DNA from: Kineosporia succinea
GTDB lineage: Bacteria > Actinomycetota > Actinomycetes > Actinomycetales > Kineosporiaceae
Direction: 5' to 3'
Length of the DNA: 64,000 nt
NCBI RefSeq assembly: GCF_030811555.1
Contig: NZ_JAUSQZ010000001.1
Location: 3,655,241 to 3,719,240, forward strand
Below, piece by piece: positions 1 to 64,000 of the stretch. The translations under genes and the position numbers were made by a program. Within the stretch, counting starts at the first letter, position 1; each line of letters opens with the position of its first letter. The notes under the pieces were generated by a model. That model worked only from the letters and a program-made list of their open reading frames with translations. It was not told where the DNA came from and made no database searches.

Positions 1-648
1 TTTCGGCGACTCCGGCGGCGGCCCGACTCGCGCGTCCCGGCAGTTCTCCTCCCGTACCGTGCGGAGAGTGCCACGGTGCGGGCTGCCGATTCGCTGCGGA
101 TGACCGTCCCCGGGGCGGCCGAATCACGACCGCGGGTAGCTCTTGAATTTTTGTGGGCCCGTTGGCTCGGGCTCTTGGCAGGGTGCTCTCTGGAGTCTCG
201 TCAGGGGCTTGTCTCGAGGGGAGGGTCCCGCTTCAGGGGCGGGCTCACCCTCGTTGCCTGCTGATGGTCTACCGGAGCCGACGGCTGAGCGCCGGTCCGG
301 GAGGCTCGTCCTGCGTATTCTTGTTAGTTCTCGGGGCCGCACGACTCCCGTGCGCCGCACGGACTTCCGTGCTCGGCTCCCGTTGCGGGGGACTTCGGTT
401 CGGGCTGATCGGCCCTCATCGAGTTCCCACTGGTTTCTTGCCGTGGCCTACGCCGCCTTCAGGACGCCGGCCTCGGTGATGATGCAATTTTTCAGGTGGT
501 GCGGTGTCCGTTCACGCGACCCTGGTGCGGCCCTGTAACTAGAGGCTCGACTCGGCTGTCACGTACCGGCGCTGGTAGTGCTCTGGTTCGCGTGGTGCTG
601 GTGTTGCCGTAATGCCTTGCGTTGCGGAGGATCTGAGCGAGCTGAAGG
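1..648. other. No gene recognised at the left end
   Basis: Several short frames are open here on both strands, but their translations are Arg/Ser/Pro-rich with no recognisable domain, no convincing ribosome-binding site and no codon bias like that of neighbouring genes. The stretch includes the region downstream of the leftward whiD-type gene. I see no tRNA and no strong terminator hairpin. Confidence 0.5.
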
Positions 649-975
649 TCAGCTGGCTTCGCGGAGCTGCGTGGCCTTGCGAGCCTCGCGACGCTCCTTG
701 CGCTCGGCCACGTAAATGGCCTCGCGGTCTTCCTCGGTGAGGCCGCCCCACACGCCGTACGGCTCGCGGACCGACAGGCCGTGCTCACGGCACTGCTGCA
801 TCACCGGGCAGCCGGCGCACACGGCAACCGCTGCGGCGTCTCGCTTGTGCCGGGCCGGACCGCGCTCGCCCTCGGGGTGGAAGAAGAGCTGGGGGTCGGC
901 CTCGCGGCATGAACCCTGGTACTGCCACTCCCAGACGTCGGCGACGGGAACGGGGAGTCGGGAAAGCTCGGCCAT
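649..975 (-). CDS. whiD: WhiB-family Fe-S transcription regulator, WhiD/WhiB3 type
   Basis: A 108-residue WhiB-like protein. Four cysteines at C23, C53, C56 and C62 give the family spacing C-x29-C-x2-C-x5-C that ligates a [4Fe-4S] cluster. They are followed by the invariant GVWGG turn (about 74-78) and a basic C-terminal tail suited to DNA binding. The opening MAELSRLP and the segments FFHPEGERG and VREPYGVWGGLTE closely resemble WhiD of Streptomyces and WhiB3 of mycobacteria, which bind the principal sigma factor and act in sporulation, redox or lipid control. The gene stands alone and is transcribed leftward. The long upstream gap could hold control sites. The WhiB call is firm; the WhiD/WhiB3 subclass rests on remembered sequence similarity. 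Confidence 0.93.
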   Translation of the reverse strand: MAELSRLPVPVADVWEWQYQGSCREADPQLFFHPEGERGPARHKRDAAAVAVCAGCPVMQQCREHGLSVREPYGVWGGLTEEDREAIYVAERKERREARKATQLREAS

Positions 976-1307
976 GGGATCCTCCGCGGTGTTGCGTTGA
1001 CCAGCCCCTCGGCTGATCGGGTGCTTAGAACCTTACTAACCGAGTCAGCCATTGTTCAAGCCCTTCGCTCCGAAACTTGTTCACGAGTACTTCAAGGTTC
1101 AGGGATGCGGGATGGCCCGATTCGTGGCAGGGGTGGGTGCCCGAGGTTGTTCGGAGGAGTCTGGCGGCGGCCTGTTCATGCCTCTGACCTGCTCTTATGT
1201 CAGAAACGATCAGGAAGTGACCAGGACCGGACAGGGGTTGTTCACCGAGTGGACAAGGTTGTTCACGGGGGTGATGCGGGTGCATCGCTTCGCGCGAATC
1301 GGTGCAC

Positions 1308-1418
1308 GAAGCGCTTCGCGGCGAAGCGATTCAGCGGCGTGTCGCGCTCGTGCAACGCTTCACAAGCCGCTTCGGGCGAGGGCTGAAGCGATTCGGGCAG
1401 GATGATCTGAAGCGGTTC
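1308..1418. repeat. Four GAAGCGNTTC palindromic motifs
   Basis: Four copies of the 10-bp near-palindrome GAAGCGNTTC lie at 1308-1317 (N=C), 1323-1332 (N=A), 1385-1394 (N=A) and 1409-1418 (N=G). They are clustered about 330-440 bp upstream of the leftward whiD-type start. Short dyads at irregular spacing suggest a regulator-binding cluster, but no known regulator is assigned. Confidence 0.5.
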
Positions 1419-1485
1419 GCGGTCTTGTGGGGGGTTCGTGACCGTGAATCGGTTGTCCGGTTCTGCCCGGGGGGCGGCTCGGTGG

Positions 1486-1541
1486 TCCTGGCCTGCCAGT
1501 CCTGGCCTGCCAGTCCTGCTCTGCCAGTCCTGCTCTGTCGG
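1486..1541. repeat. 14-bp tandem repeat, four units
   Basis: Four head-to-tail 14-bp units occupy 1486-1499, 1500-1513, 1514-1527 and 1528-1541. The first two read TCCTGGCCTGCCAG; the third and fourth diverge to TCCTGCTCTGCCAG and TCCTGCTCTGTCGG. No coding use is evident. Confidence 0.7.
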
Positions 1542-1582
1542 TCCGGGCGGGATGGCCTGACGCGGTTGACCGGGCTGCTTGG

Positions 1583-2566
1583 TCAGGCGGGAGCGAGGAA
1601 CGCGGTGACGGCCTGGAGGGTTGCCGGTTCGCGAAGGATCGATCCGTGGGTGGCGCCGTCCACCACGAGGAGCTGGGCCGAGGGCAGGACTTCCCGCACG
1701 TGCTGAGCAGCGCTGACCCGTTCCCGGTCGAGTGCGCCGACGATCATCTGGGTGGGCACGGTGAAGCGTTCGAGGGTGTCGTCGTCCACACCCGGGTCGT
1801 CTTCGGAGCGAGACATGTAGGCGGCCAGGGCCTGGGCGTCGTTGGCGGCGAAGGCGTGGCGGGTGGCGGCGTCGAGCTGGGTGCCGGTGTGGTGTTGCCA
1901 GCCGGTGAGGAAGCCGTCCATGCCTCCTTCTCTCAGGGCGGTGATGCAGCCGGGGAAGAAGACGCGGTCGAACGCCCCCTTGTCCGTGCCTGGCGCCCCA
2001 GCGATGGAGACGAACCGATTCAGGCGTTCCGGGTGGGTCGCGGCCAGGGAGAAACCGATGCGCCCGCCGAGCGAGTACCCGACGTAGTCGACGGTGGCAG
2101 GGCCCTCTGCCCCGGGGCCGGCGATGGGCTGGGCGCTCGCGGTGGGGCCGGCGTTCGGGGCCTGGCCGGGCCCCGAGATGCGGTTGTCGCCGGGGGCTCG
2201 GCCGGTGGTGGCCGTGCTCCCGATCACCTCGTCGAGGACGGCGATGATGTCGGCGACGAATGCGTCCATGCCGTAGGCGGTTTCGTGGTGAGGGCCGTCG
2301 CTGCGCCCGTGGCCACGGAGGTCGACGGTGATCACCCGATGTGTCGTCGTGAGCGCGCGCACGTATCCGAAGCCGCGCCAGATCGCCTGCGAGAGCGCTG
2401 TGCCGTGGGACATCAGCACGGTGGGCGCTCCCTCGTCGCCCGAGACGCAGGGGAAGGTGCGGTAGACGATGCGCGTGCCGTCGACCGGGCTGTTCACGGA
2501 ATCCACGGGACTGACGGTACTGACCTGCGCCCGGGGCACCCGGTAGCGGGCTACCCGGCGCCGCAC
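1583..2566 (-). CDS. Alpha/beta-fold hydrolase
   Basis: A 327-residue predicted alpha/beta hydrolase. The oxyanion region is MSHGTAL, followed by a strand with DLRGHGRSDG. The nucleophile elbow is GYSLGG, the acid is probably the Asp in GALDRE, and the catalytic His is in GATHGS. This order (Ser-Asp-His) and the length fit soluble hydrolases and esterases of the AB_hydrolase_1 type; the substrate cannot be inferred. An unusual Ala/Gly/Pro-rich insertion of about 40 residues precedes the nucleophile strand. The GTG start used here is uncertain: the first 20 residues are basic and poorly family-like, so a later start is possible. It is leftward, with a minisatellite immediately upstream. Confidence 0.85.
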   Translation of the reverse strand: MRRRVARYRVPRAQVSTVSPVDSVNSPVDGTRIVYRTFPCVSGDEGAPTVLMSHGTALSQAIWRGFGYVRALTTTHRVITVDLRGHGRSDGPHHETAYGMDAFVADIIAVLDEVIGSTATTGRAPGDNRISGPGQAPNAGPTASAQPIAGPGAEGPATVDYVGYSLGGRIGFSLAATHPERLNRFVSIAGAPGTDKGAFDRVFFPGCITALREGGMDGFLTGWQHHTGTQLDAATRHAFAANDAQALAAYMSRSEDDPGVDDDTLERFTVPTQMIVGALDRERVSAAQHVREVLPSAQLLVVDGATHGSILREPATLQAVTAFLAPA

Positions 2567-3136
2567 GGCCGCGCGACTACGTGTGGTGGGTGCCGATAGC
2601 TACACGCCGGGCCCCTTGGTGTGGCCGCTCCCGCTGCGCGTCGCTCCCGCTGCGCGTCGCCCCAACTACAACTACTGGGCGGCCCGCTGTGGCGCGCGCC
2701 AACTACTGGGTGCCTCGCTGCGCGGTGCCCAGCTGCGCGGTGCCCAGCTGCGCGGTGCCCAGCTGCGCGGTGCCCAGCTGCGCGGTGCCCAGCTGCGCGG
2801 TGCCCAGCTGCGCGGTGCCCAGCTGCGCGGCGCGCCTCAGCTGCGCGGCGCGCCTCAGCTGCGCGGCGCGCCTCAGCTGCGCGGCCTCCCGGCTGAGGAG
2901 AAGTGGCCCGCTCTGCGTTGGGCCTGGCCATGCGAGGCGGGCGCCGGTCTCGCTGTGGGCCTCTGGGCGCGCGCCGTCTGTCCTCCGCCGGCCGTCACCG
3001 CGGCCGAGGCGCAGCCCAGCGGGCGGCCGCGCGGCCTGGCCGGTCGTCGCGCGGCCGAGCGACGACCGGCGGCGTGTGGCAGTCTCGCGCCCGTAGACGG
3101 CCGTTCGGTGGGATCAGACAGCCGCGTCGACAGCGT
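2567..3136. other. Intergenic region containing a minisatellite
   Basis: No gene is convincingly supported between the NDH-2-like gene and the hydrolase. The dominant structure is the 15/18-bp tandem array at 2718-2876. Frames on both strands stay open through it because the unit lengths are multiples of three. A rightward frame reads repeated LRGAQ, but there is no clear ribosome-binding site or flanking domain. Confidence 0.55.
2718..2876. repeat. Minisatellite: seven 15-bp units then three 18-bp units
   Basis: Seven identical copies of CTGCGCGGTGCCCAG run from 2718 to 2822. Three identical copies of the related 18-mer CTGCGCGGCGCGCCTCAG follow (2823-2876), with a degenerate half unit after that. 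The unit junctions contain CAGCTG dyads. All units are in phase by codon, so a rightward reading gives LRGAQ x7 then LRGAPQ x3. The perfect identity of units argues for recent slippage or recombination. Confidence 0.9.
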
Positions 3137-4462
3137 TCAGCGGTGGGGGAGTTCGGGGGCGGGGGAATCGAGGGGGACCGCGGCGCCTCGGACCAGGTCC
3201 AGCTCGGCCGACTCCCGGGGCAGCACCGTGTTCAGGGCCCAGTCGGCGGCCGTGCGCACCCGGTTGCCCGGCATCGCGAGCAGGTGGTAGCCGCGGGTCA
3301 CGGCCTTGGCCGGCAGCCCGGACAGCGGCACCCGCAACGGGTTTGCCGCCGCCTGTGCCCCGCCCAGATCTACGACGAAGCCCAGGTCGTGATGCTTGTA
3401 CGCCCGGCGCTCGCCGACCCCGAACGACGCCGCGACATTCGCGGCCGCCCGCTTGCCCTGCCGGGTGGCGTGCTGGGCAGTCATCGCGGTGACCTCGCCC
3501 GGGCGGGTGAGGTCGGGCACGGCCGCTATGTCACCGCAGGCGAAGAGCTCGGGATGGTCTGGCACGCCGAGGAACTCGTCGACCACCAGACGGCCCTGCT
3601 GCAACGGCAGATCGAGGCCGGACACCAGAGGGTCGGGGTGCACACCCACGCACCAGATCAGGCTGCGGGTTCGCACGAACTCGCCGTCGGTGAGCAGAAC
3701 GCCCTCGCGCGTGGCCTCTTTCACCGAGACGCCCATCATCACCTCAACCCCTCGTCGCCGCAGCACCCGGTCGGAGGAGCGCGAAAGACGTTCATCCAGA
3801 GTGGGAAGTACCCTCTTGGCCGTGTCGAGCAGCAGCCACCGCGCCTTCTGCCCGGCCAGCCTCGGCCGGTGCCTCAGCAGGGCATCGGTGATGAGGGGAC
3901 CCTGGGCCGCCACCTCGGTGCCCGTGTATCCGGCCCCGACCACCACAAAGGTGCAGCGCTGATCGCGCTCGGCCTGGTCGTCGGTGGTGTCGGCCAGTGC
4001 CACCTGGCACGTGATGTGGTCTCGCAGGTACACCGCCTCGGGGATACCCCGGAAACCGTGGGCGAACTCGTCGATTCCGGGGACTGGCAGCAGCTTGTTC
4101 ACACTGCCTGCCGCCAGCACCAGCCGGTCGTAGCCCAGGGTGCCGCTGTTGCCCTCGGCGTCGAGATAGGTCACGGCCCGGCCCGGCAGGTCGATGCCCT
4201 CGACCGAGCCGAGCACCAGCCTCACCTTCGGCAGCGTCTGGGCCAGCGACACGGCGATGCGGCGAGGATCGAGCGTGCCGGCCGCCACGTCGGGCAGCAG
4301 CGGCAGGTAGAGGAAGTAGTTGGTCGGGTTGATCAGCACGATCTCGGCAGCGTCACCGGCGGTGCGACTCAGACCTCGGGCGGCCTCGAACCCCGCGAAG
4401 CCCGCCCCGACGACGATGATTCTGGCGCGCTGACGATCTCTGAAGGCAGCATCCGTCACCAT
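3137..4462 (-). CDS. Type II NADH dehydrogenase-like FAD oxidoreductase
   Basis: A 441-residue two-dinucleotide-binding flavoprotein. The N-terminal FAD site is IIVVGAGFAGFEAA (about 15-28), and the NAD(P)-binding Rossmann motif is VVVGAGYTGTEVA (about 173-185). The flavin-binding ACGDIAAVPD lies near 305-315, and there is a C-terminal segment of the kind that docks NDH-2 to the membrane. NDH-2 enzymes oxidise NADH and reduce quinone without pumping protons; a related ferredoxin or quinone reductase role cannot be excluded. It starts 9 nt after the stop of the alkyltransferase gene, so it is probably the third gene of the sigma factor-alkyltransferase-oxidoreductase operon. Length and motif order are normal. 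Confidence 0.87.
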   Translation of the reverse strand: MVTDAAFRDRQRARIIVVGAGFAGFEAARGLSRTAGDAAEIVLINPTNYFLYLPLLPDVAAGTLDPRRIAVSLAQTLPKVRLVLGSVEGIDLPGRAVTYLDAEGNSGTLGYDRLVLAAGSVNKLLPVPGIDEFAHGFRGIPEAVYLRDHITCQVALADTTDDQAERDQRCTFVVVGAGYTGTEVAAQGPLITDALLRHRPRLAGQKARWLLLDTAKRVLPTLDERLSRSSDRVLRRRGVEVMMGVSVKEATREGVLLTDGEFVRTRSLIWCVGVHPDPLVSGLDLPLQQGRLVVDEFLGVPDHPELFACGDIAAVPDLTRPGEVTAMTAQHATRQGKRAAANVAASFGVGERRAYKHHDLGFVVDLGGAQAAANPLRVPLSGLPAKAVTRGYHLLAMPGNRVRTAADWALNTVLPRESAELDLVRGAAVPLDSPAPELPHR

Positions 4463-4471
4463 GCACCGACC

Positions 4472-5248
4472 CTAGGTCGACGTTGCCTGGGCCGCCACGC
4501 CGGAGGACTCCAGGCGGAGCAGGGTCTGCTTCGCCGTGGGACCACCGACGTACTGCCCGGACGAACCGTCGCTGCGGACGACCCGATGACACGGCACCAC
4601 CACCGGCAGCGGGTTGCGGGCGCAGGCCGTGCCGACCGCCCGCACCGCCTTCGGGCTGCCCGCCGCCAGCGCCACGGCGGCGTAGCTGGCCGTGCTGCCG
4701 TAGGCGATGGTCTGCAGGTGGGCCAGCACATTGTGTCGGAAAGCGCCGCTGGCCAGCCGGAAGTCGAGCCCGAGGTCGAACCGCTGACGGTCGCCGTGCA
4801 GGTACTCGTCGATCTGCTGGGCGGCTCCGTCGAGCCGGGCCGGGGCGTGCATCAGGCGCGGGCTGATGCGGGCGGCCAGATCGGTGAGCACCTCTTCGTG
4901 CCCCTCGACCGCGAACGCCACCCGGACCAGCCCCAGCGACGTGGCCGCCAGCAGCAGCGGCCCCAACCGGGTGTCGATGGTGCGGTAGGCGACGTCGAGC
5001 AGGCCGCTCTCACCGGCCTCGCGGGCCAGTCGTGCCCGCAGCCCGGTGTGGTGGTCGGTGCCGTCGCCGTCGAGCAGCTCGATCAGCGCCTGCTCGACGG
5101 CGCTCAGCTCGGCCTGCTGGCCGGGGAACTGGTCGTCGGTGTCGGGGGCCATGGCGGCTGCCTCCTCCTGGGCCGAGAGCTCGGCGAGGTCGGGAAAAAG
5201 ATTGAGGATGCTGGGGTTCCAGGGTTTCTGGGCGGGGATCGCGCTCAC
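4472..5248 (-). CDS. Methylated-DNA-protein-cysteine methyltransferase with N-terminal extension
   Basis: A 258-residue protein whose C-terminal half is an O6-alkylguanine-DNA alkyltransferase. It has the active-site loop VVVPCHRVV (acceptor Cys), the helix-turn-helix segment around YGSTASYAAVA, and the downstream NP-x-PVVVPCHR context. It repairs O6-alkylguanine by irreversible transfer to Cys. The GTG start at 5248 was chosen because it overlaps the sigma factor stop by 4 nt (GTGA), implying coupled translation. The first 75 or so residues (Glu/Ala/Leu-rich) are not part of the usual alkyltransferase domain; they might contact the coupled sigma factor, which is inference. Pairing of an ECF-like sigma gene with an alkyltransferase is known in actinobacteria. 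Confidence 0.9.
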   Translation of the reverse strand: MSAIPAQKPWNPSILNLFPDLAELSAQEEAAAMAPDTDDQFPGQQAELSAVEQALIELLDGDGTDHHTGLRARLAREAGESGLLDVAYRTIDTRLGPLLLAATSLGLVRVAFAVEGHEEVLTDLAARISPRLMHAPARLDGAAQQIDEYLHGDRQRFDLGLDFRLASGAFRHNVLAHLQTIAYGSTASYAAVALAAGSPKAVRAVGTACARNPLPVVVPCHRVVRSDGSSGQYVGGPTAKQTLLRLESSGVAAQATST

Positions 5249-5829
5249 GACAGCTCCTGGGTGGGGATCGGCTGGAAGATGCGGCGCAGAGTGGTGATGC
5301 CGTCGGACGCCGCGCGCCGGGCCGCCACCACCGAGCAGCCGAGGATCGCGGCGACCTCGGTGTAAGGCAGCCCGGCCACGTGGTGGTAGGCCACCGCCTG
5401 ACGCTGCCGCAACGGCAGGGCCAGCACCGCCGGCCACGGGTCGAGCATGTGATCGGCGTTCGGCCCCAGCCCGACCTCGTCGGCGCCGCTGAACCCGGCC
5501 GCGTGCCCGTGCGCGATGGTGTGCCCGAGCTCGACGTCGTCTCGATCGGGAGCGCCGTCGGGAGGGTCGCTGCCGTCGGGCAGCTCGGGCACCGGCGTGG
5601 GATTGCGGGACATGAGCCGGATCTGGTCGATCGCCTTGCGGTGGGCGATGGTGACCAGCCAGGCCTCGACATCACTGTCGGGCGCGAGGGCCGGATAGGC
5701 CCGCATTGCCGCCAGGAACGTTTCTGACCAGGCATCGTCGGCGGCGACCGGGCCGACGACCGCACGGCACACCCGCAGAACGGTGGGACCGTGGCGCTCG
5801 ACCACACGCTCGAAAGGTTCTCGCTTCAC
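5245..5829 (-). CDS. ECF-type RNA polymerase sigma factor
   Basis: A 194-residue sigma-70-family factor. Region 2 is recognisable in DDAWSETFLAAMRAYPAL through VEAWLVTIAHRKAIDQIRL (-10 recognition and core binding). A variable acidic linker follows, then region 4 in LPLRQRQAVAYHHVAGLPYTEVAAILGCS (the -35 helix-turn-helix). The GTG start at 5829 begins VKREPFERVVERHG, typical of the family; a much longer open frame upstream runs antisense to the acetyltransferase and is not used. Its stop overlaps the alkyltransferase GTG by 4 nt. No anti-sigma gene is adjacent, so the extension of the alkyltransferase is the only visible candidate partner. Confidence 0.87.
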   Translation of the reverse strand: MKREPFERVVERHGPTVLRVCRAVVGPVAADDAWSETFLAAMRAYPALAPDSDVEAWLVTIAHRKAIDQIRLMSRNPTPVPELPDGSDPPDGAPDRDDVELGHTIAHGHAAGFSGADEVGLGPNADHMLDPWPAVLALPLRQRQAVAYHHVAGLPYTEVAAILGCSVVAARRAASDGITTLRRIFQPIPTQELS

Positions 5830-5913
5830 AATGGGTAAACGCCCCCCACTCCCCGGATGTGAGGTCCCACCCCGACAATTTTTCCGACCCCGAATCCGCA
5901 CCGAGGAAGCCGC

Positions 5914-6600
5914 ATGCGCGAACCCGTCACCGTACGCCCCCGCACCCCCGCCGACCTGCCGTTCGTGGCCGGGGCGCTGAGAGGGGTACACGAACAGGAC
6001 CGGTACCCGATGATCTGGCCGGACGATCCCGCGGCCTGGCTCGACCCGCCCGGGACGACCGCCGCGTGGGTGGCGGTCGAGACCGACGTGACCGCCACGT
6101 CCACCATTCTCGGGCACCTCTGTGTGGTGAAGGGCGCGCACGACACCAGCGTCTCCCGCCTCTTCACCACCCCCGCCGCCCGTGGACGCGGCCTGGGCCT
6201 GGGCGAACGCCTGCTCGGAGAGGCCGTGCGCTGGGCTCGTGATCGAGGCGAGCACCTGGTGCTCGACGTGGTGGACGACGGCGGCCCCGCGCCCGCCCTC
6301 TACGAGCGCCTGGGCTGGCGGCTGACCGGCACGGACGTCGCCGACTGGGCCACTCCCGAGGGGCAGTATCTGCCGATCAGGCTGTACCGGGCTCCGGCCG
6401 AAGCGGTTTCGTCCGAGAGCAGGCCAAAGAGCTCAGGGGCCAACGATGGTGGACGCGCGGGGCGGCGCGGTCACGATCGGCGCCATGGTCACGTCGGAGC
6501 CGGGAACGGACGACCCGGAAATCTTCGGCGCAGTGCCGTCTTCGGCCGGAGCCGGACGGCAGCCGGTGATCAGGACGACGGCGGTGAGCACGGTCAGTGA
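5914..6600 (+). CDS. GNAT-family N-acetyltransferase with long C-terminal tail
   Basis: A 228-residue frame whose first 165 or so residues are a GNAT acetyltransferase. It opens VTVRPRTPADLPFV, has the acetyl-CoA P-loop region AARGRGLGLGERLL (R/Q-x-x-G-x-G/A) and the final strand ALYERLGWRLTGT. Such enzymes use acetyl-CoA to acetylate small molecules or protein N-termini; the substrate is unknown. It diverges from the sigma factor gene 84 bp away. After YRAPAEAV the sequence turns into Arg/Gly/Ser-rich residues antisense to the small lipoprotein gene, so this tail is probably read-through to the first stop rather than conserved domain. It is similar in type to the acetyltransferase on the integrated element (23806-24330). 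Confidence 0.85.
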   Translation: MREPVTVRPRTPADLPFVAGALRGVHEQDRYPMIWPDDPAAWLDPPGTTAAWVAVETDVTATSTILGHLCVVKGAHDTSVSRLFTTPAARGRGLGLGERLLGEAVRWARDRGEHLVLDVVDDGGPAPALYERLGWRLTGTDVADWATPEGQYLPIRLYRAPAEAVSSESRPKSSGANDGGRAGRRGHDRRHGHVGAGNGRPGNLRRSAVFGRSRTAAGDQDDGGEHGQ

Positions 6601-6630
6601 GGTGGCGGCGGATCGGCGGGACGTGAACAC
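6433..6630 (-). CDS. Small putative lipoprotein
   Basis: About 65 residues from a GTG at 6630 (a TTG at 6639 is in frame). The sequence begins with a basic FTSRRS, then a hydrophobic run and the lipobox LITGC, followed by a short Pro/Ser/Thr-rich mature part with no domain. This is the layout of a lipidated secreted peptide anchored outside the cytoplasmic membrane. It overlaps the tail of the rightward acetyltransferase frame on the opposite strand for about 170 nt. The function is unknown. The call rests on the signal sequence, which is unlikely to arise by chance in an antisense frame but is not impossible. Confidence 0.6.
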   Translation of the reverse strand: MFTSRRSAATSLTVLTAVVLITGCRPAPAEDGTAPKISGSSVPGSDVTMAPIVTAPPRASTIVGP

Positions 6631-6689
6631 GCTCGCCAACGTAGAGGACCTGTTCGGGGCCTGTGGGTGGTTTCACCCAGATGTGATGT

Positions 6690-7694
6690 TCAGGCTTCCC
6701 GATGGGTCAGGAATCGCGTGAGTTCCGCCAGCTCGTCGAGAGCGGTCACCGACAGGTCGTGGCCCTCGAGCGCCCGGTTGGCCAGGTCGACCTCGTGCGC
6801 GGCCTCGGCCAGCGCCCGGTCGCGGGCACCGGCGTCTTCGAGGATGCCGGCGATGCGCAGCAGGTCGGGCTCCGGGTCGTCACCGGCGAGCCAGCGGCCG
6901 ACCTCCTGCGCCGCGGCTCCACCACCGCTCAGCACCGAGGTGACGGGCAGGGATTTCTTGCGGGCCCGCAGGTCGGACAGCACCGGTTTGCCTGTGACCG
7001 CCGGGTCGCCCCAGATGCCGAGCACGTCGTCCACCCATTGGAAAGCCATGCCGACGTGCGCGCCGTAGGTGCCCAGCGCGTCGACCATCGGCACCGAACC
7101 ACCCGCCAGAAGTGCCCCCAGGCGCCCACTTGCCGCCAGGAGCGCACCGGTCTTGCCGGCGGCCATCGCCTTGCACTCGTCGAGCTCGACCCACGAGCGC
7201 CGCTCGAAGGCGAGGTCTTCGGTCTGCCCCCGCACCAGCTCACGCACCGCGGACCCGAGCGCGCGCACGGCCTGCGGGTGCAACGCCAGCTGATCCTGCG
7301 CGAGGTTGAGCAGGGCGTCTCCGGTCAGGATCGCTGACGGCACGCCCCACACCGCCCACACCGTGGGCCGATGGCGGCGTTCGGTGTCGCCGTCCATCAC
7401 GTCGTCGTGGATGAGCGAGAAGTTGTGCACCAGCTCGACCGCGACCCCGGCCGGCACCGCCTGCTCGGCGGGCGCCCCGCAGGCCTCGGCCGCCAGCAGC
7501 GCCAGGGCCGGGCGAACCGCCTTGCCCCCGGAACTCTCTCGGGGCGTGCCGTCCGACTCGGTCCAGCCCAGGTGGTATTCGGCGATGGACCGGTTGACCG
7601 GGTCGAGCTGCCGCACGGTGTGGCGCAGCGCCGGCTCGACCAGGGAACGGGCGCGGGTGAGAACAGGTGGTCCAGACATCGCCATCGTCGTCAT
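6690..7694 (-). CDS. Polyprenyl (isoprenyl) diphosphate synthase family protein
   Basis: A 334-residue trans-isoprenyl diphosphate synthase. The first Asp-rich motif is IHDDVMDGD (about 96-103) and the second is QWVDDVLGIWGD (about 219-230). A KxxR-like KAVRPALALLAAE lies near the start. The family condenses isopentenyl diphosphate with allylic diphosphates using Mg2+ bound by the Asp motifs. The form DDVMDG plus DDVLGIWGD plus SDLRARKKSLPV resembles the polyprenyl transferases annotated as cargo of family 2 encapsulins; no shell gene lies in this window. The ATG at 7694 was chosen because GGAGG precedes it by 8 nt; a longer frame to 7826 exists. A 30-bp palindrome lies about 240 bp upstream. 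Confidence 0.9.
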   Translation of the reverse strand: MTTMAMSGPPVLTRARSLVEPALRHTVRQLDPVNRSIAEYHLGWTESDGTPRESSGGKAVRPALALLAAEACGAPAEQAVPAGVAVELVHNFSLIHDDVMDGDTERRHRPTVWAVWGVPSAILTGDALLNLAQDQLALHPQAVRALGSAVRELVRGQTEDLAFERRSWVELDECKAMAAGKTGALLAASGRLGALLAGGSVPMVDALGTYGAHVGMAFQWVDDVLGIWGDPAVTGKPVLSDLRARKKSLPVTSVLSGGGAAAQEVGRWLAGDDPEPDLLRIAGILEDAGARDRALAEAAHEVDLANRALEGHDLSVTALDELAELTRFLTHREA

Positions 7695-7936
7695 ACCCGC
7701 AGCCTCCGAACGGTCCAGGACGCGGAAACCGTCGGGTTCCCGCTGGGAACAGCGCTTTTCGTCGTGCCCGGTCGGTCTGCCGCCGAACCGGCGACCCCCG
7801 GCGGCCGTCATGCCCCCAACGACCACGGACCGTCAGCAGTTCCACCCCGAACCCGTTCCAGTCTTCCCCAGATCGGGCGTTCGCGCCCGTCGGCGGGGGA
7901 CGGTTCCGCAGATAGATGGCCGGAAAGGAAAGTGTG

Positions 7937-7966
7937 GTGCTTTCGATTATCGATAATCGAAAGCAC
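7937..7966. promoter_or_regulatory. Perfect 30-bp AT-rich palindrome, candidate operator
   Basis: Each 15-nt arm reads GTGCTTTCGATTATC and the second arm is its exact reverse complement, with no spacer. Its AT-rich core TTATCGATAA stands out from the GC-rich surroundings. It lies upstream of the polyprenyl synthase and just before the 26-bp array. A dimeric repressor site is the simplest reading; a bidirectional terminator or a recombination site are alternatives. Confidence 0.55.
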
Positions 7967-7986
7967 GGGCTTCCGTGATCCGGCCC

Positions 7987-8326
7987 GGCCAGTGGTAGCG
8001 AGCACGTGCTCCGGCCAGTGGTAGCGGTTACGGGGCGTCGGCCAGAGGTAGCGGTTACGGGCACTGGCTAGAGGCAACGGTTGCGGGCGCCGGCCAGAGG
8101 TAGCGGTTGCGGGGCGCTGGCCAGAGGTAGCGATCGCGGGCGCTGGCTAGAGGTAGCGGTTGCGGGCGCCGGCTAGAGGTAGTGGTTACGAGCATTGGCT
8201 AGAGGCAGCGGTTGCGGGCGCTGGCCAGCGGTACCGGGTACAGGCACCGGCTAGAGGTAACGGCCACGGGCACCGGCTAGCGGTAGCGAGTACAGGCGCC
8301 GGCCAGCGGTAGCGAGCAGAGTACTG
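7987..8326. repeat. 26-bp imperfect tandem array, 13 units
   Basis: The motif GGCYAGNGGTAGCGG recurs with starts at 7987, 8013, 8040, 8066, 8092, 8119, 8145, 8171, 8197, 8223, 8249, 8275 and 8301, a spacing of 26 bp (twice 27). The units vary by several bases, unlike the near-identical array at 2718-2876. The repeats are contiguous with no unique spacers, so this is not a CRISPR. The function is unknown; a protein-binding array or a structural element is possible. Confidence 0.88.
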
Positions 8327-8474
8327 AGCCGCCGAAACAGAAAAGACGATGCGCCGGGGGACGAGGGGAAATCGATCGGACAGGCAGCCGGAGTGAGGCC
8401 TGGTCGCAGAACGCCGGGGACTGCCGGTGCACGTCGTCTGTGCACCCGACCTCCCGACATGATTCGATGCCGAT

Positions 8475-9065
8475 GTGAACTCCATCAGTCGGGGCTGGCT
8501 GTTCATCATCCTGTTCGGCGGTGCGGCCGTTCTGCTCCTCGCCGCGCGCGGATTCGGCGGGGCCGGCGACATCACGGGGTCGGTCGAGAGCGAGACGACC
8601 AACCCCGGGATTCCCTACGCCGGCACGGCCGAGGGGCCGGACGGGTCGGACGGGTCGGACGACGACCGGGAACTCCCGGCCCGCTTCCCGCGGCAGGGCG
8701 AGGGCACGCTGTTCGCCGGCCGGGCCCAGCTGCTCCCGGTGTCCGGCGACACCATGGTGCTGTCGGCCTACGAGGGGGACGAGGTCACGGCCCAGGCCGT
8801 GCCGGTGCTGTCGGTGGACGCCGACGAGGGGTTCTGGATCGGCAGCCCGGGCGAGCGTCTCTGGGTGCAGCTCGTCGGCCCGCCGCCGGAGTCGCCCTAC
8901 CGGGTACGGGCCGGTGACTCGGTCACGTTCAGCGGCCGGATCGTCGAGCACAGCGCGTCGTTCGCGGCCCGGGTCGGCGTCGACCGGGCCGAGGGTTCCC
9001 GCACGCTGGCGGTGCAGCGGGCCCACATCGAGGTCAGCAAACGCACTCTGGCCGTGGCTCCCTAA
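8475..9065 (+). CDS. Membrane-anchored protein of unknown function
   Basis: A 196-residue protein from a GTG start. An N-terminal hydrophobic helix (about residues 7-25, WLFIILFGGAAVLLLAA) is followed by an acidic Gly/Asp/Ser linker and then an extracytoplasmic domain of about 120 residues rich in beta-type sequence (VLSAYEGDEVTAQAVPVLSVDADEGFWIG, then GRIVEHSASFAARVGV). No Cys lies in a lipobox, so it is an anchored rather than lipidated protein. I do not recognise the family. It sits alone before the acyltransferase gene, 94 bp away and on the same strand. The topology suggests a cell-surface or envelope role, which is inference only. Confidence 0.72.
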   Translation: MNSISRGWLFIILFGGAAVLLLAARGFGGAGDITGSVESETTNPGIPYAGTAEGPDGSDGSDDDRELPARFPRQGEGTLFAGRAQLLPVSGDTMVLSAYEGDEVTAQAVPVLSVDADEGFWIGSPGERLWVQLVGPPPESPYRVRAGDSVTFSGRIVEHSASFAARVGVDRAEGSRTLAVQRAHIEVSKRTLAVAP

Positions 9066-9159
9066 CTTGAACAGTTGAGGACCCGGATCACCCGGACGGA
9101 TCAGAGAACCACCCTCGGCTGAGGCTCAGGCCGGGGGCAGGTCTGTCGATAACCGGTGG

Positions 9160-11265
9160 GTGCCTCACGCATCGACTGTTCTCGGAACCACGCTCTCACC
9201 CGAGAAGATCGACCCGCAACCCCACCCCGCGAAACCGGAGTTCCGGCCGGACATCGAGGGTCTGCGTGCGGTCGCGATCATCCTGGTGGTGCTCTACCAC
9301 TGCGGCGTCAGCGCGTTCAGCGGCGGTTACGTGGGCGTGGACGTCTTCTTCGTCATCTCCGGCTTCCTCATCACCGGGCACCTGGCCCGCGAGGTGGAGA
9401 CGACGGGACGGCTGCACATCGGCCGGTTCTACGCCCGCCGCGGCATGCGGCTGCTGCCCGCGGCCACGCTGACGATCGTCGCCACCTTGCTGGCCGCCTG
9501 GTGGTGGCTGCCCTCGGTCCGGCTGAAGGACATCGCCACCGACGGGCTGGCCGCGACCGGCTACGTGCTGAACTACCGGCTCGCCGCGACCGGCACCGAG
9601 TACCGCGGCGAGGGGGACCTGCCCTCACCGCTGCAGCACTTCTGGTCGCTCGGCGTGGAGGAACAGTTCTACCTGGTGATCCCGCTGCTGCTGGTGCTCA
9701 CCGCGGTGCTGCTGAAGCGCCGGGCCGCCTTCGTCGCGGTGATCGCGCTGGTCACCGCCGGGTCGTTCGCCTGGTCGGTGCTGTCCACCGACGAGCTCGC
9801 GAACTGGGCCTACTTCGGGGCCCCGACCCGGGCCTGGGAACTCGGCGCGGGAGCCCTGCTGGCGCTCGCCCTGCCCTACACGCCGCGGCTGCCCGACGCC
9901 CTGGCCTCGCTGGTACGGCTGATCGGCCTCGGCCTGATCGTCGTCGCCGCGATGAACTTCGACGACCGCACCCCGTTCCCGGGGTACCACGCGGGTCTGC
10001 CGGTGCTCGGCGCGTTCCTGGTGATCGCCGCGGGCCGGGCCGTCAGCGGGCGCCTGCTCAGCCACGGCGTGATGCGCGCGATCGGCGCCCGCTCGTACTC
10101 CTGGTACCTCTGGCACTGGCCGGTGCTGCTCATCGCCCCCTACGCGCTGGACGAGGACTTCGGCACCGGCAAGAAACTGGCCGCCGCCGGCTGCGCCTAC
10201 CTGATGGCCGTGATCAGCTACGCGATGGTCGAGCGCCCCCTGCACGAGCTCGGCCGCGAGCGTCCCGGGTGGGGCGTGAACGCGCTCACCGGGCTGGGAC
10301 TCATGGTGGTGGCCGCGGTGGTGTCCCTGCTGGTGCCGGTGCTGCCCGACCGCACCCCGGAGGGCACGGTGAACGCCGGGCGGGTCGAGCTGACCGGCAG
10401 CACCAGCGCCCGCGAGAAGCAGCTCGAGCAGAAGCTCAGCGCGTCGCTGAAGGTCGACGACCTGCCGAAGAACCTGACGCCGAGCCTCAAGGGTGCGGCC
10501 CGGGACCTGCCGCCGGTCTACTACGACGGCTGCCACCAGGAGCTCGAGATCAAGGACGTGCCGAAGAGCTGCGAGAACTTCGGCGATCCCCGGGGCAAGC
10601 GCACCGTGGTGCTGTTCGGGGACTCGCACGCGGCCCAGTGGTGGCCCGCGCTCAACCAGGTCGCCAAGCAGAAGAAGTGGCGCTTCGCCAGCTTCACCAA
10701 GAGCGCCTGCACCGCCGCCGACGTGCGGATCTACCTGGAGCTGACCAAGCGCGACTACACCGAGTGCATCCAGTGGCGCCGCGACATCCTCAAGCGGGTG
10801 CAGGCGATGAAGCCCGCCGTGGTGGTGATGTCGGCGAACGCGGACGGCGGCGAGGCCCTGAACGGTGAGGGCTCGCAGGACGACCGCTGGGTGGAGGGCT
10901 GGCGCCGCAACGCCGAGGCCATGCAGGCCACCGGCGCCCAGGTCGTCTACCTCGAGGACAGCGCCTGGCCCAAGGTGAACGTGCCGGAGTGCCTGTCGAC
11001 CAAGCCCACCGAGATCTCCGACTGCGCCGCCAGCGAGCGCCAGGCCACCACGGCCCCCGACCGGCGCAAGCTGATCGAGGAGATGATCGAGGACATCGGT
11101 GGCACCGTGGTGGACCCGATGCCGTGGTTCTGCGCCCCGAAGGGCTGCCCGACGGTGGTCGGCAACATGCTCGTGTACCAGGACGACAGCCACGTGACAC
11201 AGGTCTACGCGAAGTTCCTCGGGCCCATCCTGGGCGAGAAGCTACGGCTCAGGCAGCTCAAGTAG
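9160..11265 (+). CDS. Acyltransferase 3 / SGNH hydrolase fusion (OafA-like)
   Basis: A 701-residue membrane enzyme. Residues about 25-390 form an acyltransferase-3 domain of roughly ten helices, with hallmark motifs RPDIEGLRAVAI, VDVFFVISGFLIT and HFWSLGVEEQFYLV. A linker follows, then a C-terminal SGNH-type domain with GDSHAAQWW (nucleophile Ser) and the terminal DDSHVTQ (Asp-His). In OafA-like proteins the membrane part brings acyl groups across the membrane and the SGNH part transfers them to cell-surface glycans. The exact glycan is unknown. The GTG start at 9160 is 94 bp after the preceding gene. Its stop lies 2 bp from the stop of the convergent cold-shock-domain gene. Confidence 0.92.
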   Translation: MPHASTVLGTTLSPEKIDPQPHPAKPEFRPDIEGLRAVAIILVVLYHCGVSAFSGGYVGVDVFFVISGFLITGHLAREVETTGRLHIGRFYARRGMRLLPAATLTIVATLLAAWWWLPSVRLKDIATDGLAATGYVLNYRLAATGTEYRGEGDLPSPLQHFWSLGVEEQFYLVIPLLLVLTAVLLKRRAAFVAVIALVTAGSFAWSVLSTDELANWAYFGAPTRAWELGAGALLALALPYTPRLPDALASLVRLIGLGLIVVAAMNFDDRTPFPGYHAGLPVLGAFLVIAAGRAVSGRLLSHGVMRAIGARSYSWYLWHWPVLLIAPYALDEDFGTGKKLAAAGCAYLMAVISYAMVERPLHELGRERPGWGVNALTGLGLMVVAAVVSLLVPVLPDRTPEGTVNAGRVELTGSTSAREKQLEQKLSASLKVDDLPKNLTPSLKGAARDLPPVYYDGCHQELEIKDVPKSCENFGDPRGKRTVVLFGDSHAAQWWPALNQVAKQKKWRFASFTKSACTAADVRIYLELTKRDYTECIQWRRDILKRVQAMKPAVVVMSANADGGEALNGEGSQDDRWVEGWRRNAEAMQATGAQVVYLEDSAWPKVNVPECLSTKPTEISDCAASERQATTAPDRRKLIEEMIEDIGGTVVDPMPWFCAPKGCPTVVGNMLVYQDDSHVTQVYAKFLGPILGEKLRLRQLK

Positions 11266-11267
11266 GG

Positions 11268-11948
11268 CTACTCCACCCAGCCGTGCCGCCGGGCCAGCGT
11301 GACCACCGCGCGGCGCAGCTGGGTGATCTGCTCGCCGGTCATGCTCGGCACCGATTCCAGGCACACCTCGGCCAGTTCGGCGTTCAGCGTGTCGGCCGTG
11401 AGTACCTCGCGGGCGGCCGGCCGGACGGCCCCGTTGGCCACCGGAGCGGCGCTCGCCGCCGTGCGCTGCGGAGCGATCGTGGCGGAGCCCGGGGTGGGCA
11501 CGGCCGCTCCTTGGGACGCGGCGGCCAGGGTGGCCGGAGAGGGCACCGAGGCGGGTGTGGGCACCGGCGGGGCGGCTGTGGCCACGGAGCCGTTGGCCAC
11601 GCTGGTGTGCGGCTGGGCGGCCGGGCTCGGCGTGGGATGCGGCTGCGCGGTGGGCCCGTGGGTGGAGGGGGCCTGCACGGCCGGCGAGGGCACGGGACCG
11701 GCCGGTTTCGCGGGCGCGGTGCTCACCGGCGGTACCACCGGACGGCCCTTGATCACCCTCACGGCCGTGGCCTTGAGGCCGCGCTCGCCCTCGATCACGT
11801 CGAACTCCACCGGAACTCCCGGGTGGTACTGATGCTTTTCTGCAAGCAGTGCGTTCGCGTGAAGAAAGACGTCTTCACCACCGGCGTCCGGGGCAATGAA
11901 GCCGTATCCACGAATTTCGTCGAACCGCAGTATCTTTCCTGTCGCCAC
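11268..11948 (-). CDS. Cold-shock-domain protein with Ala/Pro linker and C-terminal helical domain
   Basis: About 226 residues from the GTG at 11948. Residues 1-70 are a cold-shock domain, with RNP1 in GYGFIAPD and RNP2 in DVFLHANAL, expected to bind single-stranded RNA or DNA. A linker of about 100 residues rich in Ala, Pro, Thr and Ser follows. The conserved-looking end runs LNAELAEVCLESVPSMTGEQITQLRRAVVTLARRHGWVE. Ordinary CspA proteins are about 67 residues, so the linker and the C-terminal 50 residues are additions. They may recruit a partner, which is inference. The start is preceded by GAGAAGGA. A longer frame reaches 12032 but begins with a basic non-domain sequence. Confidence 0.85.
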   Translation of the reverse strand: MATGKILRFDEIRGYGFIAPDAGGEDVFLHANALLAEKHQYHPGVPVEFDVIEGERGLKATAVRVIKGRPVVPPVSTAPAKPAGPVPSPAVQAPSTHGPTAQPHPTPSPAAQPHTSVANGSVATAAPPVPTPASVPSPATLAAASQGAAVPTPGSATIAPQRTAASAAPVANGAVRPAAREVLTADTLNAELAEVCLESVPSMTGEQITQLRRAVVTLARRHGWVE

Positions 11949-12148
11949 AGCAGTCGCATCCTTCTCGTCGTCAGGTGCGCGAGGTGGCCGATAATAGCGG
12001 GTCCGTCCTCGCGGATTCCTTCTGCCGGACACTCTTCCAGATATCAGAATGCCTGGTCAGGCGGGTTGCGAGAACTTGCCGTCGGGAGGCGGGAAATGAC
12101 TCGCGAGTATCACCAGGTATAACGATGTCAGGTGAGTTTCGGTTCCGT

Positions 12149-14212
12149 TCAGGCGGTCGGATAATCCGCCGAACGGCCCGAGGCCAGGGCCCGGAAACGG
12201 GCTATCAGGTCGGACTGCCGGGCCGGGAGAAACTCCTGTGCCACGGCCGCCGCGTCGTCGTAGGCGGAGATCAGGAGTTTCCGGGCGATGGGCTGCCCGG
12301 TGCTCTCGATCAATGTGAGTGTCGCCAGAGTGAGAGCGAATCTCAGACGGGGCGGAAGTTCCGCGGTGTGCAGGGCCCCGTCCCGCGGCAGATTGGGCAC
12401 GCACTCACTGAGGGCGCCCATCGCGGCCGACGCCAGGGCGTGCCGCGCCTCCGGATCGGTCTCCCGGGCACAGGCGAGCAGGCTGTTCTCGGCGTTGGTG
12501 ATGCGGGGATCGGTGGGTGGTTCGGGGGCCCGGGTGTGGATGACCTCGAGCCGGTCGGGGGTCTCGTCGCCCACGTTGCTGCCCGAGTTGTTGCCCGGAC
12601 TGCCGCCGAGGCTGTTGCTGCTGCGGACGCTGGGGGCGCCCAGTTGCGGGAGCGGCGCGCGCGGCGGTTGTCTCGGGCTGCGCGGGGCCGGCGACGGCGG
12701 ACGCGCCGGTTGCGTCTCGGGGGATGCCGCAGGACGCGGTGGCCGGGTTGCGTGGGGCGGTCGTGGTCGCGCGGTGTCCGGTCGTGCGATGTCTGAATGC
12801 GCGGCGTCCGGGCGGGCCGGGTTCGGGGCGGCCGGGAAGGGGTGTGTGGCGCCCCTGTCGTCGCGGGGCGGGTGCTGTTCCAGGTGGGGCGCGGGCCGGT
12901 TCCAGGGGGCAGGGTTGCGGGGACCGGCGTTGCGGGCGGCCTGGTCACGAGGAGTCTGGTTGCGCGCGGTGGGATTGCGCGGCTGGTGGGGTGCGCGCGG
13001 GGACACGCTGGTGGGCGCGGTGTTTCCGGCCGGGGAGTTTCCGCCCAGGACGGTGCGCGGGGTGCTCGCACCGGACGTCGTGTAGCCCCCGCTGGTGTAC
13101 CCGCCACTGGTGAAACCGCCTGCGGCGAAACGGGATGCGGTCTGGTCGCCGCGCTCGGGGCGGCGCGGCCGGGGCGTCGGGCGCGGTGGCCGGGGGCGGG
13201 TGCGGCTGGCGTCGGCGTCCCGCGGCGCGTCGGTGGTCGCGGCCGAACGGCGGACGTCGCGGTCACCTCCCGGCCCCCCTCGCCCCTGCGGGGCGTGAGA
13301 ACGGGGGGCGTCCTCGGCCGACCCGCGTGGATCCGCAGCGCTCGCCCGGTTCTGGGGCCGGACGTCGCGCGCGCTCGTCGTATACGTACCCGGGGCAAGA
13401 CCCTGGGGGTCGGGGGCGCGGAGGTCAGCGGCCGCGGCGGACGCGTCGTGGGTGTTCGGCGACGAGGCGGCGCGGTGGAGTTCGTGGCCACGGGCGTCGA
13501 GGTCGCGCAGGTCGGCGGTGGCCGGGGTCCACGGACGCACCGTGGGGCCGTTGCCGGAACTCGTGGGTGGGGTGTCGAAGCCGCGGAGGTCGGTGGTGTG
13601 GGTGTCCACCGTCGGCGGGTTCCAGGGGGGCACGTCACGGGAGTCGGTGGCGCGCGGGGGAGCCGGGTGGTCGCGCAGATCGGCCACCGCCGGGGGCTGA
13701 CCGGCGGAGGGCCGGCCGGCGAAGGGCACGTCGTCGAGCGTCGGGTCGGGGAAGGACGGGGCCGTGAAGTAGTCGTCCCTGGAGAAACCGGACGACGCGG
13801 GAGGGAGGTCCGGCTGAAGGTTCGCCGTGTGGAAGGTGGGCCCGGAGGGGCCGGTGACCGGCGCGTCCGCCATGGGGGAGGTGACCCCGTGCGGGAGGGG
13901 AGCCGAGGGGCCACCGAACCAGGGCGAGGGGGCGAAGGCGGAGGCGCTGGCGAACGAGGAGATCCGGCGGGCCAGAGCGTCGGGATGAAGCACGCGGTAA
14001 CGCGGTGAACTGGGAGCGGCCTGGTGACGAGGGTTGCGCTTCGCGAAGAGGTCGCCGTGCTGGTCGAGCACGACCATCACGCGGGACTCGTCGGTGTGGC
14101 AGTAGGCGGCCAGCGTCGCGGCGTCGAACTCCTGCAGGTCTGCCGCGGTCGACAGCACGTCCACGTCGATCACGGCGGTGGCCCCCTCAGGCTCTTCAAC
14201 TACTCCCAGCAA
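12149..14212 (-). CDS. Large Pro/Arg-rich disordered protein with conserved ends
   Basis: An open frame of 687 codons; a GTG at 14173 gives a slightly shorter alternative start. The first 80 or so residues look folded (VIDVDVLSTAADLQEFDAA, then SRVMVVLDQHGDLFAKRNPRHQ). The following 450 residues are dominated by Pro, Arg, Ala, Thr and Asp with short repeats such as GGYTSGG. The final 130 residues look folded and helical (ITNAENSLLACARETDPEARHALASAAMG, then LTLATLTLIESTGQPIARKLL). No catalytic motif is recognisable. It is leftward, upstream of the cold-shock-domain gene across a 200-bp gap. It could be a scaffold or nucleoid/RNA-associated protein; no function is assigned. Confidence 0.68.
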   Translation of the reverse strand: MLGVVEEPEGATAVIDVDVLSTAADLQEFDAATLAAYCHTDESRVMVVLDQHGDLFAKRNPRHQAAPSSPRYRVLHPDALARRISSFASASAFAPSPWFGGPSAPLPHGVTSPMADAPVTGPSGPTFHTANLQPDLPPASSGFSRDDYFTAPSFPDPTLDDVPFAGRPSAGQPPAVADLRDHPAPPRATDSRDVPPWNPPTVDTHTTDLRGFDTPPTSSGNGPTVRPWTPATADLRDLDARGHELHRAASSPNTHDASAAAADLRAPDPQGLAPGTYTTSARDVRPQNRASAADPRGSAEDAPRSHAPQGRGGPGGDRDVRRSAATTDAPRDADASRTRPRPPRPTPRPRRPERGDQTASRFAAGGFTSGGYTSGGYTTSGASTPRTVLGGNSPAGNTAPTSVSPRAPHQPRNPTARNQTPRDQAARNAGPRNPAPWNRPAPHLEQHPPRDDRGATHPFPAAPNPARPDAAHSDIARPDTARPRPPHATRPPRPAASPETQPARPPSPAPRSPRQPPRAPLPQLGAPSVRSSNSLGGSPGNNSGSNVGDETPDRLEVIHTRAPEPPTDPRITNAENSLLACARETDPEARHALASAAMGALSECVPNLPRDGALHTAELPPRLRFALTLATLTLIESTGQPIARKLLISAYDDAAAVAQEFLPARQSDLIARFRALASGRSADYPTA

Positions 14213-14306
14213 TCAGGAGGCCCCATTCTCTCGACGCTGCGTGACCATCGAGAGTGCGACACGCCCTAACTCCTGTGACTGAAGAGAATTGGGTGCACAA
14301 ACAGAA

Positions 14307-14350
14307 CGTGATCATGCGAAACCTCCCGGCGGAGGTTCCGCATGATCACG
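14307..14350 (-). terminator. Strong hairpin terminator after ackA
   Basis: A 20-bp stem with one mismatch pairs 14307-14326 with 14331-14350 around a 4-nt loop (CGGC). The stem is centred on AACCTCC/GGAGGTT. It begins 7 bp after the ackA stop and ends the xfp-ackA transcript. There is no U-tract, as is usual in actinomycetes. Confidence 0.85.
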
Positions 14351-14357
14351 AGGGGGC

Positions 14358-15449
14358 TCAGGCCAGCAGGCCGCGGACCTCTCCGGAGATCTGCAGGTCT
14401 TCGCGGGCCGTCACCACGAAGGTGCGCACCGGCGCCTTCTCGGCGCTGATTTCCAGGTCGCTGTGGGCCTGGTGGTTGAGTGCGCCGTCGACGAGCACAC
14501 CGGCCCAGCCGAAGGCGGTGGCCACCTTGCCGCGGATGAGTGCCGAGTGCTCGCCGACCCCACCGGTGAAGACCAGGGCGTCGATGCCACCGGCCGACGC
14601 GATCATCGAGCCGATGCTGCTGATCAGCCGGTGCACGTAGGTGTCGAGCGCGAGAACGGCACGCTCTTCGCCCTTCTCGTACCCGGCCTCGACGTCACGC
14701 ATGTCATTGCTGCCGGCCAGGGCGGTCAGGCCGCCCTCACGCTCCAGGCCCTGGGCGACATCCTCGGCCGACAGACCCGCCTGCTGCTGCAGCCAGAGCA
14801 CGATGTTCGGGTCGACCGTGCCCGAGCGGGTGGCCATGACCAGACCCTCGAGCGGCGTGAAACCCATCGTGGTGTCGGCACTCTCGCCGTGCCGGACCGC
14901 GCAGAGCGAGGCCCCGGCGCCCAGGTGGCAGACGATCGTGCGCATCTCGGACACCGGGCGACCGGCCAGGGCGGCGGCCCGGGCCGAGGCGTAGGCGTGC
15001 GAGAGGCCGTGGAACCCGTAGCGGCGGATGCTGTACTTCTCCCGCCACTCGACCGGGATCGCGTAGGTGTACGCCCCGGCGTCGAGGGTGCTGTGGAAGG
15101 CCGTGTCGAAGCTGGCCACGTGCGGCACGTCGGGCAGCAGCTGACGCACCGCCTCGAGACCCGCGAGCGACTTCGGCTGGTGCAGAGGAGCGAGCGGGGT
15201 GAGGGTGCGCAGTTGCTCCATCACCCCGTCGTCGATCAGGGCGGGCCCGCTGAACAGCGTTCCGCCGTGCACGAACCGGTGGCCAACGGCCTGGGGCGCC
15301 GGCCATTCCTTGAGGGCCCGCGACAGCTCGGCGATGTCGAATCCCGAGGTGTCCGCCGGTAGGTCGACGGTGCCGATGACCTCGTCGGCGTCGCCGAGAA
15401 GCCGCACCTTGAGGCTCGACGAGCCCGCGTTGACCACCAGTACGTGCAT
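14358..15449 (-). CDS. ackA: Acetate kinase
   Basis: A 363-residue ASKHA-fold acetate kinase, interconverting acetyl phosphate + ADP and acetate + ATP. It shows VVNAGSSSLK at the N-terminus (phosphate 1), the substrate segment VGHRFVHGG, FDTAFHSTL, the signature RRYGFHGLSH, the adenosine-site HLGAGAS and the GGIDALVFTGGVGEHS region. It is a little shorter than the 390-400 typical of Escherichia and Bacillus enzymes but complete. It begins 5 nt after the phosphoketolase stop, so the two form an operon in which acetyl phosphate from phosphoketolase is used to make ATP. Confidence 0.96.
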   Translation of the reverse strand: MHVLVVNAGSSSLKVRLLGDADEVIGTVDLPADTSGFDIAELSRALKEWPAPQAVGHRFVHGGTLFSGPALIDDGVMEQLRTLTPLAPLHQPKSLAGLEAVRQLLPDVPHVASFDTAFHSTLDAGAYTYAIPVEWREKYSIRRYGFHGLSHAYASARAAALAGRPVSEMRTIVCHLGAGASLCAVRHGESADTTMGFTPLEGLVMATRSGTVDPNIVLWLQQQAGLSAEDVAQGLEREGGLTALAGSNDMRDVEAGYEKGEERAVLALDTYVHRLISSIGSMIASAGGIDALVFTGGVGEHSALIRGKVATAFGWAGVLVDGALNHQAHSDLEISAEKAPVRTFVVTAREDLQISGEVRGLLA

Positions 15450-15454
15450 CGTTA

Positions 15455-17875
15455 TTACTCCTGCTCGCTGCTACCGCTTGCGTCGGTGTCACTGTAGGGC
15501 CAGGACCAGTTGGCGATCTCGGGGGCGTCCTCGCCGTGTTCCCGCGTGTACGCGCGGGCCGTGATCCGGGCGTCGTCGAGCTTCTGCCTCAGCACGGCCT
15601 TGCTGCTGCCGAGAGAGGGCACCCGGTCGATGACGTCCATGGCCAGCCGGTAGCGGTCGAGGTCGTTGAGCATCACCATGTCGAACGGTGTCGTGGTGGT
15701 GCCCTCCTCCTTGTACCCGCGGACGTGGATGTTGCTGTGGTTGCGCCGCCGGTAGGTGAGGCGGTGGATGAGGGTCGGGTAGCCGTGGTAGGCGAACACG
15801 ACCGGCTTGTCGGCGGTGAACAGCGCGTCGAACTCGCTGTCGGAAAGCCCGTGCGGGTGCTCGGACTCGGACTGCAGGCGCATCAGGTCGACCACGTTGA
15901 TCACGCGGACCTTCAGCTCCGGCAGGTGCTGGCGCAGCAGGTCGACCGCGGCCAGCGTCTCCAGGGTCGGGATGTCACCGGCGCAGGCCAGCACCACGTC
16001 CGGCTCGCCGTCGCAGTTCGACGCCCACGGCCAGATGCCCAGGCCCCGGGTGCAGTGCGCGATCGCCTCGTCCATCGTCAGGTAGTTCAGGGCCGGCTGC
16101 TTGCCCGCGACGATGACGTTCACGTAGTTGGTGCTGCGCAGCGCGTGGTCGGTGACCGACAGCAGGGTGTTCGCGTCCGGCGGCAGGTAGACCCGGACGA
16201 CCTCGGCCTTCTTGTTCACCACGTGGTCGATGAAACCCGGGTCCTGGTGCGAGAACCCGTTGTGGTCCTGACGCCACACGTGGCTCGTCAGCAGGTAGTT
16301 CAGCGACGGGATGGGCCGGCGCCAGGGAATCTCCGACGTCGTCTTCAGCCACTTCGCGTGCTGGTTGAACATCGCGTCGATGATGTGGATGAAGGCTTCG
16401 TAGCAGGTGAACAGGCCGTGCCGGCCGGTCAGGTTGTAGCCCTCGAGCCAGCCCTGGCAGAGGTGCTCGGACAGGACCTCCATCACCTGGCCGCTCGGGG
16501 CGAGGTGGTCGTCACCCTCCACGGTGCCGGTGTCCCAGGCCCGGTCGGTGATCTCGAAGACCGGGGAGAGCCGGTTGGAGGCGACCTCGTCCGGGCCCAT
16601 CAGCCGGAAGTTGGTCGGGTTCGCCTGCATCACGTCGCGCAGCCAGATGCCCATCTGGCGGGTGGCCTCGCTGGAGGTGACCCCCGGTTCCTTCACGTCG
16701 ACGGCGTAGTCGCGGAAGTCGGGCAGCCGCAGGGCCTTGGTGAGAAGGCCACCGTTGGTGTGCGGGTTGGCGCTCATACGCCGGTCGCCCTCGGGGGCCA
16801 GGGCGGCGAGCTCGGGCTTGAGGGAACCGTCGGGGGCGAACAGCTCCTCCGGGCGGTAGCTGCGCAGCCACTCCTCGAGCTGGGCGCGGTGGGCATCGTC
16901 GTTGCGGGTGCCCGACAGCGGCACCTGGTGCGAACGCCACGAGCCCTCGACCTGATGGCCGTCAACCGTTTTCGGCCCGGTCCAGCCCTTGGGGGTGCGC
17001 AGGACGATCATCGGCCAGGCCGGTTCGCTCTGCGGGTTCCCGGTGCGGGCCTGCCTCTGGATGGTCTCGATGTCGTCGAGTGCCGACTCCAGCGCGGCGG
17101 CGAAGGCCTGGTGCACCTGCTCCGGGTCGTCGCCGGTGACCAGGTACGGCTTGTGGCCGTAGCCCTCCATCAGCGCGACCAGCTGCTTCTCGGGGATGCG
17201 GGCCAGCAGCGTGGGGTTGGCGATCTTGTAGCCGTTCAGGTGCAGCACGGGCAGCACCGCACCGTCACGCCGTGGGTCGACGAACTTGTTGGAGTGCCAG
17301 CTCGCCGCCAGCGGGCCGGTCTCGGCCTCACCGTCGCCGACCACCGTGAGGGCGATCAGGTCGGGGTTGTCGAAGATCGCGCCGTAGCCGTGCACCAGGG
17401 CGTAGCCGAGCTCGCCGCCCTCGTGGATCGAACCGGGCGTCTCGGGAGCCACGTGGCTCGGGACTCCGCCGGGGAAGCTGAACTGGCGGAACAGCTTACG
17501 CAGACCGGTCTCGTCGGGCGTGATGTGCGAGTAGACCTCGCTGTAGGTGCCCTCGAGGTACGCGTTCGCCACCAGGCCGGGACCGCCGTGACCGGGGCCG
17601 GTGATGTAGATGGCGTTGAGATCGCGCTGCTTGATGAGCCGGTTCATGTGCGCGTAGATCAGGTTCAGGCCCGGCGTGGTGCCCCAGTGGCCCAGCAGTC
17701 GTGGCTTGATGTGCCCGGCCACCAGAGGCTCGTGCAGCAAGGGATTGTCGAGCAGGTAGATCTGGCCGACGGACAAGTAGTTCGCCGCGCGCCAGTAGGC
17801 GTCGAGGCCCGCGAGTTCCTCGGGAGTGAGGGGGTTCTCGTTCGTGAGCCTTGTGTCGGTCATGGCTTCGGTCAT
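15455..17875 (-). CDS. xfp: Xylulose-5-phosphate/fructose-6-phosphate phosphoketolase
   Basis: An 806-residue thiamine-diphosphate enzyme. It cleaves xylulose 5-P (and often fructose 6-P) with phosphate to acetyl phosphate plus glyceraldehyde 3-P or erythrose 4-P. Visible signatures are [13 protein letters not shown], the glycine-rich [25 protein letters not shown], the TPP/Mg segment [21 protein letters not shown] and the late [21 protein letters not shown]. The ATG at 17875 was chosen because AGGAG precedes it; a second in-frame ATG lies 12 nt further in, and an upstream extension lacks family-like sequence. Coupled with ackA it gives an ATP-yielding bypass from pentose phosphates to acetate. 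Confidence 0.96.
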
Positions 17876-18127
17876 CGCCTGGACCGCTCCTCTCGAATCG
17901 TTTGATCCGGTTCGATCCTCCCGTGACTTCACGGTGGTGCCAACAGGACTTACGTCCGGCTGCGGGTCTCCGACGGTCCTCATCTCCGGCGCCGAGGGTC
18001 CTGTGCGGGTCTGCCCTCGTGAAACAGCGGTTTCCGGGGATTTTCGTGTCCGGACATCCGGTGTTCTGGTCAGGCGTTCGATGACAACTGCGCACTTGCG
18101 GGCGGCCGGCCCGGGACTCTGGTCCTT

Positions 18128-19003
18128 TCAGAAAGTGCCGTGAGTCGGCTGGGTTTCGGCCGTGCGCCGGATCTCGTCGACGATGACCTGAGGTTCGAGC
18201 AGAGGGACGAGGTGGCCCGACCGGTGGGCGAGCACATGTCGCGCGCCGGTCGCCTCGGCGCGGACCCGGTGGGCGGCCTGCAGCGCGGCGACTCGGCTCT
18301 CGTTGATGCCGGGTGAGGGCTGGGCGGCGGAGATGATGGTGGTGACGAAGCCTTCGGGGTCTGGCCGGGTCTGCTTGAGGGACGCGAGGTCGCGGCTCAG
18401 GGTGCGCAGCTCACCTCGGTAGGCGCGGGCGGCGGCGACCGTGAAGGCCTCGGCGCGCATGTCCGCGGCGGCCTCGTCGGGGAACCGGCTGAGGAACGTC
18501 CGGGCGCCGAGACGGTTCAGGCCGGTGATCGCCATCGGCACGCTGAGCAGCAGGCCGAGCCGTTCGAGGCGCCGGGCGGCCTTGCTGAAGTAGAGGTCGC
18601 AGGCCTCGTCGGTGGGGTCGACCAGGATCAGGCCGGCGATGCGTGCGGGCCGCGCGGCCGCGGCGACGCGGATGATCGGGCCGCCCCAGCTGTGCCCGAC
18701 GAGGATCGCCTTCTGGCCCGGACGCAGCACGTGGTCGAGGAGGGCGGTGAGATCGGCGGCGCGATGCGGGAGCGAGTAGTGCTGAGTGGGGGAGCTGCGG
18801 CCCAGGCCGGCGCGGTCGTAGGCGACGGTGGTGAGTTCGCCCGCCAGGAGTTGCTGGGTGGCGGCCCAGTAGCTGCGGGTGCCGCCCAGGCCGGACTCGA
18901 AGACCGCGACGGTGCCGGGGTTTTGCCGGCCCTCGTGTCGCACGTAGAAGAGGTAGCGATCGTCGGGGAGGCGTGCGCCGTGGGAGGAGCCCTGGACGTG
19001 CAT
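18128..19003 (-). CDS. Alpha/beta-fold hydrolase
   Basis: A 291-residue alpha/beta hydrolase. The oxyanion segment is VFESGLGG. The nucleophile elbow is GHSWGG, preceded by DRAGLGRSS. The Asp in LVDPTDE sits on the next strand. The His is probably in HRSGHLVPL at the C-terminal end. It is unrelated at sequence level to the hydrolase at 1583-2566 beyond the fold. The substrate is unknown. An inverted repeat resembling a DtxR/IdeR iron box lies 44 bp upstream of the start, so iron-responsive expression is possible. Confidence 0.85.
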   Translation of the reverse strand: MHVQGSSHGARLPDDRYLFYVRHEGRQNPGTVAVFESGLGGTRSYWAATQQLLAGELTTVAYDRAGLGRSSPTQHYSLPHRAADLTALLDHVLRPGQKAILVGHSWGGPIIRVAAAARPARIAGLILVDPTDEACDLYFSKAARRLERLGLLLSVPMAITGLNRLGARTFLSRFPDEAAADMRAEAFTVAAARAYRGELRTLSRDLASLKQTRPDPEGFVTTIISAAQPSPGINESRVAALQAAHRVRAEATGARHVLAHRSGHLVPLLEPQVIVDEIRRTAETQPTHGTF

Positions 19004-19046
19004 GTGGCCTCTGCTCCTCGCCGGTGATGCCCGGATTCCCGTTCGA

Positions 19047-19062
19047 GTTAGGTTACCCTAAC
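19047..19062. promoter_or_regulatory. Inverted repeat resembling a DtxR/IdeR box
   Basis: GTTAGG-TTAC-CCTAAC is an exact 6-bp inverted repeat with a 4-nt centre. It matches roughly three quarters of the actinobacterial iron-box consensus TTAGGTTAGSCTAACCTAA. It lies 44 bp upstream of the leftward hydrolase, in promoter position. The right half of the consensus is degraded. Confidence 0.45.
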
Positions 19063-19443
19063 AAGCTGATGGCCGACGAAGCGCGCATCAGTCCCGGGAT
19101 CGCCGGCCCCGGTGGCGGGCATGTCCTGCTCGTGGTCGCGAATCAGTCTGTCGTTGGGGCGGGCGGAGGGCTCGTGAGGTCATGGTCTGAAGGATCATGA
19201 GGGCGAAACCGAGCCGGGTGGCGGGTTTCGGGGGCCAGGCCGAGGTGGTCTCTGCTGGGCCGTGCGGACGGTGTTGACGTCGAAGGCACTGTTGGCGCGC
19301 GGGCCGGGCAGAAGATCGATGTGTTTGAAGCCGAGGGCGGGCGGCGAAGCTGACCTTGGGTGGGTCGTGGCCCCAGGTCGCTCGGCCGGTCAGAACTTCC
19401 CCGTGAACGCCAGCTGGACGTCGTTGAGGGCCGGATACACGAC

Positions 19444-19484
19444 AATGGCCCGCGGTCCAGGTTTTGCCTGGTCAGCGGGCCATT
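19444..19484 (-). terminator. Native terminator hairpin of the tRNA-Arg locus
   Basis: AATGGCCCGC pairs with GCGGGCCATT, enclosing an inner CCAGG/CCTGG pair and a TTTTG loop. On the minus strand it lies just beyond the attL fragment, where the 3' flank of the undisturbed tRNA would have been. Confidence 0.7.
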
Positions 19485-19502
19485 CGTGCACTTCTGAAGG
19501 AA

Positions 19503-19547
19503 GTGCCCCCGGCAGGATTCGAACCTGCGCTTTCGCCTCCGGAGGGC
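19503..19547 (-). repeat. attL: 45-bp copy of the tRNA-Arg 3' part
   Basis: This is identical to 34262-34306. On the minus strand it spells the anticodon stem-loop, variable region, T arm, acceptor 3' strand and discriminator A of tRNA-Arg(CCG), but lacks the D arm and 5' acceptor strand, so it is not a functional tRNA. It marks the left end of the integrated element. Confidence 0.93.
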
Positions 19548-19738
19548 AAGGTGACCGTAAGGCCCTGTATGCCCCTGGCCTGCGGTGATGCTGGTTGAGT
19601 TGGGGGAGGATCGCCAACTTCCACGCGCATTCCCCGTGGGGACGGCTGGAACACTGGCCCCGACTGTTTCAGCCGGTTTATCCACAGGCGTCCGCGACGG
19701 GCTGACGGCCGGCGGGCCTGCGTGGGAAACTTGGTCCC

Positions 19739-20056
19739 GTGAGCGAACTGGACGAGCTGCGGGGCCGAGTGTCCGAGGTCGAGACCGAGCTGTCGCGCCT
19801 GCGTGAGGAAGCCGCAGTGACGCGTACGGTCGCGAGCATGGCCGACCGGGACGTGAGCGAGTTCCGTGGGGCGCTGCGGGCTCACGTAGGGACGCTGAAC
19901 GCGTTGCGGGAGACGCAGCTGGAGCAAGGGCAGATCCAGGCCGCTCACGGGCGCGCCATCGAAGGGATCGCTCAGGCGGTTGGGGGCCTGGTCGTTCAGG
20001 TCGAAACCCTGACAGCGATGGTTGCTCGGATCACTCCGCCTGATCCCTCCCACTGA
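19739..20056 (+). CDS. Small coiled-coil protein of unknown function (AICE)
   Basis: 105 residues from a GTG start. It begins MSELDELRGRVSEVETELSRL, with heptads of Leu/Val and charged residues across most of the length, so a coiled coil is expected. It ends PPDPSH. There is no membrane segment or known domain. It is the gene nearest attL and points into the element. A perfect 14-bp hairpin follows its stop immediately. Its function is not known. Confidence 0.72.
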   Translation: MSELDELRGRVSEVETELSRLREEAAVTRTVASMADRDVSEFRGALRAHVGTLNALRETQLEQGQIQAAHGRAIEGIAQAVGGLVVQVETLTAMVARITPPDPSH

Positions 20057-20058
20057 AT

Positions 20059-20095
20059 ATCAGGGGACACCCAAGCTAGAGGGGTGTCCCCTGAT
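20059..20095 (+). terminator. Perfect 14-bp inverted repeat after the 105-residue gene
   Basis: ATCAGGGGACACCC (20059-20072) pairs exactly with GGGTGTCCCCTGAT (20082-20095) around a 9-nt loop, starting 3 bp past the stop codon. It may act as a terminator. Its GGGGACAC core recurs near 32397 and 32463, so a replication or regulatory role is also possible. Confidence 0.65.
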
Positions 20096-20113
20096 CCCTT
20101 GCATTCGCGCTGG

Positions 20114-20152
20114 TCAGAGCGATTCGGGGACAGTGGGGACAGTGGGGACACT
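20114..20152 (-). pseudogene. Remnant of a RepA-like gene 3' end
   Basis: Read leftward, this encodes SVPTVPTVPESL and then TGA, with a TAG two codons upstream. It parallels the end of the intact RepA-like ATPase (PPVPGVPESL, TGA at 32440). A 17-bp exact match, GAATCGCTCTGACCAGC on its strand, spans the stop in both copies and imperfect similarity continues on both sides. It looks like the tail of a second, inverted rep gene left by rearrangement. Confidence 0.6.
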
Positions 20153-20577
20153 CAGCTACGACTGTCCCCACTGGGCAAACGTAGTGACCTCGTGTGTCGG
20201 CCCCCTTTCGTCTCGGCCCGTAGGAGTTCATAGGGCGGTCAGTCTCTGACAGACAATGTGCGGGTCGGCGTCGATGGATGAGGTCGTGTTTCCCTGACCT
20301 GATGCCCCGCCTCGGTGTTTTCAGAGAGGCCGAAGGGCTCGCTAAACCATGGCCGACTGGTCGCTGAGCCAAGCTATGCCCTGCTGCTACCGGAGAACTC
20401 ACTGGCGCTTCGAAGGCAGCAACCGTATTGCGCTAACACCCAACTTGCGGCAAAACCTCCCCCGGTCGGTAGCGTGTGAATATACTGCGCGAATCATAAC
20501 AACGATGTGAGGTGGCCATTGGGAATGCGAACAGGCACAGATCGTAAATGTGACGTACAGCCTAATGTGAGCCTTTA

Positions 20578-21525
20578 ATGAAGAGTCTTTACGTTCAAGC
20601 GCGGAGAATGCTTTTTCAAGTATCTTCTGCTGCCAAAATGATTATCTCTCGGTTTTTGAGTGAGCGGGCAGGGGACGCTCTCCCCCGTGAATTAGTGGCC
20701 TTAGCGTTGCTAGTCAGTGGTTTATCCGCCTGGCTGGCTTGGTACATCGATGGCGCCGACTTCCGCGGCTATGACGCGAGTGTCAACGTTCTGGCCAGCC
20801 TTATAGTCCTCGGTCCAGGTCTCCTGGTGACCAACATTTTCGTGAGAAATTGGCGTCTAAGGCGAGACGATGAAGAACTGGTTCGGGCGGTCGATCGTTA
20901 TATTTTAAATTTGATTTTTCTTCTGCGGTTGAATTTGCTAGAAGCGATGGCATCTCTTCGTACTATCGTCCCAGACGGGAGTTTGCCCCTTCGTAAGCAT
21001 GTCATGGCAGAGACGACGACGGGGAGGCCTGCCTCGTGGCACGAAGCTTTGGAGATGCTAGCCAGCGACTGGGCACAGGTGAGCCTTGTATTGCAAATCA
21101 TTGAAGATTCGGATTCGAGGCTGCTAATGGCCAGATGGAACCCTTTGTGCTATCTCCAAACGCCGAACAGCTTGAAGCATCTCTCTCGGTCACTAGGTCG
21201 CCATATGCCAGCAGATTTGATAGATATTCGTGTCGACCAGGTTGCAAAGTCCGCTGCGGATGTCAGAAATGATTTAGAGAACATTCGAGCTGATACTCAA
21301 CCCGACGAGGGGTCTCTACGGCGGTATCACTCGGGGGTTAACATCATAGTCGACGGTCTTCGTGGAATCGTGAGCGAGTTGCAGCGAGAGCTACCGCAAG
21401 TTCCATACGACTGGGACGTCTCCTCTGCTGGAGGAGATTGGGACTCTCAGCAGGGTGAGGCCTTACGCAAAATGACGCTCAAAAGTTTTGAAAGTTCGGA
21501 TCCCTCGTTAACCGAAATGATATGA
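20578..21525 (+). CDS. Low-G+C two-TM membrane protein, unrecognised (cargo gene A)
   Basis: 315 residues; no family recognised. Two hydrophobic helices lie near the N-terminus (about 39-57 and 70-88), separated by a short acidic loop (DGADFRGYDAS). A cytosolic helical region of about 225 residues follows, with an acidic C-terminal end. The DNA is far poorer in G+C than its neighbours (some 60-base stretches near 35%, overall about half by eye) and contains several TTA codons (residues 39, 42, 49 and 110), rare in this genome type and bldA-dependent in streptomycetes. It is followed 33 bp later by a second membrane-protein gene of the same composition. The pair is probably recently acquired cargo. 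No catalytic motif is visible; toxin, sensor or defence roles are guesses. Confidence 0.82.
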   Translation: MKSLYVQARRMLFQVSSAAKMIISRFLSERAGDALPRELVALALLVSGLSAWLAWYIDGADFRGYDASVNVLASLIVLGPGLLVTNIFVRNWRLRRDDEELVRAVDRYILNLIFLLRLNLLEAMASLRTIVPDGSLPLRKHVMAETTTGRPASWHEALEMLASDWAQVSLVLQIIEDSDSRLLMARWNPLCYLQTPNSLKHLSRSLGRHMPADLIDIRVDQVAKSAADVRNDLENIRADTQPDEGSLRRYHSGVNIIVDGLRGIVSELQRELPQVPYDWDVSSAGGDWDSQQGEALRKMTLKSFESSDPSLTEMI

Positions 21526-21558
21526 CTGTCTCAGACGCAAGCGTCTCCTGTATGTCGA

Positions 21559-23457
21559 GTGTCTCTAAATAGGGCGTATGTTCCGAGCTTTGGAAGGCGC
21601 GCGCAACTACTATCGGAACATGGAAGGATAGCCAGGATGATGCAGGCCATTCTAGGGCTGCAAAAGCGGCATGAAGCCGTGTATAGCAGTGCAGTTACCT
21701 ACTTCACCTATTCCTTTACCTTGAACTCTGATGGCGTTGATGTAGATTCCATTGCCAAAGCCCTATTGCAGAGCGGTCTAGCCGAGACAGCTATAGCTCC
21801 TGCTACGGATGAAGTTCGCGTAGCCGACTTCTTTGCAAATGTACAAGATGCAAGAAGGCAAGCCCGTTCGCTCGCGAGACTATCTGAGGCAGCGAGGAGC
21901 GGAAGCCTCACGGCTTTGGCAAGTTGGTCTCTCAAGAATCCTCTCTTTGCGCTGAGGATTCTCGGCAAGGTTTCTTTCAGCGCGTTCCGGCGCAGAGACG
22001 AAACGGAATCGCAGGCGGTGGAGGAGAAATCCATCAGCGAATCCATGGGTGAGGTCATCGACATGATTGACAGCTCGATGGACTCGATGCAGGAGACCCT
22101 TCGTACTATGGCGGATCGGGATCGCAGCTTCTATTCACCTGCGTATCTGGATTCGACACCTTTTGTGCGCTTGACCTTGCGACAGTTTGATTTTTCCCTA
22201 CCCCTCGCCGGCTTGAATGATGGCAATCAGTCTTTTGAAGGTGAAAGCCTCATGACGTTGTTAATTCATCGATCGGGGGTTGCTCTACTTACGGTCGCAA
22301 TACCGATGCCTGCAAGTCTGAATACCTCAGAGATGTTCGAAGTCAATAATGGCGCAAGGATGCGGTTTAAAACAGCAATCCTCAGTAGGGAAGTTCTCGA
22401 ATTTAGTTCGCGCCCTTTCAAACGCACGGCTGAAGATGTTCCGGGAACGTGGCTCCCAGAGACGACGAGAGGAACTACCTGGAAGTCTCTGGCTATTGAA
22501 GGGGGGCTTACCGTTGAAGATATTTTTAACTTCTACGCGTACGCTATACGGCACTCGTTGCGGTCGCCGTCTTCACCAGGTTATTTTATGTGCTATCACT
22601 CGCTGTGCGTTGATGCACTTGGTTGCTGTGCGAATAGGAAGCGGTGGCTTTCGCGACACAAGGCAGAATTGGCGGGCTTGGTCGGTCGTTTTGAGCGGTA
22701 CGGTAATGCCACTTCGGGTACCGTCGCCAACCTCCTCGCTAAGGATTGGTCTTTAACGGAAAGCGATTCGGTATACCTTAACCCGGGAAACATGCTTCGC
22801 TTGCACTGGAATTGGATCGACCATGGTCGGGAAGTATCCGAAGACTTGTGGACTCTTGCCGTTATCGACAGTTTCCTGCTCCGGTTCTCCCAGCTAGAGC
22901 AATTGAAAAGATTCTTCGATGCGAACTTGAATGTTCGGTCTTTGAATCAAGCGCAGTTGCGCATTGCTCTTGGGCTGCATGAATTTAGGAGTTCGGAAAT
23001 CGGATTTGGGTCGGCAAGCGACATGGTTAAATACTTGTCGGACTCGCAAGATCTGGACCGTTCATATCAGCATGTGCTAGATCGGATCTCGTCATTGAGC
23101 TCTTTGATTGAGGCACGTAGGGCATTGAGAAACGTTCGGCGCGACACCATCCTTACCGGGCTAGGATCTGTTGCTGCCGTATTCTTTGCGCTTCCTCCGA
23201 TCGATCAATCCATCGCTCTTCTAGTCTCTCTGCCGAGATCCGGTATAAACATTCTGGGCGGTTACGAGGGAGATGCCCACGCGCTTGCACTACGCGTTTA
23301 TCAGACGCTATTGGCGGTGCTTCTGATGGGATTTCTCGGATCACTTTTCAGATTTGCGTTCAAGAAAATTAAGAAACCACGGTTTCGGCGTCCCCTAAAA
23401 CGATTCGGTATTACTTGGCGGGGCCTGCCGCACAGGGAAGGCGATAAGCAAGGCTGA
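21559..23457 (+). CDS. Low-G+C large membrane protein, unrecognised (cargo gene B)
   Basis: 632 residues from a GTG start without a clear ribosome-binding site; the true start may lie slightly downstream. No family recognised. The long N-terminal part (about 1-525) is predicted soluble. It has a helical section near 150-190 (ESMGEVIDMIDSSMDSMQETL), a mixed beta section near 200-300 and a Cys cluster around CYHSLCVDALGCC. Two membrane helices lie at about 530-548 and 576-601, followed by a strongly basic tail (KKIKKPRFRRPLKRF), so both ends are probably cytoplasmic. Low G+C and TTA codons match gene A. It may form a membrane complex with A. A strong hairpin ends the unit. Its biochemical role cannot be inferred. 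Confidence 0.82.
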   Translation: MSLNRAYVPSFGRRAQLLSEHGRIARMMQAILGLQKRHEAVYSSAVTYFTYSFTLNSDGVDVDSIAKALLQSGLAETAIAPATDEVRVADFFANVQDARRQARSLARLSEAARSGSLTALASWSLKNPLFALRILGKVSFSAFRRRDETESQAVEEKSISESMGEVIDMIDSSMDSMQETLRTMADRDRSFYSPAYLDSTPFVRLTLRQFDFSLPLAGLNDGNQSFEGESLMTLLIHRSGVALLTVAIPMPASLNTSEMFEVNNGARMRFKTAILSREVLEFSSRPFKRTAEDVPGTWLPETTRGTTWKSLAIEGGLTVEDIFNFYAYAIRHSLRSPSSPGYFMCYHSLCVDALGCCANRKRWLSRHKAELAGLVGRFERYGNATSGTVANLLAKDWSLTESDSVYLNPGNMLRLHWNWIDHGREVSEDLWTLAVIDSFLLRFSQLEQLKRFFDANLNVRSLNQAQLRIALGLHEFRSSEIGFGSASDMVKYLSDSQDLDRSYQHVLDRISSLSSLIEARRALRNVRRDTILTGLGSVAAVFFALPPIDQSIALLVSLPRSGINILGGYEGDAHALALRVYQTLLAVLLMGFLGSLFRFAFKKIKKPRFRRPLKRFGITWRGLPHREGDKQG

Positions 23458-23493
23458 GTCAGGAGTGAAAACTATCAGCGAGTCGCCATACGA

Positions 23494-23545
23494 CTCCGGC
23501 CGCGTCCGGCGCTGGTAAGCCAACAGCGTGGGGACGCGGCCGGAG
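23494..23545 (+). terminator. Terminator hairpin after cargo gene B
   Basis: CTCCGGCCGCGTCC (23494-23507) pairs exactly with GGACGCGGCCGGAG (23532-23545); an inner CGCTG/CAGCG pair extends the structure. It lies 36 bp after the stop of gene B. Confidence 0.75.
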
Positions 23546-23700
23546 CCTGTTGCCGTGACGCGACTCGACGGAGGGAGTGTCAGCGCGCCACGATGGTTGC
23601 CCCCACGGTGCCAGGACCCCGTGTTCACCGGCACGGTGGGGGCGGTTGGTCGGGCAGTCCGGTTGGTTGCGAGCCGGTACGGGCTGCCCTGCTTGCTGGT

Positions 23701-23739
23701 CGCCGTCCGGAGCCTGATTCGCGCAGGCCCCGGACGGCG
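23701..23739 (-). terminator. Terminator hairpin after the GNAT gene
   Basis: CGCCGTCCGG (23701-23710) pairs with CCGGACGGCG (23730-23739), with an inner AGCCTG/CAGGC-type pairing. It lies about 65 bp downstream of the leftward acetyltransferase stop. Confidence 0.7.
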
Positions 23740-23805
23740 ACGTTTCCCCCGCGCGCCTCGCCGGCCCTTCCCCGTCAGAGGCCGGCGAACAGGGGAGTCT
23801 GTGGG

Positions 23806-24330
23806 TTACTCCAAGGGGGAGACATAGGCATAGGCCGGCACGCTCTGGCCGTCGCCGAAGGTGTGCTCTACCTCGGCGATGCGCTCCCATCCGAGCTTTT
23901 CGTAGGTGCGGATCGCGGCCTTATCCTTCGCCATCACGTCCAGCACCGCGCGCCGGCCGAGTCGGCGGGCGATCTCGGTGGCTGAGTCAGTCAGCCGTGC
24001 GCCGAGGGCTTCCCCGCGTGCTTCGGGAGCGATGAAGAGCCGACCGAGAACGGCGATCGCGTCCAGCGGCTGATCCTCGCGGCGTGCCCACTCGGTCGCA
24101 GCCGCGTCGCCCTCGGTCGGGTAGCTGAGCATGACGTGCCCGACGACCTGGCCGTCCTTCTCAGCGGTGAGTGCGGCCAACTCGTTGTCCGACGTGAGCC
24201 ACGCAATTGGGTCGGCCACGCCCTCGACGGGGTAGCCGTCCAGCTCGTGCACGCGGACCAGGAGGTCGCCGAGGCCGGGAAGGTCGTCGGCGGTGCGGGG
24301 GCGGATTCGGGATGTGGTGGTGTCTGCCAT
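23806..24330 (-). CDS. GNAT-family N-acetyltransferase (AICE)
   Basis: 174 residues forming one GNAT domain. It opens SRIRPRTADDLPGLGDLLVRVHE. The acetyl-CoA site is around LGRLFIAPEARGEALGARL (a variant of the R/Q-x-x-G-x-G/A loop, with GEALG). The final helix-strand is AIRTYEKLGWERIAEVEHTF. The substrate is unknown. It is translated from a TGATG overlap with the upstream GntR gene, so the two are coupled. An acetyltransferase beside the GntR regulator is a recurring AICE arrangement; it may act on the regulator or confer a host phenotype, which is inference. It differs clearly in sequence from the chromosomal GNAT at 5914. Confidence 0.88.
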   Translation of the reverse strand: MADTTTSRIRPRTADDLPGLGDLLVRVHELDGYPVEGVADPIAWLTSDNELAALTAEKDGQVVGHVMLSYPTEGDAAATEWARREDQPLDAIAVLGRLFIAPEARGEALGARLTDSATEIARRLGRRAVLDVMAKDKAAIRTYEKLGWERIAEVEHTFGDGQSVPAYAYVSPLE

Positions 24331-25103
24331 CAGTCCTCTACAGCCATCGAGTAATCGAGCCCGGTCAAGTCGGAACGCATGATGAAGTTGGTTACCTCGA
24401 AAGGCTTTCCGTCCTGATCGATGCCGGTGTGCACGACATCGAGGACAGGGACGCCCGGGGGAGTGCGCAGGATCGCGGCCTCATCGGGGCGGGGCATCCG
24501 TGCGGAGATCTCTTCACGGACGTTGGTGATCTTGTGGCCGAGTTCGGCGAACCGGGCGTAGATGCTTCCGGTGCCGGTCTTGGCGTGGGTGGCAAGCACT
24601 GACCCCTCGGCGATCTCCCACGGAATGTACGTGATCCCGATCTGCACCGGAACCTCGTCGGCGTAGTAATGATTGACGCGCTGGACAACGGATTTCGACT
24701 CCGGATCAACCGCGAGGCGTTCGGCGACGACGGCCGGCGGGACCACGCGGCTGATGTCGGGCACGTCGACCCGCACGGTCTTGTCTTGCTTGAGTGCTTC
24801 GGCTCGGAACGGCGACAGGCCGGTCTCGCGGCGCGTTCGCTCTGAGTACCGCTCTGCGCCAAGGCGAATCATCCGAACTTGCTTGCGAACGTAGGCGCCC
24901 GATCCGTGTCGGACGTCCACCAAACCCTCGGTGGCGAGGATGTTCACCGCCTCACGGGCGGTGTTGCGCGCTGCGCCATAGGTCGAGGCCAGCACCCGTT
25001 CCGAGGGGAGCTTGTCTCCCTCCTGGTAGGTGCCGTCCGCGATTGCCCGGCGCAGCGTCTCGGCGATGCGGCGACTCGGGGGCAACTCGCGCTGCGTGGT
25101 CAT
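24330..25103 (-). CDS. GntR/UTRA-family transcription regulator (KorSA-like)
   Basis: 257 residues. The winged helix-turn-helix (about 8-72) includes LRRAIADGTYQEGDKLPSERVLASTYGAARNTAREAVNILATEGLVDVRHGSGAYV. A UTRA ligand-binding domain (about 95-250) follows, with the segments VVQRVNHYYADEVPVQIGITYIPWEIAEG and PVLDVVHTGIDQDGKPFEVTNFIMRSD. This is the architecture of KorSA of pSAM2, which represses replication and transfer genes. Divergent palindromic sites with core ACTGGCTYAAGCCAGT lie between this gene and the first gene of the transfer operon and are the obvious targets. It overlaps the downstream acetyltransferase start by 1 nt. Confidence 0.92.
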   Translation of the reverse strand: MTTQRELPPSRRIAETLRRAIADGTYQEGDKLPSERVLASTYGAARNTAREAVNILATEGLVDVRHGSGAYVRKQVRMIRLGAERYSERTRRETGLSPFRAEALKQDKTVRVDVPDISRVVPPAVVAERLAVDPESKSVVQRVNHYYADEVPVQIGITYIPWEIAEGSVLATHAKTGTGSIYARFAELGHKITNVREEISARMPRPDEAAILRTPPGVPVLDVVHTGIDQDGKPFEVTNFIMRSDLTGLDYSMAVED

Positions 25104-25148
25104 GGGCTGGGCTCTCCGTTCGGTCCTGTGATCAGGAGTCTAGGCGAT

Positions 25149-25226
25149 CTGGCTCAAGCCACTTGTTGACTCTCCCCCGCCTGGACGTCTATAACTGGCT
25201 CAAGCCAGTTACTGGCTTAAGCCAGT
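25149..25226. promoter_or_regulatory. Operator cluster for the GntR regulator
   Basis: Three related dyads: AACTGGCTCAAGCCAGTT at 25193-25210, ACTGGCTTAAGCCAGT at 25211-25226 (perfect palindrome), and a weaker CTGGCTCAAGCCA at 25149-25161. The centres of the two strong sites are 17 bp apart. The cluster fills the divergent promoter region between the GntR gene and the 25249 operon, consistent with autorepression and repression of the transfer/replication operon. Confidence 0.8.
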
Positions 25227-25248
25227 TAGGCAACGGAAGGGGAACCCA

Positions 25249-25509
25249 ATGCATTCCTGGCGGGCACTGAACGGGCCGAGTCGACGCGAGCTGCGTGAGA
25301 TCGAGGCCGAATGGCCGTTGATCTTGGCCGAGTTGGCGGTGGTGGATGCCGAGATCGCATTGGCGATCACGGGTGATGAAGTGGCATCCGAGCTGGGGCG
25401 TCGGCGGCTGGACCAGGCTCTGACTGGCGCAACTGAGATGGCACGCCGCCTGGTCGCGACCGACGCCGACTGGTTCAGCGGTGGACCACTTGGCGGGGCT
25501 GCGGCGTGA
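25249..25509 (+). CDS. DUF6284-like small protein
   Basis: 86 residues, helical: REIEAEWPLILAELAVVDAEIALAI followed by a second helix, ending Gly/Ala-rich. The pattern (a short leader, then EIEAEWPLI-ELA-VDAEI) resembles DUF6284 proteins found at this position in actinomycete mobile elements. The function is unknown. It is the first gene of the rightward operon directly after the operator cluster, with GGAAGGGG before the ATG. Its stop overlaps the next start (GTGA). Confidence 0.72.
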   Translation: MHSWRALNGPSRRELREIEAEWPLILAELAVVDAEIALAITGDEVASELGRRRLDQALTGATEMARRLVATDADWFSGGPLGGAAA

Positions 25510-25775
25510 GCGCGATCACCGCGCATATCCGCAGTTCAGCGCCGCGGCACGCCTCACTGGCCCTGCGTCGGGCGTTGCTTGGCTACCTGGCGACGCTCTG
25601 CTGCGCACCGGCGATCACACTCGGGGCGCTGCTGGTGAGCGGTCACTGGGACAGCAAGCCGCCAGCGTCGCGGGTGGTTGAGGTCCGGTGCCTGAACGAG
25701 CGGCTTCAGTACGGGATCGACAGCGGCCGGTCTGACGGGTTGCTGCTGGCCAAGGACACCGGGCGGGCGTGCTGA
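25506..25775 (+). CDS. Small one-TM membrane protein (AICE)
   Basis: 89 residues from a GTG that overlaps the preceding stop by 4 nt. One hydrophobic helix lies at about 25-45 (LLGYLATLCCAPAITLGALLV), preceded by Arg residues. A short extracytoplasmic or cytoplasmic tail carries two Cys (VRCLNERLQYG, and the final C). No family recognised. Tight coupling with its neighbours suggests a role in transfer or regulation. Confidence 0.65.
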   Translation: MSAITAHIRSSAPRHASLALRRALLGYLATLCCAPAITLGALLVSGHWDSKPPASRVVEVRCLNERLQYGIDSGRSDGLLLAKDTGRAC

Positions 25776-25855
25776 TGCCGGCCGAACAGATCGCTGGTGA
25801 GGCGGTGGCTCGCATGGCTGGCTTCGACGACGAGCGATTCCGGGAGGCGGCATGA
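25775..25855 (+). CDS. 26-residue coupled mini-ORF
   Basis: MPAEQIAGEAVARMAGFDDERFREAA. The ATG shares one base with the upstream stop (TGATG), and its own stop overlaps the next ATG by 4 nt (ATGA). Because it links two genes so exactly, it is probably translated, either as a peptide or simply to keep ribosomes moving through the operon. Confidence 0.5.
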   Translation: MPAEQIAGEAVARMAGFDDERFREAA

Positions 25856-26235
25856 ACACGGGGATGAACAAGACGCCCGACCAGTACGCCGACGAAGCGG
25901 CCGAGGCGGTGCGGTCGCTCAATCACGCGACGCTGCGAACGGCCGGCGGGTACGTATGGCCGGCCGATGTGGATGCCGTGATCGCCAATCTGACCGCGAT
26001 GGTTGCCGGCTCGGAGCAAGCAATCCGGCAGGGGTACGGGTGGCTGGCTCGGGCGGCGCAGGCCGGGGCGGTGGGGCACGACGAGAGCGCCGATGTGGCC
26101 GGCGAGTTGGCGGTGCTGAGGACGACGGCCGTCGAGGCGATCGAGCAAGTACAGGTGCTGACGGCCCGGCTGAACGAGATGCGCCGAGTGACTTCGCATC
26201 TGACCGGGATCACCACGGAGCGGGAGACCAAATAA
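25852..26235 (+). CDS. Helical protein of unknown function (AICE)
   Basis: 127 residues, almost wholly alpha-helical by eye. It has Ala/Glu-rich segments (YADEAAEAVRSLNHATLR, then AVEAIEQVQVLTARLNEMRRV) and no membrane helix or Cys. No family recognised. It overlaps the preceding mini-ORF by ATGA and the next gene by 1 nt (TAATG), so it belongs to the coupled operon leading to the transfer genes. Confidence 0.68.
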   Translation: MNTGMNKTPDQYADEAAEAVRSLNHATLRTAGGYVWPADVDAVIANLTAMVAGSEQAIRQGYGWLARAAQAGAVGHDESADVAGELAVLRTTAVEAIEQVQVLTARLNEMRRVTSHLTGITTERETK

Positions 26236-27230
26236 TGACGCTGGACAGCAATGAGATGGCGCCAACCAATGACGGGCGGATCGCGCCGGTGGTTGAGGGG
26301 CGACGCCGCGCGTGGCCCGTGCTGTTGCTGGCTCTGCCGGCGTTCGTGGCGATCTGGTCGGGCTGGGTGGAGCTGGGCCGACTGACCGGCTTCGGTGAAG
26401 TGCAGCCGCTGCCCGGGATCTGGGACGCCCTCACGATCGATACGGCGATCACGCTGCCGGTCGGTGTCGAGACCTACGCCGCTTACGCGCTGAACGTGTG
26501 GCTGGCCGGCGGCACCTCGACCCGGGCGACGCGGTTCGCTCGCGCCTCGGCGCTGGGATCGCTGGCCCTCGGTGCGGCCGGCCAGGTGGCCTATCACCTG
26601 ATGTCTGCGGCGGGCATGGTGTCGGCTCCGTGGCAGATCACGGCGGTGGTCGCGTGTCTGCCGGTTGCTGTGCTGGGGATGGGCGCGGCGCTGTACCACC
26701 TCGTGAACGAGCACCAGGCCGAGGACGTCCCGGCGCTGGATGCCGCCGAGGCATGGACCGAGCGTTCGGTGATCGCGAACGCGGTGCGAGAGCGTCACCC
26801 GGACCCGATCGCAGAGACCGCGGCGGAGACGGCCGATGTGCTGGCTGAGCCCGGACATGGTGAGGAACCGGAGACTGACGACGCCGCTGTCGCGGTGGGG
26901 GAGCTTTCCCGTGAAGAGGATTCGCTGTCCCGGCTGATCGATCTCGTGAACGTGATGAACGCTCGTCACCCGGAGTGGAACCTGCCCGTCCCCGAAGCCC
27001 GTACTGAGGGACGCCCCGGTGCGAGCACCCGGAAGCCTCGGCGCGTCGATGCCGGCACCAAGATCCGGGACCTGCGGGCGAAGCACCCGGACTGGACGGT
27101 CGAGAAGATCGCGGCCAAGGCCGGCGTCACCGACCGGACGGTGCGACGGCACCTCAACGCCCCGACCGCAATCGCCCCGACCGCAATCGCGCCGGTCGAG
27201 GCGGACCAGACGCCGGATCTCGCGGCCTGA
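26235..27230 (+). CDS. DUF2637 (SpdB-like) membrane protein with C-terminal HTH
   Basis: 331 residues from the ATG at 26235. The N-terminal half holds four hydrophobic helices: WPVLLLALPAFVAIWSGWV, the TIDTAITLPVGVETYAAYAL region, LGSLALGAAGQVAYHL and ITAVVACLPVAVLGMGAALY. This is the DUF2637 layout seen in plasmid-spread (Spd) proteins. The C-terminal end has a helix-turn-helix-like segment (WTVEKIAAKAGVTDRTVRRHL) followed by two repeats of the octapeptide APTAIAPT/V type. In AICEs such proteins sit just before the TraB-type translocase and are thought to help spread DNA along hyphae. The HTH suggests it may also touch DNA or dock a partner. Confidence 0.85.
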   Translation: MTLDSNEMAPTNDGRIAPVVEGRRRAWPVLLLALPAFVAIWSGWVELGRLTGFGEVQPLPGIWDALTIDTAITLPVGVETYAAYALNVWLAGGTSTRATRFARASALGSLALGAAGQVAYHLMSAAGMVSAPWQITAVVACLPVAVLGMGAALYHLVNEHQAEDVPALDAAEAWTERSVIANAVRERHPDPIAETAAETADVLAEPGHGEEPETDDAAVAVGELSREEDSLSRLIDLVNVMNARHPEWNLPVPEARTEGRPGASTRKPRRVDAGTKIRDLRAKHPDWTVEKIAAKAGVTDRTVRRHLNAPTAIAPTAIAPVEADQTPDLAA

Positions 27231-27256
27231 CCACTGCCCACGGAAGGGGATGCACG

Positions 27257-29560
27257 ATGGACACCACTGGTGAAGCGAACGATCCCGCCCGGGACCCCGG
27301 TCGGGTTGCGGGACCGGCCTACGGCACCCCTGACCCCACCTTGCCCGCAATGGCTTTGGTGCGCCGGCTGACGACGGAACCGGACAACAACCCGGACACC
27401 GAGGCGGACATGCACCCGGACAATTCGAGTGCCGTCGGCTCCACTGCTGCGACCGGCGGGGAGGTCCTGGAAGGCGTGGTGTTGTCCCCGGTCCGTGAGG
27501 TGGCAGCGTCCGGTGCTGTGTCCGGGATCAAGGTGGTCCGGACGGTCATCACGAGTGATCGCAGCGTTGCTGCGTCGAAACTGGTTGCGCGTCATGCCCT
27601 CTACATCCCCGGTGGCGCTCTCAGCGTCACTCGGCGGTTGTGGGAGGCGGGCACGACGTCTCGTCATCAGCGAATGATGCGGCAGGCCGAGATGGCGGGC
27701 AATGCTGAGTTGCTGTCGGAGTGGGAGACGCGGGCCGAGGCGTTCCGCAACGCCCGCCACCGGCGAACGATGGACTGGATCGCCGCACCGTTCGTGCTGG
27801 CCAAGGGCTTGGTCGTGGGGACGTTCGCGCTGTTCTTCTTCCTTCTCGGTCTCGGTGTGCTGCTGGCGTGTGCCCGTAAGGATGTCGGGATGTTGCTGGG
27901 CCCCGTGAACGGGTTCCTGGCGCTGGTGAACTTCGTGGCCGTTGCGGTCACGGTGGCGTGGACGCCGGTGGTCATGGCGGCGCCGTGGGTGCTGCTGGTC
28001 GCGTTGTGGAATGAGGGACGCCGGCGGGCTCCGCTGCCGTCGTGGCTGGCCACCGCGTCTGAGGCGGACCTGGACGTCGCGATCGATGAGCACACGATCG
28101 CTCAGGCGCTCCTGGCCCTGCGGATCCCGCAGATCAAGGACGCGCTGAAAGTCGCTCCCTTGCAGTTCATCACTCCCGCCCGGCGCGACGGTCGCGGCAC
28201 GCACGCCGTGGTGCGACTGCCCGCCGGCGTCACCGCGGAGCAGATCGCCACGCGCCGGGCTCCGTTGGCCGGCGGGCTCTACCGGCAGGCCAAGGAGGTG
28301 TGGCCGACCACCGGCAGCGAGGCCGGCATCCTCGATCTGTGGGTGGCTGACAAAGGCGCACTGGCTGAGGGCGCGGGGGAGTACCCGCTGCTGGCCGAGG
28401 GCAAGTGCGACGTGTTCAAGGGCGTCCCGTTCGGCAAGACCCTGCGAGGCATTCCGGTAGTGATGCCGGTGATGGAACGCAACACGATCGGGGGAGGGAT
28501 GCCCGGTCAGGGGAAGTCGACCTCGGCCCGGGTGGCGTTCGCCGGCGCTGCCCTGGACATCACGGCGGAGCTTCGGATCTGGGTGCCGGATGCGAACTTC
28601 GACTTCGAGGCGTTCGCGCCGAGGTGTTCCCGGTACGTGATGGGCGCCGAGGATGAACGGCTAGAGGAGATCGTTCAGGACCTGCGGGACCTTCACGCCG
28701 AGGTTCAGTCGCGTGGCGAGCTGCTGATCAAGTACCAGATCCCGGCCGTCACGCGGGAGCTGGCCAGCAAGGATGTCGGGCTGCATCCGCTGCTGTGCCT
28801 GCTGGAAGAGGCGCACGTGCTCTTCCAGCACCCGGAGCTCGGCAAGGAGGCGCAGAAGCTCGCGATCGACATCGTTCGTCTCGGCCGCAAGCGGGGCATT
28901 CACCTGTTCGTCTCGACCCAGGCACCGACGAAGGACTCGATTCCCCGTGACGTGACCCGGAACTGTTCCAACGGGATCGCTTTCGCCGTCGGCGACCACG
29001 TGGCCAATGACGCACTCCTCGGCCAGGGCGCCTACCGGGGCGGGCACCGGGCGACCGAGCTGATCCCGGGCACGGACCGGGGAACCGCTGTGGTCAAGGG
29101 ATTCTCGGGTCAGCGCTCCGAGATCGTTCAGGTGTACTTCATCGAGATCGACAAGGCTAACGACCAGATCACCCCGATCATCACCCGCTCCCTCAAGCTC
29201 ATCGCCGACCGAGGCCGGCCCGTTCCCGGCACCGGCCGCACCCGAACAGTCGAGAATCGGCCGGCCACGCGGGATCTGCTGGCCGACCTGGACCAGGTGC
29301 TCGGCGCCGACCCGGTGCGGGTGGCTGATGTGCCGGCGCTGCTGGCTCGGGCGTTCCCCGCGTGGCGTGCCTACCGGGACCTGACCGGCAAGGACCTGCG
29401 GGCGATCCTGGCCACCGATCACGGGATCAAGGTCCCCTCGACCGGCAACCGCTACCCCCTCGACCCGGCCACCGTCCGTGACGCCCTGGACCGCCGCCCC
29501 GATCCCGAAACCGCCCCGGACGAGGACGACGGCGACGGGCCGGCCCTGCTGGCCAGTTAG
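27257..29560 (+). CDS. TraB/FtsK-SpoIIIE-like DNA translocase
   Basis: 767 residues. Two clusters of membrane helices lie at about 180-205 and 218-250. A large cytosolic ATPase follows, with Walker A GGMPGQGKST (413-422) and Walker B in LLCLLEEAHVL. The C-terminal region has winged-helix-like character (DLTGKDLRAILATDHGIKVPSTGNRYPLDPATV). In AICEs and Streptomyces plasmids this single septal-type motor transfers double-stranded DNA between cells, recognising cis sites through its C-terminal domain. GGAAGGGG precedes the ATG. It is the only transfer motor on the element. A hairpin and a 200-bp non-coding region follow. Confidence 0.92.
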   Translation: MDTTGEANDPARDPGRVAGPAYGTPDPTLPAMALVRRLTTEPDNNPDTEADMHPDNSSAVGSTAATGGEVLEGVVLSPVREVAASGAVSGIKVVRTVITSDRSVAASKLVARHALYIPGGALSVTRRLWEAGTTSRHQRMMRQAEMAGNAELLSEWETRAEAFRNARHRRTMDWIAAPFVLAKGLVVGTFALFFFLLGLGVLLACARKDVGMLLGPVNGFLALVNFVAVAVTVAWTPVVMAAPWVLLVALWNEGRRRAPLPSWLATASEADLDVAIDEHTIAQALLALRIPQIKDALKVAPLQFITPARRDGRGTHAVVRLPAGVTAEQIATRRAPLAGGLYRQAKEVWPTTGSEAGILDLWVADKGALAEGAGEYPLLAEGKCDVFKGVPFGKTLRGIPVVMPVMERNTIGGGMPGQGKSTSARVAFAGAALDITAELRIWVPDANFDFEAFAPRCSRYVMGAEDERLEEIVQDLRDLHAEVQSRGELLIKYQIPAVTRELASKDVGLHPLLCLLEEAHVLFQHPELGKEAQKLAIDIVRLGRKRGIHLFVSTQAPTKDSIPRDVTRNCSNGIAFAVGDHVANDALLGQGAYRGGHRATELIPGTDRGTAVVKGFSGQRSEIVQVYFIEIDKANDQITPIITRSLKLIADRGRPVPGTGRTRTVENRPATRDLLADLDQVLGADPVRVADVPALLARAFPAWRAYRDLTGKDLRAILATDHGIKVPSTGNRYPLDPATVRDALDRRPDPETAPDEDDGDGPALLAS

Positions 29561-29676
29561 GCCCGCACCAGTGCCGTAACACCGGCTGAAACAGCTGGCT
29601 CGGCCGCTGACCAGGCTCGATCTAACCGAGTTAACTCCGAACTCTTCGCAGCTCAACCCCACCTTCGCCGCTCACG

Positions 29677-29706
29677 GGTGGCGGGTTAGAAACCTAACTC
29701 GCCACC
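29677..29706 (+). terminator. Hairpin downstream of the translocase gene
   Basis: GGTGGCGGGTTAG (29677-29689) pairs with CTAACTCGCCACC (29694-29706), one G-T wobble, 4-nt loop. It lies about 115 bp after the traB-like stop. It is probably a terminator; a part in a transfer origin (clt) is possible because the region between traB-type genes and rep often holds it. Confidence 0.6.
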
Positions 29707-29767
29707 GGTGCGGCTAACCACGCCCAAAACCCGAAACCAACCCCATCCGTGGGGGTCGGAGGCTGTC

Positions 29768-30064
29768 GTGAGCACCGTTACCGCGTTCCTCATCCTCGCC
29801 GCTATCGGTTACGCACTGTTGTACGCGCTCGTCGTGATGATCTTCCCGTTCCGGCCCTGCAAACGCTGCGCAGGCCGCGGCGTGCGGCACAACCGCCTCA
29901 CCGGCGGCGGGTTCCGTCAGTGCACCAAATGCGCCGGCACAGGCCGCGCCGTGCGCCCGGGACGAAAGGTGCTCGAGCACCTGAACACCGACCCGAGCAA
30001 CCGGTGGTCCAACATCCCCGGCGACCCGCGTCCCCTCACACCGCGCCGACGCCGCCGGTGGTGA
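29768..30064 (+). CDS. Small membrane protein with DnaJ-type CxxCxGxG pairs
   Basis: 98 residues from a GTG preceded by GGAGG. An N-terminal hydrophobic helix (about 5-27) is followed by two zinc-knuckle motifs, CKRCAGRG and CTKCAGTG, spaced like the halves of a DnaJ zinc centre, and a very basic tail ending TPRRRRRW. It should be a membrane-anchored cytoplasmic zinc protein. It sits between the transfer motor and the replication genes; the role is unknown. A longer frame upstream exists but lacks the ribosome-binding site. Confidence 0.75.
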   Translation: MSTVTAFLILAAIGYALLYALVVMIFPFRPCKRCAGRGVRHNRLTGGGFRQCTKCAGTGRAVRPGRKVLEHLNTDPSNRWSNIPGDPRPLTPRRRRRW

Positions 30065-30116
30065 CCCAACCCAACAACCCGCGTCCCCATCAGCTTTCAC
30101 CGCAACAGGAGTCAGC

Positions 30117-31340
30117 GTGAACACCTCACGAGTCACCGGGCTTGGTCCGGCGCAGCACGGACAGGAACACCGCGCCCAAGACAATCACGACCACCACGCG
30201 CAGACTTCCGCCTTGGGTGTCACCGCTGAGGAAGTTGTCCAGAGCGACGAGGGCAACCCCGACCTCAGCCAGAACCACGCTGGCCAGCAGGAACCACCAC
30301 CATCGGGGGCTCAGACGTCCGTCGGATCGGTTGTTGCTCATGATTCGGACCGTACCGGCCGAGACACGGGGCGCACCCTGGCGGGTCGTCGGGGGCAGCG
30401 TGACGTCCTGGTCGCTGCGGCCCTAACCTACGCCGCCCGAGGTTGGCACGTCTTTCCCCTGCGACCGAACGACAAGCGGCCGGCATTCCCCGACCACGCC
30501 GAGGCTCAATGCAACGGCCGCGACCCGAGGTGCCGGCGCGCGGGTCGGCACGTGCCGTGGGAGGAACGCGCCACCACGGACCCGGCCCGGATCACCGCGG
30601 CCTGGACCCGGGCCCCGTACGGGATCGGGATCGCCACCGGCCCCTCGGGCTTGGTCGTCATCGACCTGGATCAGCCCAAGGAGGGCCGGCCGCCGGCCGA
30701 GTGGAACGAACCGGGGGTCAGCGACGGCGCCGACGTGTTCGCGTTGCTGTGCCAGCGCGCCGGCCAGCCCTGCCCCTGGCACACCCACACCGTGCGTACA
30801 GGCTCCGGCGGCCTGCACCTGTACTTCACCTCCCCACCCGAGGCGGAGCTCAGGTGCACGGCCGGCCACCTCGGGTGGCTGATCGACACCCGCGCCCACG
30901 GCGGCTACGTCGTCGCCCCGCCCACGATCGTTGCCGGCCGCGAGTACCTGGCCGAAGAGGCGCCGGTGCTGCCTCTGCCGCAATGGCTGGCCGATGCCCT
31001 GACGCCGAGGCCGATCCTCGCTCCCGCACCGATCCGCCTTCGGCGCAGCGGCACCGACCGGGCCAGCGCTTACCTCGACGCGGCCCTGAACGGCGCGGTG
31101 GAGGCCGTTCGGACCTCAGGGGAGGGCCAGCACAACCGGGCCCTGTACCTGGCGGCGGTGCAGTTGGGGCAACTCGTAGCAGGTGGCGCGCTGACGGCCG
31201 AGACCGTAGCGGCCGTTCTGTTGCCGGCCGCGCTGGCGATCGGGCAACCGGAGGCCGAGGCCACCCGCACGATCGCCTCAGGGCTTCGGGCCGGCGCCCG
31301 TCGTCCCCGCACACTCTCGAGCACCGGAGTTGCCGCATGA
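30117..31340 (+). CDS. Bifunctional DNA primase/polymerase (replication)
   Basis: 407 codons from a GTG preceded by AGGAG at good spacing. The primase-polymerase domain starts near residue 95 (LVAAALTYAARGWHVFPLRPNDKRPAF), with the acidic pair in VVIDLDQP and the later GSGGLHLYF and GGYVVAPPT motifs. It resembles the primases that initiate AICE replication. Its last codon overlaps the RepA-like ATPase start (ATGA). The first 90 or so residues are oddly His/Gln/Asp-rich, have weaker third-position G+C than the rest, and lie opposite a plausible membrane-protein gene on the other strand. The real N-terminus may therefore lie further in, though no ATG or GTG is in frame there. Confidence 0.87.
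   Translation: MNTSRVTGLGPAQHGQEHRAQDNHDHHAQTSALGVTAEEVVQSDEGNPDLSQNHAGQQEPPPSGAQTSVGSVVAHDSDRTGRDTGRTLAGRRGQRDVLVAAALTYAARGWHVFPLRPNDKRPAFPDHAEAQCNGRDPRCRRAGRHVPWEERATTDPARITAAWTRAPYGIGIATGPSGLVVIDLDQPKEGRPPAEWNEPGVSDGADVFALLCQRAGQPCPWHTHTVRTGSGGLHLYFTSPPEAELRCTAGHLGWLIDTRAHGGYVVAPPTIVAGREYLAEEAPVLPLPQWLADALTPRPILAPAPIRLRRSGTDRASAYLDAALNGAVEAVRTSGEGQHNRALYLAAVQLGQLVAGGALTAETVAAVLLPAALAIGQPEAEATRTIASGLRAGARRPRTLSSTGVAA
30126..30341 (-). CDS. Possible small two-TM protein antisense to the primase start
   Basis: 71 residues: MSNNRSDGRLSPRWWW, then a hydrophobic helix (about 15-38), a short polar loop (LSGDTQGG), a second helix (about 47-64) and a basic tail RRTKPGDS. Third codon positions are more G+C-rich by eye than the opposing primase frame over the same bases, and the topology is natural. 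Against it, antisense of hydrophilic sequence often looks hydrophobic, and I see no good ribosome-binding site. Confidence 0.45.
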   Translation of the reverse strand: MSNNRSDGRLSPRWWWFLLASVVLAEVGVALVALDNFLSGDTQGGSLRVVVVIVLGAVFLSVLRRTKPGDS

Positions 31341-32440
31341 ACGCCAACGGTCCGGTGCCGGACGACCAGGGCCAGCCTCCGCAGAGCGGCCGGCGTCTGC
31401 AAGCCGTGAGCCCCAACAGTCCGAGCGTGTTCCGGCCTCGGCTGTGGACGGCTGACGAGGTGATGGATACCGAGTTCCCGCCCCCGAAGTGGGCCGTTCC
31501 CGGGCTGATCTGTGAGGGCGTGTCCCTGCTGGCCGGCCCGCCCAAGGTGGCGAAGTCCTGGCTGCTGCTGTCGACGTGCCTCGCGGTGGCCTCGGGCGGA
31601 AAGGCGCTGGGCTCGATCCCGGTTCGTCAGGGCCCGGTGCTCTATCTGGCTCTGGAAGACACCCCGCGCCGACTGAAGTCCCGCATGGGCCAACTGCTCG
31701 GCGATCGGCCGGCCCCACCCGGTCTGCACCTGGCGACCGAGTGGCCGACCATGCCCGCCGGCGGAGACGTCGCGATCGCTGAATGGCTCGACCAGCACCC
31801 CGACGCCCGGATGATCGGTATCGACGTGTTCGCCAAGGTCCGAGGCCCGGCCTCACCGTCCCTGTCGGCTTACGACGCTGACTACGCGGCGGTGGGACGG
31901 ATCAAGAAGATCGCCGATCACTACGGCATCGCGATCGTGCTGATCCACCACGTCCGCAAGGCCGGAAGTGATGACTTCCTCCAAGAAGTCAGCGGCACCA
32001 ACGGCATTGCCGGCGCCGCCGACGCAACCCTGATCCTCAAGCGTCCCCGAGGGCAGGCTGACGGAACACTCTCGATCACCGGCCGAGACGTCGAAGAGGC
32101 CGAGATCGCCCTCACGCACGATCAGAACACCGGGCATTGGCTGAAGAACGACCGGCCGGCCGATGAAGTCAGCCTCGGCGACACCCGCGCATCCATCCTG
32201 AAAACCTTGCGGGAGAGCGCGAAACCGCTCGGTCCCACGGCAGTCGCCGACATCACCGGGGCCAAGGTCGAGACGGTGAAGAAGACCATGCAGCGCATGA
32301 GCGACGCCGGCCAGATCTGGCCGGCCACCGGAGGCAAGTACACCGCTCCCATGCCGGGATCGGCCCCCTTCCCGGGCATCGACGGGGACACCCCGACCAG
32401 GGGTGTCCCTCCTGTCCCCGGTGTCCCTGAATCGCTCTGA
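31337..32440 (+). CDS. RepA-like AAA (RecA-fold) ATPase for element replication
   Basis: 367 residues. The RecA/DnaB-type ATPase core has a variant Walker A AGPPKVAKSW (66-75), YLALEDTPRRLKSRM, Walker B IGIDVFAKV and the sensor IVLIHHVRKAGSDDFLQEVSGTNGIAGAAD. These are typical of AAA_25/RepA helicase-like proteins of plasmids. A winged-helix-like end (RASILKTLRESAKPLGPTAVADITGAKVETVKKTMQRM) suits DNA binding. It overlaps the primase stop by 4 nt, so the two are made together. The C-terminal TPTRGVPPVPGVPESL is Pro/Val repeat-rich. The gene's 3' end has an inverted partial copy at 20114-20152. Confidence 0.88.
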   Translation: MNANGPVPDDQGQPPQSGRRLQAVSPNSPSVFRPRLWTADEVMDTEFPPPKWAVPGLICEGVSLLAGPPKVAKSWLLLSTCLAVASGGKALGSIPVRQGPVLYLALEDTPRRLKSRMGQLLGDRPAPPGLHLATEWPTMPAGGDVAIAEWLDQHPDARMIGIDVFAKVRGPASPSLSAYDADYAAVGRIKKIADHYGIAIVLIHHVRKAGSDDFLQEVSGTNGIAGAADATLILKRPRGQADGTLSITGRDVEEAEIALTHDQNTGHWLKNDRPADEVSLGDTRASILKTLRESAKPLGPTAVADITGAKVETVKKTMQRMSDAGQIWPATGGKYTAPMPGSAPFPGIDGDTPTRGVPPVPGVPESL

Positions 32441-32445
32441 CCAGC
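32429..32445. repeat. 17-bp inverted partner of 20109-20125
   Basis: GAATCGCTCTGACCAGC here is the exact reverse complement of 20109-20125, about 12.3 kb away. Both copies span a rep-type stop codon and are flanked by GGGGACA/TGTCCCC motifs. Confidence 0.8.
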
Positions 32446-32534
32446 ACGAACGTCCTTGAAAGCGGGGACACCCCCTCGGAACTGTCCCCGTCTGGCACGG
32501 CACCATCCCGCATCGGTGATCAAAGGAGCCACCC

Positions 32535-32720
32535 GTGGCAGGACGACCCACCCTCACCGTGTTCGAGCTCTGCCAAGAGCTGGGTATCGGACGCTCGACC
32601 TTCTACGAATGGCGCGCGAAGCGTCGCGGCCCTCGCTGTATCAAGCTCCCGAACGGTGAATTGCGCATCCGCAAGGTTGATTTCGCTGAATGGCTCGAAT
32701 CGCTGGAAGAGGCCGCCTGA
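32535..32720 (+). CDS. xis: Excisionase-type MerR/HTH_17 protein
   Basis: 61 residues with one helix-turn-helix: LTVFELCQELGIGRSTFYEWRAKRRGPRCIKLPNGELRIRKVDFAEWLESL. This is the standard excisionase layout of AICEs (a recognition helix, then a wing with an RI-x-KVDFAEWL ending). It directs the integrase toward excision. Its stop shares one base with the integrase ATG (TGATG), so the two are coupled. A GTG start is used, and the region ahead holds GGGGACA/TGTCCCC motifs. Confidence 0.9.
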   Translation: MAGRPTLTVFELCQELGIGRSTFYEWRAKRRGPRCIKLPNGELRIRKVDFAEWLESLEEAA

Positions 32721-34162
32721 TGGAAACCACCTACGATGTGAAGATCTGGAAGACCGAGGTGTACCGGGGAAAGCGGCTCACCAGCTACACGGTGCGGTGG
32801 AAGGTGGCCGGCCAGGAATGGCGAGAGCCGTTCCGGACCTCGGCCCTGGCCGAGAGCTTCCGGTCCGGGCTGACCTCGGCCACACGCAAGGGGGAGGCGT
32901 TCAACGTCCTCACCGGCCGGCCGCTGTCGATGGATCGGGTGAGCGTTGATGAGAAGTGGTACGACCACGCGTGCAAGTTCGTTGATCTGAAGTGGCCGCA
33001 CGTCGCGGCCACCACCCGCCGCACGCACGCCGAGGCCATGACCGCGGTGACCATGCTGATGCTGAAGACCGAGGCGCCCGACCCGAAGCTGATCCGTACG
33101 GTGCTGCGGGTGTGGGGTTTCAACACCGTCAAGCGGGCCGACCCGAAGATGCCTGAAGAACAGAAAGCTGCCCTGGCGTGGGTGAAGCGCAACAGCCGAC
33201 CGGTGGCGGCCCTGTCGGCCCCGGAGACGCTGCGGGCCGTGCTGAACGGGCTCACGCTCAAGCTCGACGGGGAACCGATGGCCAGTAGCGTTCTGACGCG
33301 CCGGCGGAAGATCTTCGGAACCTCCCTTGAGTACGCGGTGGAGCGAAAGTTGCTCACCAGCAACCCGATACCGAAGCTCAAGTGGACGGCGCCCAAGTCG
33401 TCCGGATCGGTCGACCGCCGGCGGGTGGCCAACCCGAGGCAGGCCGCGACGCTGCTGGACAGCGTGCGTCGTCAAGGTCGCTGGGGCCGGCACATGGTCG
33501 CCTTCTACGGGTGCCTGTACTACGCGGCTCTGCGTCCCGAAGAGGCCGTGGCGTTACGACGATCCAACCTGGTCCTACCTGCGGAGGGCTGGGGTTCGAT
33601 GACGATCGAGTCCGCAGAGCCCTACGCGGGCAAGGAGTGGACGAACACCGGTGAGAACCGCGATCGGCGACAGCTCAAGCAGCGCGACCGAGGCGAGACG
33701 CGCACCATCCCGATCTCGCCTCCGCTGACGCTGCTGCTGAACGAGCACCTGGCGCTCTACCGCCCGAAGTCCGGTGGTCGGATCTTCTGGGGTGAGCGCA
33801 ACCGGGACGAGCTTCCGGTGGGCACCGTGCACCGGGTGTGGAGCTGGGCACGGAAGGACGCGTTCACGGCCGAGGTGGCCGCCTCGCCGCTGGCGGCGGT
33901 GCCGTACGACCTGCGGCACGCGGCGGTGTCCACGTGGCTCAACGGTGGGGTGCCGCCGACCCAGGTCGCGGAGTGGGCCGGCCACTCGGTGGAGGTGCTG
34001 CTGAAGATCTACGCGAAGTGTCTCGACGGGGGAGCCGGGGAGATGCAGCGGCGGATGGAGTCGGCGCTAGGGCTGGGGCCGGCCGCCAGGGGCACCCGGC
34101 CGGCCAAAAACTTCCCCGCGTATTCCCCGCAGACTTCCCCGCGCATTCCCCGTGAACGCTAG
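32720..34162 (+). CDS. int: Tyrosine-type site-specific integrase
   Basis: 480 residues. An N-terminal arm-binding domain opens TTYDVKIWKTEVYRGKRLTSYTVRWKVAGQEW. A SAM-like core-binding domain follows, then the catalytic domain with the first Arg in ALRPEEAVALR, the box around PYDLRHAAVSTWL (the usual first His is Tyr, with R-H retained), GH in WAGHSVEVLL and the nucleophile Tyr in KIYAKCL. It should recombine the 45-bp site in tRNA-Arg(CCG). The stop lies about 100 bp from attR, the usual int-attP arrangement. The C-terminal tail is Pro/Arg-rich. Confidence 0.94.
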   Translation: METTYDVKIWKTEVYRGKRLTSYTVRWKVAGQEWREPFRTSALAESFRSGLTSATRKGEAFNVLTGRPLSMDRVSVDEKWYDHACKFVDLKWPHVAATTRRTHAEAMTAVTMLMLKTEAPDPKLIRTVLRVWGFNTVKRADPKMPEEQKAALAWVKRNSRPVAALSAPETLRAVLNGLTLKLDGEPMASSVLTRRRKIFGTSLEYAVERKLLTSNPIPKLKWTAPKSSGSVDRRRVANPRQAATLLDSVRRQGRWGRHMVAFYGCLYYAALRPEEAVALRRSNLVLPAEGWGSMTIESAEPYAGKEWTNTGENRDRRQLKQRDRGETRTIPISPPLTLLLNEHLALYRPKSGGRIFWGERNRDELPVGTVHRVWSWARKDAFTAEVAASPLAAVPYDLRHAAVSTWLNGGVPPTQVAEWAGHSVEVLLKIYAKCLDGGAGEMQRRMESALGLGPAARGTRPAKNFPAYSPQTSPRIPRER

Positions 34163-34204
34163 TTAGGAGCCGTTGAGGGCCGGACACGGCCGGACTCAAA
34201 ACAG

Positions 34205-34240
34205 AAGCCGCTGACCGGGATACTGCCTGGTCAGCGGCTT
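34205..34240 (-). terminator. Element-borne hairpin serving as tRNA-Arg terminator
   Basis: AAGCCGCTGACC (34205-34216) pairs exactly with GGTCAGCGGCTT (34229-34240). On the minus strand it follows the intact tRNA by about 20 bp and lies inside the element, so it replaces the native terminator at 19444-19484. Both share the string CCGCTGACCAGGCA. Confidence 0.7.
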
Positions 34241-34259
34241 GTTTTGGCTGGTCCTGCGG

Positions 34260-34334
34260 TGGTGCCCCCGGCAGGATTCGAACCTGCGCTTTCGCCTCCG
34301 GAGGGCGACGCTCTATCCCCTGAGCTACGGGGGC
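34260..34334 (-). tRNA. tRNA-Arg (anticodon CCG)
   Basis: Read leftward from 34334: acceptor GCCCCCG, D arm GCTC/GAGC, anticodon stem TCGCC/GGCGA with loop CTCCGGA (anticodon CCG, decoding CGG), T arm GCAGG-TTCGAAT-CCTGC, acceptor CGGGGGC, discriminator A at 34263 and an encoded CCA at 34262-34260. It is complete. Its 3' part is the attR core. The flanking element DNA supplies the CCA. Confidence 0.95.
34262..34306 (-). repeat. attR: 45-bp direct repeat within tRNA-Arg
   Basis: Identical over 45 bp to 19503-19547. It runs from the anticodon stem to just past the discriminator base, as expected for crossover in the anticodon loop region by a tyrosine integrase. Confidence 0.93.
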
Positions 34335-34411
34335 TCGGGTGTTCCCGAGACTAGCAGTCCGGCGGCCCCGACCGCCAATGCGTTGCCCTCGCCCCGCGCG
34401 TCCGACCCGGG

Positions 34412-35155
34412 TCAGTCGCCGAGGCTCACTTCGAGGTCCAGGTCGACCAGGACGTCTTCCTTGTCGCTGCCCGCGATCAGCGCGTCGAGGAAGGTCGTGG
34501 TCTCGCCGGCCGCGGCCTCGGCGTCGCCCGCGATGATCGCCTCCACCAGGTCGTGGTGGTCGTCGTCGCCCGGGGCGATCACGGCGACGTTGAAGCGGAC
34601 GTTCTCCTGCAGGGCGCCGAGCAGGTTCTCGTAGAGGTCGATCAGCACCGGGTTGTGCGACGCCTGCACGATGGCGCGGTGCAGGCGCACGTCGCGGGCC
34701 ACCAGTTCGTCGACGTCACCCAGCAGGCGCGCACTTTGGCGGCCGGCCAGGAGCTCGCGCAGCACGGCGATGTCGGCCGGGGTGCGGCGGCAGGCGGCCA
34801 GACGGGCCGCTCCGACCTCGAGCGTGCGGCGGACCTCGAGCACGTCGCGGCGCTGGGCGCCCGCGACCCGGCGGCTCACGGCCCCGGCCAGCTCGCTGGC
34901 CGCCAGGACGTAGGTGCCCGAGCCCTGACGGCGCTCGAGCAGGCCGGCGTGCACCAGCGACTGCACGGCCTCGCGCACCGTGTTGCGGCTCGTGGCGGTG
35001 AGCTGGGACAGCTCGGTCTCGGTGGGGATGCGCTCGCCCACGGCCCAGGAACCCGACGTGATCTGCGTGCGGAGCTGCTCGATGACCTGGTCGATCAGGC
35101 CAGAGCGCCGGGTCGAACGCAGCGAGCTGGGAGCCTCACTCACGGGGGCTGACAT
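34412..35155 (-). CDS. FadR/FCD-type GntR regulator
   Basis: 247 residues. The winged helix-turn-helix (about 20-85) includes VIEQLRTQITSGSWAVGERIPTETELSQLTATSRNTVREAVQSLVHAGLLERRQGSGTYV. It is followed by an all-helical FCD effector domain (about 105-230) with LEVRRTLEVGAARLAACRRT, DVRLHRAIVQASHNPVLIDLYENLL and DHHDLVEAIIAGDAEAAAGE; the Asp and His residues are positioned to bind a metal. Such regulators usually sense carboxylic acids. It is the first chromosomal gene right of the element and is alone; no adjacent target operon is visible. Confidence 0.92.
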   Translation of the reverse strand: MSAPVSEAPSSLRSTRRSGLIDQVIEQLRTQITSGSWAVGERIPTETELSQLTATSRNTVREAVQSLVHAGLLERRQGSGTYVLAASELAGAVSRRVAGAQRRDVLEVRRTLEVGAARLAACRRTPADIAVLRELLAGRQSARLLGDVDELVARDVRLHRAIVQASHNPVLIDLYENLLGALQENVRFNVAVIAPGDDDHHDLVEAIIAGDAEAAAGETTTFLDALIAGSDKEDVLVDLDLEVSLGD

Positions 35156-35700
35156 CGCGTCATCCTACCAATCGCCGATAAAACGGATAGAGCTGTCGTC
35201 GCGCTGCGCTGATCCGGCGGGCACCGACCGCGGTCGGCCGCCGGGCAGGCCGGGATCTTGCTTCTGGTTCTTGACGTGACGGCTGCCACTGTGGCCAGCC
35301 TGCCACGTTCACGGCCCGTTTGGTGACCGGTCGGGTGACTGGTTGACTCAACGACTCCGGTGACCATGTCGTCAACCATCAGGGCTCTTTGATCGAAAAC
35401 GCGGGCGCTGGTGGACGCGCGGACTCACCGGCGCGGCCGAGTGGGGTTTCGTCGGTGGTCGCCGAACCGGAAATCGTTGCCCGAGGGTCGTTTCGGGAGC
35501 GGGGTGATAACCGATTCGGGCGCCTCCGACACGCCCTGTCACATCGCCGCTGCCGTACGGGTGCAGTTGGCCGGATCTCGCTGTCACGACTGAGGACTCA
35601 CGGTGAAGGCCCGGCTCGGAAGAGGTGTTCTTCGCCGCCGGAACGTTATTGACCCGTCATTCGGCTGATCACTGACCTCGTACGGTGTGGTTGGCATCGC
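35156..35700. other. No intact gene; decayed region beside T7SS remnants
   Basis: Short frames only, none convincing. A GGTTGAC/GTCAACC inverted repeat lies near 35341-35378. The region runs into the EccC remnant, so it may be degraded coding sequence, but I could not recognise what it was. Confidence 0.5.
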
Positions 35701-36064
35701 CGCAGCCGGCGGGGCGCGATCCCCGACAGCCACCGGATCGGCTACGGCACCGGGGCCCAGCGCAGTGAGGAGATCCTCGCCGAGATCGCCCAGGTGCTGC
35801 GGGGCCGTCTGCCCGGCCCCGAACTCACAGCCGACGAACTGCGCAACCGCAGCTGGTGGCACGGGCCGGGCGATGTACGAATCGGTGACGACGGCCATGC
35901 GCGAGATCGGCTCAGCCGGCGTGATCTTGAACGGCCAGCGTGACGAGGGCGCCCTGCTCGGCAATGTCCGGCCTCCCGCCCAGCCACCCGGCCGGGGCTG
36001 GCTGGTTTCCCGCGAAAGAGGAACGGAGCTGGTGCAACTGGCCTGGCTCCCGCCCCCGGAGTGA
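35701..36064 (+). pseudogene. EccC/FtsK-type T7SS ATPase, C-terminal remnant with deletion
   Basis: In one frame (35701 to about 35870) it reads RRGAIPDSHRIGYGTG, then EEILAEIAQVLRGRLPGPELTADELRNRSWWHGP, matching the last ATPase domain of EccC. In the next frame (about 35845-36064) it continues RAMYESVTTAMREIGSAGVILNGQRDEGALLGNVRPPAQPPGRGWLV and ends ELVQLAWLPPPE, the EccC C-terminus. The segment that normally lies between (Walker B strand and following helices, about 35-40 codons) is missing and the frame changes at the join. No start, P-loops or upstream domains remain. It is a dead fragment of a type VII secretion motor. Confidence 0.77.
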
Positions 36065-36300
36065 CGAGGTCGGACAGGTGGTTTCGTCAACCGTGAGAGG
36101 GACCGGCGTGCGGGTGCTCCGGCGAGCGGAGTGATGAAGCACCTATCGGAAGCCACAGTCGATTTCGGTAACGTTGAAGGGGGCGATGTGAGGGCAGGCG
36201 TGGTGAGGCGCCTGCATTGCCGGCTGCTCGTCACTGATGGACGGAGTGCGGCTACGGCTCACCAATGCACGACGTTCGTATTTCCAAGGAGGGAATGACC

Positions 36301-36798
36301 ATGGGTGAAAGGGTTGAGGTCGATCTGGCCTCGCTGGGCACGTTCGCCACGTCGGTGGACGGACTGGCATCCGGCCACAGCAGCAACGCGGACAAGCATT
36401 CTCAGGATCTGCTCGCGCGCACGGGAGAGATGTACGCCGCGGGTGACGCGTTCTACGAGGCCAAGGCTTTCGCGCTGTATCACAGCCGCCTGGCGTACTC
36501 GGCGGGGTCGATGCTGACGGACACGATCGCCGGCCTGGAGAGTCTGGGCAGCGGAGCCCGTTACTGCGCGGCGAATTACGCCGCGAGCGACGAGCGCAAC
36601 GCCGAGGCTCAGCGTCGTCAGTCGGGTGACGCGGAGACCGTTCCGGACTCGCCGGTGGATGAGGCGTTCGGTTCCACGCAGAAGAACGAGTACGTCCCAC
36701 CGGGCAACAGCCCCGAGGAGGTGCTGGCCCGTAAAGAGGCGATCAACAATGCCCGTATGCAGGTGACGCCTCCGGATGTGGCGGGTCAGGGCGGTTGA
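36301..36798 (+). CDS. EspC-like T7SS-associated secreted protein
   Basis: 165 residues from the ATG at 36301, chosen because AAGGAGG precedes it by about 9 nt. Residues 1-105 form a helix-turn-helix hairpin (VEVDLASLGTFATSVDGLA, then SMLTDTIAGLESLGSGARYCAANYAASDERN). A YxxxD motif lies at 93-97 (YAASD), the general export signal of type VII secretion substrates of the EspC/WXG100 superfamily. The remainder is polar and disordered. There is no signal peptide. It may pair with the large protein at 37570. The machine that would export it is not intact in this window. Confidence 0.72.
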   Translation: MGERVEVDLASLGTFATSVDGLASGHSSNADKHSQDLLARTGEMYAAGDAFYEAKAFALYHSRLAYSAGSMLTDTIAGLESLGSGARYCAANYAASDERNAEAQRRQSGDAETVPDSPVDEAFGSTQKNEYVPPGNSPEEVLARKEAINNARMQVTPPDVAGQGG

Positions 36799-36826
36799 GT
36801 TAGGCATTCAGGGGCAGGTCGACACG

Positions 36827-37504
36827 ATGCCGGAACGCGAAAGTGTGGGGACAGTGAGGAAACGAGCGTCCAAGAGGGCGGTGTGCGCGAGCGCCCTGAT
36901 GGCGCTGGCGCTTTCGGCGTGCGGCGGCACGTCCGGGGGCGACGCCAGCAATCCGATCGTCTCGTCGTCACTGCCGACGGGGGCAGCCGTGCCGACGGGG
37001 ACTCCATCGGCTTCCTCGCCCGGGGAGGCTGCGTCGCCGACCGTGAGCGTCTTCGCTCGCACGAGTGATTCCGCGGATCAGGTTCTGGCCGGGGCCAGCG
37101 AGGCGATCCGGAATGCGCCCGGTGATGTGCTTGCGACCATTGCCTTCGAAATCGAGGCCTACCACATTCAGGGGCCGGTGAAGTATGCCCCGGTCACGAA
37201 GTCGAGTGTCTTCACCAAGCGGATGAAGTGGTTCACGGACGAGGAGCTGGACGGCATTACCTACTTCGTGATGCTTCCGTTCACGGATTGGCAGGGTAAG
37301 AGGGCCTATCTGCTCGCGACTTCACGGGCGCCTACGGACTTTCGGAAGATCTTTGTGACGGAAGACAATGGGGCTGCGGATCTTTCCTCACTCGGTGAGA
37401 TTCAGTCACTCACGGTGGACGACTTGGATTCGGTGTCGGACTGGCGGCCGTTCTTGAGTCGGCCTGTCTGGCCTTCGGAGATGCGGACCAGTGAAGATTC
37501 CTGA
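36827..37504 (+). CDS. Lipoprotein of unknown function
   Basis: About 225 residues from the ATG at 36827; a GTG at 36854 gives a more typical signal peptide start. The signal sequence VRKRASKRAVCASALMALAL leads into the lipobox LSAC, then a Gly/Ser/Pro/Thr linker and a mature domain of about 150 residues (VLAGASEAIRNAPGDVLATIAFEIEAYHIQ, then TYFVMLPFTDWQGKRAYLLATS). No family recognised. It lies between an EspC-like gene and a large putative substrate. In T7SS cassettes such a gene can encode an immunity or accessory protein; that is a guess from position. Confidence 0.73.
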   Translation: MPERESVGTVRKRASKRAVCASALMALALSACGGTSGGDASNPIVSSSLPTGAAVPTGTPSASSPGEAASPTVSVFARTSDSADQVLAGASEAIRNAPGDVLATIAFEIEAYHIQGPVKYAPVTKSSVFTKRMKWFTDEELDGITYFVMLPFTDWQGKRAYLLATSRAPTDFRKIFVTEDNGAADLSSLGEIQSLTVDDLDSVSDWRPFLSRPVWPSEMRTSEDS

Positions 37505-37569
37505 CAACGTCGATGTCGACCGACTGCGCTCGTGGTGCGACGAGCCAACCCGGGTGAGGTAGAGGGCGA

Positions 37570-38754
37570 ATGCCTGGGCAAGGGGAATTCTGGGGCTTTC
37601 GGCAGCCGGCTTCGAGTGGTGACGCGCGCGGTCAGTTCTACAGCGGTGAGACGTCCCAGGCCGAACTGGACGGCATGCGCTCTGATTGGTCTTCCACGAA
37701 CATCTTTCATATGTACAACGTCTCCGAGCAGCAGGATTCAGCTCCGCTGACTGCCGCGGCGGCGACCTGGGGGCGAGTCGTCTCCATACTTGAGGGCATT
37801 GGGTCCGGCCTGCAAGACGCCGGTAGCGCCATGCAAGATGGATGGGACCCGTCGGTAACCGATGCGGCGGCGAACTTCTTCACGCATGTCGGGGCGGGTG
37901 CCTGGTCGGTGGATGAGTGGCTGTCTCATGCCAGAACGAATCAGACGGCGCTGGAAGCCATGGCTGAGAACGTGATTGAGGCGAAGCGGCAGGTCAAGAC
38001 CATCTATGCCAACTACAAGGTGGATTACCAGGCCGCGGTTGCCGAGTTCGCGCGGACATCTCTTGAAGGAGATGCCCCTCTGACCCGGACCGGGGATGCT
38101 GCCGAGTCACGGCAGAGTGACCTGGACTCGAAACTGGAAGAAGTCGCCGCGCGCTACCAGCCTCAGATGGCGGCCGTGATGACCACTCTCGCCGCGGCTT
38201 ACATCTCCAACGGCAGTTCCATGCGTGAGGGCAGCAAGTACCAGGGGCCGGTGACCGCCAAGGATGCGCCCGGGGCGTCGTCTGGTTCGTCGAACAATCG
38301 TTCGTCCAGCGATGGATCTCGTGGCAGTGGCAACGGTGGCGGGTCGAATCGCAGCAACGGCGGGGGCGACGGCAACAACACCGGTACCGGAACCCGGCGT
38401 TCGACCGGTGATTACGGAAATCCGAGGTCCACTCCCGCCAAGCGGCCGCGCTCGTCGACCGGTGACGGTACGGATACGCCGACGAACGATCCGTCGGGCA
38501 GCGACGGGACCGGGGGCACCGGCAGTTCCACTGGCTCCTCGGGGAGTCCTACCGGCACCGGGAACGGGGCACCGACGGGAGGTGGGACGGGGACCGGCAA
38601 CGGGACCGGAGCGTCAACCGGCAACGGCTCGAGCAACGGCACCGGAACGGGAACCGGCACCGGCGTCATGGCCGGCACCCCGATCGCCGGCCGTCCGACC
38701 CCCGTCACCAGCACCCCCGCCGGCTCCGGCAACCCGGCGGGCTCGGCGCCCTGA
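37570..38754 (+). CDS. Putative T7SS substrate with Gly/Thr/Ser-rich tail
   Basis: 394 residues. The first 220 or so are largely helical with Trp/Gly-containing turns (AATWGRVVSILEGIGSGL, GWDPSVTDAAANFF, VGAGAWSVDEWLSHARTNQTALEAMAENVIEAKRQVKTI), reminiscent of WXG100/PPE-like secreted proteins. Residues about 225-394 are low-complexity Gly, Ser, Thr and Asn repeats (GTGTGTGTG type) ending GSGNPAGSAP. There is no signal peptide or toxin motif. Its stop is 2 bp before the truncated EccA-like frame, and the Ala/Gly tail may run into a deletion junction, so an original C-terminal domain may have been lost. Confidence 0.7.
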   Translation: MPGQGEFWGFRQPASSGDARGQFYSGETSQAELDGMRSDWSSTNIFHMYNVSEQQDSAPLTAAAATWGRVVSILEGIGSGLQDAGSAMQDGWDPSVTDAAANFFTHVGAGAWSVDEWLSHARTNQTALEAMAENVIEAKRQVKTIYANYKVDYQAAVAEFARTSLEGDAPLTRTGDAAESRQSDLDSKLEEVAARYQPQMAAVMTTLAAAYISNGSSMREGSKYQGPVTAKDAPGASSGSSNNRSSSDGSRGSGNGGGSNRSNGGGDGNNTGTGTRRSTGDYGNPRSTPAKRPRSSTGDGTDTPTNDPSGSDGTGGTGSSTGSSGSPTGTGNGAPTGGGTGTGNGTGASTGNGSSNGTGTGTGTGVMAGTPIAGRPTPVTSTPAGSGNPAGSAP

Positions 38755-38756
38755 AG

Positions 38757-39371
38757 GTGCTGCCCAGTGGCGGTTTCCGCGAGGTCAGCCGCCGTGACCT
38801 GGTGGGTCAGTACCTGGGGCACACCGCCGAGAAGACCGCCTCGGTGGTCGACGCGGCGATGGGTGGCGTGCTCTTCATCGACGAGGCGTACACCCTGTCC
38901 CGGTCGGCCGGCAGCAACGACTTCGGCCAGGAGTCGATCGACACCCTGGTCAAGCTGATGGAAGACCACCGCCACGAGATCGCCGTGATCGTGGCCGGTT
39001 ACACCCGGGAGATGTCCGACTTCCTCGATGCCAACCCGGGTCTGGCGTCGCGGTTCTCGAAGGCGGTGGAGTTCACGAACTACGCCCCCGACGACCTCCT
39101 GATGATCATGGACCGGATCGCCGTCGGCGGCGACTACCTGCTCGCCCCCGGCACCCTGCCGTTGCTGCACCGCTACTTCGCCCGGCTGTCCCACGACCCG
39201 AACTTCGGCAATGCCCGGGAGGCCCGAAAACTCTTCGAGGGCATGCGCAAGGCCCAGGCCCAGCGCCTGCGCCGGATCTCCGGGCGTCCCACGCTCGACG
39301 ACCTGCGCACCCTCACCGAGCAGGACCTGCTCGACGTGATCGGCGCCGTCGACGGGGCGGGCGCCCGATGA
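38757..39371 (+). pseudogene. EccA-like AAA+ ATPase, N-terminal half missing
   Basis: About 204 codons. It begins abruptly inside an AAA+ domain: VLPSGGFREVSRRDLVGQYLGHTAEKT. It continues with Walker B GGVLFIDEAYTL, sensor 1 IVAGYTREM, the Arg-finger region GLASRFSKAVEF and the lid through LFEGMRKAQAQRLR. This is the CbxX/CfxQ-EccA family. In EccA the missing stretch carries the TPR-like domain and the P-loop; here it is absent, so ATP binding is not expected. In the same frame, LGALK precedes it at the end of the neighbouring gene, consistent with a deletion joining the two. The stop overlaps the next gene (ATGA), so the downstream gene may still be coupled to it. Confidence 0.78.
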
Positions 39372-40339
39372 GCGGCGCGGAGGGCGACGGTCGCGCGCTG
39401 CGCCGGCCCCGCCCGGCCGGGACCGAGGTCGAGGTCACCGGGCGGGCCGCCGAGCCTACGGTGGTGGCCCGCGGCGCGACCGATGAGGAGAGCCGGGCCT
39501 CGGCCCAGCGGGTCAGCCGGGCGGTCGCGGAGCAGCTGATCGCGGCCGGGCGCCGGGGAGCGCCCACGACCGTGCCCGACCTGCCCCCGGCCGCCGACGA
39601 GGCCGCCGACGAGGCACAGGCCCGGAGCCGCTCGAACGACGCCCGGCGGCGCGGGGGCCCGGGCTCCCGCATCCATCGCCTGCGGGTGGACTGGCACGAA
39701 GCGGGGCCGTCCGCACTCGGCGCCCTCTCCGGCCGGATCGCCTCCACCGGCGTCCAGATCGGCCGGGGCGTCGACGGCATCCCGGTGCGCGCCGCGCTGT
39801 TCCGCCCGTCGCCGACTCGCCTGGTCGTGATCGGGACCCACCGGCTCGGCCGGCTGATGCTGCTGCGGGCCGCGGCGGCCGGAGCCCGCCCGGTCGTCCT
39901 CGCCGACGTCCCCCTGGCCTGGGACGACTTCGCCGTCCGGCTCGCCCGCACCGGGACCGGCACCACCGTGCTGCCGGCCGAGGCCCCGTTCTTCATGGGC
40001 GGGTCGGGCGCCGAGCCCCTGTTCGTGCTGCACTCGGCCGACGACGACGCGCAGACGCCCTACGAGGAGGAGTCGCAGGAGGGCTGGCGCTGCGACGCGG
40101 TGCTGACGCCCGGTGTCGGGCCGGAGGTGCTGACCGCTTTTCGTCTGGGAGGTCTTCTGGTGACCGGACGGCTCGACCCGGCCGACGCGTCCCACCTCTG
40201 CGCCACCCGGCTGACCGGCGAACTGACCCCGGACGACCTGGCCGGTCTGCCCGACGGGACCGTGGCCGTGTTCGCCGACGGCCGGGCCCGGATCATGCGG
40301 CTGGAGGAATCACCGGGCGAGGTGGCGCTCCTCGGTTAA
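39368..40339 (+). CDS. T7SS-neighbourhood protein, possibly EccE-like
   Basis: 323 residues. An Arg/Ala/Asp-rich N-terminal 100 is followed by a folded part starting IHRLRVDWHEAGPSALGALSGRIASTGVQIG. That part includes PTRLVVIGTHRLGRLMLLRAAAAGARPVVLADVPLAWDDFAVRLA and a C-terminal VFADGRARIMRLEESPGEVALL. The strand-turn-helix VVIGTHRLGRLMLLRA resembles the C-terminal domain of EccE-type proteins, but no membrane helix is present. It begins with an ATGA overlap with the truncated AAA+ gene. Assignment to the T7SS depends on context; confidence in the function is low. Confidence 0.6.
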   Translation: MSGAEGDGRALRRPRPAGTEVEVTGRAAEPTVVARGATDEESRASAQRVSRAVAEQLIAAGRRGAPTTVPDLPPAADEAADEAQARSRSNDARRRGGPGSRIHRLRVDWHEAGPSALGALSGRIASTGVQIGRGVDGIPVRAALFRPSPTRLVVIGTHRLGRLMLLRAAAAGARPVVLADVPLAWDDFAVRLARTGTGTTVLPAEAPFFMGGSGAEPLFVLHSADDDAQTPYEEESQEGWRCDAVLTPGVGPEVLTAFRLGGLLVTGRLDPADASHLCATRLTGELTPDDLAGLPDGTVAVFADGRARIMRLEESPGEVALLG

Positions 40340-40381
40340 TGCCTGCGAGCTCCACCTCCACCAGCGGATACCCTTGCCCGT

Positions 40382-42022
40382 GTGACTCCCGACGAACTCT
40401 CCTCCGCGATCCGGGCGAGCCTGGAGGCCGCCGTCGCCGCCGGTGACCTGACCGTCAGCGTCCCCGCCGAGATCCGGGTGGAGCGACCGAAGCAGCGCGA
40501 CCACGGAGACTGGTCCACCAACATCGCCCTGCAGCTCGCGAAGCCGGCGGGCAAGCCGCCGCGCGCGGTCGCGGAGCTGCTGGCGGCCCGTCTGGTCGAG
40601 CTTCCCGGGGTCAAGAGCGCCGACATCGCCGGCCCGGGCTTCCTCAACATCGTGCTCGACACGGCCTCGGCGGCCGAGCTGGTGCGCACGATCGTCGACG
40701 CGGGTTCCGCCTACGGTGAGAACCAGCAGCTCACCGGCACCGTGCTCAACCTCGAGTTCGTCTCCGCCAACCCGACCGGCCCGCTGCACATCGGCCACAC
40801 CCGCTGGGCCGCGCTGGGCGATGCCCTGGCCCGCGTGCTCACGGCCAGTGGCGCCCAGGTCACCCGCGAGTACTACATCAACGACGCCGGCGCCCAGATG
40901 GACCGCTTCGGCGGCTCGATCCTGGCCCGGCTCAAGGGCACCGAGATCCCCGAGGGCGGCTACCACGGCGAGTACGTGGCCGAGCTGGCCGCGAAGGTGC
41001 GCGAGCAGCGTCCCGACATCGACGACCTGCCGCTCGACGAGGCCCTGGTCGTGGCCCGTGAGGTCGGCTACGCCATCCAGCTGGCCGAGAACCGGCAGAC
41101 CCTGAGCGATTTCGGGGTCGAGTTCGACGTCTGGTTCTCCGAGCGCACCCTGCACGACGCCGGTGCGGTCGACGCCGCGGTGGAGCGGCTGCGCGAGCAG
41201 GGCCACGTCGACGACCGCGACGGCGCGATCTGGCTGCGCACGACCGACTTCGGCGACGACAAAGACCGGGTGCTGGTCAAGGCCGACGGCGAGAAGACCT
41301 ACTTCGCCGCCGACGCCGCGTACTGGCTGTCGGTGCGCGACCGGGGTTTCCCGAAGAAGATCTACATGCTCGGCGCCGACCACCACGGCTACGTGCAGCG
41401 GCTCAAGGCGATCGCGGCCTGCGCGGGTGACGATCCGGACACCTCGCTCGAGGTGCTGATCGGCCAGCTCGTCAGCGTGGGCGGCGCCCGGCTGAGCAAG
41501 CGGGCCGGCAACATCATCGAGCTGAAAGACCTGGTCGACTGGCTCGGGGCCGACGCCGTGCGCTACAGCCTGGCCCGCTACCCCGCCGACTCGCCGCTCA
41601 CGCTCGACGGTGAGGTGCTGCAGAAGAAGACGAACGACAACCCGGTCTTCTACGTGCAGTACGCCCACGCCCGGCTCTGCTCGCTGGCCAACCAGGCCCG
41701 TGAACACGGTGTCGACCGTTCGGTGTTCGAGCCGGGTCTGCTCGACCACGCCACCGAGAACGACCTGATCGCCGTGCTGGCACAGTTCCCGGCCGTGGTG
41801 GCCCAGGCCGCCGAGCTGCGTGAACCGCACCGGGTGGCGCGGCATCTCGAGGTCGTGGCCGGGGCGTTCCACAAGTGGTACGACAGCTGCCGGGTCACGC
41901 CGCGGGGAGAAGACCCGATCGAAGACGTGCACCGCACCCGGCTCTGGCTGGCCGAGGCCAGCCGCGTGGTGCTGGCCAACGGCCTGACCCTGCTGGGCGT
42001 GAGCGCGCCCGAGCGAATGTGA
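40382..42022 (+). CDS. argS: Arginyl-tRNA synthetase
   Basis: 546 residues, class I synthetase that charges tRNA-Arg. An N-terminal Add1-type domain (about 1-100, with KPAGKPPRAVAELLA and GPGFLNIVL) is followed by the catalytic fold with VSANPTGPLHIGHTRWAALGDALARVL (HIGH signature) and EYYINDAGAQMDRFG. The later VGGARLSKRAGNII supplies the KMSKS-equivalent. The C-terminal DALR anticodon-binding domain begins near NPVFYVQYAHARL. The GTG at 40382 is followed directly by family-like sequence. It forms the head of argS-lysA and is near the tRNA-Arg gene used by the element. Confidence 0.97.
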   Translation: MTPDELSSAIRASLEAAVAAGDLTVSVPAEIRVERPKQRDHGDWSTNIALQLAKPAGKPPRAVAELLAARLVELPGVKSADIAGPGFLNIVLDTASAAELVRTIVDAGSAYGENQQLTGTVLNLEFVSANPTGPLHIGHTRWAALGDALARVLTASGAQVTREYYINDAGAQMDRFGGSILARLKGTEIPEGGYHGEYVAELAAKVREQRPDIDDLPLDEALVVAREVGYAIQLAENRQTLSDFGVEFDVWFSERTLHDAGAVDAAVERLREQGHVDDRDGAIWLRTTDFGDDKDRVLVKADGEKTYFAADAAYWLSVRDRGFPKKIYMLGADHHGYVQRLKAIAACAGDDPDTSLEVLIGQLVSVGGARLSKRAGNIIELKDLVDWLGADAVRYSLARYPADSPLTLDGEVLQKKTNDNPVFYVQYAHARLCSLANQAREHGVDRSVFEPGLLDHATENDLIAVLAQFPAVVAQAAELREPHRVARHLEVVAGAFHKWYDSCRVTPRGEDPIEDVHRTRLWLAEASRVVLANGLTLLGVSAPERM

Positions 42023-42053
42023 CCTCCCCAGCGTGAGAAAGAGCGGAAACATC

Positions 42054-43484
42054 ATGGGTGCGCACGAGGCGGGCGAGCTCCACAGCCCGGGATACGGTGG
42101 CGTGGCGACGGTTCCGTCGTGGCTGCGACCGCCGGACAACATCAACGACCTGCTGCCGGGGCTGTGGTCGCAGACCGTGCACCGGTCGCACGACGACGGC
42201 TCGCTGCAGATCGGGGGTGTCTCGGTGGCCGCGCTGGCCGCCGAGTTCGGCACCCCGGCCTACATTCTCGACGAGGCCGACTTCCGGGCCCGGGCCGTGG
42301 CCTTCAAGGACGCGTTCGCCTCGGCCTTCGCCGAGGTGGGCGGCGCCGACGTGTACTACGCCGGCAAGGCCTTCCTCTGCACGGCGGTCGCCCGCTGGAT
42401 CGCCGAAGACGGCCTGATGCTCGACACCTGCTCCGGTGGTGAGCTGGCGGTGGCGCTGCGTGCGGGCGTCGAGCCGAAGAACATCGCCCTGCACGGCAAC
42501 AACAAGCTGGAGAGCGAGATCGACCGCGCGGTCGAGGCCGGTGTCGGGCGCATCGTGCTCGACTCGCTGATCGAGATCGACCGCGTCGCCGAGGCGGCCA
42601 CCCGTCACGGCGTGGTGCAGCCGGTGTTCATCCGGGTCACGGTCGGCGTCGAGGCGCACACCCACGAATACGTCTCCACCGCCCACGAAGACCAGAAGTT
42701 CGGTCTCTCCCTGGCCGGAGGCGTCGCGGCCCAGGCGATCGCGAAGGTCCTGGCCAACCCGTCGCTGCGGCTGCTGGGCCTGCACAGCCACATCGGCTCG
42801 CAGATCTTCGACACCCAGGGTTTCGAGGTGGCCGCGCGCCGCCTGCTCGGCCTGCACGCCAGCGTCGAGAAAGACCACGGCGTGGTGCTGCCCGAGATCG
42901 ACCTGGGCGGTGGCTTCGGCATCGCGTACACCAGCCAGCACGACCCGCTCGAGCCGAAGACCCTGGCCGACCAGCTCGCCGAGCTCGTCGTGCGCGAGTG
43001 CCGGGGCCTGGGCATCGCGGTGCCGCGGGTCTCGATCGAGCCCGGCCGGGCCATCGCCGGCCCGAGCACGTTCACGCTCTACCGGGTCGGCACGCTCAAG
43101 GACGTCACCATCGACCACGGAGGCGTGCGCCGCTACGTCTCGGTCGACGGCGGCATGAGCGACAACATCCGCACCGCCCTCTACGACGCCGACTACTCGT
43201 GCACCCTGGCCTCCCGGGCGTCCGACGCCCCGGCCGCGCTCTGCCGGGTGGTCGGAAAGCACTGCGAGAGCGGCGACATCGTGGTGCGCGACGAGTTCCT
43301 GCCGGGTGACCTGGCCCCGGGCGACCTGCTCGCGGTCCCCGGCACCGGTGCGTACTGCCGCAGCATGGCGAGCCAGTACAACCACGTGCCGCGTCCGCCG
43401 GTGGTGGCTGTGCGCGACGGCGTGGCCCGGGTCATCGTGCGCCGCGAGACCGAAGAGGATCTGCTGGCTCTCGACGTCGGCTGA
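42054..43484 (+). CDS. lysA: Diaminopimelate decarboxylase
   Basis: 476 residues from the ATG at 42054; a GTG at 42033 is in frame. A PLP-dependent fold-III decarboxylase making L-lysine from meso-diaminopimelate. It shows FGTPAYILDE, the Schiff-base Lys in VYYAGKAF, HGNNKLESEI, the phosphate-binding GGGFGIAY, EPGRAIAGPS and the C-terminal Cys-containing GKHCESGD-IV with active-site GAYCRSMASQYN. It is 31 bp downstream of argS. A near-perfect hairpin follows the stop. Confidence 0.96.
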   Translation: MGAHEAGELHSPGYGGVATVPSWLRPPDNINDLLPGLWSQTVHRSHDDGSLQIGGVSVAALAAEFGTPAYILDEADFRARAVAFKDAFASAFAEVGGADVYYAGKAFLCTAVARWIAEDGLMLDTCSGGELAVALRAGVEPKNIALHGNNKLESEIDRAVEAGVGRIVLDSLIEIDRVAEAATRHGVVQPVFIRVTVGVEAHTHEYVSTAHEDQKFGLSLAGGVAAQAIAKVLANPSLRLLGLHSHIGSQIFDTQGFEVAARRLLGLHASVEKDHGVVLPEIDLGGGFGIAYTSQHDPLEPKTLADQLAELVVRECRGLGIAVPRVSIEPGRAIAGPSTFTLYRVGTLKDVTIDHGGVRRYVSVDGGMSDNIRTALYDADYSCTLASRASDAPAALCRVVGKHCESGDIVVRDEFLPGDLAPGDLLAVPGTGAYCRSMASQYNHVPRPPVVAVRDGVARVIVRRETEEDLLALDVG

Positions 43485-43491
43485 CGACTCC

Positions 43492-43538
43492 CACCGGGTG
43501 ACGTCCGTGCGGACACGGCGCACGGATGTCACCCGGTG
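43492..43538 (+). terminator. Terminator hairpin after lysA
   Basis: CACCGGGTGACGTCCGTGC (43492-43510) pairs with GCACGGATGTCACCCGGTG (43520-43538), one G-T wobble in 19 bp and a 9-nt loop, 7 bp after the stop. Confidence 0.87.
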
Positions 43539-43684
43539 ATCTTCGTTCCGAGCGCTCCGTGGTGTGACGAGCGTCGCCCGGGCCACCGGTGTTTCGCCCG
43601 GAGTCGTAAATGGCTCATATGGTGCACTGGCGGTCCTCGCCCGGCTCTCGGCGGGGATCGCCAGGAACGGAGATCCCGCACCAC

Positions 43685-44215
43685 ATGAACAGGCTCGGCC
43701 ACCAAGCCGCCGCCCAGGCAACCTGGCTTGGCTACTGCACCTTCGACCGCTTCTACGACAACGGCGAGACGCTCATGATGAGCTGGCAGCACGTGCTGGC
43801 CGGCGCCATCGTGGCCTCGAGCATGTGTGCCGACGACTGGTCTCCCGACGCCGACCAGGGCGGGGTGATGGCGAAGATCATCCCCGGCGGTCACCGCGGT
43901 CCCACCCACATGCCGGAGTTGGTCGCCGGTGTGCTGTTCCTGCTCACCATGGTCGCGGGTGACGATCTCGACTGGTTCGTGCTGGCCGCCGCCGCGGCCT
44001 GGGGGTCGCACCTCTTCGTCGACTTCTTCTGGGGCGGAATCCCGTTCGCGCTCGCCACCCTGGCCGGCAACCGCAAACGCATAGGCTTCAAACTCGATAC
44101 CGGCGGCCCCACCGAGGAAATGGTCACCTGGGGTCTCACGATGGCCGCGTTCCCGCTGGCCTACCTGGCGCTCGGCGGCCCTGTCCCGGTCTCGTTGTCG
44201 TTCTCCTACGCCTGA
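43685..44215 (+). CDS. YdjM/DUF457-like membrane-bound metal-dependent hydrolase
   Basis: 176 residues from the ATG at 43685 (AGGAACGG ahead); a longer frame starts at 43610. Motifs are WQHVLAGAIVASSM, a His/Asp-bearing segment GGHRGPTHMPELVAGVLFLLTMVAG, and WGSHLFVDFFWGGIPF with a further His and Asp. About four membrane helices are present. These resemble the LexA-binding inner-membrane putative hydrolases (DUF457), whose function is unclear. The usual early His is present in HQAAAQ. It is monocistronic between lysA and a regulator. Confidence 0.72.
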   Translation: MNRLGHQAAAQATWLGYCTFDRFYDNGETLMMSWQHVLAGAIVASSMCADDWSPDADQGGVMAKIIPGGHRGPTHMPELVAGVLFLLTMVAGDDLDWFVLAAAAAWGSHLFVDFFWGGIPFALATLAGNRKRIGFKLDTGGPTEEMVTWGLTMAAFPLAYLALGGPVPVSLSFSYA

Positions 44216-44373
44216 AGCCGTAGACGCGGACCGAGGCAAATGAGGGACGCGCCGGCCCCCGGGGCGGTCAGGTCGCCAGAACGACCAGGTCGCCGAGGGT
44301 GACCAGGCAACCAACCGCACCTCGCCATGCATCGTTGACCGACGCGTCCACCATTTGCCCCGATACTGATCCG

Positions 44374-44667
44374 ATGAGCCGACCACCCGCCGGGGTGCCC
44401 CGGGCGATGCGCAGGCTGGGCACCGACCTGGCTACCTGGCGGCGCATCCGGCGGCTCACGGTCGAGGAGCTCTCGCAGCGTTCCGGCGTCGGCGTCGCCA
44501 CCATCACGCGCCTCGAGGCCGGTCGTGGGGCACCCCTCGAACACGTGCTCCGGGTGGCCGCGGCCCTGGGGGTCGGCGAGGTGCTGGCCACGGCCCTCAC
44601 CCCGCGCAACGTGCTGGCTCGCAGCACGCCCGCACCCCCACGTACGTCGAACGGCAACAAGAAATGA
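44374..44667 (+). CDS. XRE-family helix-turn-helix regulator
   Basis: 97 residues from the ATG at 44374. The HTH_3 domain spans about 12-70: LGTDLATWRRIRRLTVEELSQRSGVGVATITRLEAGRGAPLEHVLRVAAALGVGEVL. A Pro/Thr-rich tail follows. No effector domain is present. It lies 60 bp upstream of mutA on the same strand, so it might control the methylmalonyl-CoA mutase operon; nothing in the sequence proves this. Confidence 0.85.
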   Translation: MSRPPAGVPRAMRRLGTDLATWRRIRRLTVEELSQRSGVGVATITRLEAGRGAPLEHVLRVAAALGVGEVLATALTPRNVLARSTPAPPRTSNGNKK

Positions 44668-44727
44668 CGTGACCTTTCTCCGGTGATACGGGTGTGCCCG
44701 GGGTCACCCGCTTCCTAAGCTGAAGGC

Positions 44728-46526
44728 ATGCCGCAGCCGCCGGACGACCTCGCGCTCGCCGCCCTGTTCGAGCCGGCGGTGGCGGGTCAATGGCCGCAAC
44801 TCGTGGCATCCGCACTGGTCAAGGCCCGGCGCCTGGATCCTGACGACGATCCCGCGCGGGCACTGGAACTGCTCAGCAGCACCACCTACGACGGCATCAC
44901 CGTTCGTCCGCTCTACACCGCCGACGATGCGACGACGGACGCGTCGGTCGGCATCCCGGGTGTCTCACCGTTCGTGCGGGGCACGTCGCGCCGCACCCCG
45001 TCGGGCTGGGACGTGCGCCAGCAGCACCCCCACCATCCCGATCCCGCGGTCACCCACGAAGCCGTGATGGCCGACCTGGAGAACGGCGTCACCTCGCTCT
45101 GGCTGAGCGACCCGGCGCCGGGCAGCCTGGCCCGGGTGCTCGACGGGGTGCTGTTCGACGTGGCGCCGGTGGCGCTCGACGCCGGACGGCACACCGAGGC
45201 CCTGGCCGACGAGCTGCTCACCGTCCTGGGTGACGCGCCGGATGCGCGGGGGAACCTCGGGGCCGACCCGATCGGGCTGAGGGCGCGACTCGGTGCACCG
45301 GCCGATCTGGGCGTCCTGGGGCGGCTCGCCCGGCGCTCACCGTTGCGCGCCGTCACCGTCGACGCCACCGGATACCACGACGCCGGTGGCAGCGACGCCC
45401 AGGAGCTCGGGGCCTCGATCGCGACCGGCCTGGCCTACCTGCGGGCACTGACCGATGCCGGGCTGGACATCGGCGCGGCGTTCGGCCAGCTGGAATTCCG
45501 CTACGCCGCGAACGCCGACCAGTTCCTCGTCATCGCCAAACTCCGCGCCGCCCGGCGACTCTGGGCCCGGGTGGCCGAGGTCTGCGGGGTCTCCGGCGCC
45601 GAGGGCGGGCAGCGGCAGCACGTCGTGACCTCCTCGGCCATGATGACCCGCCGCGATCCCTGGGTGAACCTGCTGCGCACCACCCTGGCCGTGTTCGGCG
45701 CCGGGGCGGGCGGCGCCGACAGCATCACCGTGCAGCCCTTCGACGCCGCGATCGGGCGGCCCGACGCGTTCTCCCGCCGCATCGCCCGCAACACCTCGTC
45801 GCTGCTGGTCATGGAGTCCCACCTCGCCCGGGTCACCGATCCGGCCGGTGGCTCCTGGTACGTCGAGCGGCTCACCGACGATCTGGCGAACGCGGCCTGG
45901 GACCAGTTCACCGCGATCGAGGGGCAGGGGGGCATGCTCGCGACGCTGGAGAGCGGGCGGTTCGCCGCCGAGATCGACGAGGTGTGGCAGCAGCGGGCCC
46001 GGAACCTGGCCACGCGTCACGACCCGCTCACCGGCGTGAGCGAGTTCCCGCTCCTGGACGAGATTTCCGTGGTGCGGGAGCCCTGGCCCGAGCGGCCGCC
46101 ACGAGCCGAGGGGGCTCTGCCGGTGCATCGCTACGCGGAGGAGTACGAGGCCCTGCGTGACGCCGCCGACGCCTGCCCGGAGCGGCCGCGGGTGTTCCTG
46201 GCCACGATCGGCCCGGTCGCGGTGCACACCGCCCGGGCCTCGTTCGCCGCCGGCCTCTTCCAGGCCGGAGGGCTCGCCACTCCCTCGGCCGCCGACGGGG
46301 TGAGCTTCGAGGACAGCGGCGCCACCGTCGCCTGCCTGGCCTCCAGCGACAAGGTCTACGCCGAGCAGGCCGAGGCCGTGGCCAGGGAGCTGAAAGAGGC
46401 CGGGGCCCGGCACGTCCTGCTCGCCGGGCGGCCGGGGGACTACGCGGGGGTCGACGGTTACGTGTTCACCGGGGTGGACGCGCTCGCCGTGCTGCGGGAT
46501 CTGCACCGACGGATCGGGGTCGTGTG

Positions 46527-46527
<1 letters not shown>
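44728..46527 (+). CDS. mutA: Methylmalonyl-CoA mutase, small subunit
   Basis: 599 residues. A TIM-barrel mutase-like domain (about 40-430) has [24 protein letters not shown] and the region [32 protein letters not shown] through [39 protein letters not shown] degenerate C-terminal cobalamin-like domain (about 480-599) lacks the DxHxxG motif. In the heterodimer with MutB this subunit is structural. It overlaps mutB by 1 nt (TGATG). The pathway is propionyl-CoA/methylmalonyl-CoA to succinyl-CoA interconversion. Confidence 0.95.
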
Positions 46528-48665
<2,138 letters not shown>

Positions 48666-48670
48666 CCGAC

Positions 48671-48937
48671 ATGGCTGACGTCTGTACCCATCTCGACACG
48701 ATCCACGACGTGACCCCCAGCGCGGAGGGCTGCGAGGACTGCCTCAAGACCGGTGGTACCTGGGTGCACCTGCGCCTGTGCCGCGAGTGCGGGCACATGG
48801 GCTGTTGCGACTCCTCGCCGTCCAAGCACGCCACGGCGCACTTCCACGCGACCGAGCACCCGATCGTGCAGTCCGCCGAGCCCGGTGAGGACTGGCTGTG
48901 GTGCTTCCCCGACCAGGTGGCCTTCGAGCTCGGATGA
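48671..48937 (+). CDS. UBP-type zinc finger protein
   Basis: 88 residues. [61 protein letters not shown] contains the Cys/His ligands of a ZnF-UBP domain (CxH, CxxC, CxxCGHxGCC, HxxxH types). In bacteria this small stand-alone form is of unknown function. It lies inside the mut operon, 5 bp after mutB and overlapping meaB by ATGA, so it is co-expressed with B12 mutase maturation genes. It may bind a Gly-Gly-type C-terminus, by analogy with eukaryotic homologues only. Confidence 0.85.
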
Positions 48938-49908
48938 AGCCACCGTTCGACCTGGGGGAGGCGGCCGGGCGGATCCGCGCGGGGGAGAGGGCCTGGATCG
49001 CCCGGGCCATCACCCTGGTCGAGTCGAGCCGCCCCGACCACCGCCGGGCGGCCCAGTCGCTGCTGGCCGACCTGGCCTCCGGCTCCTCGGGGCTGCCCCT
49101 GACCACGCGGGTGGGCATCAGCGGGGTGCCGGGGGCGGGCAAGTCCACGTTCATCGACGCGCTCGGCGGGCGGCTGATCGACGAGGGGCACGCGGTGGCG
49201 GTGCTGGCGGTCGACCCGTCGTCGTCGCGCACGGGCGGCAGCATCCTCGGCGACAAGACCCGGATGACGCGTCTGGCCGCCGACCCGAAGGCGTTCGTGC
49301 GGCCGTCACCGAGTGCGGGGACGCTGGGCGGCGTGGCCCGCGCGACCCGTGAGGCCATGGTGGTGCTGGAGGCCGCGGGGTACGACGTAGTGATCGTGGA
49401 GACCGTGGGGGTGGGGCAGTCCGAGGTCGCCGTGGCCGACATGGTGGACACCTTCCTGCTGCTCACGCTGGCCCGCGCGGGAGATCAGCTGCAGGGCATC
49501 AAGAAGGGCGTGCTCGAGCTCGCCGACGTGATCGCGGTGAACAAGGCCGACGGCTCGCACGCGGCCGAGGCCTGGCGGACGGCGCGGGAACTCGGCGGTG
49601 CGCTGCGGCTGCTGGGCTCCGCCGACGACGTGCCGGTGCTGACCTGCTCGGCCCTGGAGGGTTCCGGGCTGGACGAGGTGTGGGCCCAGGTGGTGCGGCA
49701 CCGTTCGGCGTCCGACCTGGTGGACCGGCGGCGGCGGCAGCTGATCGGGTGGACCTGGGCGATGGTGCGCGACACGCTGCTCGACGAACTGCGCGAGTCG
49801 CCGGCCGTGCGGGCGGTCACGCCGTCGCTCGAGGCGCGGGTGCTGTCCGGTGAGCTCACGCCGGGGGCGGCGGCCGAGCAGATTCTGGGAGCGCTTCGAG
49901 GGGCTTGA
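48934..49908 (+). CDS. meaB: Methylmalonyl-CoA mutase G-protein chaperone
   Basis: 324 residues from the ATG at 48934. It is a MeaB/ArgK P-loop GTPase: Walker [10 protein letters not shown], the switch region [22 protein letters not shown], Walker [21 protein letters not shown], base-specificity NKADG, and a C-terminal dimerisation arm. It protects and reloads the mutase with adenosylcobalamin. Position at the end of mutA-mutB agrees. An upstream extension of the frame overlaps the zinc-finger gene and is not used. Confidence 0.95.
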
Positions 49909-50112
49909 GGACGCTCCGGTCGGCTCGGGCGCTCGGGTCACCGGGATCGTGTTCCGGGTCGGGCGCCCGATGCGTCAGGTACGGCGGGCGAGAGTTCACC
50001 GATCGGCCGGCCGCGACCCACCGGGACTTCCCCGTGCCCCGGCGACCACCACGTCCACCAGCAGAGGGTTGCTCTCAAGCTGGTCACAGCCGGTACCTGT
50101 GAGAATGCGGGT

Positions 50113-51585
50113 ATGAGTTCCGAGCACGGCTGGCGGTTCGACGCCGCCGCGGCCCCGCACCGGCTGCTGCCGTCCGTGCGGGCCCGGTCCACGGTGTCGG
50201 CGGTCGTGGTGCTGGCGCTCGCGCTGACCCTGGCCGGCGGCCTGATCTTCTACGTGCTGCAGCGCAGCCTGATCGGGGGCCTCAACCGGGCCGCCGACGT
50301 GCGCGTCAACGAGGTCGCGGGGCAGCTCGAGCTGCTCGGCGAGGGCGAGCTCGACGACTACCTGAAGAAGCGGCAGAGCCAGCGCGACGGCCAGTGGGTG
50401 CAGGTGCTCAAGGGCGACGCGGTGGTCTCCAGCTCGACCTACGACACCCGGCAGGGCCCGATCACCGGCATCCGCCCGGCCGACGGCGAGACCGTGCGCG
50501 AAGAGGCCGGGCCGCTCAAGATTCTCGACACCAACCGGCCGTTCCTCGTGGTCACCCGGGGCATCGAGTACAACGGCGAGACCGACACGATCATCGTGGC
50601 CACGTTCCTGTCCGGCCAGCGTGACACCGTGATGAAGATGCTCGGGGTGCTCGGGGTCTCGTTCCCGCTGCTCCTGGCGGGGCTGGGCGGGCTGGTCTGG
50701 GTGATGATGGGCCGCGCCCTGCGCCCGGTCGAGCAGATCCGCTCCCGGGTCGCCGCCATCGACGAGCGCGAACTGGCCGAACGGGTGCCGATCCCGCCGA
50801 CCCGCGACGAGGTGGCGGCGCTCGCGGTCACCATGAACGAGATGCTCGACCGGTTGCAGACGGCCCAGCAGGCCCAGCGCCAGTTCGTCTCGGACGCCAG
50901 CCACGAGCTGCGCAGCCCGCTGGCCACGCTCTCGGCCACGCTCGACGTGGTCGACTCCGACGTCACCGGCCGGGCCTGGGCCGAGCTGCGTCCCGTGCTG
51001 CGCACCGAGACCGAGCGGATGGGCGTGCTGGTGCAGAACCTGCTGCTGCTCGCCCGCGCCGACGACCAGGGCCTGAAGATCGTGTCGGTCGAGGTGGACC
51101 TCGACGACCTGGTGATGGAGGAGGCCCGGCGGCTGCGCACGTCGTCGTCGCTGGACGTGCCGCTGTCGGTGGTGCCGGTGCGCATCCTGGGCGACCCGTA
51201 CAAGCTCGGCCAGGTGCTGCGGAACCTCGTCGACAACGCCGCCCGCTACGCGCAGGGCACGGTCGCGCTGTCGATGGCGGTGTCCGGTTCGACGGCCCTG
51301 GTGATGGTGGACGACGACGGGCCGGGTATCGCCCCGAACGACCGCGACCGGGTCTTCGAGCGTTTCGTGCGGCTGGACGAGAGCCGCGACCGGGCCAGCG
51401 GGGGTGCGGGCCTGGGGCTGCCGATCGTGCGGGAGGTGGTGCGCGGGCACGGCGGGGAGGTGGCGCTGGGCGCTTCGCCCTACGGGGGCGCACGTTTCCA
51501 GGTGCAGCTGCCGATCACGATCGAGCTGGGGCCGCTGCCCGGCGACACCGGGGAGATCCCGGTCCAGCCGATCGAGGCGCCCTAG
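50113..51585 (+). CDS. Sensor histidine kinase (OmpR-type system)
   Basis: 490 residues. TM1 at about 27-49, an extracytoplasmic sensor of about 125 residues, TM2 at about 176-199, and HAMP around 200-252. HisKA has the phospho-acceptor His264 in FVSDASHELRSPLATLSAT. HATPase shows NLVDNAARYAQGT (N box), DDDGPGI (G1) and GGAGLGLPIVREVVRGHGG (G2). The signal is unknown. Unusually its cognate-looking regulator lies downstream on the opposite strand and their stop codons interlock in CTAG at 51582-51585. Confidence 0.94.
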   Translation: MSSEHGWRFDAAAAPHRLLPSVRARSTVSAVVVLALALTLAGGLIFYVLQRSLIGGLNRAADVRVNEVAGQLELLGEGELDDYLKKRQSQRDGQWVQVLKGDAVVSSSTYDTRQGPITGIRPADGETVREEAGPLKILDTNRPFLVVTRGIEYNGETDTIIVATFLSGQRDTVMKMLGVLGVSFPLLLAGLGGLVWVMMGRALRPVEQIRSRVAAIDERELAERVPIPPTRDEVAALAVTMNEMLDRLQTAQQAQRQFVSDASHELRSPLATLSATLDVVDSDVTGRAWAELRPVLRTETERMGVLVQNLLLLARADDQGLKIVSVEVDLDDLVMEEARRLRTSSSLDVPLSVVPVRILGDPYKLGQVLRNLVDNAARYAQGTVALSMAVSGSTALVMVDDDGPGIAPNDRDRVFERFVRLDESRDRASGGAGLGLPIVREVVRGHGGEVALGASPYGGARFQVQLPITIELGPLPGDTGEIPVQPIEAP

Positions 51586-52259
51586 CCGCCCGTCGTCGAG
51601 AGCCGGTAGCCCATGCCGCGCACGGTCTCGATGGCCTTGCGGTCGAACGGGGCGTCGATCTTGCGGCGCAGGTAGCGCACGTAGACCTCGACCACGTTCG
51701 GGTCACCGTCGAAGGCCGGGTCCCAGACGCCCTCCAGGATCTCGCTCTTCGTCACGACGTCACCCTTGTGCCGCATGAGGAACTCGAGCAGGCCGTACTC
51801 GCGTGGGGTCAGGCTGATCTCCTGGCCGGCCCGCTCGACGCGACGCCGCACCGGGTCGAGGGTGAGATCGCCGCAGGCCAGCACCACGGGGCGCTCCGGG
51901 GCGCCGCGGCGGATCAGGGCCCGCAGCCGCGCCACCAGCACGATGAAACTGAAAGGTTTTGTGAGGTAGTCGTCGGCGCCCAGGTCGAATGCGTCGGTCT
52001 GGTCGTAATCGCCATCCTTTGCGGTGAGCATCAGCACCGGCGTCCAGATCTCCCGCCGGCGCAGCTCGGTGAGCACCTGATACCCGTTGCCCCGCGGCAG
52101 CATGATGTCCAGAACGATGGCGTCGAAACGCTTTTCGGTGGCGGCCCAGAGGGCGTCCTGGCCGTTGTGGGCCATCTCGACGACGAAACCCTCGTCGGTG
52201 AGCCCCCGACGGATCGTCTCAGCCAGTGGACGCTCGTCGTCGACGATCAGTACCCGCAC
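51582..52259 (-). CDS. OmpR/PhoB-family response regulator
   Basis: 225 residues. The receiver domain has the acidic pair DD at 7-8, phospho-acceptor D51 in VLDIMLP, T79 and K101 in LTKPFSF. The winged-helix output domain (about 125-222) has LTPREYGLLEFLMRHKGDVVTKSEILEGVW and VEVYVRYLRRKID. It probably pairs with the convergent kinase at 50113-51585, since no other kinase is near. It would be transcribed from its own promoter between this gene and hom. Confidence 0.95.
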   Translation of the reverse strand: MRVLIVDDERPLAETIRRGLTDEGFVVEMAHNGQDALWAATEKRFDAIVLDIMLPRGNGYQVLTELRRREIWTPVLMLTAKDGDYDQTDAFDLGADDYLTKPFSFIVLVARLRALIRRGAPERPVVLACGDLTLDPVRRRVERAGQEISLTPREYGLLEFLMRHKGDVVTKSEILEGVWDPAFDGDPNVVEVYVRYLRRKIDAPFDRKAIETVRGMGYRLSTTGG

Positions 52260-52394
52260 GGTCCTCCTCGGTCAGACCTGCCAAGATACTTGCCAGGACG
52301 GCGCTCGGCCGGGTGAACTCAGCAGGTTCTCAGGCCACATGGTGGCCCGTCATTCTCACATGTCGAGACAAATCACACGAGTCAGGGAGTCACG

Positions 52395-53714
52395 GTGGAG
52401 CCGCTGAAGGTTGCGCTGCTGGGTAGCGGGTCGGTGGGAACACAGGTGGCCCGCCTCCTGACGACGCATGCGCAGGAGCTGGCCCAGCGGGTCGGCGCGC
52501 CCCTGGAGCTGGTCGGGATCGCCGTGCGGCGTCTGGACGTCGACCGGGGCCCGGGCATCGACCCGGCGCTGCTCACGACCGACGCGTCCGAGCTGGTCAA
52601 GCGGGCCGATCTGGTGGTCGAGCTGATCGGCGGGATCGAGCCCGCGCGCACGCTCATCCTGGACGCGCTGGCCGCCGGTGCCTCGGTGGTCACGGGCAAC
52701 AAGGCGCTGCTGGCCGAGCACGGCCCGGAGCTCTACGAAGCCGCCGACCGGGGTGGCGTCGAGCTCTACTACGAGGCCGCGGTGGCCGGGGCGATCCCGC
52801 TGCTGCGCCCGATCCGCGAGTCGCTGGCCGGTGACCGGGTGCGCCGCGTGCTGGGCATCGTCAACGGCACCACGAACTTCGTGCTCGACAAGATGGACAC
52901 GGCCGGCCTCGACCTCGCCGAGGCGGTGTCGCAGGCCCAGGAGCTGGGTTACGCCGAGGCCGACCCGACCGCTGACGTCGAGGGCTTCGACGCCGCCGCC
53001 AAGGCCGCGATCCTGGCCTCGCTGGCGTTCCACACCCGGGTGCACGCCGACGACGTGCACCGCGAGGGCATCACCACGGTGACGGCCGGCGACGTGGCCT
53101 CGGCCAAGGCGATCGGCGCCGTGGTCAAGCTGCTCGCGATCTGCGAGCGCACGGTGGCCGCCGACGGTTCCGAGGGCGTCTCGGTGCGCGTGCACCCGGC
53201 GATGGTCCCGGTCGCGCACCCGCTGGCCAACGTGCGGGGGGCGTTCAACGCCGTCTTCGTCGAGGCCGAGGCCGCGGGGGAGCTGATGTTCTACGGCCAG
53301 GGCGCCGGGGGCCTGCCCACCGCGAGCGCCGTTCTGGGAGACCTGGTCTCGGCCGCCCGCAACCGGGTCGGCGGCAGCCGGGGCCCGGGGGAGTCGACCT
53401 ACGCGCAGCTGCCCCTGCGGCCGATGGGCGAGGTGGTCACCCGCTACCACATCAGCCTCGAGGTGGCCGACCGTCCCGGCGTTCTCGCCACGGTCGCCAA
53501 AGTCATTGCCGAGCACGGCGTCTCGATCGAGACGGTGCGGCAGCAGCAGTCCCCGGCGGCGGCTCCCGACGCCACGGACGACGACCGCGCGTCGCTGGTG
53601 GTGGTCACCCACTCCGCGACCGACGCGGCACTGGAAGCAACCGTCTCGGCGCTGGCCGGGCTGGAGAGCGTGACGGCCGTCGTGGGCGTCATGCGGGTCG
53701 AGGGTGAGGACTGA
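52395..53714 (+). CDS. hom: Homoserine dehydrogenase
   Basis: 439 residues. The N-terminal NAD(P) Rossmann domain has [17 protein letters not shown]. The catalytic core has [35 protein letters not shown] and [40 protein letters not shown] and [15 protein letters not shown] follow. A C-terminal ACT domain (about 350-438, [29 protein letters not shown]) points to allosteric feedback, typically by threonine. It makes homoserine from aspartate semialdehyde. First gene of hom-thrC-thrB; it overlaps thrC by 1 nt. Confidence 0.97.
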
Positions 53715-54796
53715 TGGCACATCTGTGGCGCGGAGTCGTCGACGAGTACCGGGACCGGCTCCCGATTCTGGGTGACGCCCCGGCGGTGACGCTGGGCGAG
53801 GGCGGCACACCGCTGGTGCGGGCGCACAAGCTCTCCGAGCACACCGGCTGCGAGGTCTGGCTGAAGTGCGAGGGCGTCAACCCGACCGGCTCGTTCAAGG
53901 ACCGCGGGATGACGGCCGCGATGACGGCCGCCGCCGCGAGCGGCGCCAAGGTCGTCATCTGCGCCTCCACCGGCAACACCTCGGCGAGCGCGGCGGCCTA
54001 CGCCACGGCCGCCGGGATGACCTGTGCGGTGCTGGTTCCGGACGGCAAGATCGCGATGGGCAAGCTGGCCCAGGCGATCGCCCACGGCGCGCAGCTGCTG
54101 CAGGTCGACGGCAACTTCGACGACTGCCTCACGGTGGCCCGCAAGCTCGCCGACGCCTACCCGGTCGAGCTGGTGAACTCGGTCAACCCGGCCCGCATCG
54201 AGGGCCAGAAGACGGCCGCGTTCGAGATCGTCGACGTGCTCGGCGACGCGCCCGACATCCACTGCCTGCCGGTCGGCAACGCGGGCAACATCACCGCGTA
54301 CTGGCGCGGCTATCAGGAGTACGCGACCGACGGCCGCCTGCCGGCCAAGGCGTCGAAAACCCCGAAGATGTGGGGCTTCCAGGCCGCCGGCGCCGCGCCG
54401 ATCGTGCTCGGCCACCCGGTCGACCACCCCGAGACGGTCGCCACCGCGATCCGCATCGGCAACCCGGCCTCCTGGCAGCAGGCGATCGAGGCCCGCGACT
54501 CCTCGGGCGGGCGCATCGACGCCGTCGACGACCCGGCCATCCTCGCCGCACACCGCTGGCTCTCCTCGAAGGAGGGCGTCTTCGTGGAGCCCGGTTCGGC
54601 CGCGTCGGTCGCCGGCCTGCTCCAGACCCACGCCGCCGGTGAGCTCGAGCCGGGCCAGCGCGTGGTCTGCACGGTCACCGGCCACGGGCTGAAAGACCCG
54701 CAGTGGGCGCTGAAGACCGCCGACGGCGGCGACGTGCAGCCGACCCGCATCCAGGTCGACACGGTCAGCATCGCGAACGCGATCGGTCTGGCCTGA
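53714..54796 (+). CDS. thrC: Threonine synthase
   Basis: 360 residues. A PLP-dependent fold-II enzyme converting O-phosphohomoserine to threonine. Lys in [11 protein letters not shown] forms the Schiff base. [14 protein letters not shown] and the phosphate-binding [16 protein letters not shown] follow, with a Thr in TVTGHGLKD near the end. The compact length is the actinobacterial/plant-like short type. Both ends share a base with the neighbours (TGATG), so hom, thrC and thrB are translationally coupled. Confidence 0.97.
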
Positions 54797-55740
54797 TGTC
54801 CGTGACCGCCGCCGTGGGGCTGGTGACGACACGCCGCGCCACCGTGCGGGTGCCCGCCACCAGCGCCAACCTGGGCCCGGGCTTCGACAGCCTGGGCCTG
54901 GCGCTCGACGTCCACGACGTGGTGTCCCTCGGCCTGGCGCCGTCCGGGCTCGAGGTCACGGTCGAGGGGCAGGGGGCCGGCGGGGTCCCGCTCACCGAGG
55001 ACCACCTGGTCGTCCGCGCGATCCGCGCCGGGTTCGACCACGTCGGGGTGGCGCAGCCGGGTATCCGCCTGCACTGCGCCAACTCGATCCCGCACGGCCG
55101 CGGCCTGGGCTCGTCCTCGGCCGCGGTGGTGGCCGGCCTGATCGCCGCGCGCGGCGTGCTGGCCGAGCCGGAGGCGCTCGACGACCCCACCGTGCTGGCG
55201 CTCGCCACCTCGCTCGAGGGGCACCCCGACAACGCTGCCGCAACGCTTCTGGGCGGCTGCACGATCTCCTGGCTGACGGCGGCCGGGGTGCCGCGCGCGG
55301 AGCGGGTCGACGTGCGGTCCGACCTCGGCGCGGTGGTCTGCGTGCCGTCCGGCGAACTGTCCACCAGCACGGCGCGGGCCATGCTGCCGGCGCTGGTGCC
55401 CCACCCGGACGCCTCGTTCAACGCCGGGCGTGCCGCACTCCTGGTGCACGCCCTCACCCGCCGCCCCGACCTGCTGCTCGAGGCCACGGAAGACCGCCTG
55501 CACCAGGCCCAGCGGGCGCCCGCGATGCCGGACACCGCCGAGCTGGTGCGCCGGGTGCGGGAGTTGGGCGCGGCCGCGGTGGTCTCGGGGGCCGGGCCGA
55601 CCGTGCTCGTGCTCGGTTCGCGCACCGGGGCGATCGACGCGGTGAACGCCGCTCTGGCCGGCACCGCCGCGAACCGCTGGACGGTCATGACCCCGGGAAT
55701 CGACACGGTGGGCTCGCTTCTGGCTACAGAAGGTGAATGA
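54796..55740 (+). CDS. thrB: Homoserine kinase
   Basis: 314 residues, GHMP kinase phosphorylating homoserine. VRVPATSANLGPGFDSLGLAL opens it. The ATP loop is IPHGRGLGSSSAAVVAGLIAA. LEGHPDNAAATLLGG and the C-terminal VSGAGPTVLVLG complete the three GHMP motifs. The ATG at 54796 was chosen on the overlap with the thrC stop and the motif spacing. It is the last gene of the threonine operon. Confidence 0.97.
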   Translation: MSVTAAVGLVTTRRATVRVPATSANLGPGFDSLGLALDVHDVVSLGLAPSGLEVTVEGQGAGGVPLTEDHLVVRAIRAGFDHVGVAQPGIRLHCANSIPHGRGLGSSSAAVVAGLIAARGVLAEPEALDDPTVLALATSLEGHPDNAAATLLGGCTISWLTAAGVPRAERVDVRSDLGAVVCVPSGELSTSTARAMLPALVPHPDASFNAGRAALLVHALTRRPDLLLEATEDRLHQAQRAPAMPDTAELVRRVRELGAAAVVSGAGPTVLVLGSRTGAIDAVNAALAGTAANRWTVMTPGIDTVGSLLATEGE

Positions 55741-56062
55741 GCCGTCCGAGTATGCAGCGGGAAGCTCCGGTGCAATGATGTGCGGGCCGGTGAGTGACCG
55801 ATCGAACATCGCTCCGGCGTGAGATCGGTTGCTTGGCCTGATTCGAGTTCTTCGTTCTAGGCCGCACCGGTGTTACAGTACGTGTGCAGCCGATGGATGC
55901 CGTTCCGTCAGGCACACGTGCTGTACTCCGCCGCTCATTCCAGGTTTCCGCGCTCCTGCGTGGTCGTCCGTGGTCGTCGCGGCGTACCACCACCCGGACT
56001 CTCCGGGTGTAACACCCGCTGGTCGTGACTCAAGTCGCGGCCGAGGAGGGGGAAGACCTTTC
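55741..56062 (+). other. rho leader region
   Basis: A 322-bp gap between thrB and the rho GTG start. It holds a 14-bp hairpin at 55874-55925 and an AGGAGGGGG tract before the start. No small gene is convincing. The leader is long enough for regulated expression of rho. Confidence 0.6.
55874..55925 (+). promoter_or_regulatory. Hairpin in the rho leader
   Basis: TACAGTACGTGTGC (55874-55887) pairs with GCACACGTGCTGTA (55912-55925), one G-T wobble, around a 24-nt loop. It lies about 140 nt upstream of the rho start and 130 nt after thrB. It may be a terminator for thrB or a leader structure for rho. Confidence 0.55.
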
Positions 56063-57979
56063 GTGACAGATACCACCGAGATGTCGGCCGCCGTCGACCT
56101 CTCCACGCTCCGCCTGCCGCAGCTCCAGGCGGTGGCCTCGCAACTGGGCATCAACGGCACGGCCCGGATGCGTAAGGCGGAGCTGCTCGAGGCGATCCGC
56201 AGCCATCAGGGCTCCGGCGCCGTGGCGGCCCCGGCCGCCACCCGCTCCCGTCGCGCGGCGTCCGCTCCCGCCGGCGCCCCGGCCCGCACGCGTCGTACCT
56301 CCGCCCGCAGCGTCGCCGCGGCCGAGGAGACCGAGGCCGCCGCGCCCGCGCAGGAAGCGCTGATCGAGGCCCCGGCCGGCAAGAACGGAACCACCGGCCG
56401 CCGTGGCCGGGCCGCCGCCGCGGTCGCCGCCCCGGTCGAGGCCGAGCCGGCCCCGGTCGAGGTGCCCGCCGAGCCGGTGGCCGCCGACGCCGAGCCGGCG
56501 GCAGAGCGCCCCACCCGGGGTCGTGGCCGCAACAGCAACCGCGCCGAGCGTTCCGAAACCCGTTCGGACAACCGGGCCGAGGGGGGCCGGGCCGAAGGGG
56601 GCCGCACCGAGCGCGAGGGCAGCCGTCCCGAGCGTGACGGTCAGCGGGACAGTCAGGGCCGCAACAACTCCCAGCGTCGCAACGCCGCCGCCCCGGTGAA
56701 CAACCCGCCCGCCGACGACGACGATGACGACCTCGACGGCCGGGGCCGTCGCCGGGGCCGTCGCTTCCGTGACCGCAAGCGCGGTCGGGGTCGCGAGGGC
56801 GAGCCCGGTGGCATCGACGAGGTCGAGGTCAACGAAGACGACGTGGTCGTCCCGGTGGCCGGCATCCTCGACGTGCTCGACTCGTACGCGTTCCTGCGCA
56901 CCTCCGGCTACCTGCCCGGCCCGAACGACGTCTACGTCTCGCTCGGCCAGGTCAAGAAGTACGGTCTGCGCAAGGGCGACGCCGTCACCGGCGCCGTGCG
57001 TCAGCCGCGCGAGGGTGAGCAGGCCAACCAGCGCCAGAAGTTCAACGCGCTGGTGCGTCTCGACACCGTCAACGGCAGCGCCCCCGAAGAGGCGCGCAAC
57101 CGGCCGGAGTTCGGCAAGCTCACGCCGCTCTACCCGCAGGAGCGCCTGCGGCTGGAGACCGAGTCGAACATCATCTCCACCCGCATCATCGACCTGGTGG
57201 CGCCGATCGGTAAGGGCCAGCGCGGCCTGATCGTCTCCCCGCCGAAGGCCGGAAAGACCCTGGTGCTGCAGGCGATCGCCAACGCGATCACCCGCAACAA
57301 CCCCGAGTGCCACCTCATGGTCGTGCTGGTCGACGAGCGGCCCGAAGAGGTCACCGACATGCAGCGCACGGTCAAGGGTGAGGTCATCGCCTCCACCTTC
57401 GACCGTCCGGCCGACGACCACACGGCCGTCGCCGAGCTGTCGATCGAGCGCGCCAAGCGTTTGGTCGAGCTGGGGCACGACGTGGTCGTGCTGCTCGACT
57501 CGATCACCCGTCTGGGCCGCGCCTACAACCTGGCCGCACCGGCCAGCGGGCGCATCCTCTCCGGTGGTGTCGACTCCAGCGCGCTCTACCCGCCGAAGCG
57601 GTTCTTCGGCGCGGCGCGCAACATCGAGCACGGTGGCTCGCTCACGATCCTCGCCACCGCGCTGGTCGAGACCGGCTCAAAGATGGACGAAGTGATCTTC
57701 GAGGAGTTCAAGGGCACCGGCAACATGGAGGTGAAGCTGTCGCGCCAGCTGGCCGACAAGCGGATCTTCCCGGCGGTCGACGTCAACGCCTCCAGCACGC
57801 GTCGTGAAGAGATCCTGATGGGCAAGGACGAGCTCGGTGTGATCTACCGGTTGCGCCGCGTGCTCGGTGCTCTCGAGCCCCAGCAGGCCATCGAGCTCCT
57901 GCTCGACCGCACCAAGAAGAGCTCCAGCAACGCGGAGTTCCTCATGCAGGTGCAGAAGACCTCGCCCAGCGGCGAATAG
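56063..57979 (+). CDS. rho: Transcription termination factor Rho
   Basis: 638 residues from the GTG at 56063. The N-terminal SAP-like Rho_N domain has [34 protein letters not shown] disordered insertion of about 200 residues rich in Ala, Arg, Gly, Asn and Asp follows ([33 protein letters not shown]), an extension well known in high-G+C actinobacteria. The RNA-binding domain is around [29 protein letters not shown]. The hexameric ATPase has Walker A SPPKAGKT, Walker [17 protein letters not shown] and the Q/R loops near [21 protein letters not shown] perfect hairpin follows the stop. Confidence 0.96.
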
Positions 57980-57989
57980 TTGCCTCACC

Positions 57990-58022
57990 CGTTCGCCCCG
58001 GGGAATGCCCCCGGGGCGAACG
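57990..58022 (+). terminator. Terminator hairpin after rho
   Basis: CGTTCGCCCCGGGG (57990-58003) pairs exactly with CCCCGGGGCGAACG (58009-58022) around the 5-nt loop AATGC, 10 bp after the stop. Confidence 0.87.
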
Positions 58023-58124
58023 TGGTTATGGCTCGCGTCCGCCGATCTGGCAGACTGACTCAAGCTCCGGTTCACGAGCGGTGCACCCGTGCCGCACGAC
58101 CCGGCGCGACAACTGAGGAGAATC

Positions 58125-58343
58125 ATGAAGGCCGGCATTCACCCGCAGTACGTGACCACCACGGTCAAGTGCGCCTGCGGCGAGACTTTCGAGACCCGCA
58201 GCACCGCCACGAGCGGCGCCATCTCCACCGAGACGTGCTCCGCCTGCCACCCGTTCTACACGGGCAAGCAGCGCATCCTGGACACCGGTGGCCGGGTGGC
58301 GCGCTTCCAGGCCCGCTACGGCAAGAAGACCGAAAGCAAGTAG
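58125..58343 (+). CDS. rpmE: Ribosomal protein bL31 (zinc-binding form)
   Basis: 72 residues from the ATG preceded by GAGGAG. MKAGIHPQYVTTTVKCACG and SACHPFYTGKQRILDTGGRVARF are the bL31 signatures. Zinc ligands C16, C18, C38 and C41 mark the C+ form, so it can serve as a zinc store and be replaced by a C- paralogue when zinc is scarce. It stands between rho and prfA, as in many Gram-positive genomes. Confidence 0.97.
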   Translation: MKAGIHPQYVTTTVKCACGETFETRSTATSGAISTETCSACHPFYTGKQRILDTGGRVARFQARYGKKTESK

Positions 58344-58555
58344 CAACCCCGACGCCGGTCGTGGCCCTCACCGAGGGCGGCGGCCGGTGTCGTCGTTTGT
58401 CGGCAGGGCATCAGGCATCAAGGGTGGACGCGTCGGCCGCCGGACGGGCGACGGTCACCGTCTGGTCGTGAACCCTCGCGAGACCGACCTGCCTCATCCG
58501 CCCCGGTGCCCCGGGGCGTCCCCCATCGGGTTTTGAACTCCAGAAGAAGGCGACG

Positions 58556-59665
58556 ATGACCCAGCTCACCCCCGACGAGTCCGCGCAGGCCGCCGTCGAG
58601 CCGCTGCTCGGCGAGTACGAGGAGCTGGAACGGCAGCTCGCCGACCCCTCGATCCACGCCGACGCGGGTCTGGCCCGCAAACTCGGCCGCCGCTACGCCG
58701 AGCTGGGCGCCGTGCACGCCGGTCACGAGGAATGGCGCGCCGCGCTCGACGACCTGGAGGCCGCCCGCGAGCTGGCCGCCGAGGACTCGTCCTTCGCCGA
58801 GGAGCTGCCCGCACTCGAGGCCGCGCTGACCGAGGCCCGGGAGAAGCTGCACCGTCTGCTGATCCCGCGCGACCCGGACGACGCGCGCGACGTGATCCTG
58901 GAGATCAAGGCCGGTGAGGGCGGCGAGGAGTCGGCCCTGTTCGCCGGCGACCTGCTGCGCATGTACCTGCGCTACGCCGAGCGCAACGGCTGGCGCACCG
59001 AGGTCATCGACTCCACCGAGAGCGATCTCGGTGGCTACAAGGACATCTCGGTCGCCGTGAAGTACCGGGGCAACCCGGGCCCGGGCGAGGGCGTGTTCGC
59101 GAAACTCAAGTACGAGGGCGGGGTTCACCGCGTGCAGCGCGTGCCCGTGACCGAGTCGCAGGGGCGCATCCACACCTCGGCCGCCGGCGTGCTGGCGCTC
59201 CCCGAGCCCGACGAGGCCGTCGAGATCGAGATCGACCCGAACGACCTGCGCATCGACGTCTACCGCTCGTCCGGTCCCGGTGGCCAGAGCGTCAACACCA
59301 CCGACTCGGCCGTGCGCATCACCCATGTGCCCACCGGCGTGGTCGCGTCCTGCCAGAACGAGAAGTCGCAGCTGCAGAACAAGGAATCGGCCCTGCGCAT
59401 CCTGCGCGCCCGGCTGCACGCGATCCAGGTCGAGGCCGCCGCCGCCGAGGCCTCGCAGGCCCGGCGCTCGCAGGTGCGCACCGTCGACCGCTCCGAGCGG
59501 ATCCGCACCTACAACTTCCCGGAGAACCGGATCGCCGACCACCGCACCGGTTTCAAGGCCTACAACCTCGATCAGGTGCTCGACGGCGACCTCGGCCCGG
59601 TGATCCAGTCCTGCCTGGACGCCGACGAGAGTGCCCAGCTCGCCGCGCTGCAGTCGGTGCGCTGA
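58556..59665 (+). CDS. prfA: Peptide chain release factor 1
   Basis: 369 residues. The N-terminal helical domain is followed by [18 protein letters not shown]. The codon-recognition tripeptide PVT is in [19 protein letters not shown] (PxT class, recognising UAA/UAG). The peptidyl-hydrolysis motif GGQ is in [25 protein letters not shown]. The C-terminal helix-rich region includes [16 protein letters not shown]. The prmC gene, whose product methylates this Gln, follows after 2 bp. Confidence 0.97.
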
Positions 59666-59667
59666 TC

Positions 59668-60537
59668 GTGCCCGAGCTGAAAGACGTGATGGCCGGGGCG
59701 GTCCGGATCCTCGCCGATGCCGGGGTGCCCTCGCCCTCGGCCGACGCGAACATCCTGCTGGCGCACGTGCTCGGGGTCGAGCGGCGTGAGCTGTCCCGCC
59801 GGGTGATCCTCGGCTACCGCCTTACCGACGACGAGACCTCCCGGGTGGCAACCCTTCTCGAGCGCCGCGCGGAACGGGTTCCGTTGCAGCACCTGACCGG
59901 GCGCACCGGGTTCCGGCGGCTCGAGATCCTGGTCGGGCCGGGCGTCTTCGTGCCCCGGGTCGAGACGGAGTGGGTGGCGGGGCTGGCCGTCGAGGAGGCC
60001 GCACGGCTTTCGCAGCCGTTGGTGGTCGACCTGTGCACCGGGTCGGGCGCCATCGCCCTGGCGGTGGCCGACGAGGTGCCCGAGGCTCGCGTGGTGGCGG
60101 TCGAGCTCGATCCGCCGGCGGTGGAGTGGGCCCGGCGCAATGTCGAGGCGCTGGGCTCCCGGGTGGACCTGCGGCCCGGTGACGCGGTGCGCGCCGACGA
60201 GCACCTGCTCGCCGACCTGGTGGGGATGGTGGACGTGGTGGTCGCCAACCCGCCCTACATCCCGCCGGACGCCGAGCCGACCGAGCCCGAGGTGCGTGAC
60301 CACGACCCAGTGCTGGCGTTGTACGGGGGAGGGGACGACGGTCTGGCGATCCCGCGGGGCGTGGTCGCGACCGCGGCCCGGCTGCTCAAGCCGGGTGGGC
60401 TGCTGGTGATGGAGCACGCCGACGTGCAGGGTGAGGGTGGCCGTCTGCTGGCCACCGCGCCGGACTGGGTGGACGTGGGCACGCACCGCGACCTGGCCGG
60501 GCGGGACCGGGCCCTGGTGGCGCGGCGCGCGGGCTGA
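59668..60537 (+). CDS. prmC: Release factor glutamine methyltransferase
   Basis: 289 residues from a GTG 2 bp after prfA. An N-terminal helical release-factor-binding domain is followed by FVPRVETEWVAGLA. The SAM-binding motif VVDLCTGSGAIALAVA comes next, then the catalytic NPPYIPP that holds the target Gln. It N5-methylates the GGQ glutamine of RF1/RF2. The operon position with prfA is the usual one. Confidence 0.95.
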   Translation: MPELKDVMAGAVRILADAGVPSPSADANILLAHVLGVERRELSRRVILGYRLTDDETSRVATLLERRAERVPLQHLTGRTGFRRLEILVGPGVFVPRVETEWVAGLAVEEAARLSQPLVVDLCTGSGAIALAVADEVPEARVVAVELDPPAVEWARRNVEALGSRVDLRPGDAVRADEHLLADLVGMVDVVVANPPYIPPDAEPTEPEVRDHDPVLALYGGGDDGLAIPRGVVATAARLLKPGGLLVMEHADVQGEGGRLLATAPDWVDVGTHRDLAGRDRALVARRAG

Positions 60538-60542
60538 GCAGC

Positions 60543-60572
60543 GCTGTGCCCCGGCCGGAGCCGGGGCACAGC
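60543..60572. terminator. Bidirectional terminator between prmC and a secreted-protein gene
   Basis: GCTGTGCCCCGG (60543-60554) pairs exactly with CCGGGGCACAGC (60561-60572) around a 6-nt loop. It lies between two convergent stops (60537 and 60579) and can serve both. Confidence 0.85.
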
Positions 60573-60578
60573 CGGATC

Positions 60579-60977
60579 TCAGCGGATCTTGTACCACTTG
60601 CTCTCGCGGTACGAGAGGTTGTTCTTCAGGATCTCCCGCACGTCGGCGTGGGCCTTGGACCCCGAGGTGAAGCTGAAATCCGTGTGGGAGCCCTTGCCCC
60701 CGGTCGCCTTCACGACCTTGGCCGCGGCCTTGTCCGAGAAGCGGATCCGCAGCTGGGCCTGGTGCTTGTCGGCCTTGGTGTCGTAGAGCGTCCCGCTGAC
60801 GTGGAGCTTGCCGCCGGCGACCCACCACTTGCCGCTGGCCTGGACGCCCGACAGGCCCTGGCTCTTCCAGGTGTGCTTCTTCATGGCCGCGGGCCGGACC
60901 TCGGCGGCGTGCGCCGAGACCGGGGCGACGAGCACGGCCGAGGCGGCCAGGGCGACAGCGGCGATGATCTTCTTCAT
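60579..60977 (-). CDS. Small secreted protein of unknown function
   Basis: 132 residues. The N-terminus is a Sec signal peptide (KKIIAAVALAASAVLVAPVSAHA, cleavage after AHA). A mature basic domain of about 105 residues looks beta-rich (GVQASGKWWVAGGKLHVSGTLYDTKADKHQAQLRIRFSDKAA). It ends REILKNNLSYRESKWYKIR. Similar small secreted proteins occur in streptomycetes, but no function is assigned. Leftward and monocistronic, it faces prmC across a shared terminator. Confidence 0.8.
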   Translation of the reverse strand: MKKIIAAVALAASAVLVAPVSAHAAEVRPAAMKKHTWKSQGLSGVQASGKWWVAGGKLHVSGTLYDTKADKHQAQLRIRFSDKAAAKVVKATGGKGSHTDFSFTSGSKAHADVREILKNNLSYRESKWYKIR

Positions 60978-61327
60978 GCGTCTCTCCAGGGATGTGAGAT
61001 GCCTTCGGAGCCCTCACCGGCGTCCCCCGCCGGCGGTGCTCCCCGTGTGCGGTGTGGACCGAAAAGCACACCCGAGGCGGCTTTTCGATTTCCCCCTCGC
61101 CGCGCATCAAGTAACGCATGGGTCACAAATCGGATCAACGTGAGGTAGTTAACCAATCACGCTGAGCACGCGAACCGCCGGGGGTGCACTGGACGCCAAG
61201 CACGGGCGTGTCATAGCGCGAGCGCGTGCGTGCGGAGCGTGCCGAACCGGGTTCGATACACCTGCCCGGCGTCGGGAAGGCCACCCGGAATGCACGGTCC
61301 GGGCCCGGGTAGTGCCACACTCGGGGT
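60978..61327. other. Divergent promoter region
   Basis: A 350-bp gap between the leftward secreted-protein gene and the rightward threonylcarbamoyl-AMP synthase gene. No gene or strong structure was seen. It presumably contains both promoters. Confidence 0.6.
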
Positions 61328-62047
61328 GTGAGTGTGCGTTTCGACTGCGCCCAGGAGGTCCAGCGTTCGCGCGGCATCACCAAGGCCGCCGACGTGGTGG
61401 CCGAAGGTGATCTCGTCGTTCTGCCGACCGACACCGTCTACGGAATCGGCTGCGACGCCTTCGATGCGGAGGCGGTGTCCGCGCTGCTCGCCGCCAAGGG
61501 CCGGGGCCGCGCCATGCCCCCGCCCGTGCTGGTGCCGCACGTGCGCACCCTCGACGGCATCGCGGCGGGCATCACCCCCGACATCCGCGCGCTGGCCGAG
61601 GCGTTCTGGCCCGGTGCGCTGACGATCATCACCCGGGCCCAGCCCACCCTGCGCTGGGACCTCGGCGAGACCAACGGCACCGTGGCGCTGCGGATGCCGC
61701 TGCACCCGGTGGCGCTGGAGCTGCTCGAGCGCACCGGGCCGATGGCCGTCTCCAGCGCCAATCTCACCGGGCACGCCGCGGCGCTGACCTGTGCGCAGGC
61801 GCAGGAGATGCTCGGTGACTCGGTGGCCGTCTACCTCGACGGCGGCGACGCCGAGCTGGGCGTCGCCTCCACCATCGTCGACTGCACCTCCACCCCGCCG
61901 CGGGTGGTGCGCCAGGGGGCGGTCACGCTCGAAGACCTGCGCTCGGTGGTGCCCTCCCTGCTCGGCCTCGGCGAGGAACCCGGTCGGGAACCCGGCGAGC
62001 AGCGGGCTGTGCCGGGCGCGTCGGAAGCATCGGAGAGCGCCGGGTGA
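61328..62047 (+). CDS. L-threonylcarbamoyladenylate synthase (Sua5/YciO/YrdC)
   Basis: 239 residues from a GTG. The YrdC-like domain spans about 15-200, with VVLPTDTVYGIGCDAFD, a Lys in AAKGRGRAMPPPVLV, FWPGALTIITRA, TVALRMPLHPVALELLERTGPMAVSSANLTG and STIVDCT. It uses Thr, bicarbonate and ATP to make TC-AMP for t6A37 of ANN-decoding tRNAs. It lacks the Sua5 C-terminal domain; the last 35 residues are disordered. It overlaps the next gene by GTGA. Confidence 0.94.
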   Translation: MSVRFDCAQEVQRSRGITKAADVVAEGDLVVLPTDTVYGIGCDAFDAEAVSALLAAKGRGRAMPPPVLVPHVRTLDGIAAGITPDIRALAEAFWPGALTIITRAQPTLRWDLGETNGTVALRMPLHPVALELLERTGPMAVSSANLTGHAAALTCAQAQEMLGDSVAVYLDGGDAELGVASTIVDCTSTPPRVVRQGAVTLEDLRSVVPSLLGLGEEPGREPGEQRAVPGASEASESAG

Positions 62048-63375
62048 GGGGTTACCTCTTCGTCTTCCTCATCGCCGCGACGGTCACCTACCTGACCACC
62101 CCGGCGGTGCGGCGGATCGCCCGGCGGATCGGGGCCGTCACCGCTCTGCGTGAGCGAGACGTGCACACGGTGCCGATCCCGCGGCTGGGTGGCGCGGCCA
62201 TCTACGCGGGCATCGCGATCGCCATGCTGACCGCGTCCCGGGTGCCGTTCTTCGAAGGGGTGTTCACCGGCCGCACCGCCTACGTGGTGCTGCTGTCGGC
62301 CGGTGCGGTCTGTCTGCTCGGGGTCTTCGACGACCTCTGGGAGCTGGACGCCCTCACCAAGGCGGCCGGGCAGATGCTCGCCGCCGGGATCATGGCCTGG
62401 CAGGGCATCCAGCTGCTGTTCCTGCCGATCTTCGGCACCTTCATCCCGTCCCGGATGCTGCTGATCGCGGTCACCGTGGTCGCGATCCTGGTGACGATCA
62501 ACGCGGTGAACTTCGTGGACGGGCTCGACGGCCTGGCCGCCGGGATGACGGCGATCGCGGGGGCCGCCTTCTTCGTCTACTCCTACCTGCTGGCCCGGGA
62601 CTCCTCGCCCAACGACTACGCGTCGCTGGCCTCGGTGCTCACGGCGGCCCTGGTCGGCGCCTGCGTCGGGTTCCTGCCGCACAACTTCAACCCGGCCCGG
62701 ATCTTCATGGGCGACAGCGGTTCCATGCTGCTCGGGCTGCTGATGGCCACGTCCACGGTCGCGATCACCGGCACGGTCGAGCCCTCGACCCTGGCCGAGA
62801 TCGGCATCCTGCCCGCGTTCATGCCGCTGGTGCTGCCGCTGGCCGTGCTCGCCCTGCCGATCCTCGACCTGACGCTGGCCATCCTGCGCCGCACCCGGGC
62901 CGGCAAGATGCCCTGGCAGCCCGACAAGCTGCACCTGCACCACCGCATGCTGAGCCTGGGCCACAGCCACGCCGGGGCTGTCCTGATCCTCTACTTCTGG
63001 ACGGCCACGGTCGGTTTCGGCGTCATCCTGTTCGCCTTCGTCTCACCCCGCCGGGCGATCCTGATCGGGGGAGCGGCCGTGCTGCTGGCCCTGATCCTGA
63101 CCGTCGGGCGCAGGAACTGGGGGCAGATGGCGGCCAGTGCCGTGCCCGGTGCCGGTCCCCGCAGCGCCACCGTGGTGATCCCGGCCGACCCGTCGCTGCC
63201 CCGCGCCGCGGCCGATCCGGATCTCAGTACATCTCCGGCCGGAATCACGAAACCAAGCGCACGCCAAGTTCGTTCAACAGAGAATGGCCAGGATGAGGGC
63301 CAGGACCAGGCCCCCGACGAGCGAGGCACGCACCGTAGCGGGGCCGGCGTGAACTCCGGAATGAACGGATCGTGA
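62044..63375 (+). CDS. Undecaprenyl-phosphate GlcNAc-1-phosphate transferase (MraY/WecA family)
   Basis: 443 residues with about 11 membrane helices. Family motifs are VHTVPIPRLGGAAIY, LLGVFDDLWELDALTK (Mg-binding Asp pair), NAVNFVDGLDGLAAG, FNPARIFMGDSGSMLLG and the cytoplasmic LHLHHRMLSLGHSH (HHH-type loop). The WecA/Rv1302 group transfers GlcNAc-1-P to decaprenyl or undecaprenyl phosphate to start arabinogalactan or other wall-polymer linkers. The C-terminal 80 residues are disordered and polar. It is coupled at both ends by GTGA overlaps. Confidence 0.93.
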   Translation: MRGYLFVFLIAATVTYLTTPAVRRIARRIGAVTALRERDVHTVPIPRLGGAAIYAGIAIAMLTASRVPFFEGVFTGRTAYVVLLSAGAVCLLGVFDDLWELDALTKAAGQMLAAGIMAWQGIQLLFLPIFGTFIPSRMLLIAVTVVAILVTINAVNFVDGLDGLAAGMTAIAGAAFFVYSYLLARDSSPNDYASLASVLTAALVGACVGFLPHNFNPARIFMGDSGSMLLGLLMATSTVAITGTVEPSTLAEIGILPAFMPLVLPLAVLALPILDLTLAILRRTRAGKMPWQPDKLHLHHRMLSLGHSHAGAVLILYFWTATVGFGVILFAFVSPRRAILIGGAAVLLALILTVGRRNWGQMAASAVPGAGPRSATVVIPADPSLPRAAADPDLSTSPAGITKPSARQVRSTENGQDEGQDQAPDERGTHRSGAGVNSGMNGS

Positions 63376-63821
63376 ACATGTCCGACCTGCGCCCCGGCGA
63401 CAAGAAGGTCGCCCGGCAGGCCGAGCCGGTCACCGCCCTGTGGCTTGCAGCACTTCTTCCCTCCCTTGTGCTGGGGGGTCTGACCTCTGGTGTCGCCTTC
63501 GTGGTCGGCCGTGACCAAGGGCTTTCGGCCCTGCTCGGTCTGGGGCTCGCCCTGGTGGCCCTGACGCTCACGTCGATGCTGCACTTCCAGATCCGGATGA
63601 CCGACCCGACCCTGGGCACGTTCTTCGCGCTGACTACATATGGCCTGGTCATCGGCCTGATGTGGGGCATTTACCTGGCTCTGGACGATGTGGCCTGGGT
63701 GAGCGGCCCGGGTGTCGCCTTCGGTCTGCTGGCCGGAACGCTGGGCTGGGCCGGAGGTCTTATGCGCGGAGCGCTCAAGCTTCGCGAGCCGCTGTACGAC
63801 GAGAAACGCACAAGCGATTAA
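63372..63821 (+). CDS. AtpI-like small membrane protein
   Basis: 149 residues from a GTG overlapping the preceding stop; an ATG at 63378 is equally possible. Four hydrophobic helices: VTALWLAALLPSLVLGGLT, a second at about 50-65, GTFFALTTYGLVIGLMWGIYLAL and a Gly-rich VAFGLLAGTLGWAGGLM. In actinobacteria a protein of this size and topology lies just before atpB, so an ATP-synthase accessory (AtpI-like) role is likely from position. Confidence 0.7.
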   Translation: MNMSDLRPGDKKVARQAEPVTALWLAALLPSLVLGGLTSGVAFVVGRDQGLSALLGLGLALVALTLTSMLHFQIRMTDPTLGTFFALTTYGLVIGLMWGIYLALDDVAWVSGPGVAFGLLAGTLGWAGGLMRGALKLREPLYDEKRTSD

Positions 63822-63923
63822 CCCGATCGGGTGTGTGCCGGATTACCCCCACCAGAGGGTCAAGCGACCCTTGTAGGGGGGTGCCGACAGAACCGCCCTA
63901 CATGACTGATAGTGTCAAGCCAG

Positions 63924-64000
63924 ATGGATGACGAGTCGACCCTGCTGAGGGCACCCGCCATAACTGCGGTGTGCCCGATCGAGGGCCTCGCCGGCTACGA
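63924..64000 (+). CDS. Start of a gene cut by the window end, possibly atpB
   Basis: An ATG at 63924 opens a frame MDDESTLLRAPAITAVCPIEGLAGY that runs off the end. The GTG further in (63972) could also be the start. Context (after the AtpI-like gene) suggests the ATP synthase a subunit, but only 25 codons are visible and they are not diagnostic. Confidence 0.35.
   Translation, partial: MDDESTLLRAPAITAVCPIEGLAGY

Follow-up and report, generated by a model that had tools for sequence, protein, structure and literature searches.

What do two adjacent genes of conspicuously low G + C content do on the mobile element that carries them? The question is raised by genes A and B in the analyzed window, a stretch of 64,000 nucleotides from Kineosporia succinea. 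The initial annotation had described two neighboring rightward genes with products of 315 and 632 amino acids and a 33-bp gap, and both genes lie on the forward strand with exactly these lengths and this spacing (Table 1). It had also pointed to a far lower G + C content than in the surroundings and to several TTA codons, and both features were confirmed. The G + C content over A and B is 0.513, whereas the 1,107 stretches of the same length elsewhere in the window all have at least 0.644 (the minimum), and the only 500-bp bins below 0.56 (6 of 128 in the window) all begin between positions 20501 and 23001, over the two genes. Their third codon positions have G + C contents of 0.535 (A) and 0.537 (B) compared to 0.80–0.93 in seven other genes, and A contains seven and B two TTA codons, whereas each of the seven other genes has none or one. 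The low-G + C two-gene unit is real.

The carrier is a 14.8-kb element bounded by a 45-bp direct repeat and located in a tRNA-Arg(ccg) gene. Its genes include matches to Prim-Pol (E = 3.1e-44), AAA_25 (1.2e-34), and GntR (1.2e-19) with UTRA (1.5e-25), in addition to a GNAT gene and a candidate tyrosine integrase, whose Phage_integrase match (E = 6.3e-4, 20 bits) falls under the cut-off of 27.1. The gene called traB here by analogy, which was identified as a transfer gene by tblastn, matched 31 plasmid records, 27 of them from Streptomyces, and several of the 10 matches listed are annotated as FtsK/SpoIIIE. With an att repeat in a tRNA gene, an FtsK-like transfer gene, a replication gene and a regulator, the element is AICE-like. 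The A–B unit had been placed between the left attachment arm and the regulator, which is where it lies, but the GNAT gene intervenes between B and the GntR regulator.

Table 1. Features of the element and of its cargo slot (window coordinates)
Feature	Position	Strand	Description
attL	19503..19547	.	Left copy of the 45-bp direct repeat; 100% identical to 34262-34306
Left slot border, ~45-bp element	20107..20151	+	Similar sequence (blastn) flanks the cargo of L074, L075, and L076 on the left
A–B leader region	20152..20577	.	G + C 0.57; blastn similarity to L074, L075, and L076 stops at the border element
Gene A	20578-21525	+	ATG start, 315 aa
Gene B	21559-23457	+	GTG start, 632 aa
Backbone hairpin, right slot border	23494..23545 (approximate)	+	Common to L075; fold of 23455-23570, z -4.7
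Transfer gene	27257-29560		No Pfam match at E ≤ 0.01; tblastn matches to plasmid genes
attR	34262..34306	.	Inside tRNA-Arg(ccg) 34260-34334

The status of A and B as cargo was assessed by comparison with three elements of the same genus (L074, L075, and L076), whose transfer genes are 78–88% identical to that of the window. The backbone of L075 is 77–82% identical to that of the window element; homology ends at position 20151 with a 45-bp match (82%) and resumes at 23487 (81%), and the intervening part of the window (20152-23486) is replaced in L075 by an unrelated low-G + C unit. The A–B unit thus is exchanged as one block, which supports the assignment of the pair to the cargo of the element. 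Two proteins are encoded by the unit in L075, one of 713 aa that resembles HATPase_c weakly (E = 0.0047, short of the cut-off) and a membrane protein of 414 aa. An IEIK stretch lies near the C terminus of the HATPase-like protein (L075:5118-8626). L074 has its left side in common with the window over 726 bp, and its backbone resumes only at the position equivalent to 25667, past the GntR gene. The cargo of L074 includes a 1139-aa NNH1-NACHT protein (NACHT, E = 9.3e-19) with an LRR-like end, for which the LRR models remained under their cut-offs and phmmer gave a match of 1e-8 to a PDB chain, with chains named as LRR from 2e-5. Bacterial NACHT proteins defend against phages according to the accessible part of PMC12169576. 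In L076 a 410-aa gene was found whose TPR match is weak and does not reach the cut-off (E = 0.0023). TPR-like genes related at about 85% were observed near traB-like genes at L076:1305-2537, L087:5175-6407, and L091:4591-5914, in the last case as two open reading frames (ORFs).

Both borders of the slot belong to recognizable sequence elements. The ~45-bp element at the left border has an inverted copy at about 32400-32452, after the AAA gene and before the integrase; copies of its motif are located at 20112-20132 (forward) and 32422-32442 (reverse), two in the window compared to 0.01 expected. Both ~45-bp places were found by blastn in L074, L075, and L076, and a stricter motif search missed the left copy of L075 and detected one copy in L087. 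The element may serve as an origin or in transfer, or it may be the site at which recombination exchanges the cargo. On the right, the pair had been credited with a terminator of its own. This did not hold, since the strong hairpin downstream of B is also present in L075 beside different cargo and therefore constitutes a border of the backbone rather than a feature of the cassette; it possibly serves as a shared terminator.

The proposed lack of a known family for the two proteins was supported. Searches of Pfam, NCBIfam, and PADLOC 2.0 yielded no model match to A or B at E ≤ 10, an ApeA or HEPN domain was not found in either protein with Pfam, and the PHROGs matches to A and B (E = 0.06–0.67) were treated as composition matches. 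PADLOC likewise had no match to any of the nine rows of the B alignment, which counts against a defense function. Weak Pfam matches of B relatives (best E = 0.085) and a PDB profile match to TMHC2_E over the membrane-helix region (E = 0.0087) were also regarded as composition matches. Hydropathy analysis of A identified the two N-terminal segments described previously (35-53, score 1.47; 71-89, 2.21), but a further segment at 109-127 (1.68) scores above the first one, and the number of membrane helices may be three; a helical part follows the hydrophobic N-terminal segments in a low-confidence model. The layout ascribed to B agrees with its hydropathy profile, in which a soluble part precedes two hydrophobic C-terminal segments (530-548 and 583-601) and a basic tail; another hydrophobic stretch (230-248) lies inside strands of the low-confidence model. 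Single-sequence AF2 models, which were calculated for each protein singly, reached pLDDT values of 43 (A) and 37 (B) and were useless for fold assignment. Because these models are too poor, it is the hydropathy that suggests membrane action.

The distribution of B was determined in plasmids, phages, and genomes. With tblastn, relatives were detected in 2 of 72,556 plasmid records, both from Rhodococcus (25.0 and 23.4% identity over 83 and 81%) and both on plasmids typed as non-mobilizable. A profile built from the window protein and these two relatives retrieved B relatives in 5 of 401 genomes of one family, taken as Mycobacteriaceae-like because its loci carry Rv3651-like and ESX-1-associated genes. 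Among 395 other genomes of the phylum of the window and 147 other relatives the profile found no match, only the own genome being recovered, and it had none in 318 genomes of the order of genome G432; the family was not found in 50,697 phage records. Short-peptide pattern scans of genome and viral contigs revealed no B relative either, which is a weak negative. One candidate (G055/L002; E = 4.9e-4, 18 bits, 85 residues with two internal stops) was rejected since long ORFs, read by eye as ordinary chromosomal genes, cover the place. Identity to the window protein is 19–24% in the longer alignment rows and 17% in L017, a C-terminal fragment, and about 19–25% overall with the plasmid matches. In one genome the relative sits on two contig ends (L015 and L016), which are probably two parts of one gene.

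The conserved parts of B comprise a block at the N terminus, the region around H-x-S-G in the middle, and, before the two hydrophobic segments, a stretch with RR at its end. The motif P-x-C-x-C-x8-H is complete in all six relatives that span the place and incomplete in the B protein of the window. Comparison of L013 with its relative in another genus gave dN/dS ratios of 0.149 and 0.153 for the two fragments compared; for the Rhodococcus pair dS was not usable. The G + C content of B is below that of its locus in all eight relative loci. The family of B is conserved, and members of it reside on mobile elements.

Protein A has a different distribution. It was not found in the seven other records carrying B (best E = 0.34), and searches of the 72,556 plasmid records, the 50,697 phage records, and 295 further genomes from the class were likewise negative; a short-peptide pattern scan of viral contigs, a weak negative, and a draw of six genomes, an uninformative sample, gave no relative. 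As A was not found in the other B-carrying records, the two genes do not form an obligate pair, and the co-occurrence survey did not support one. The DNA common to L013 and L015/L016, which represent two genera, consists of B and about 225 bp upstream only (82–88% identical), which fits movement of B alone. We infer that B is the core and A an accessory of the unit.

The neighborhoods of the B relatives agree in part with the proposed location at mobile-element sites: besides the two plasmids, in L014 an integrase is located at a distance of 58 bp from the relative, and HTH genes and, nearby, a tRNA-Phe are also present (an att duplication beside it was not found with 18-base exact words). A recognized immune-type gene is directly adjacent, among the scanned neighbors, in only one of the seven records, however, and this counts against a defense function. 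This record is L012, where a gene of 0.56 G + C follows B on the same strand after 44 bp and matches ApeA_NTD1 in Pfam (E = 2.2e-10, positions 3-108 of 271). Its RNTMAH motif, read by eye, fits the HEPN Rx4H pattern, and ApeA-NTD1 is listed as fused to HEPN in the accessible part of PMC3710099; an ApeA match to this neighbor was found neither in PADLOC, which gave only PDC-S58 (E = 0.0038), nor in the PDB. A gene with a metallo-beta-lactamase fold and a resemblance to LmuA/Avs1a models is located about 3.4 kb away in L013, past a resolvase and an IS481-type transposase, and given this distance and the intervening genes it is weaker evidence for an immune neighbor than that of L012. The same gene overlaps a gene for a small membrane protein (L013:1576-3649), with which it may form a defense pair. 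No immune gene was recognized among the scanned neighbors in L004, L015/L016, and L017; the neighbors in L003 were judged from the record annotation only.

To place the slot in a wider context, 11 of the 13 non-self traB-like matches in the genus were examined, omitting two weak ones (E = 7e-6 and 1e-4). Besides the three elements with transfer genes at 78–88% identity, these comprise eight loci at 28–36%, which offer a comparable place rather than a proven same slot. Low-G + C ORFs (at least 150 aa, below 0.56) were present upstream of traB in 9 of the 11 loci, a count made on stretches that reach mostly upstream of traB, so that "upstream" is partly by choice, and without a control of random low-G + C ORFs. 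Their distance to traB is 3.6–8.4 kb in eight loci and 9.7–10.8 kb in L091; L076 and L087 have only the 410-aa gene (0.59 G + C). Strongly recognized immune domains occur in 2 of the 11 loci, which counts against a defense function, and the cargo of L085, a more distant element, is a TIR protein (phmmer, 1.9e-14). Outside the genus, and not included in the 11, L090 was without a low-G + C ORF, and neither of the two in L089 looks immune-related. A comparable low-G + C slot was not seen at five loci with transfer-gene relatives from IMG/VR, of which two are uninformative since they extend only about 1.3 kb upstream of the gene.

Several further observations were made at these loci. Low-G + C cargo lies upstream of traB-like genes at L083:9041-10895, L084:10014-12238, L086:6601-8594, and L088:10812-12344, and three of these four unassigned units include membrane proteins. 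About 10 kb upstream of its traB-like gene, L091 has a DUF262-like gene (weak, E = 0.0044) and then two small genes in which Rx4H motifs were recognized by eye (L091:1582-3913); a search with one of these small proteins gave no support. A P-loop NTPase in L082 and a PIN-like protein in L088, both noted by eye, were unsupported by PDB searches, and a 400-aa protein in L084 with the layout of B gave only a blastp match over 55 residues (E = 0.044), for which hhalign offered no support.

The reading that we prefer, with a probability of roughly one half, is that A and B form an exchangeable unit at a cargo slot where this AICE family tends to carry immune genes, with B as a membrane-anchored abortive-infection protein and A as its modulator. 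The membrane-acting defense role suggested by the initial annotation gains support from the NACHT protein of L074, the TIR protein of L085, and the ApeA_NTD1 neighbor in L012, but is opposed by the empty PADLOC searches and by the low share of immune loci in the survey. To the computed results, which are unit exchange, the B family, selection, and hydropathy, this reading adds three points that we infer, namely the sensing of infection, the action on the membrane, and what A contributes. The cytosolic part of B would sense infection, or a partner would hold B off, and the C-terminal helices would then permeabilize or depolarize the inner membrane, so that the phage is stopped along with the infected cell. 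In the window element, A would dock to B or modulate its activity, being probably co-transcribed with it and likewise located in the membrane; elsewhere B may act alone or beside a HEPN-type gene. A more far-reaching version, which we put forward only tentatively, regards B as a new actinobacterial membrane immune family, a one-gene cassette with varied partners (A or an ApeA-type HEPN gene), and the slot of this AICE lineage as a dock for interchangeable immune genes.

Other explanations account for parts of the data. A and B could be independent cargo genes that merely happen to be adjacent, with only B of importance; A is without a detectable relative and B occurs without A, but the 33-bp gap, the common strand and composition, and the replacement of both genes as one block make this unlikely. 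An addiction pair of the toxin-antitoxin kind, in which B would be a membrane toxin neutralized by A and the element would be kept in its host, suits two adjacent genes on a mobile element whose products both have hydrophobic segments. It is improbable given that A was not found in any of the seven other B records and that L013 and L015/L016 have only B and its upstream ~225 bp in common. Entry exclusion, also suggested initially, would have the membrane proteins A and B block a second copy of the same AICE. The hydrophobic segments of both and the FtsK-like transfer gene of the carrier fit such a function, which would be expected to track the transfer genes, but sister elements with the same backbone hold unrelated cargo in the slot, and B relatives reside on two plasmids typed as non-mobilizable and beside the integrase of L014; we therefore disfavor exclusion as very improbable.

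Finally, B could be an ion channel distantly resembling CorA that serves a physiological function (metal or osmotic). It has the layout of a soluble part, a long helix, two C-terminal hydrophobic segments and a basic tail, and the domain order and tail resemble those of CorA proteins including the CRISPR-linked CorA activated by SAM-AMP, as far as these are described in the accessible parts of PMC10600005 and PMC12255297. However, neither B nor its relatives match CorA in Pfam, the B family lacks profile similarity and a GMN motif (absent after the first C-terminal helix from all eight rows, of nine, that span the place, by eye), and hhalign against 13 CorA proteins gave E-values of 0.51 and 0.21 for two B alignments and 0.21 for the C-terminal part, values that do not clearly improve on the 0.35 and 0.25 of reversed controls. 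The CorA set was derived from 27 fetched loci, of which 22 yielded a central ORF and 13 had enough mutual similarity to be kept. On the basis of these comparisons with reversed controls, membership of B in the CorA/MIT group was rejected, and a channel role of this kind is highly improbable.

Two-helix membrane effectors of abortive-infection systems include CBASS Cap14/Cap15 and retron Ec48. The present unit is similar to these in its soluble part plus two membrane helices and in its carriage by a mobile element, but differs in that no PADLOC model matches A or B. For the slot, a parallel exists in the antiviral hotspots described for P2-like phages and for P4-like satellites, which likewise hold diverse interchangeable immune genes in a fixed position (PMC9122126, accessible part); here, in contrast, the carrier is AICE-like and an immune identity was recognized for a minority of the cargo. 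A survey of Streptomyces AICEs likewise found different cargo within one family, including predicted protection systems (R-M, AIPR), and the accessible part of that article makes no mention of a fixed low-G + C slot, of NACHT or TIR cargo, or of the A and B proteins (PMC9513070). AICEs with variable and partly predicted anti-phage cargo and antiviral hotspots thus are already described in what is accessible of PMC9513070 and PMC9122126. A literature search by accession and locus tag of one Rhodococcus relative retrieved no paper on these proteins, and searches on AICEs with immune terms and on conjugative-element hotspots listed no article whose title concerns this slot. Both the B family and the proposed immune slot appear to be novel.

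According to the accessible part of PMC10482375, most of the defense systems detected are either missing from high-G + C actinobacteria or less common there than in other bacteria. If the preferred reading is true, it would provide a role, open to testing, for a family of proteins to which none of the four family libraries searched gave a significant match. Low-G + C genes upstream of traB would then become a rule for finding defense systems in high-G + C actinobacteria, and under the more far-reaching version additional undescribed systems could come from the unassigned cargo of L075, L083, L084, L086, and L088.
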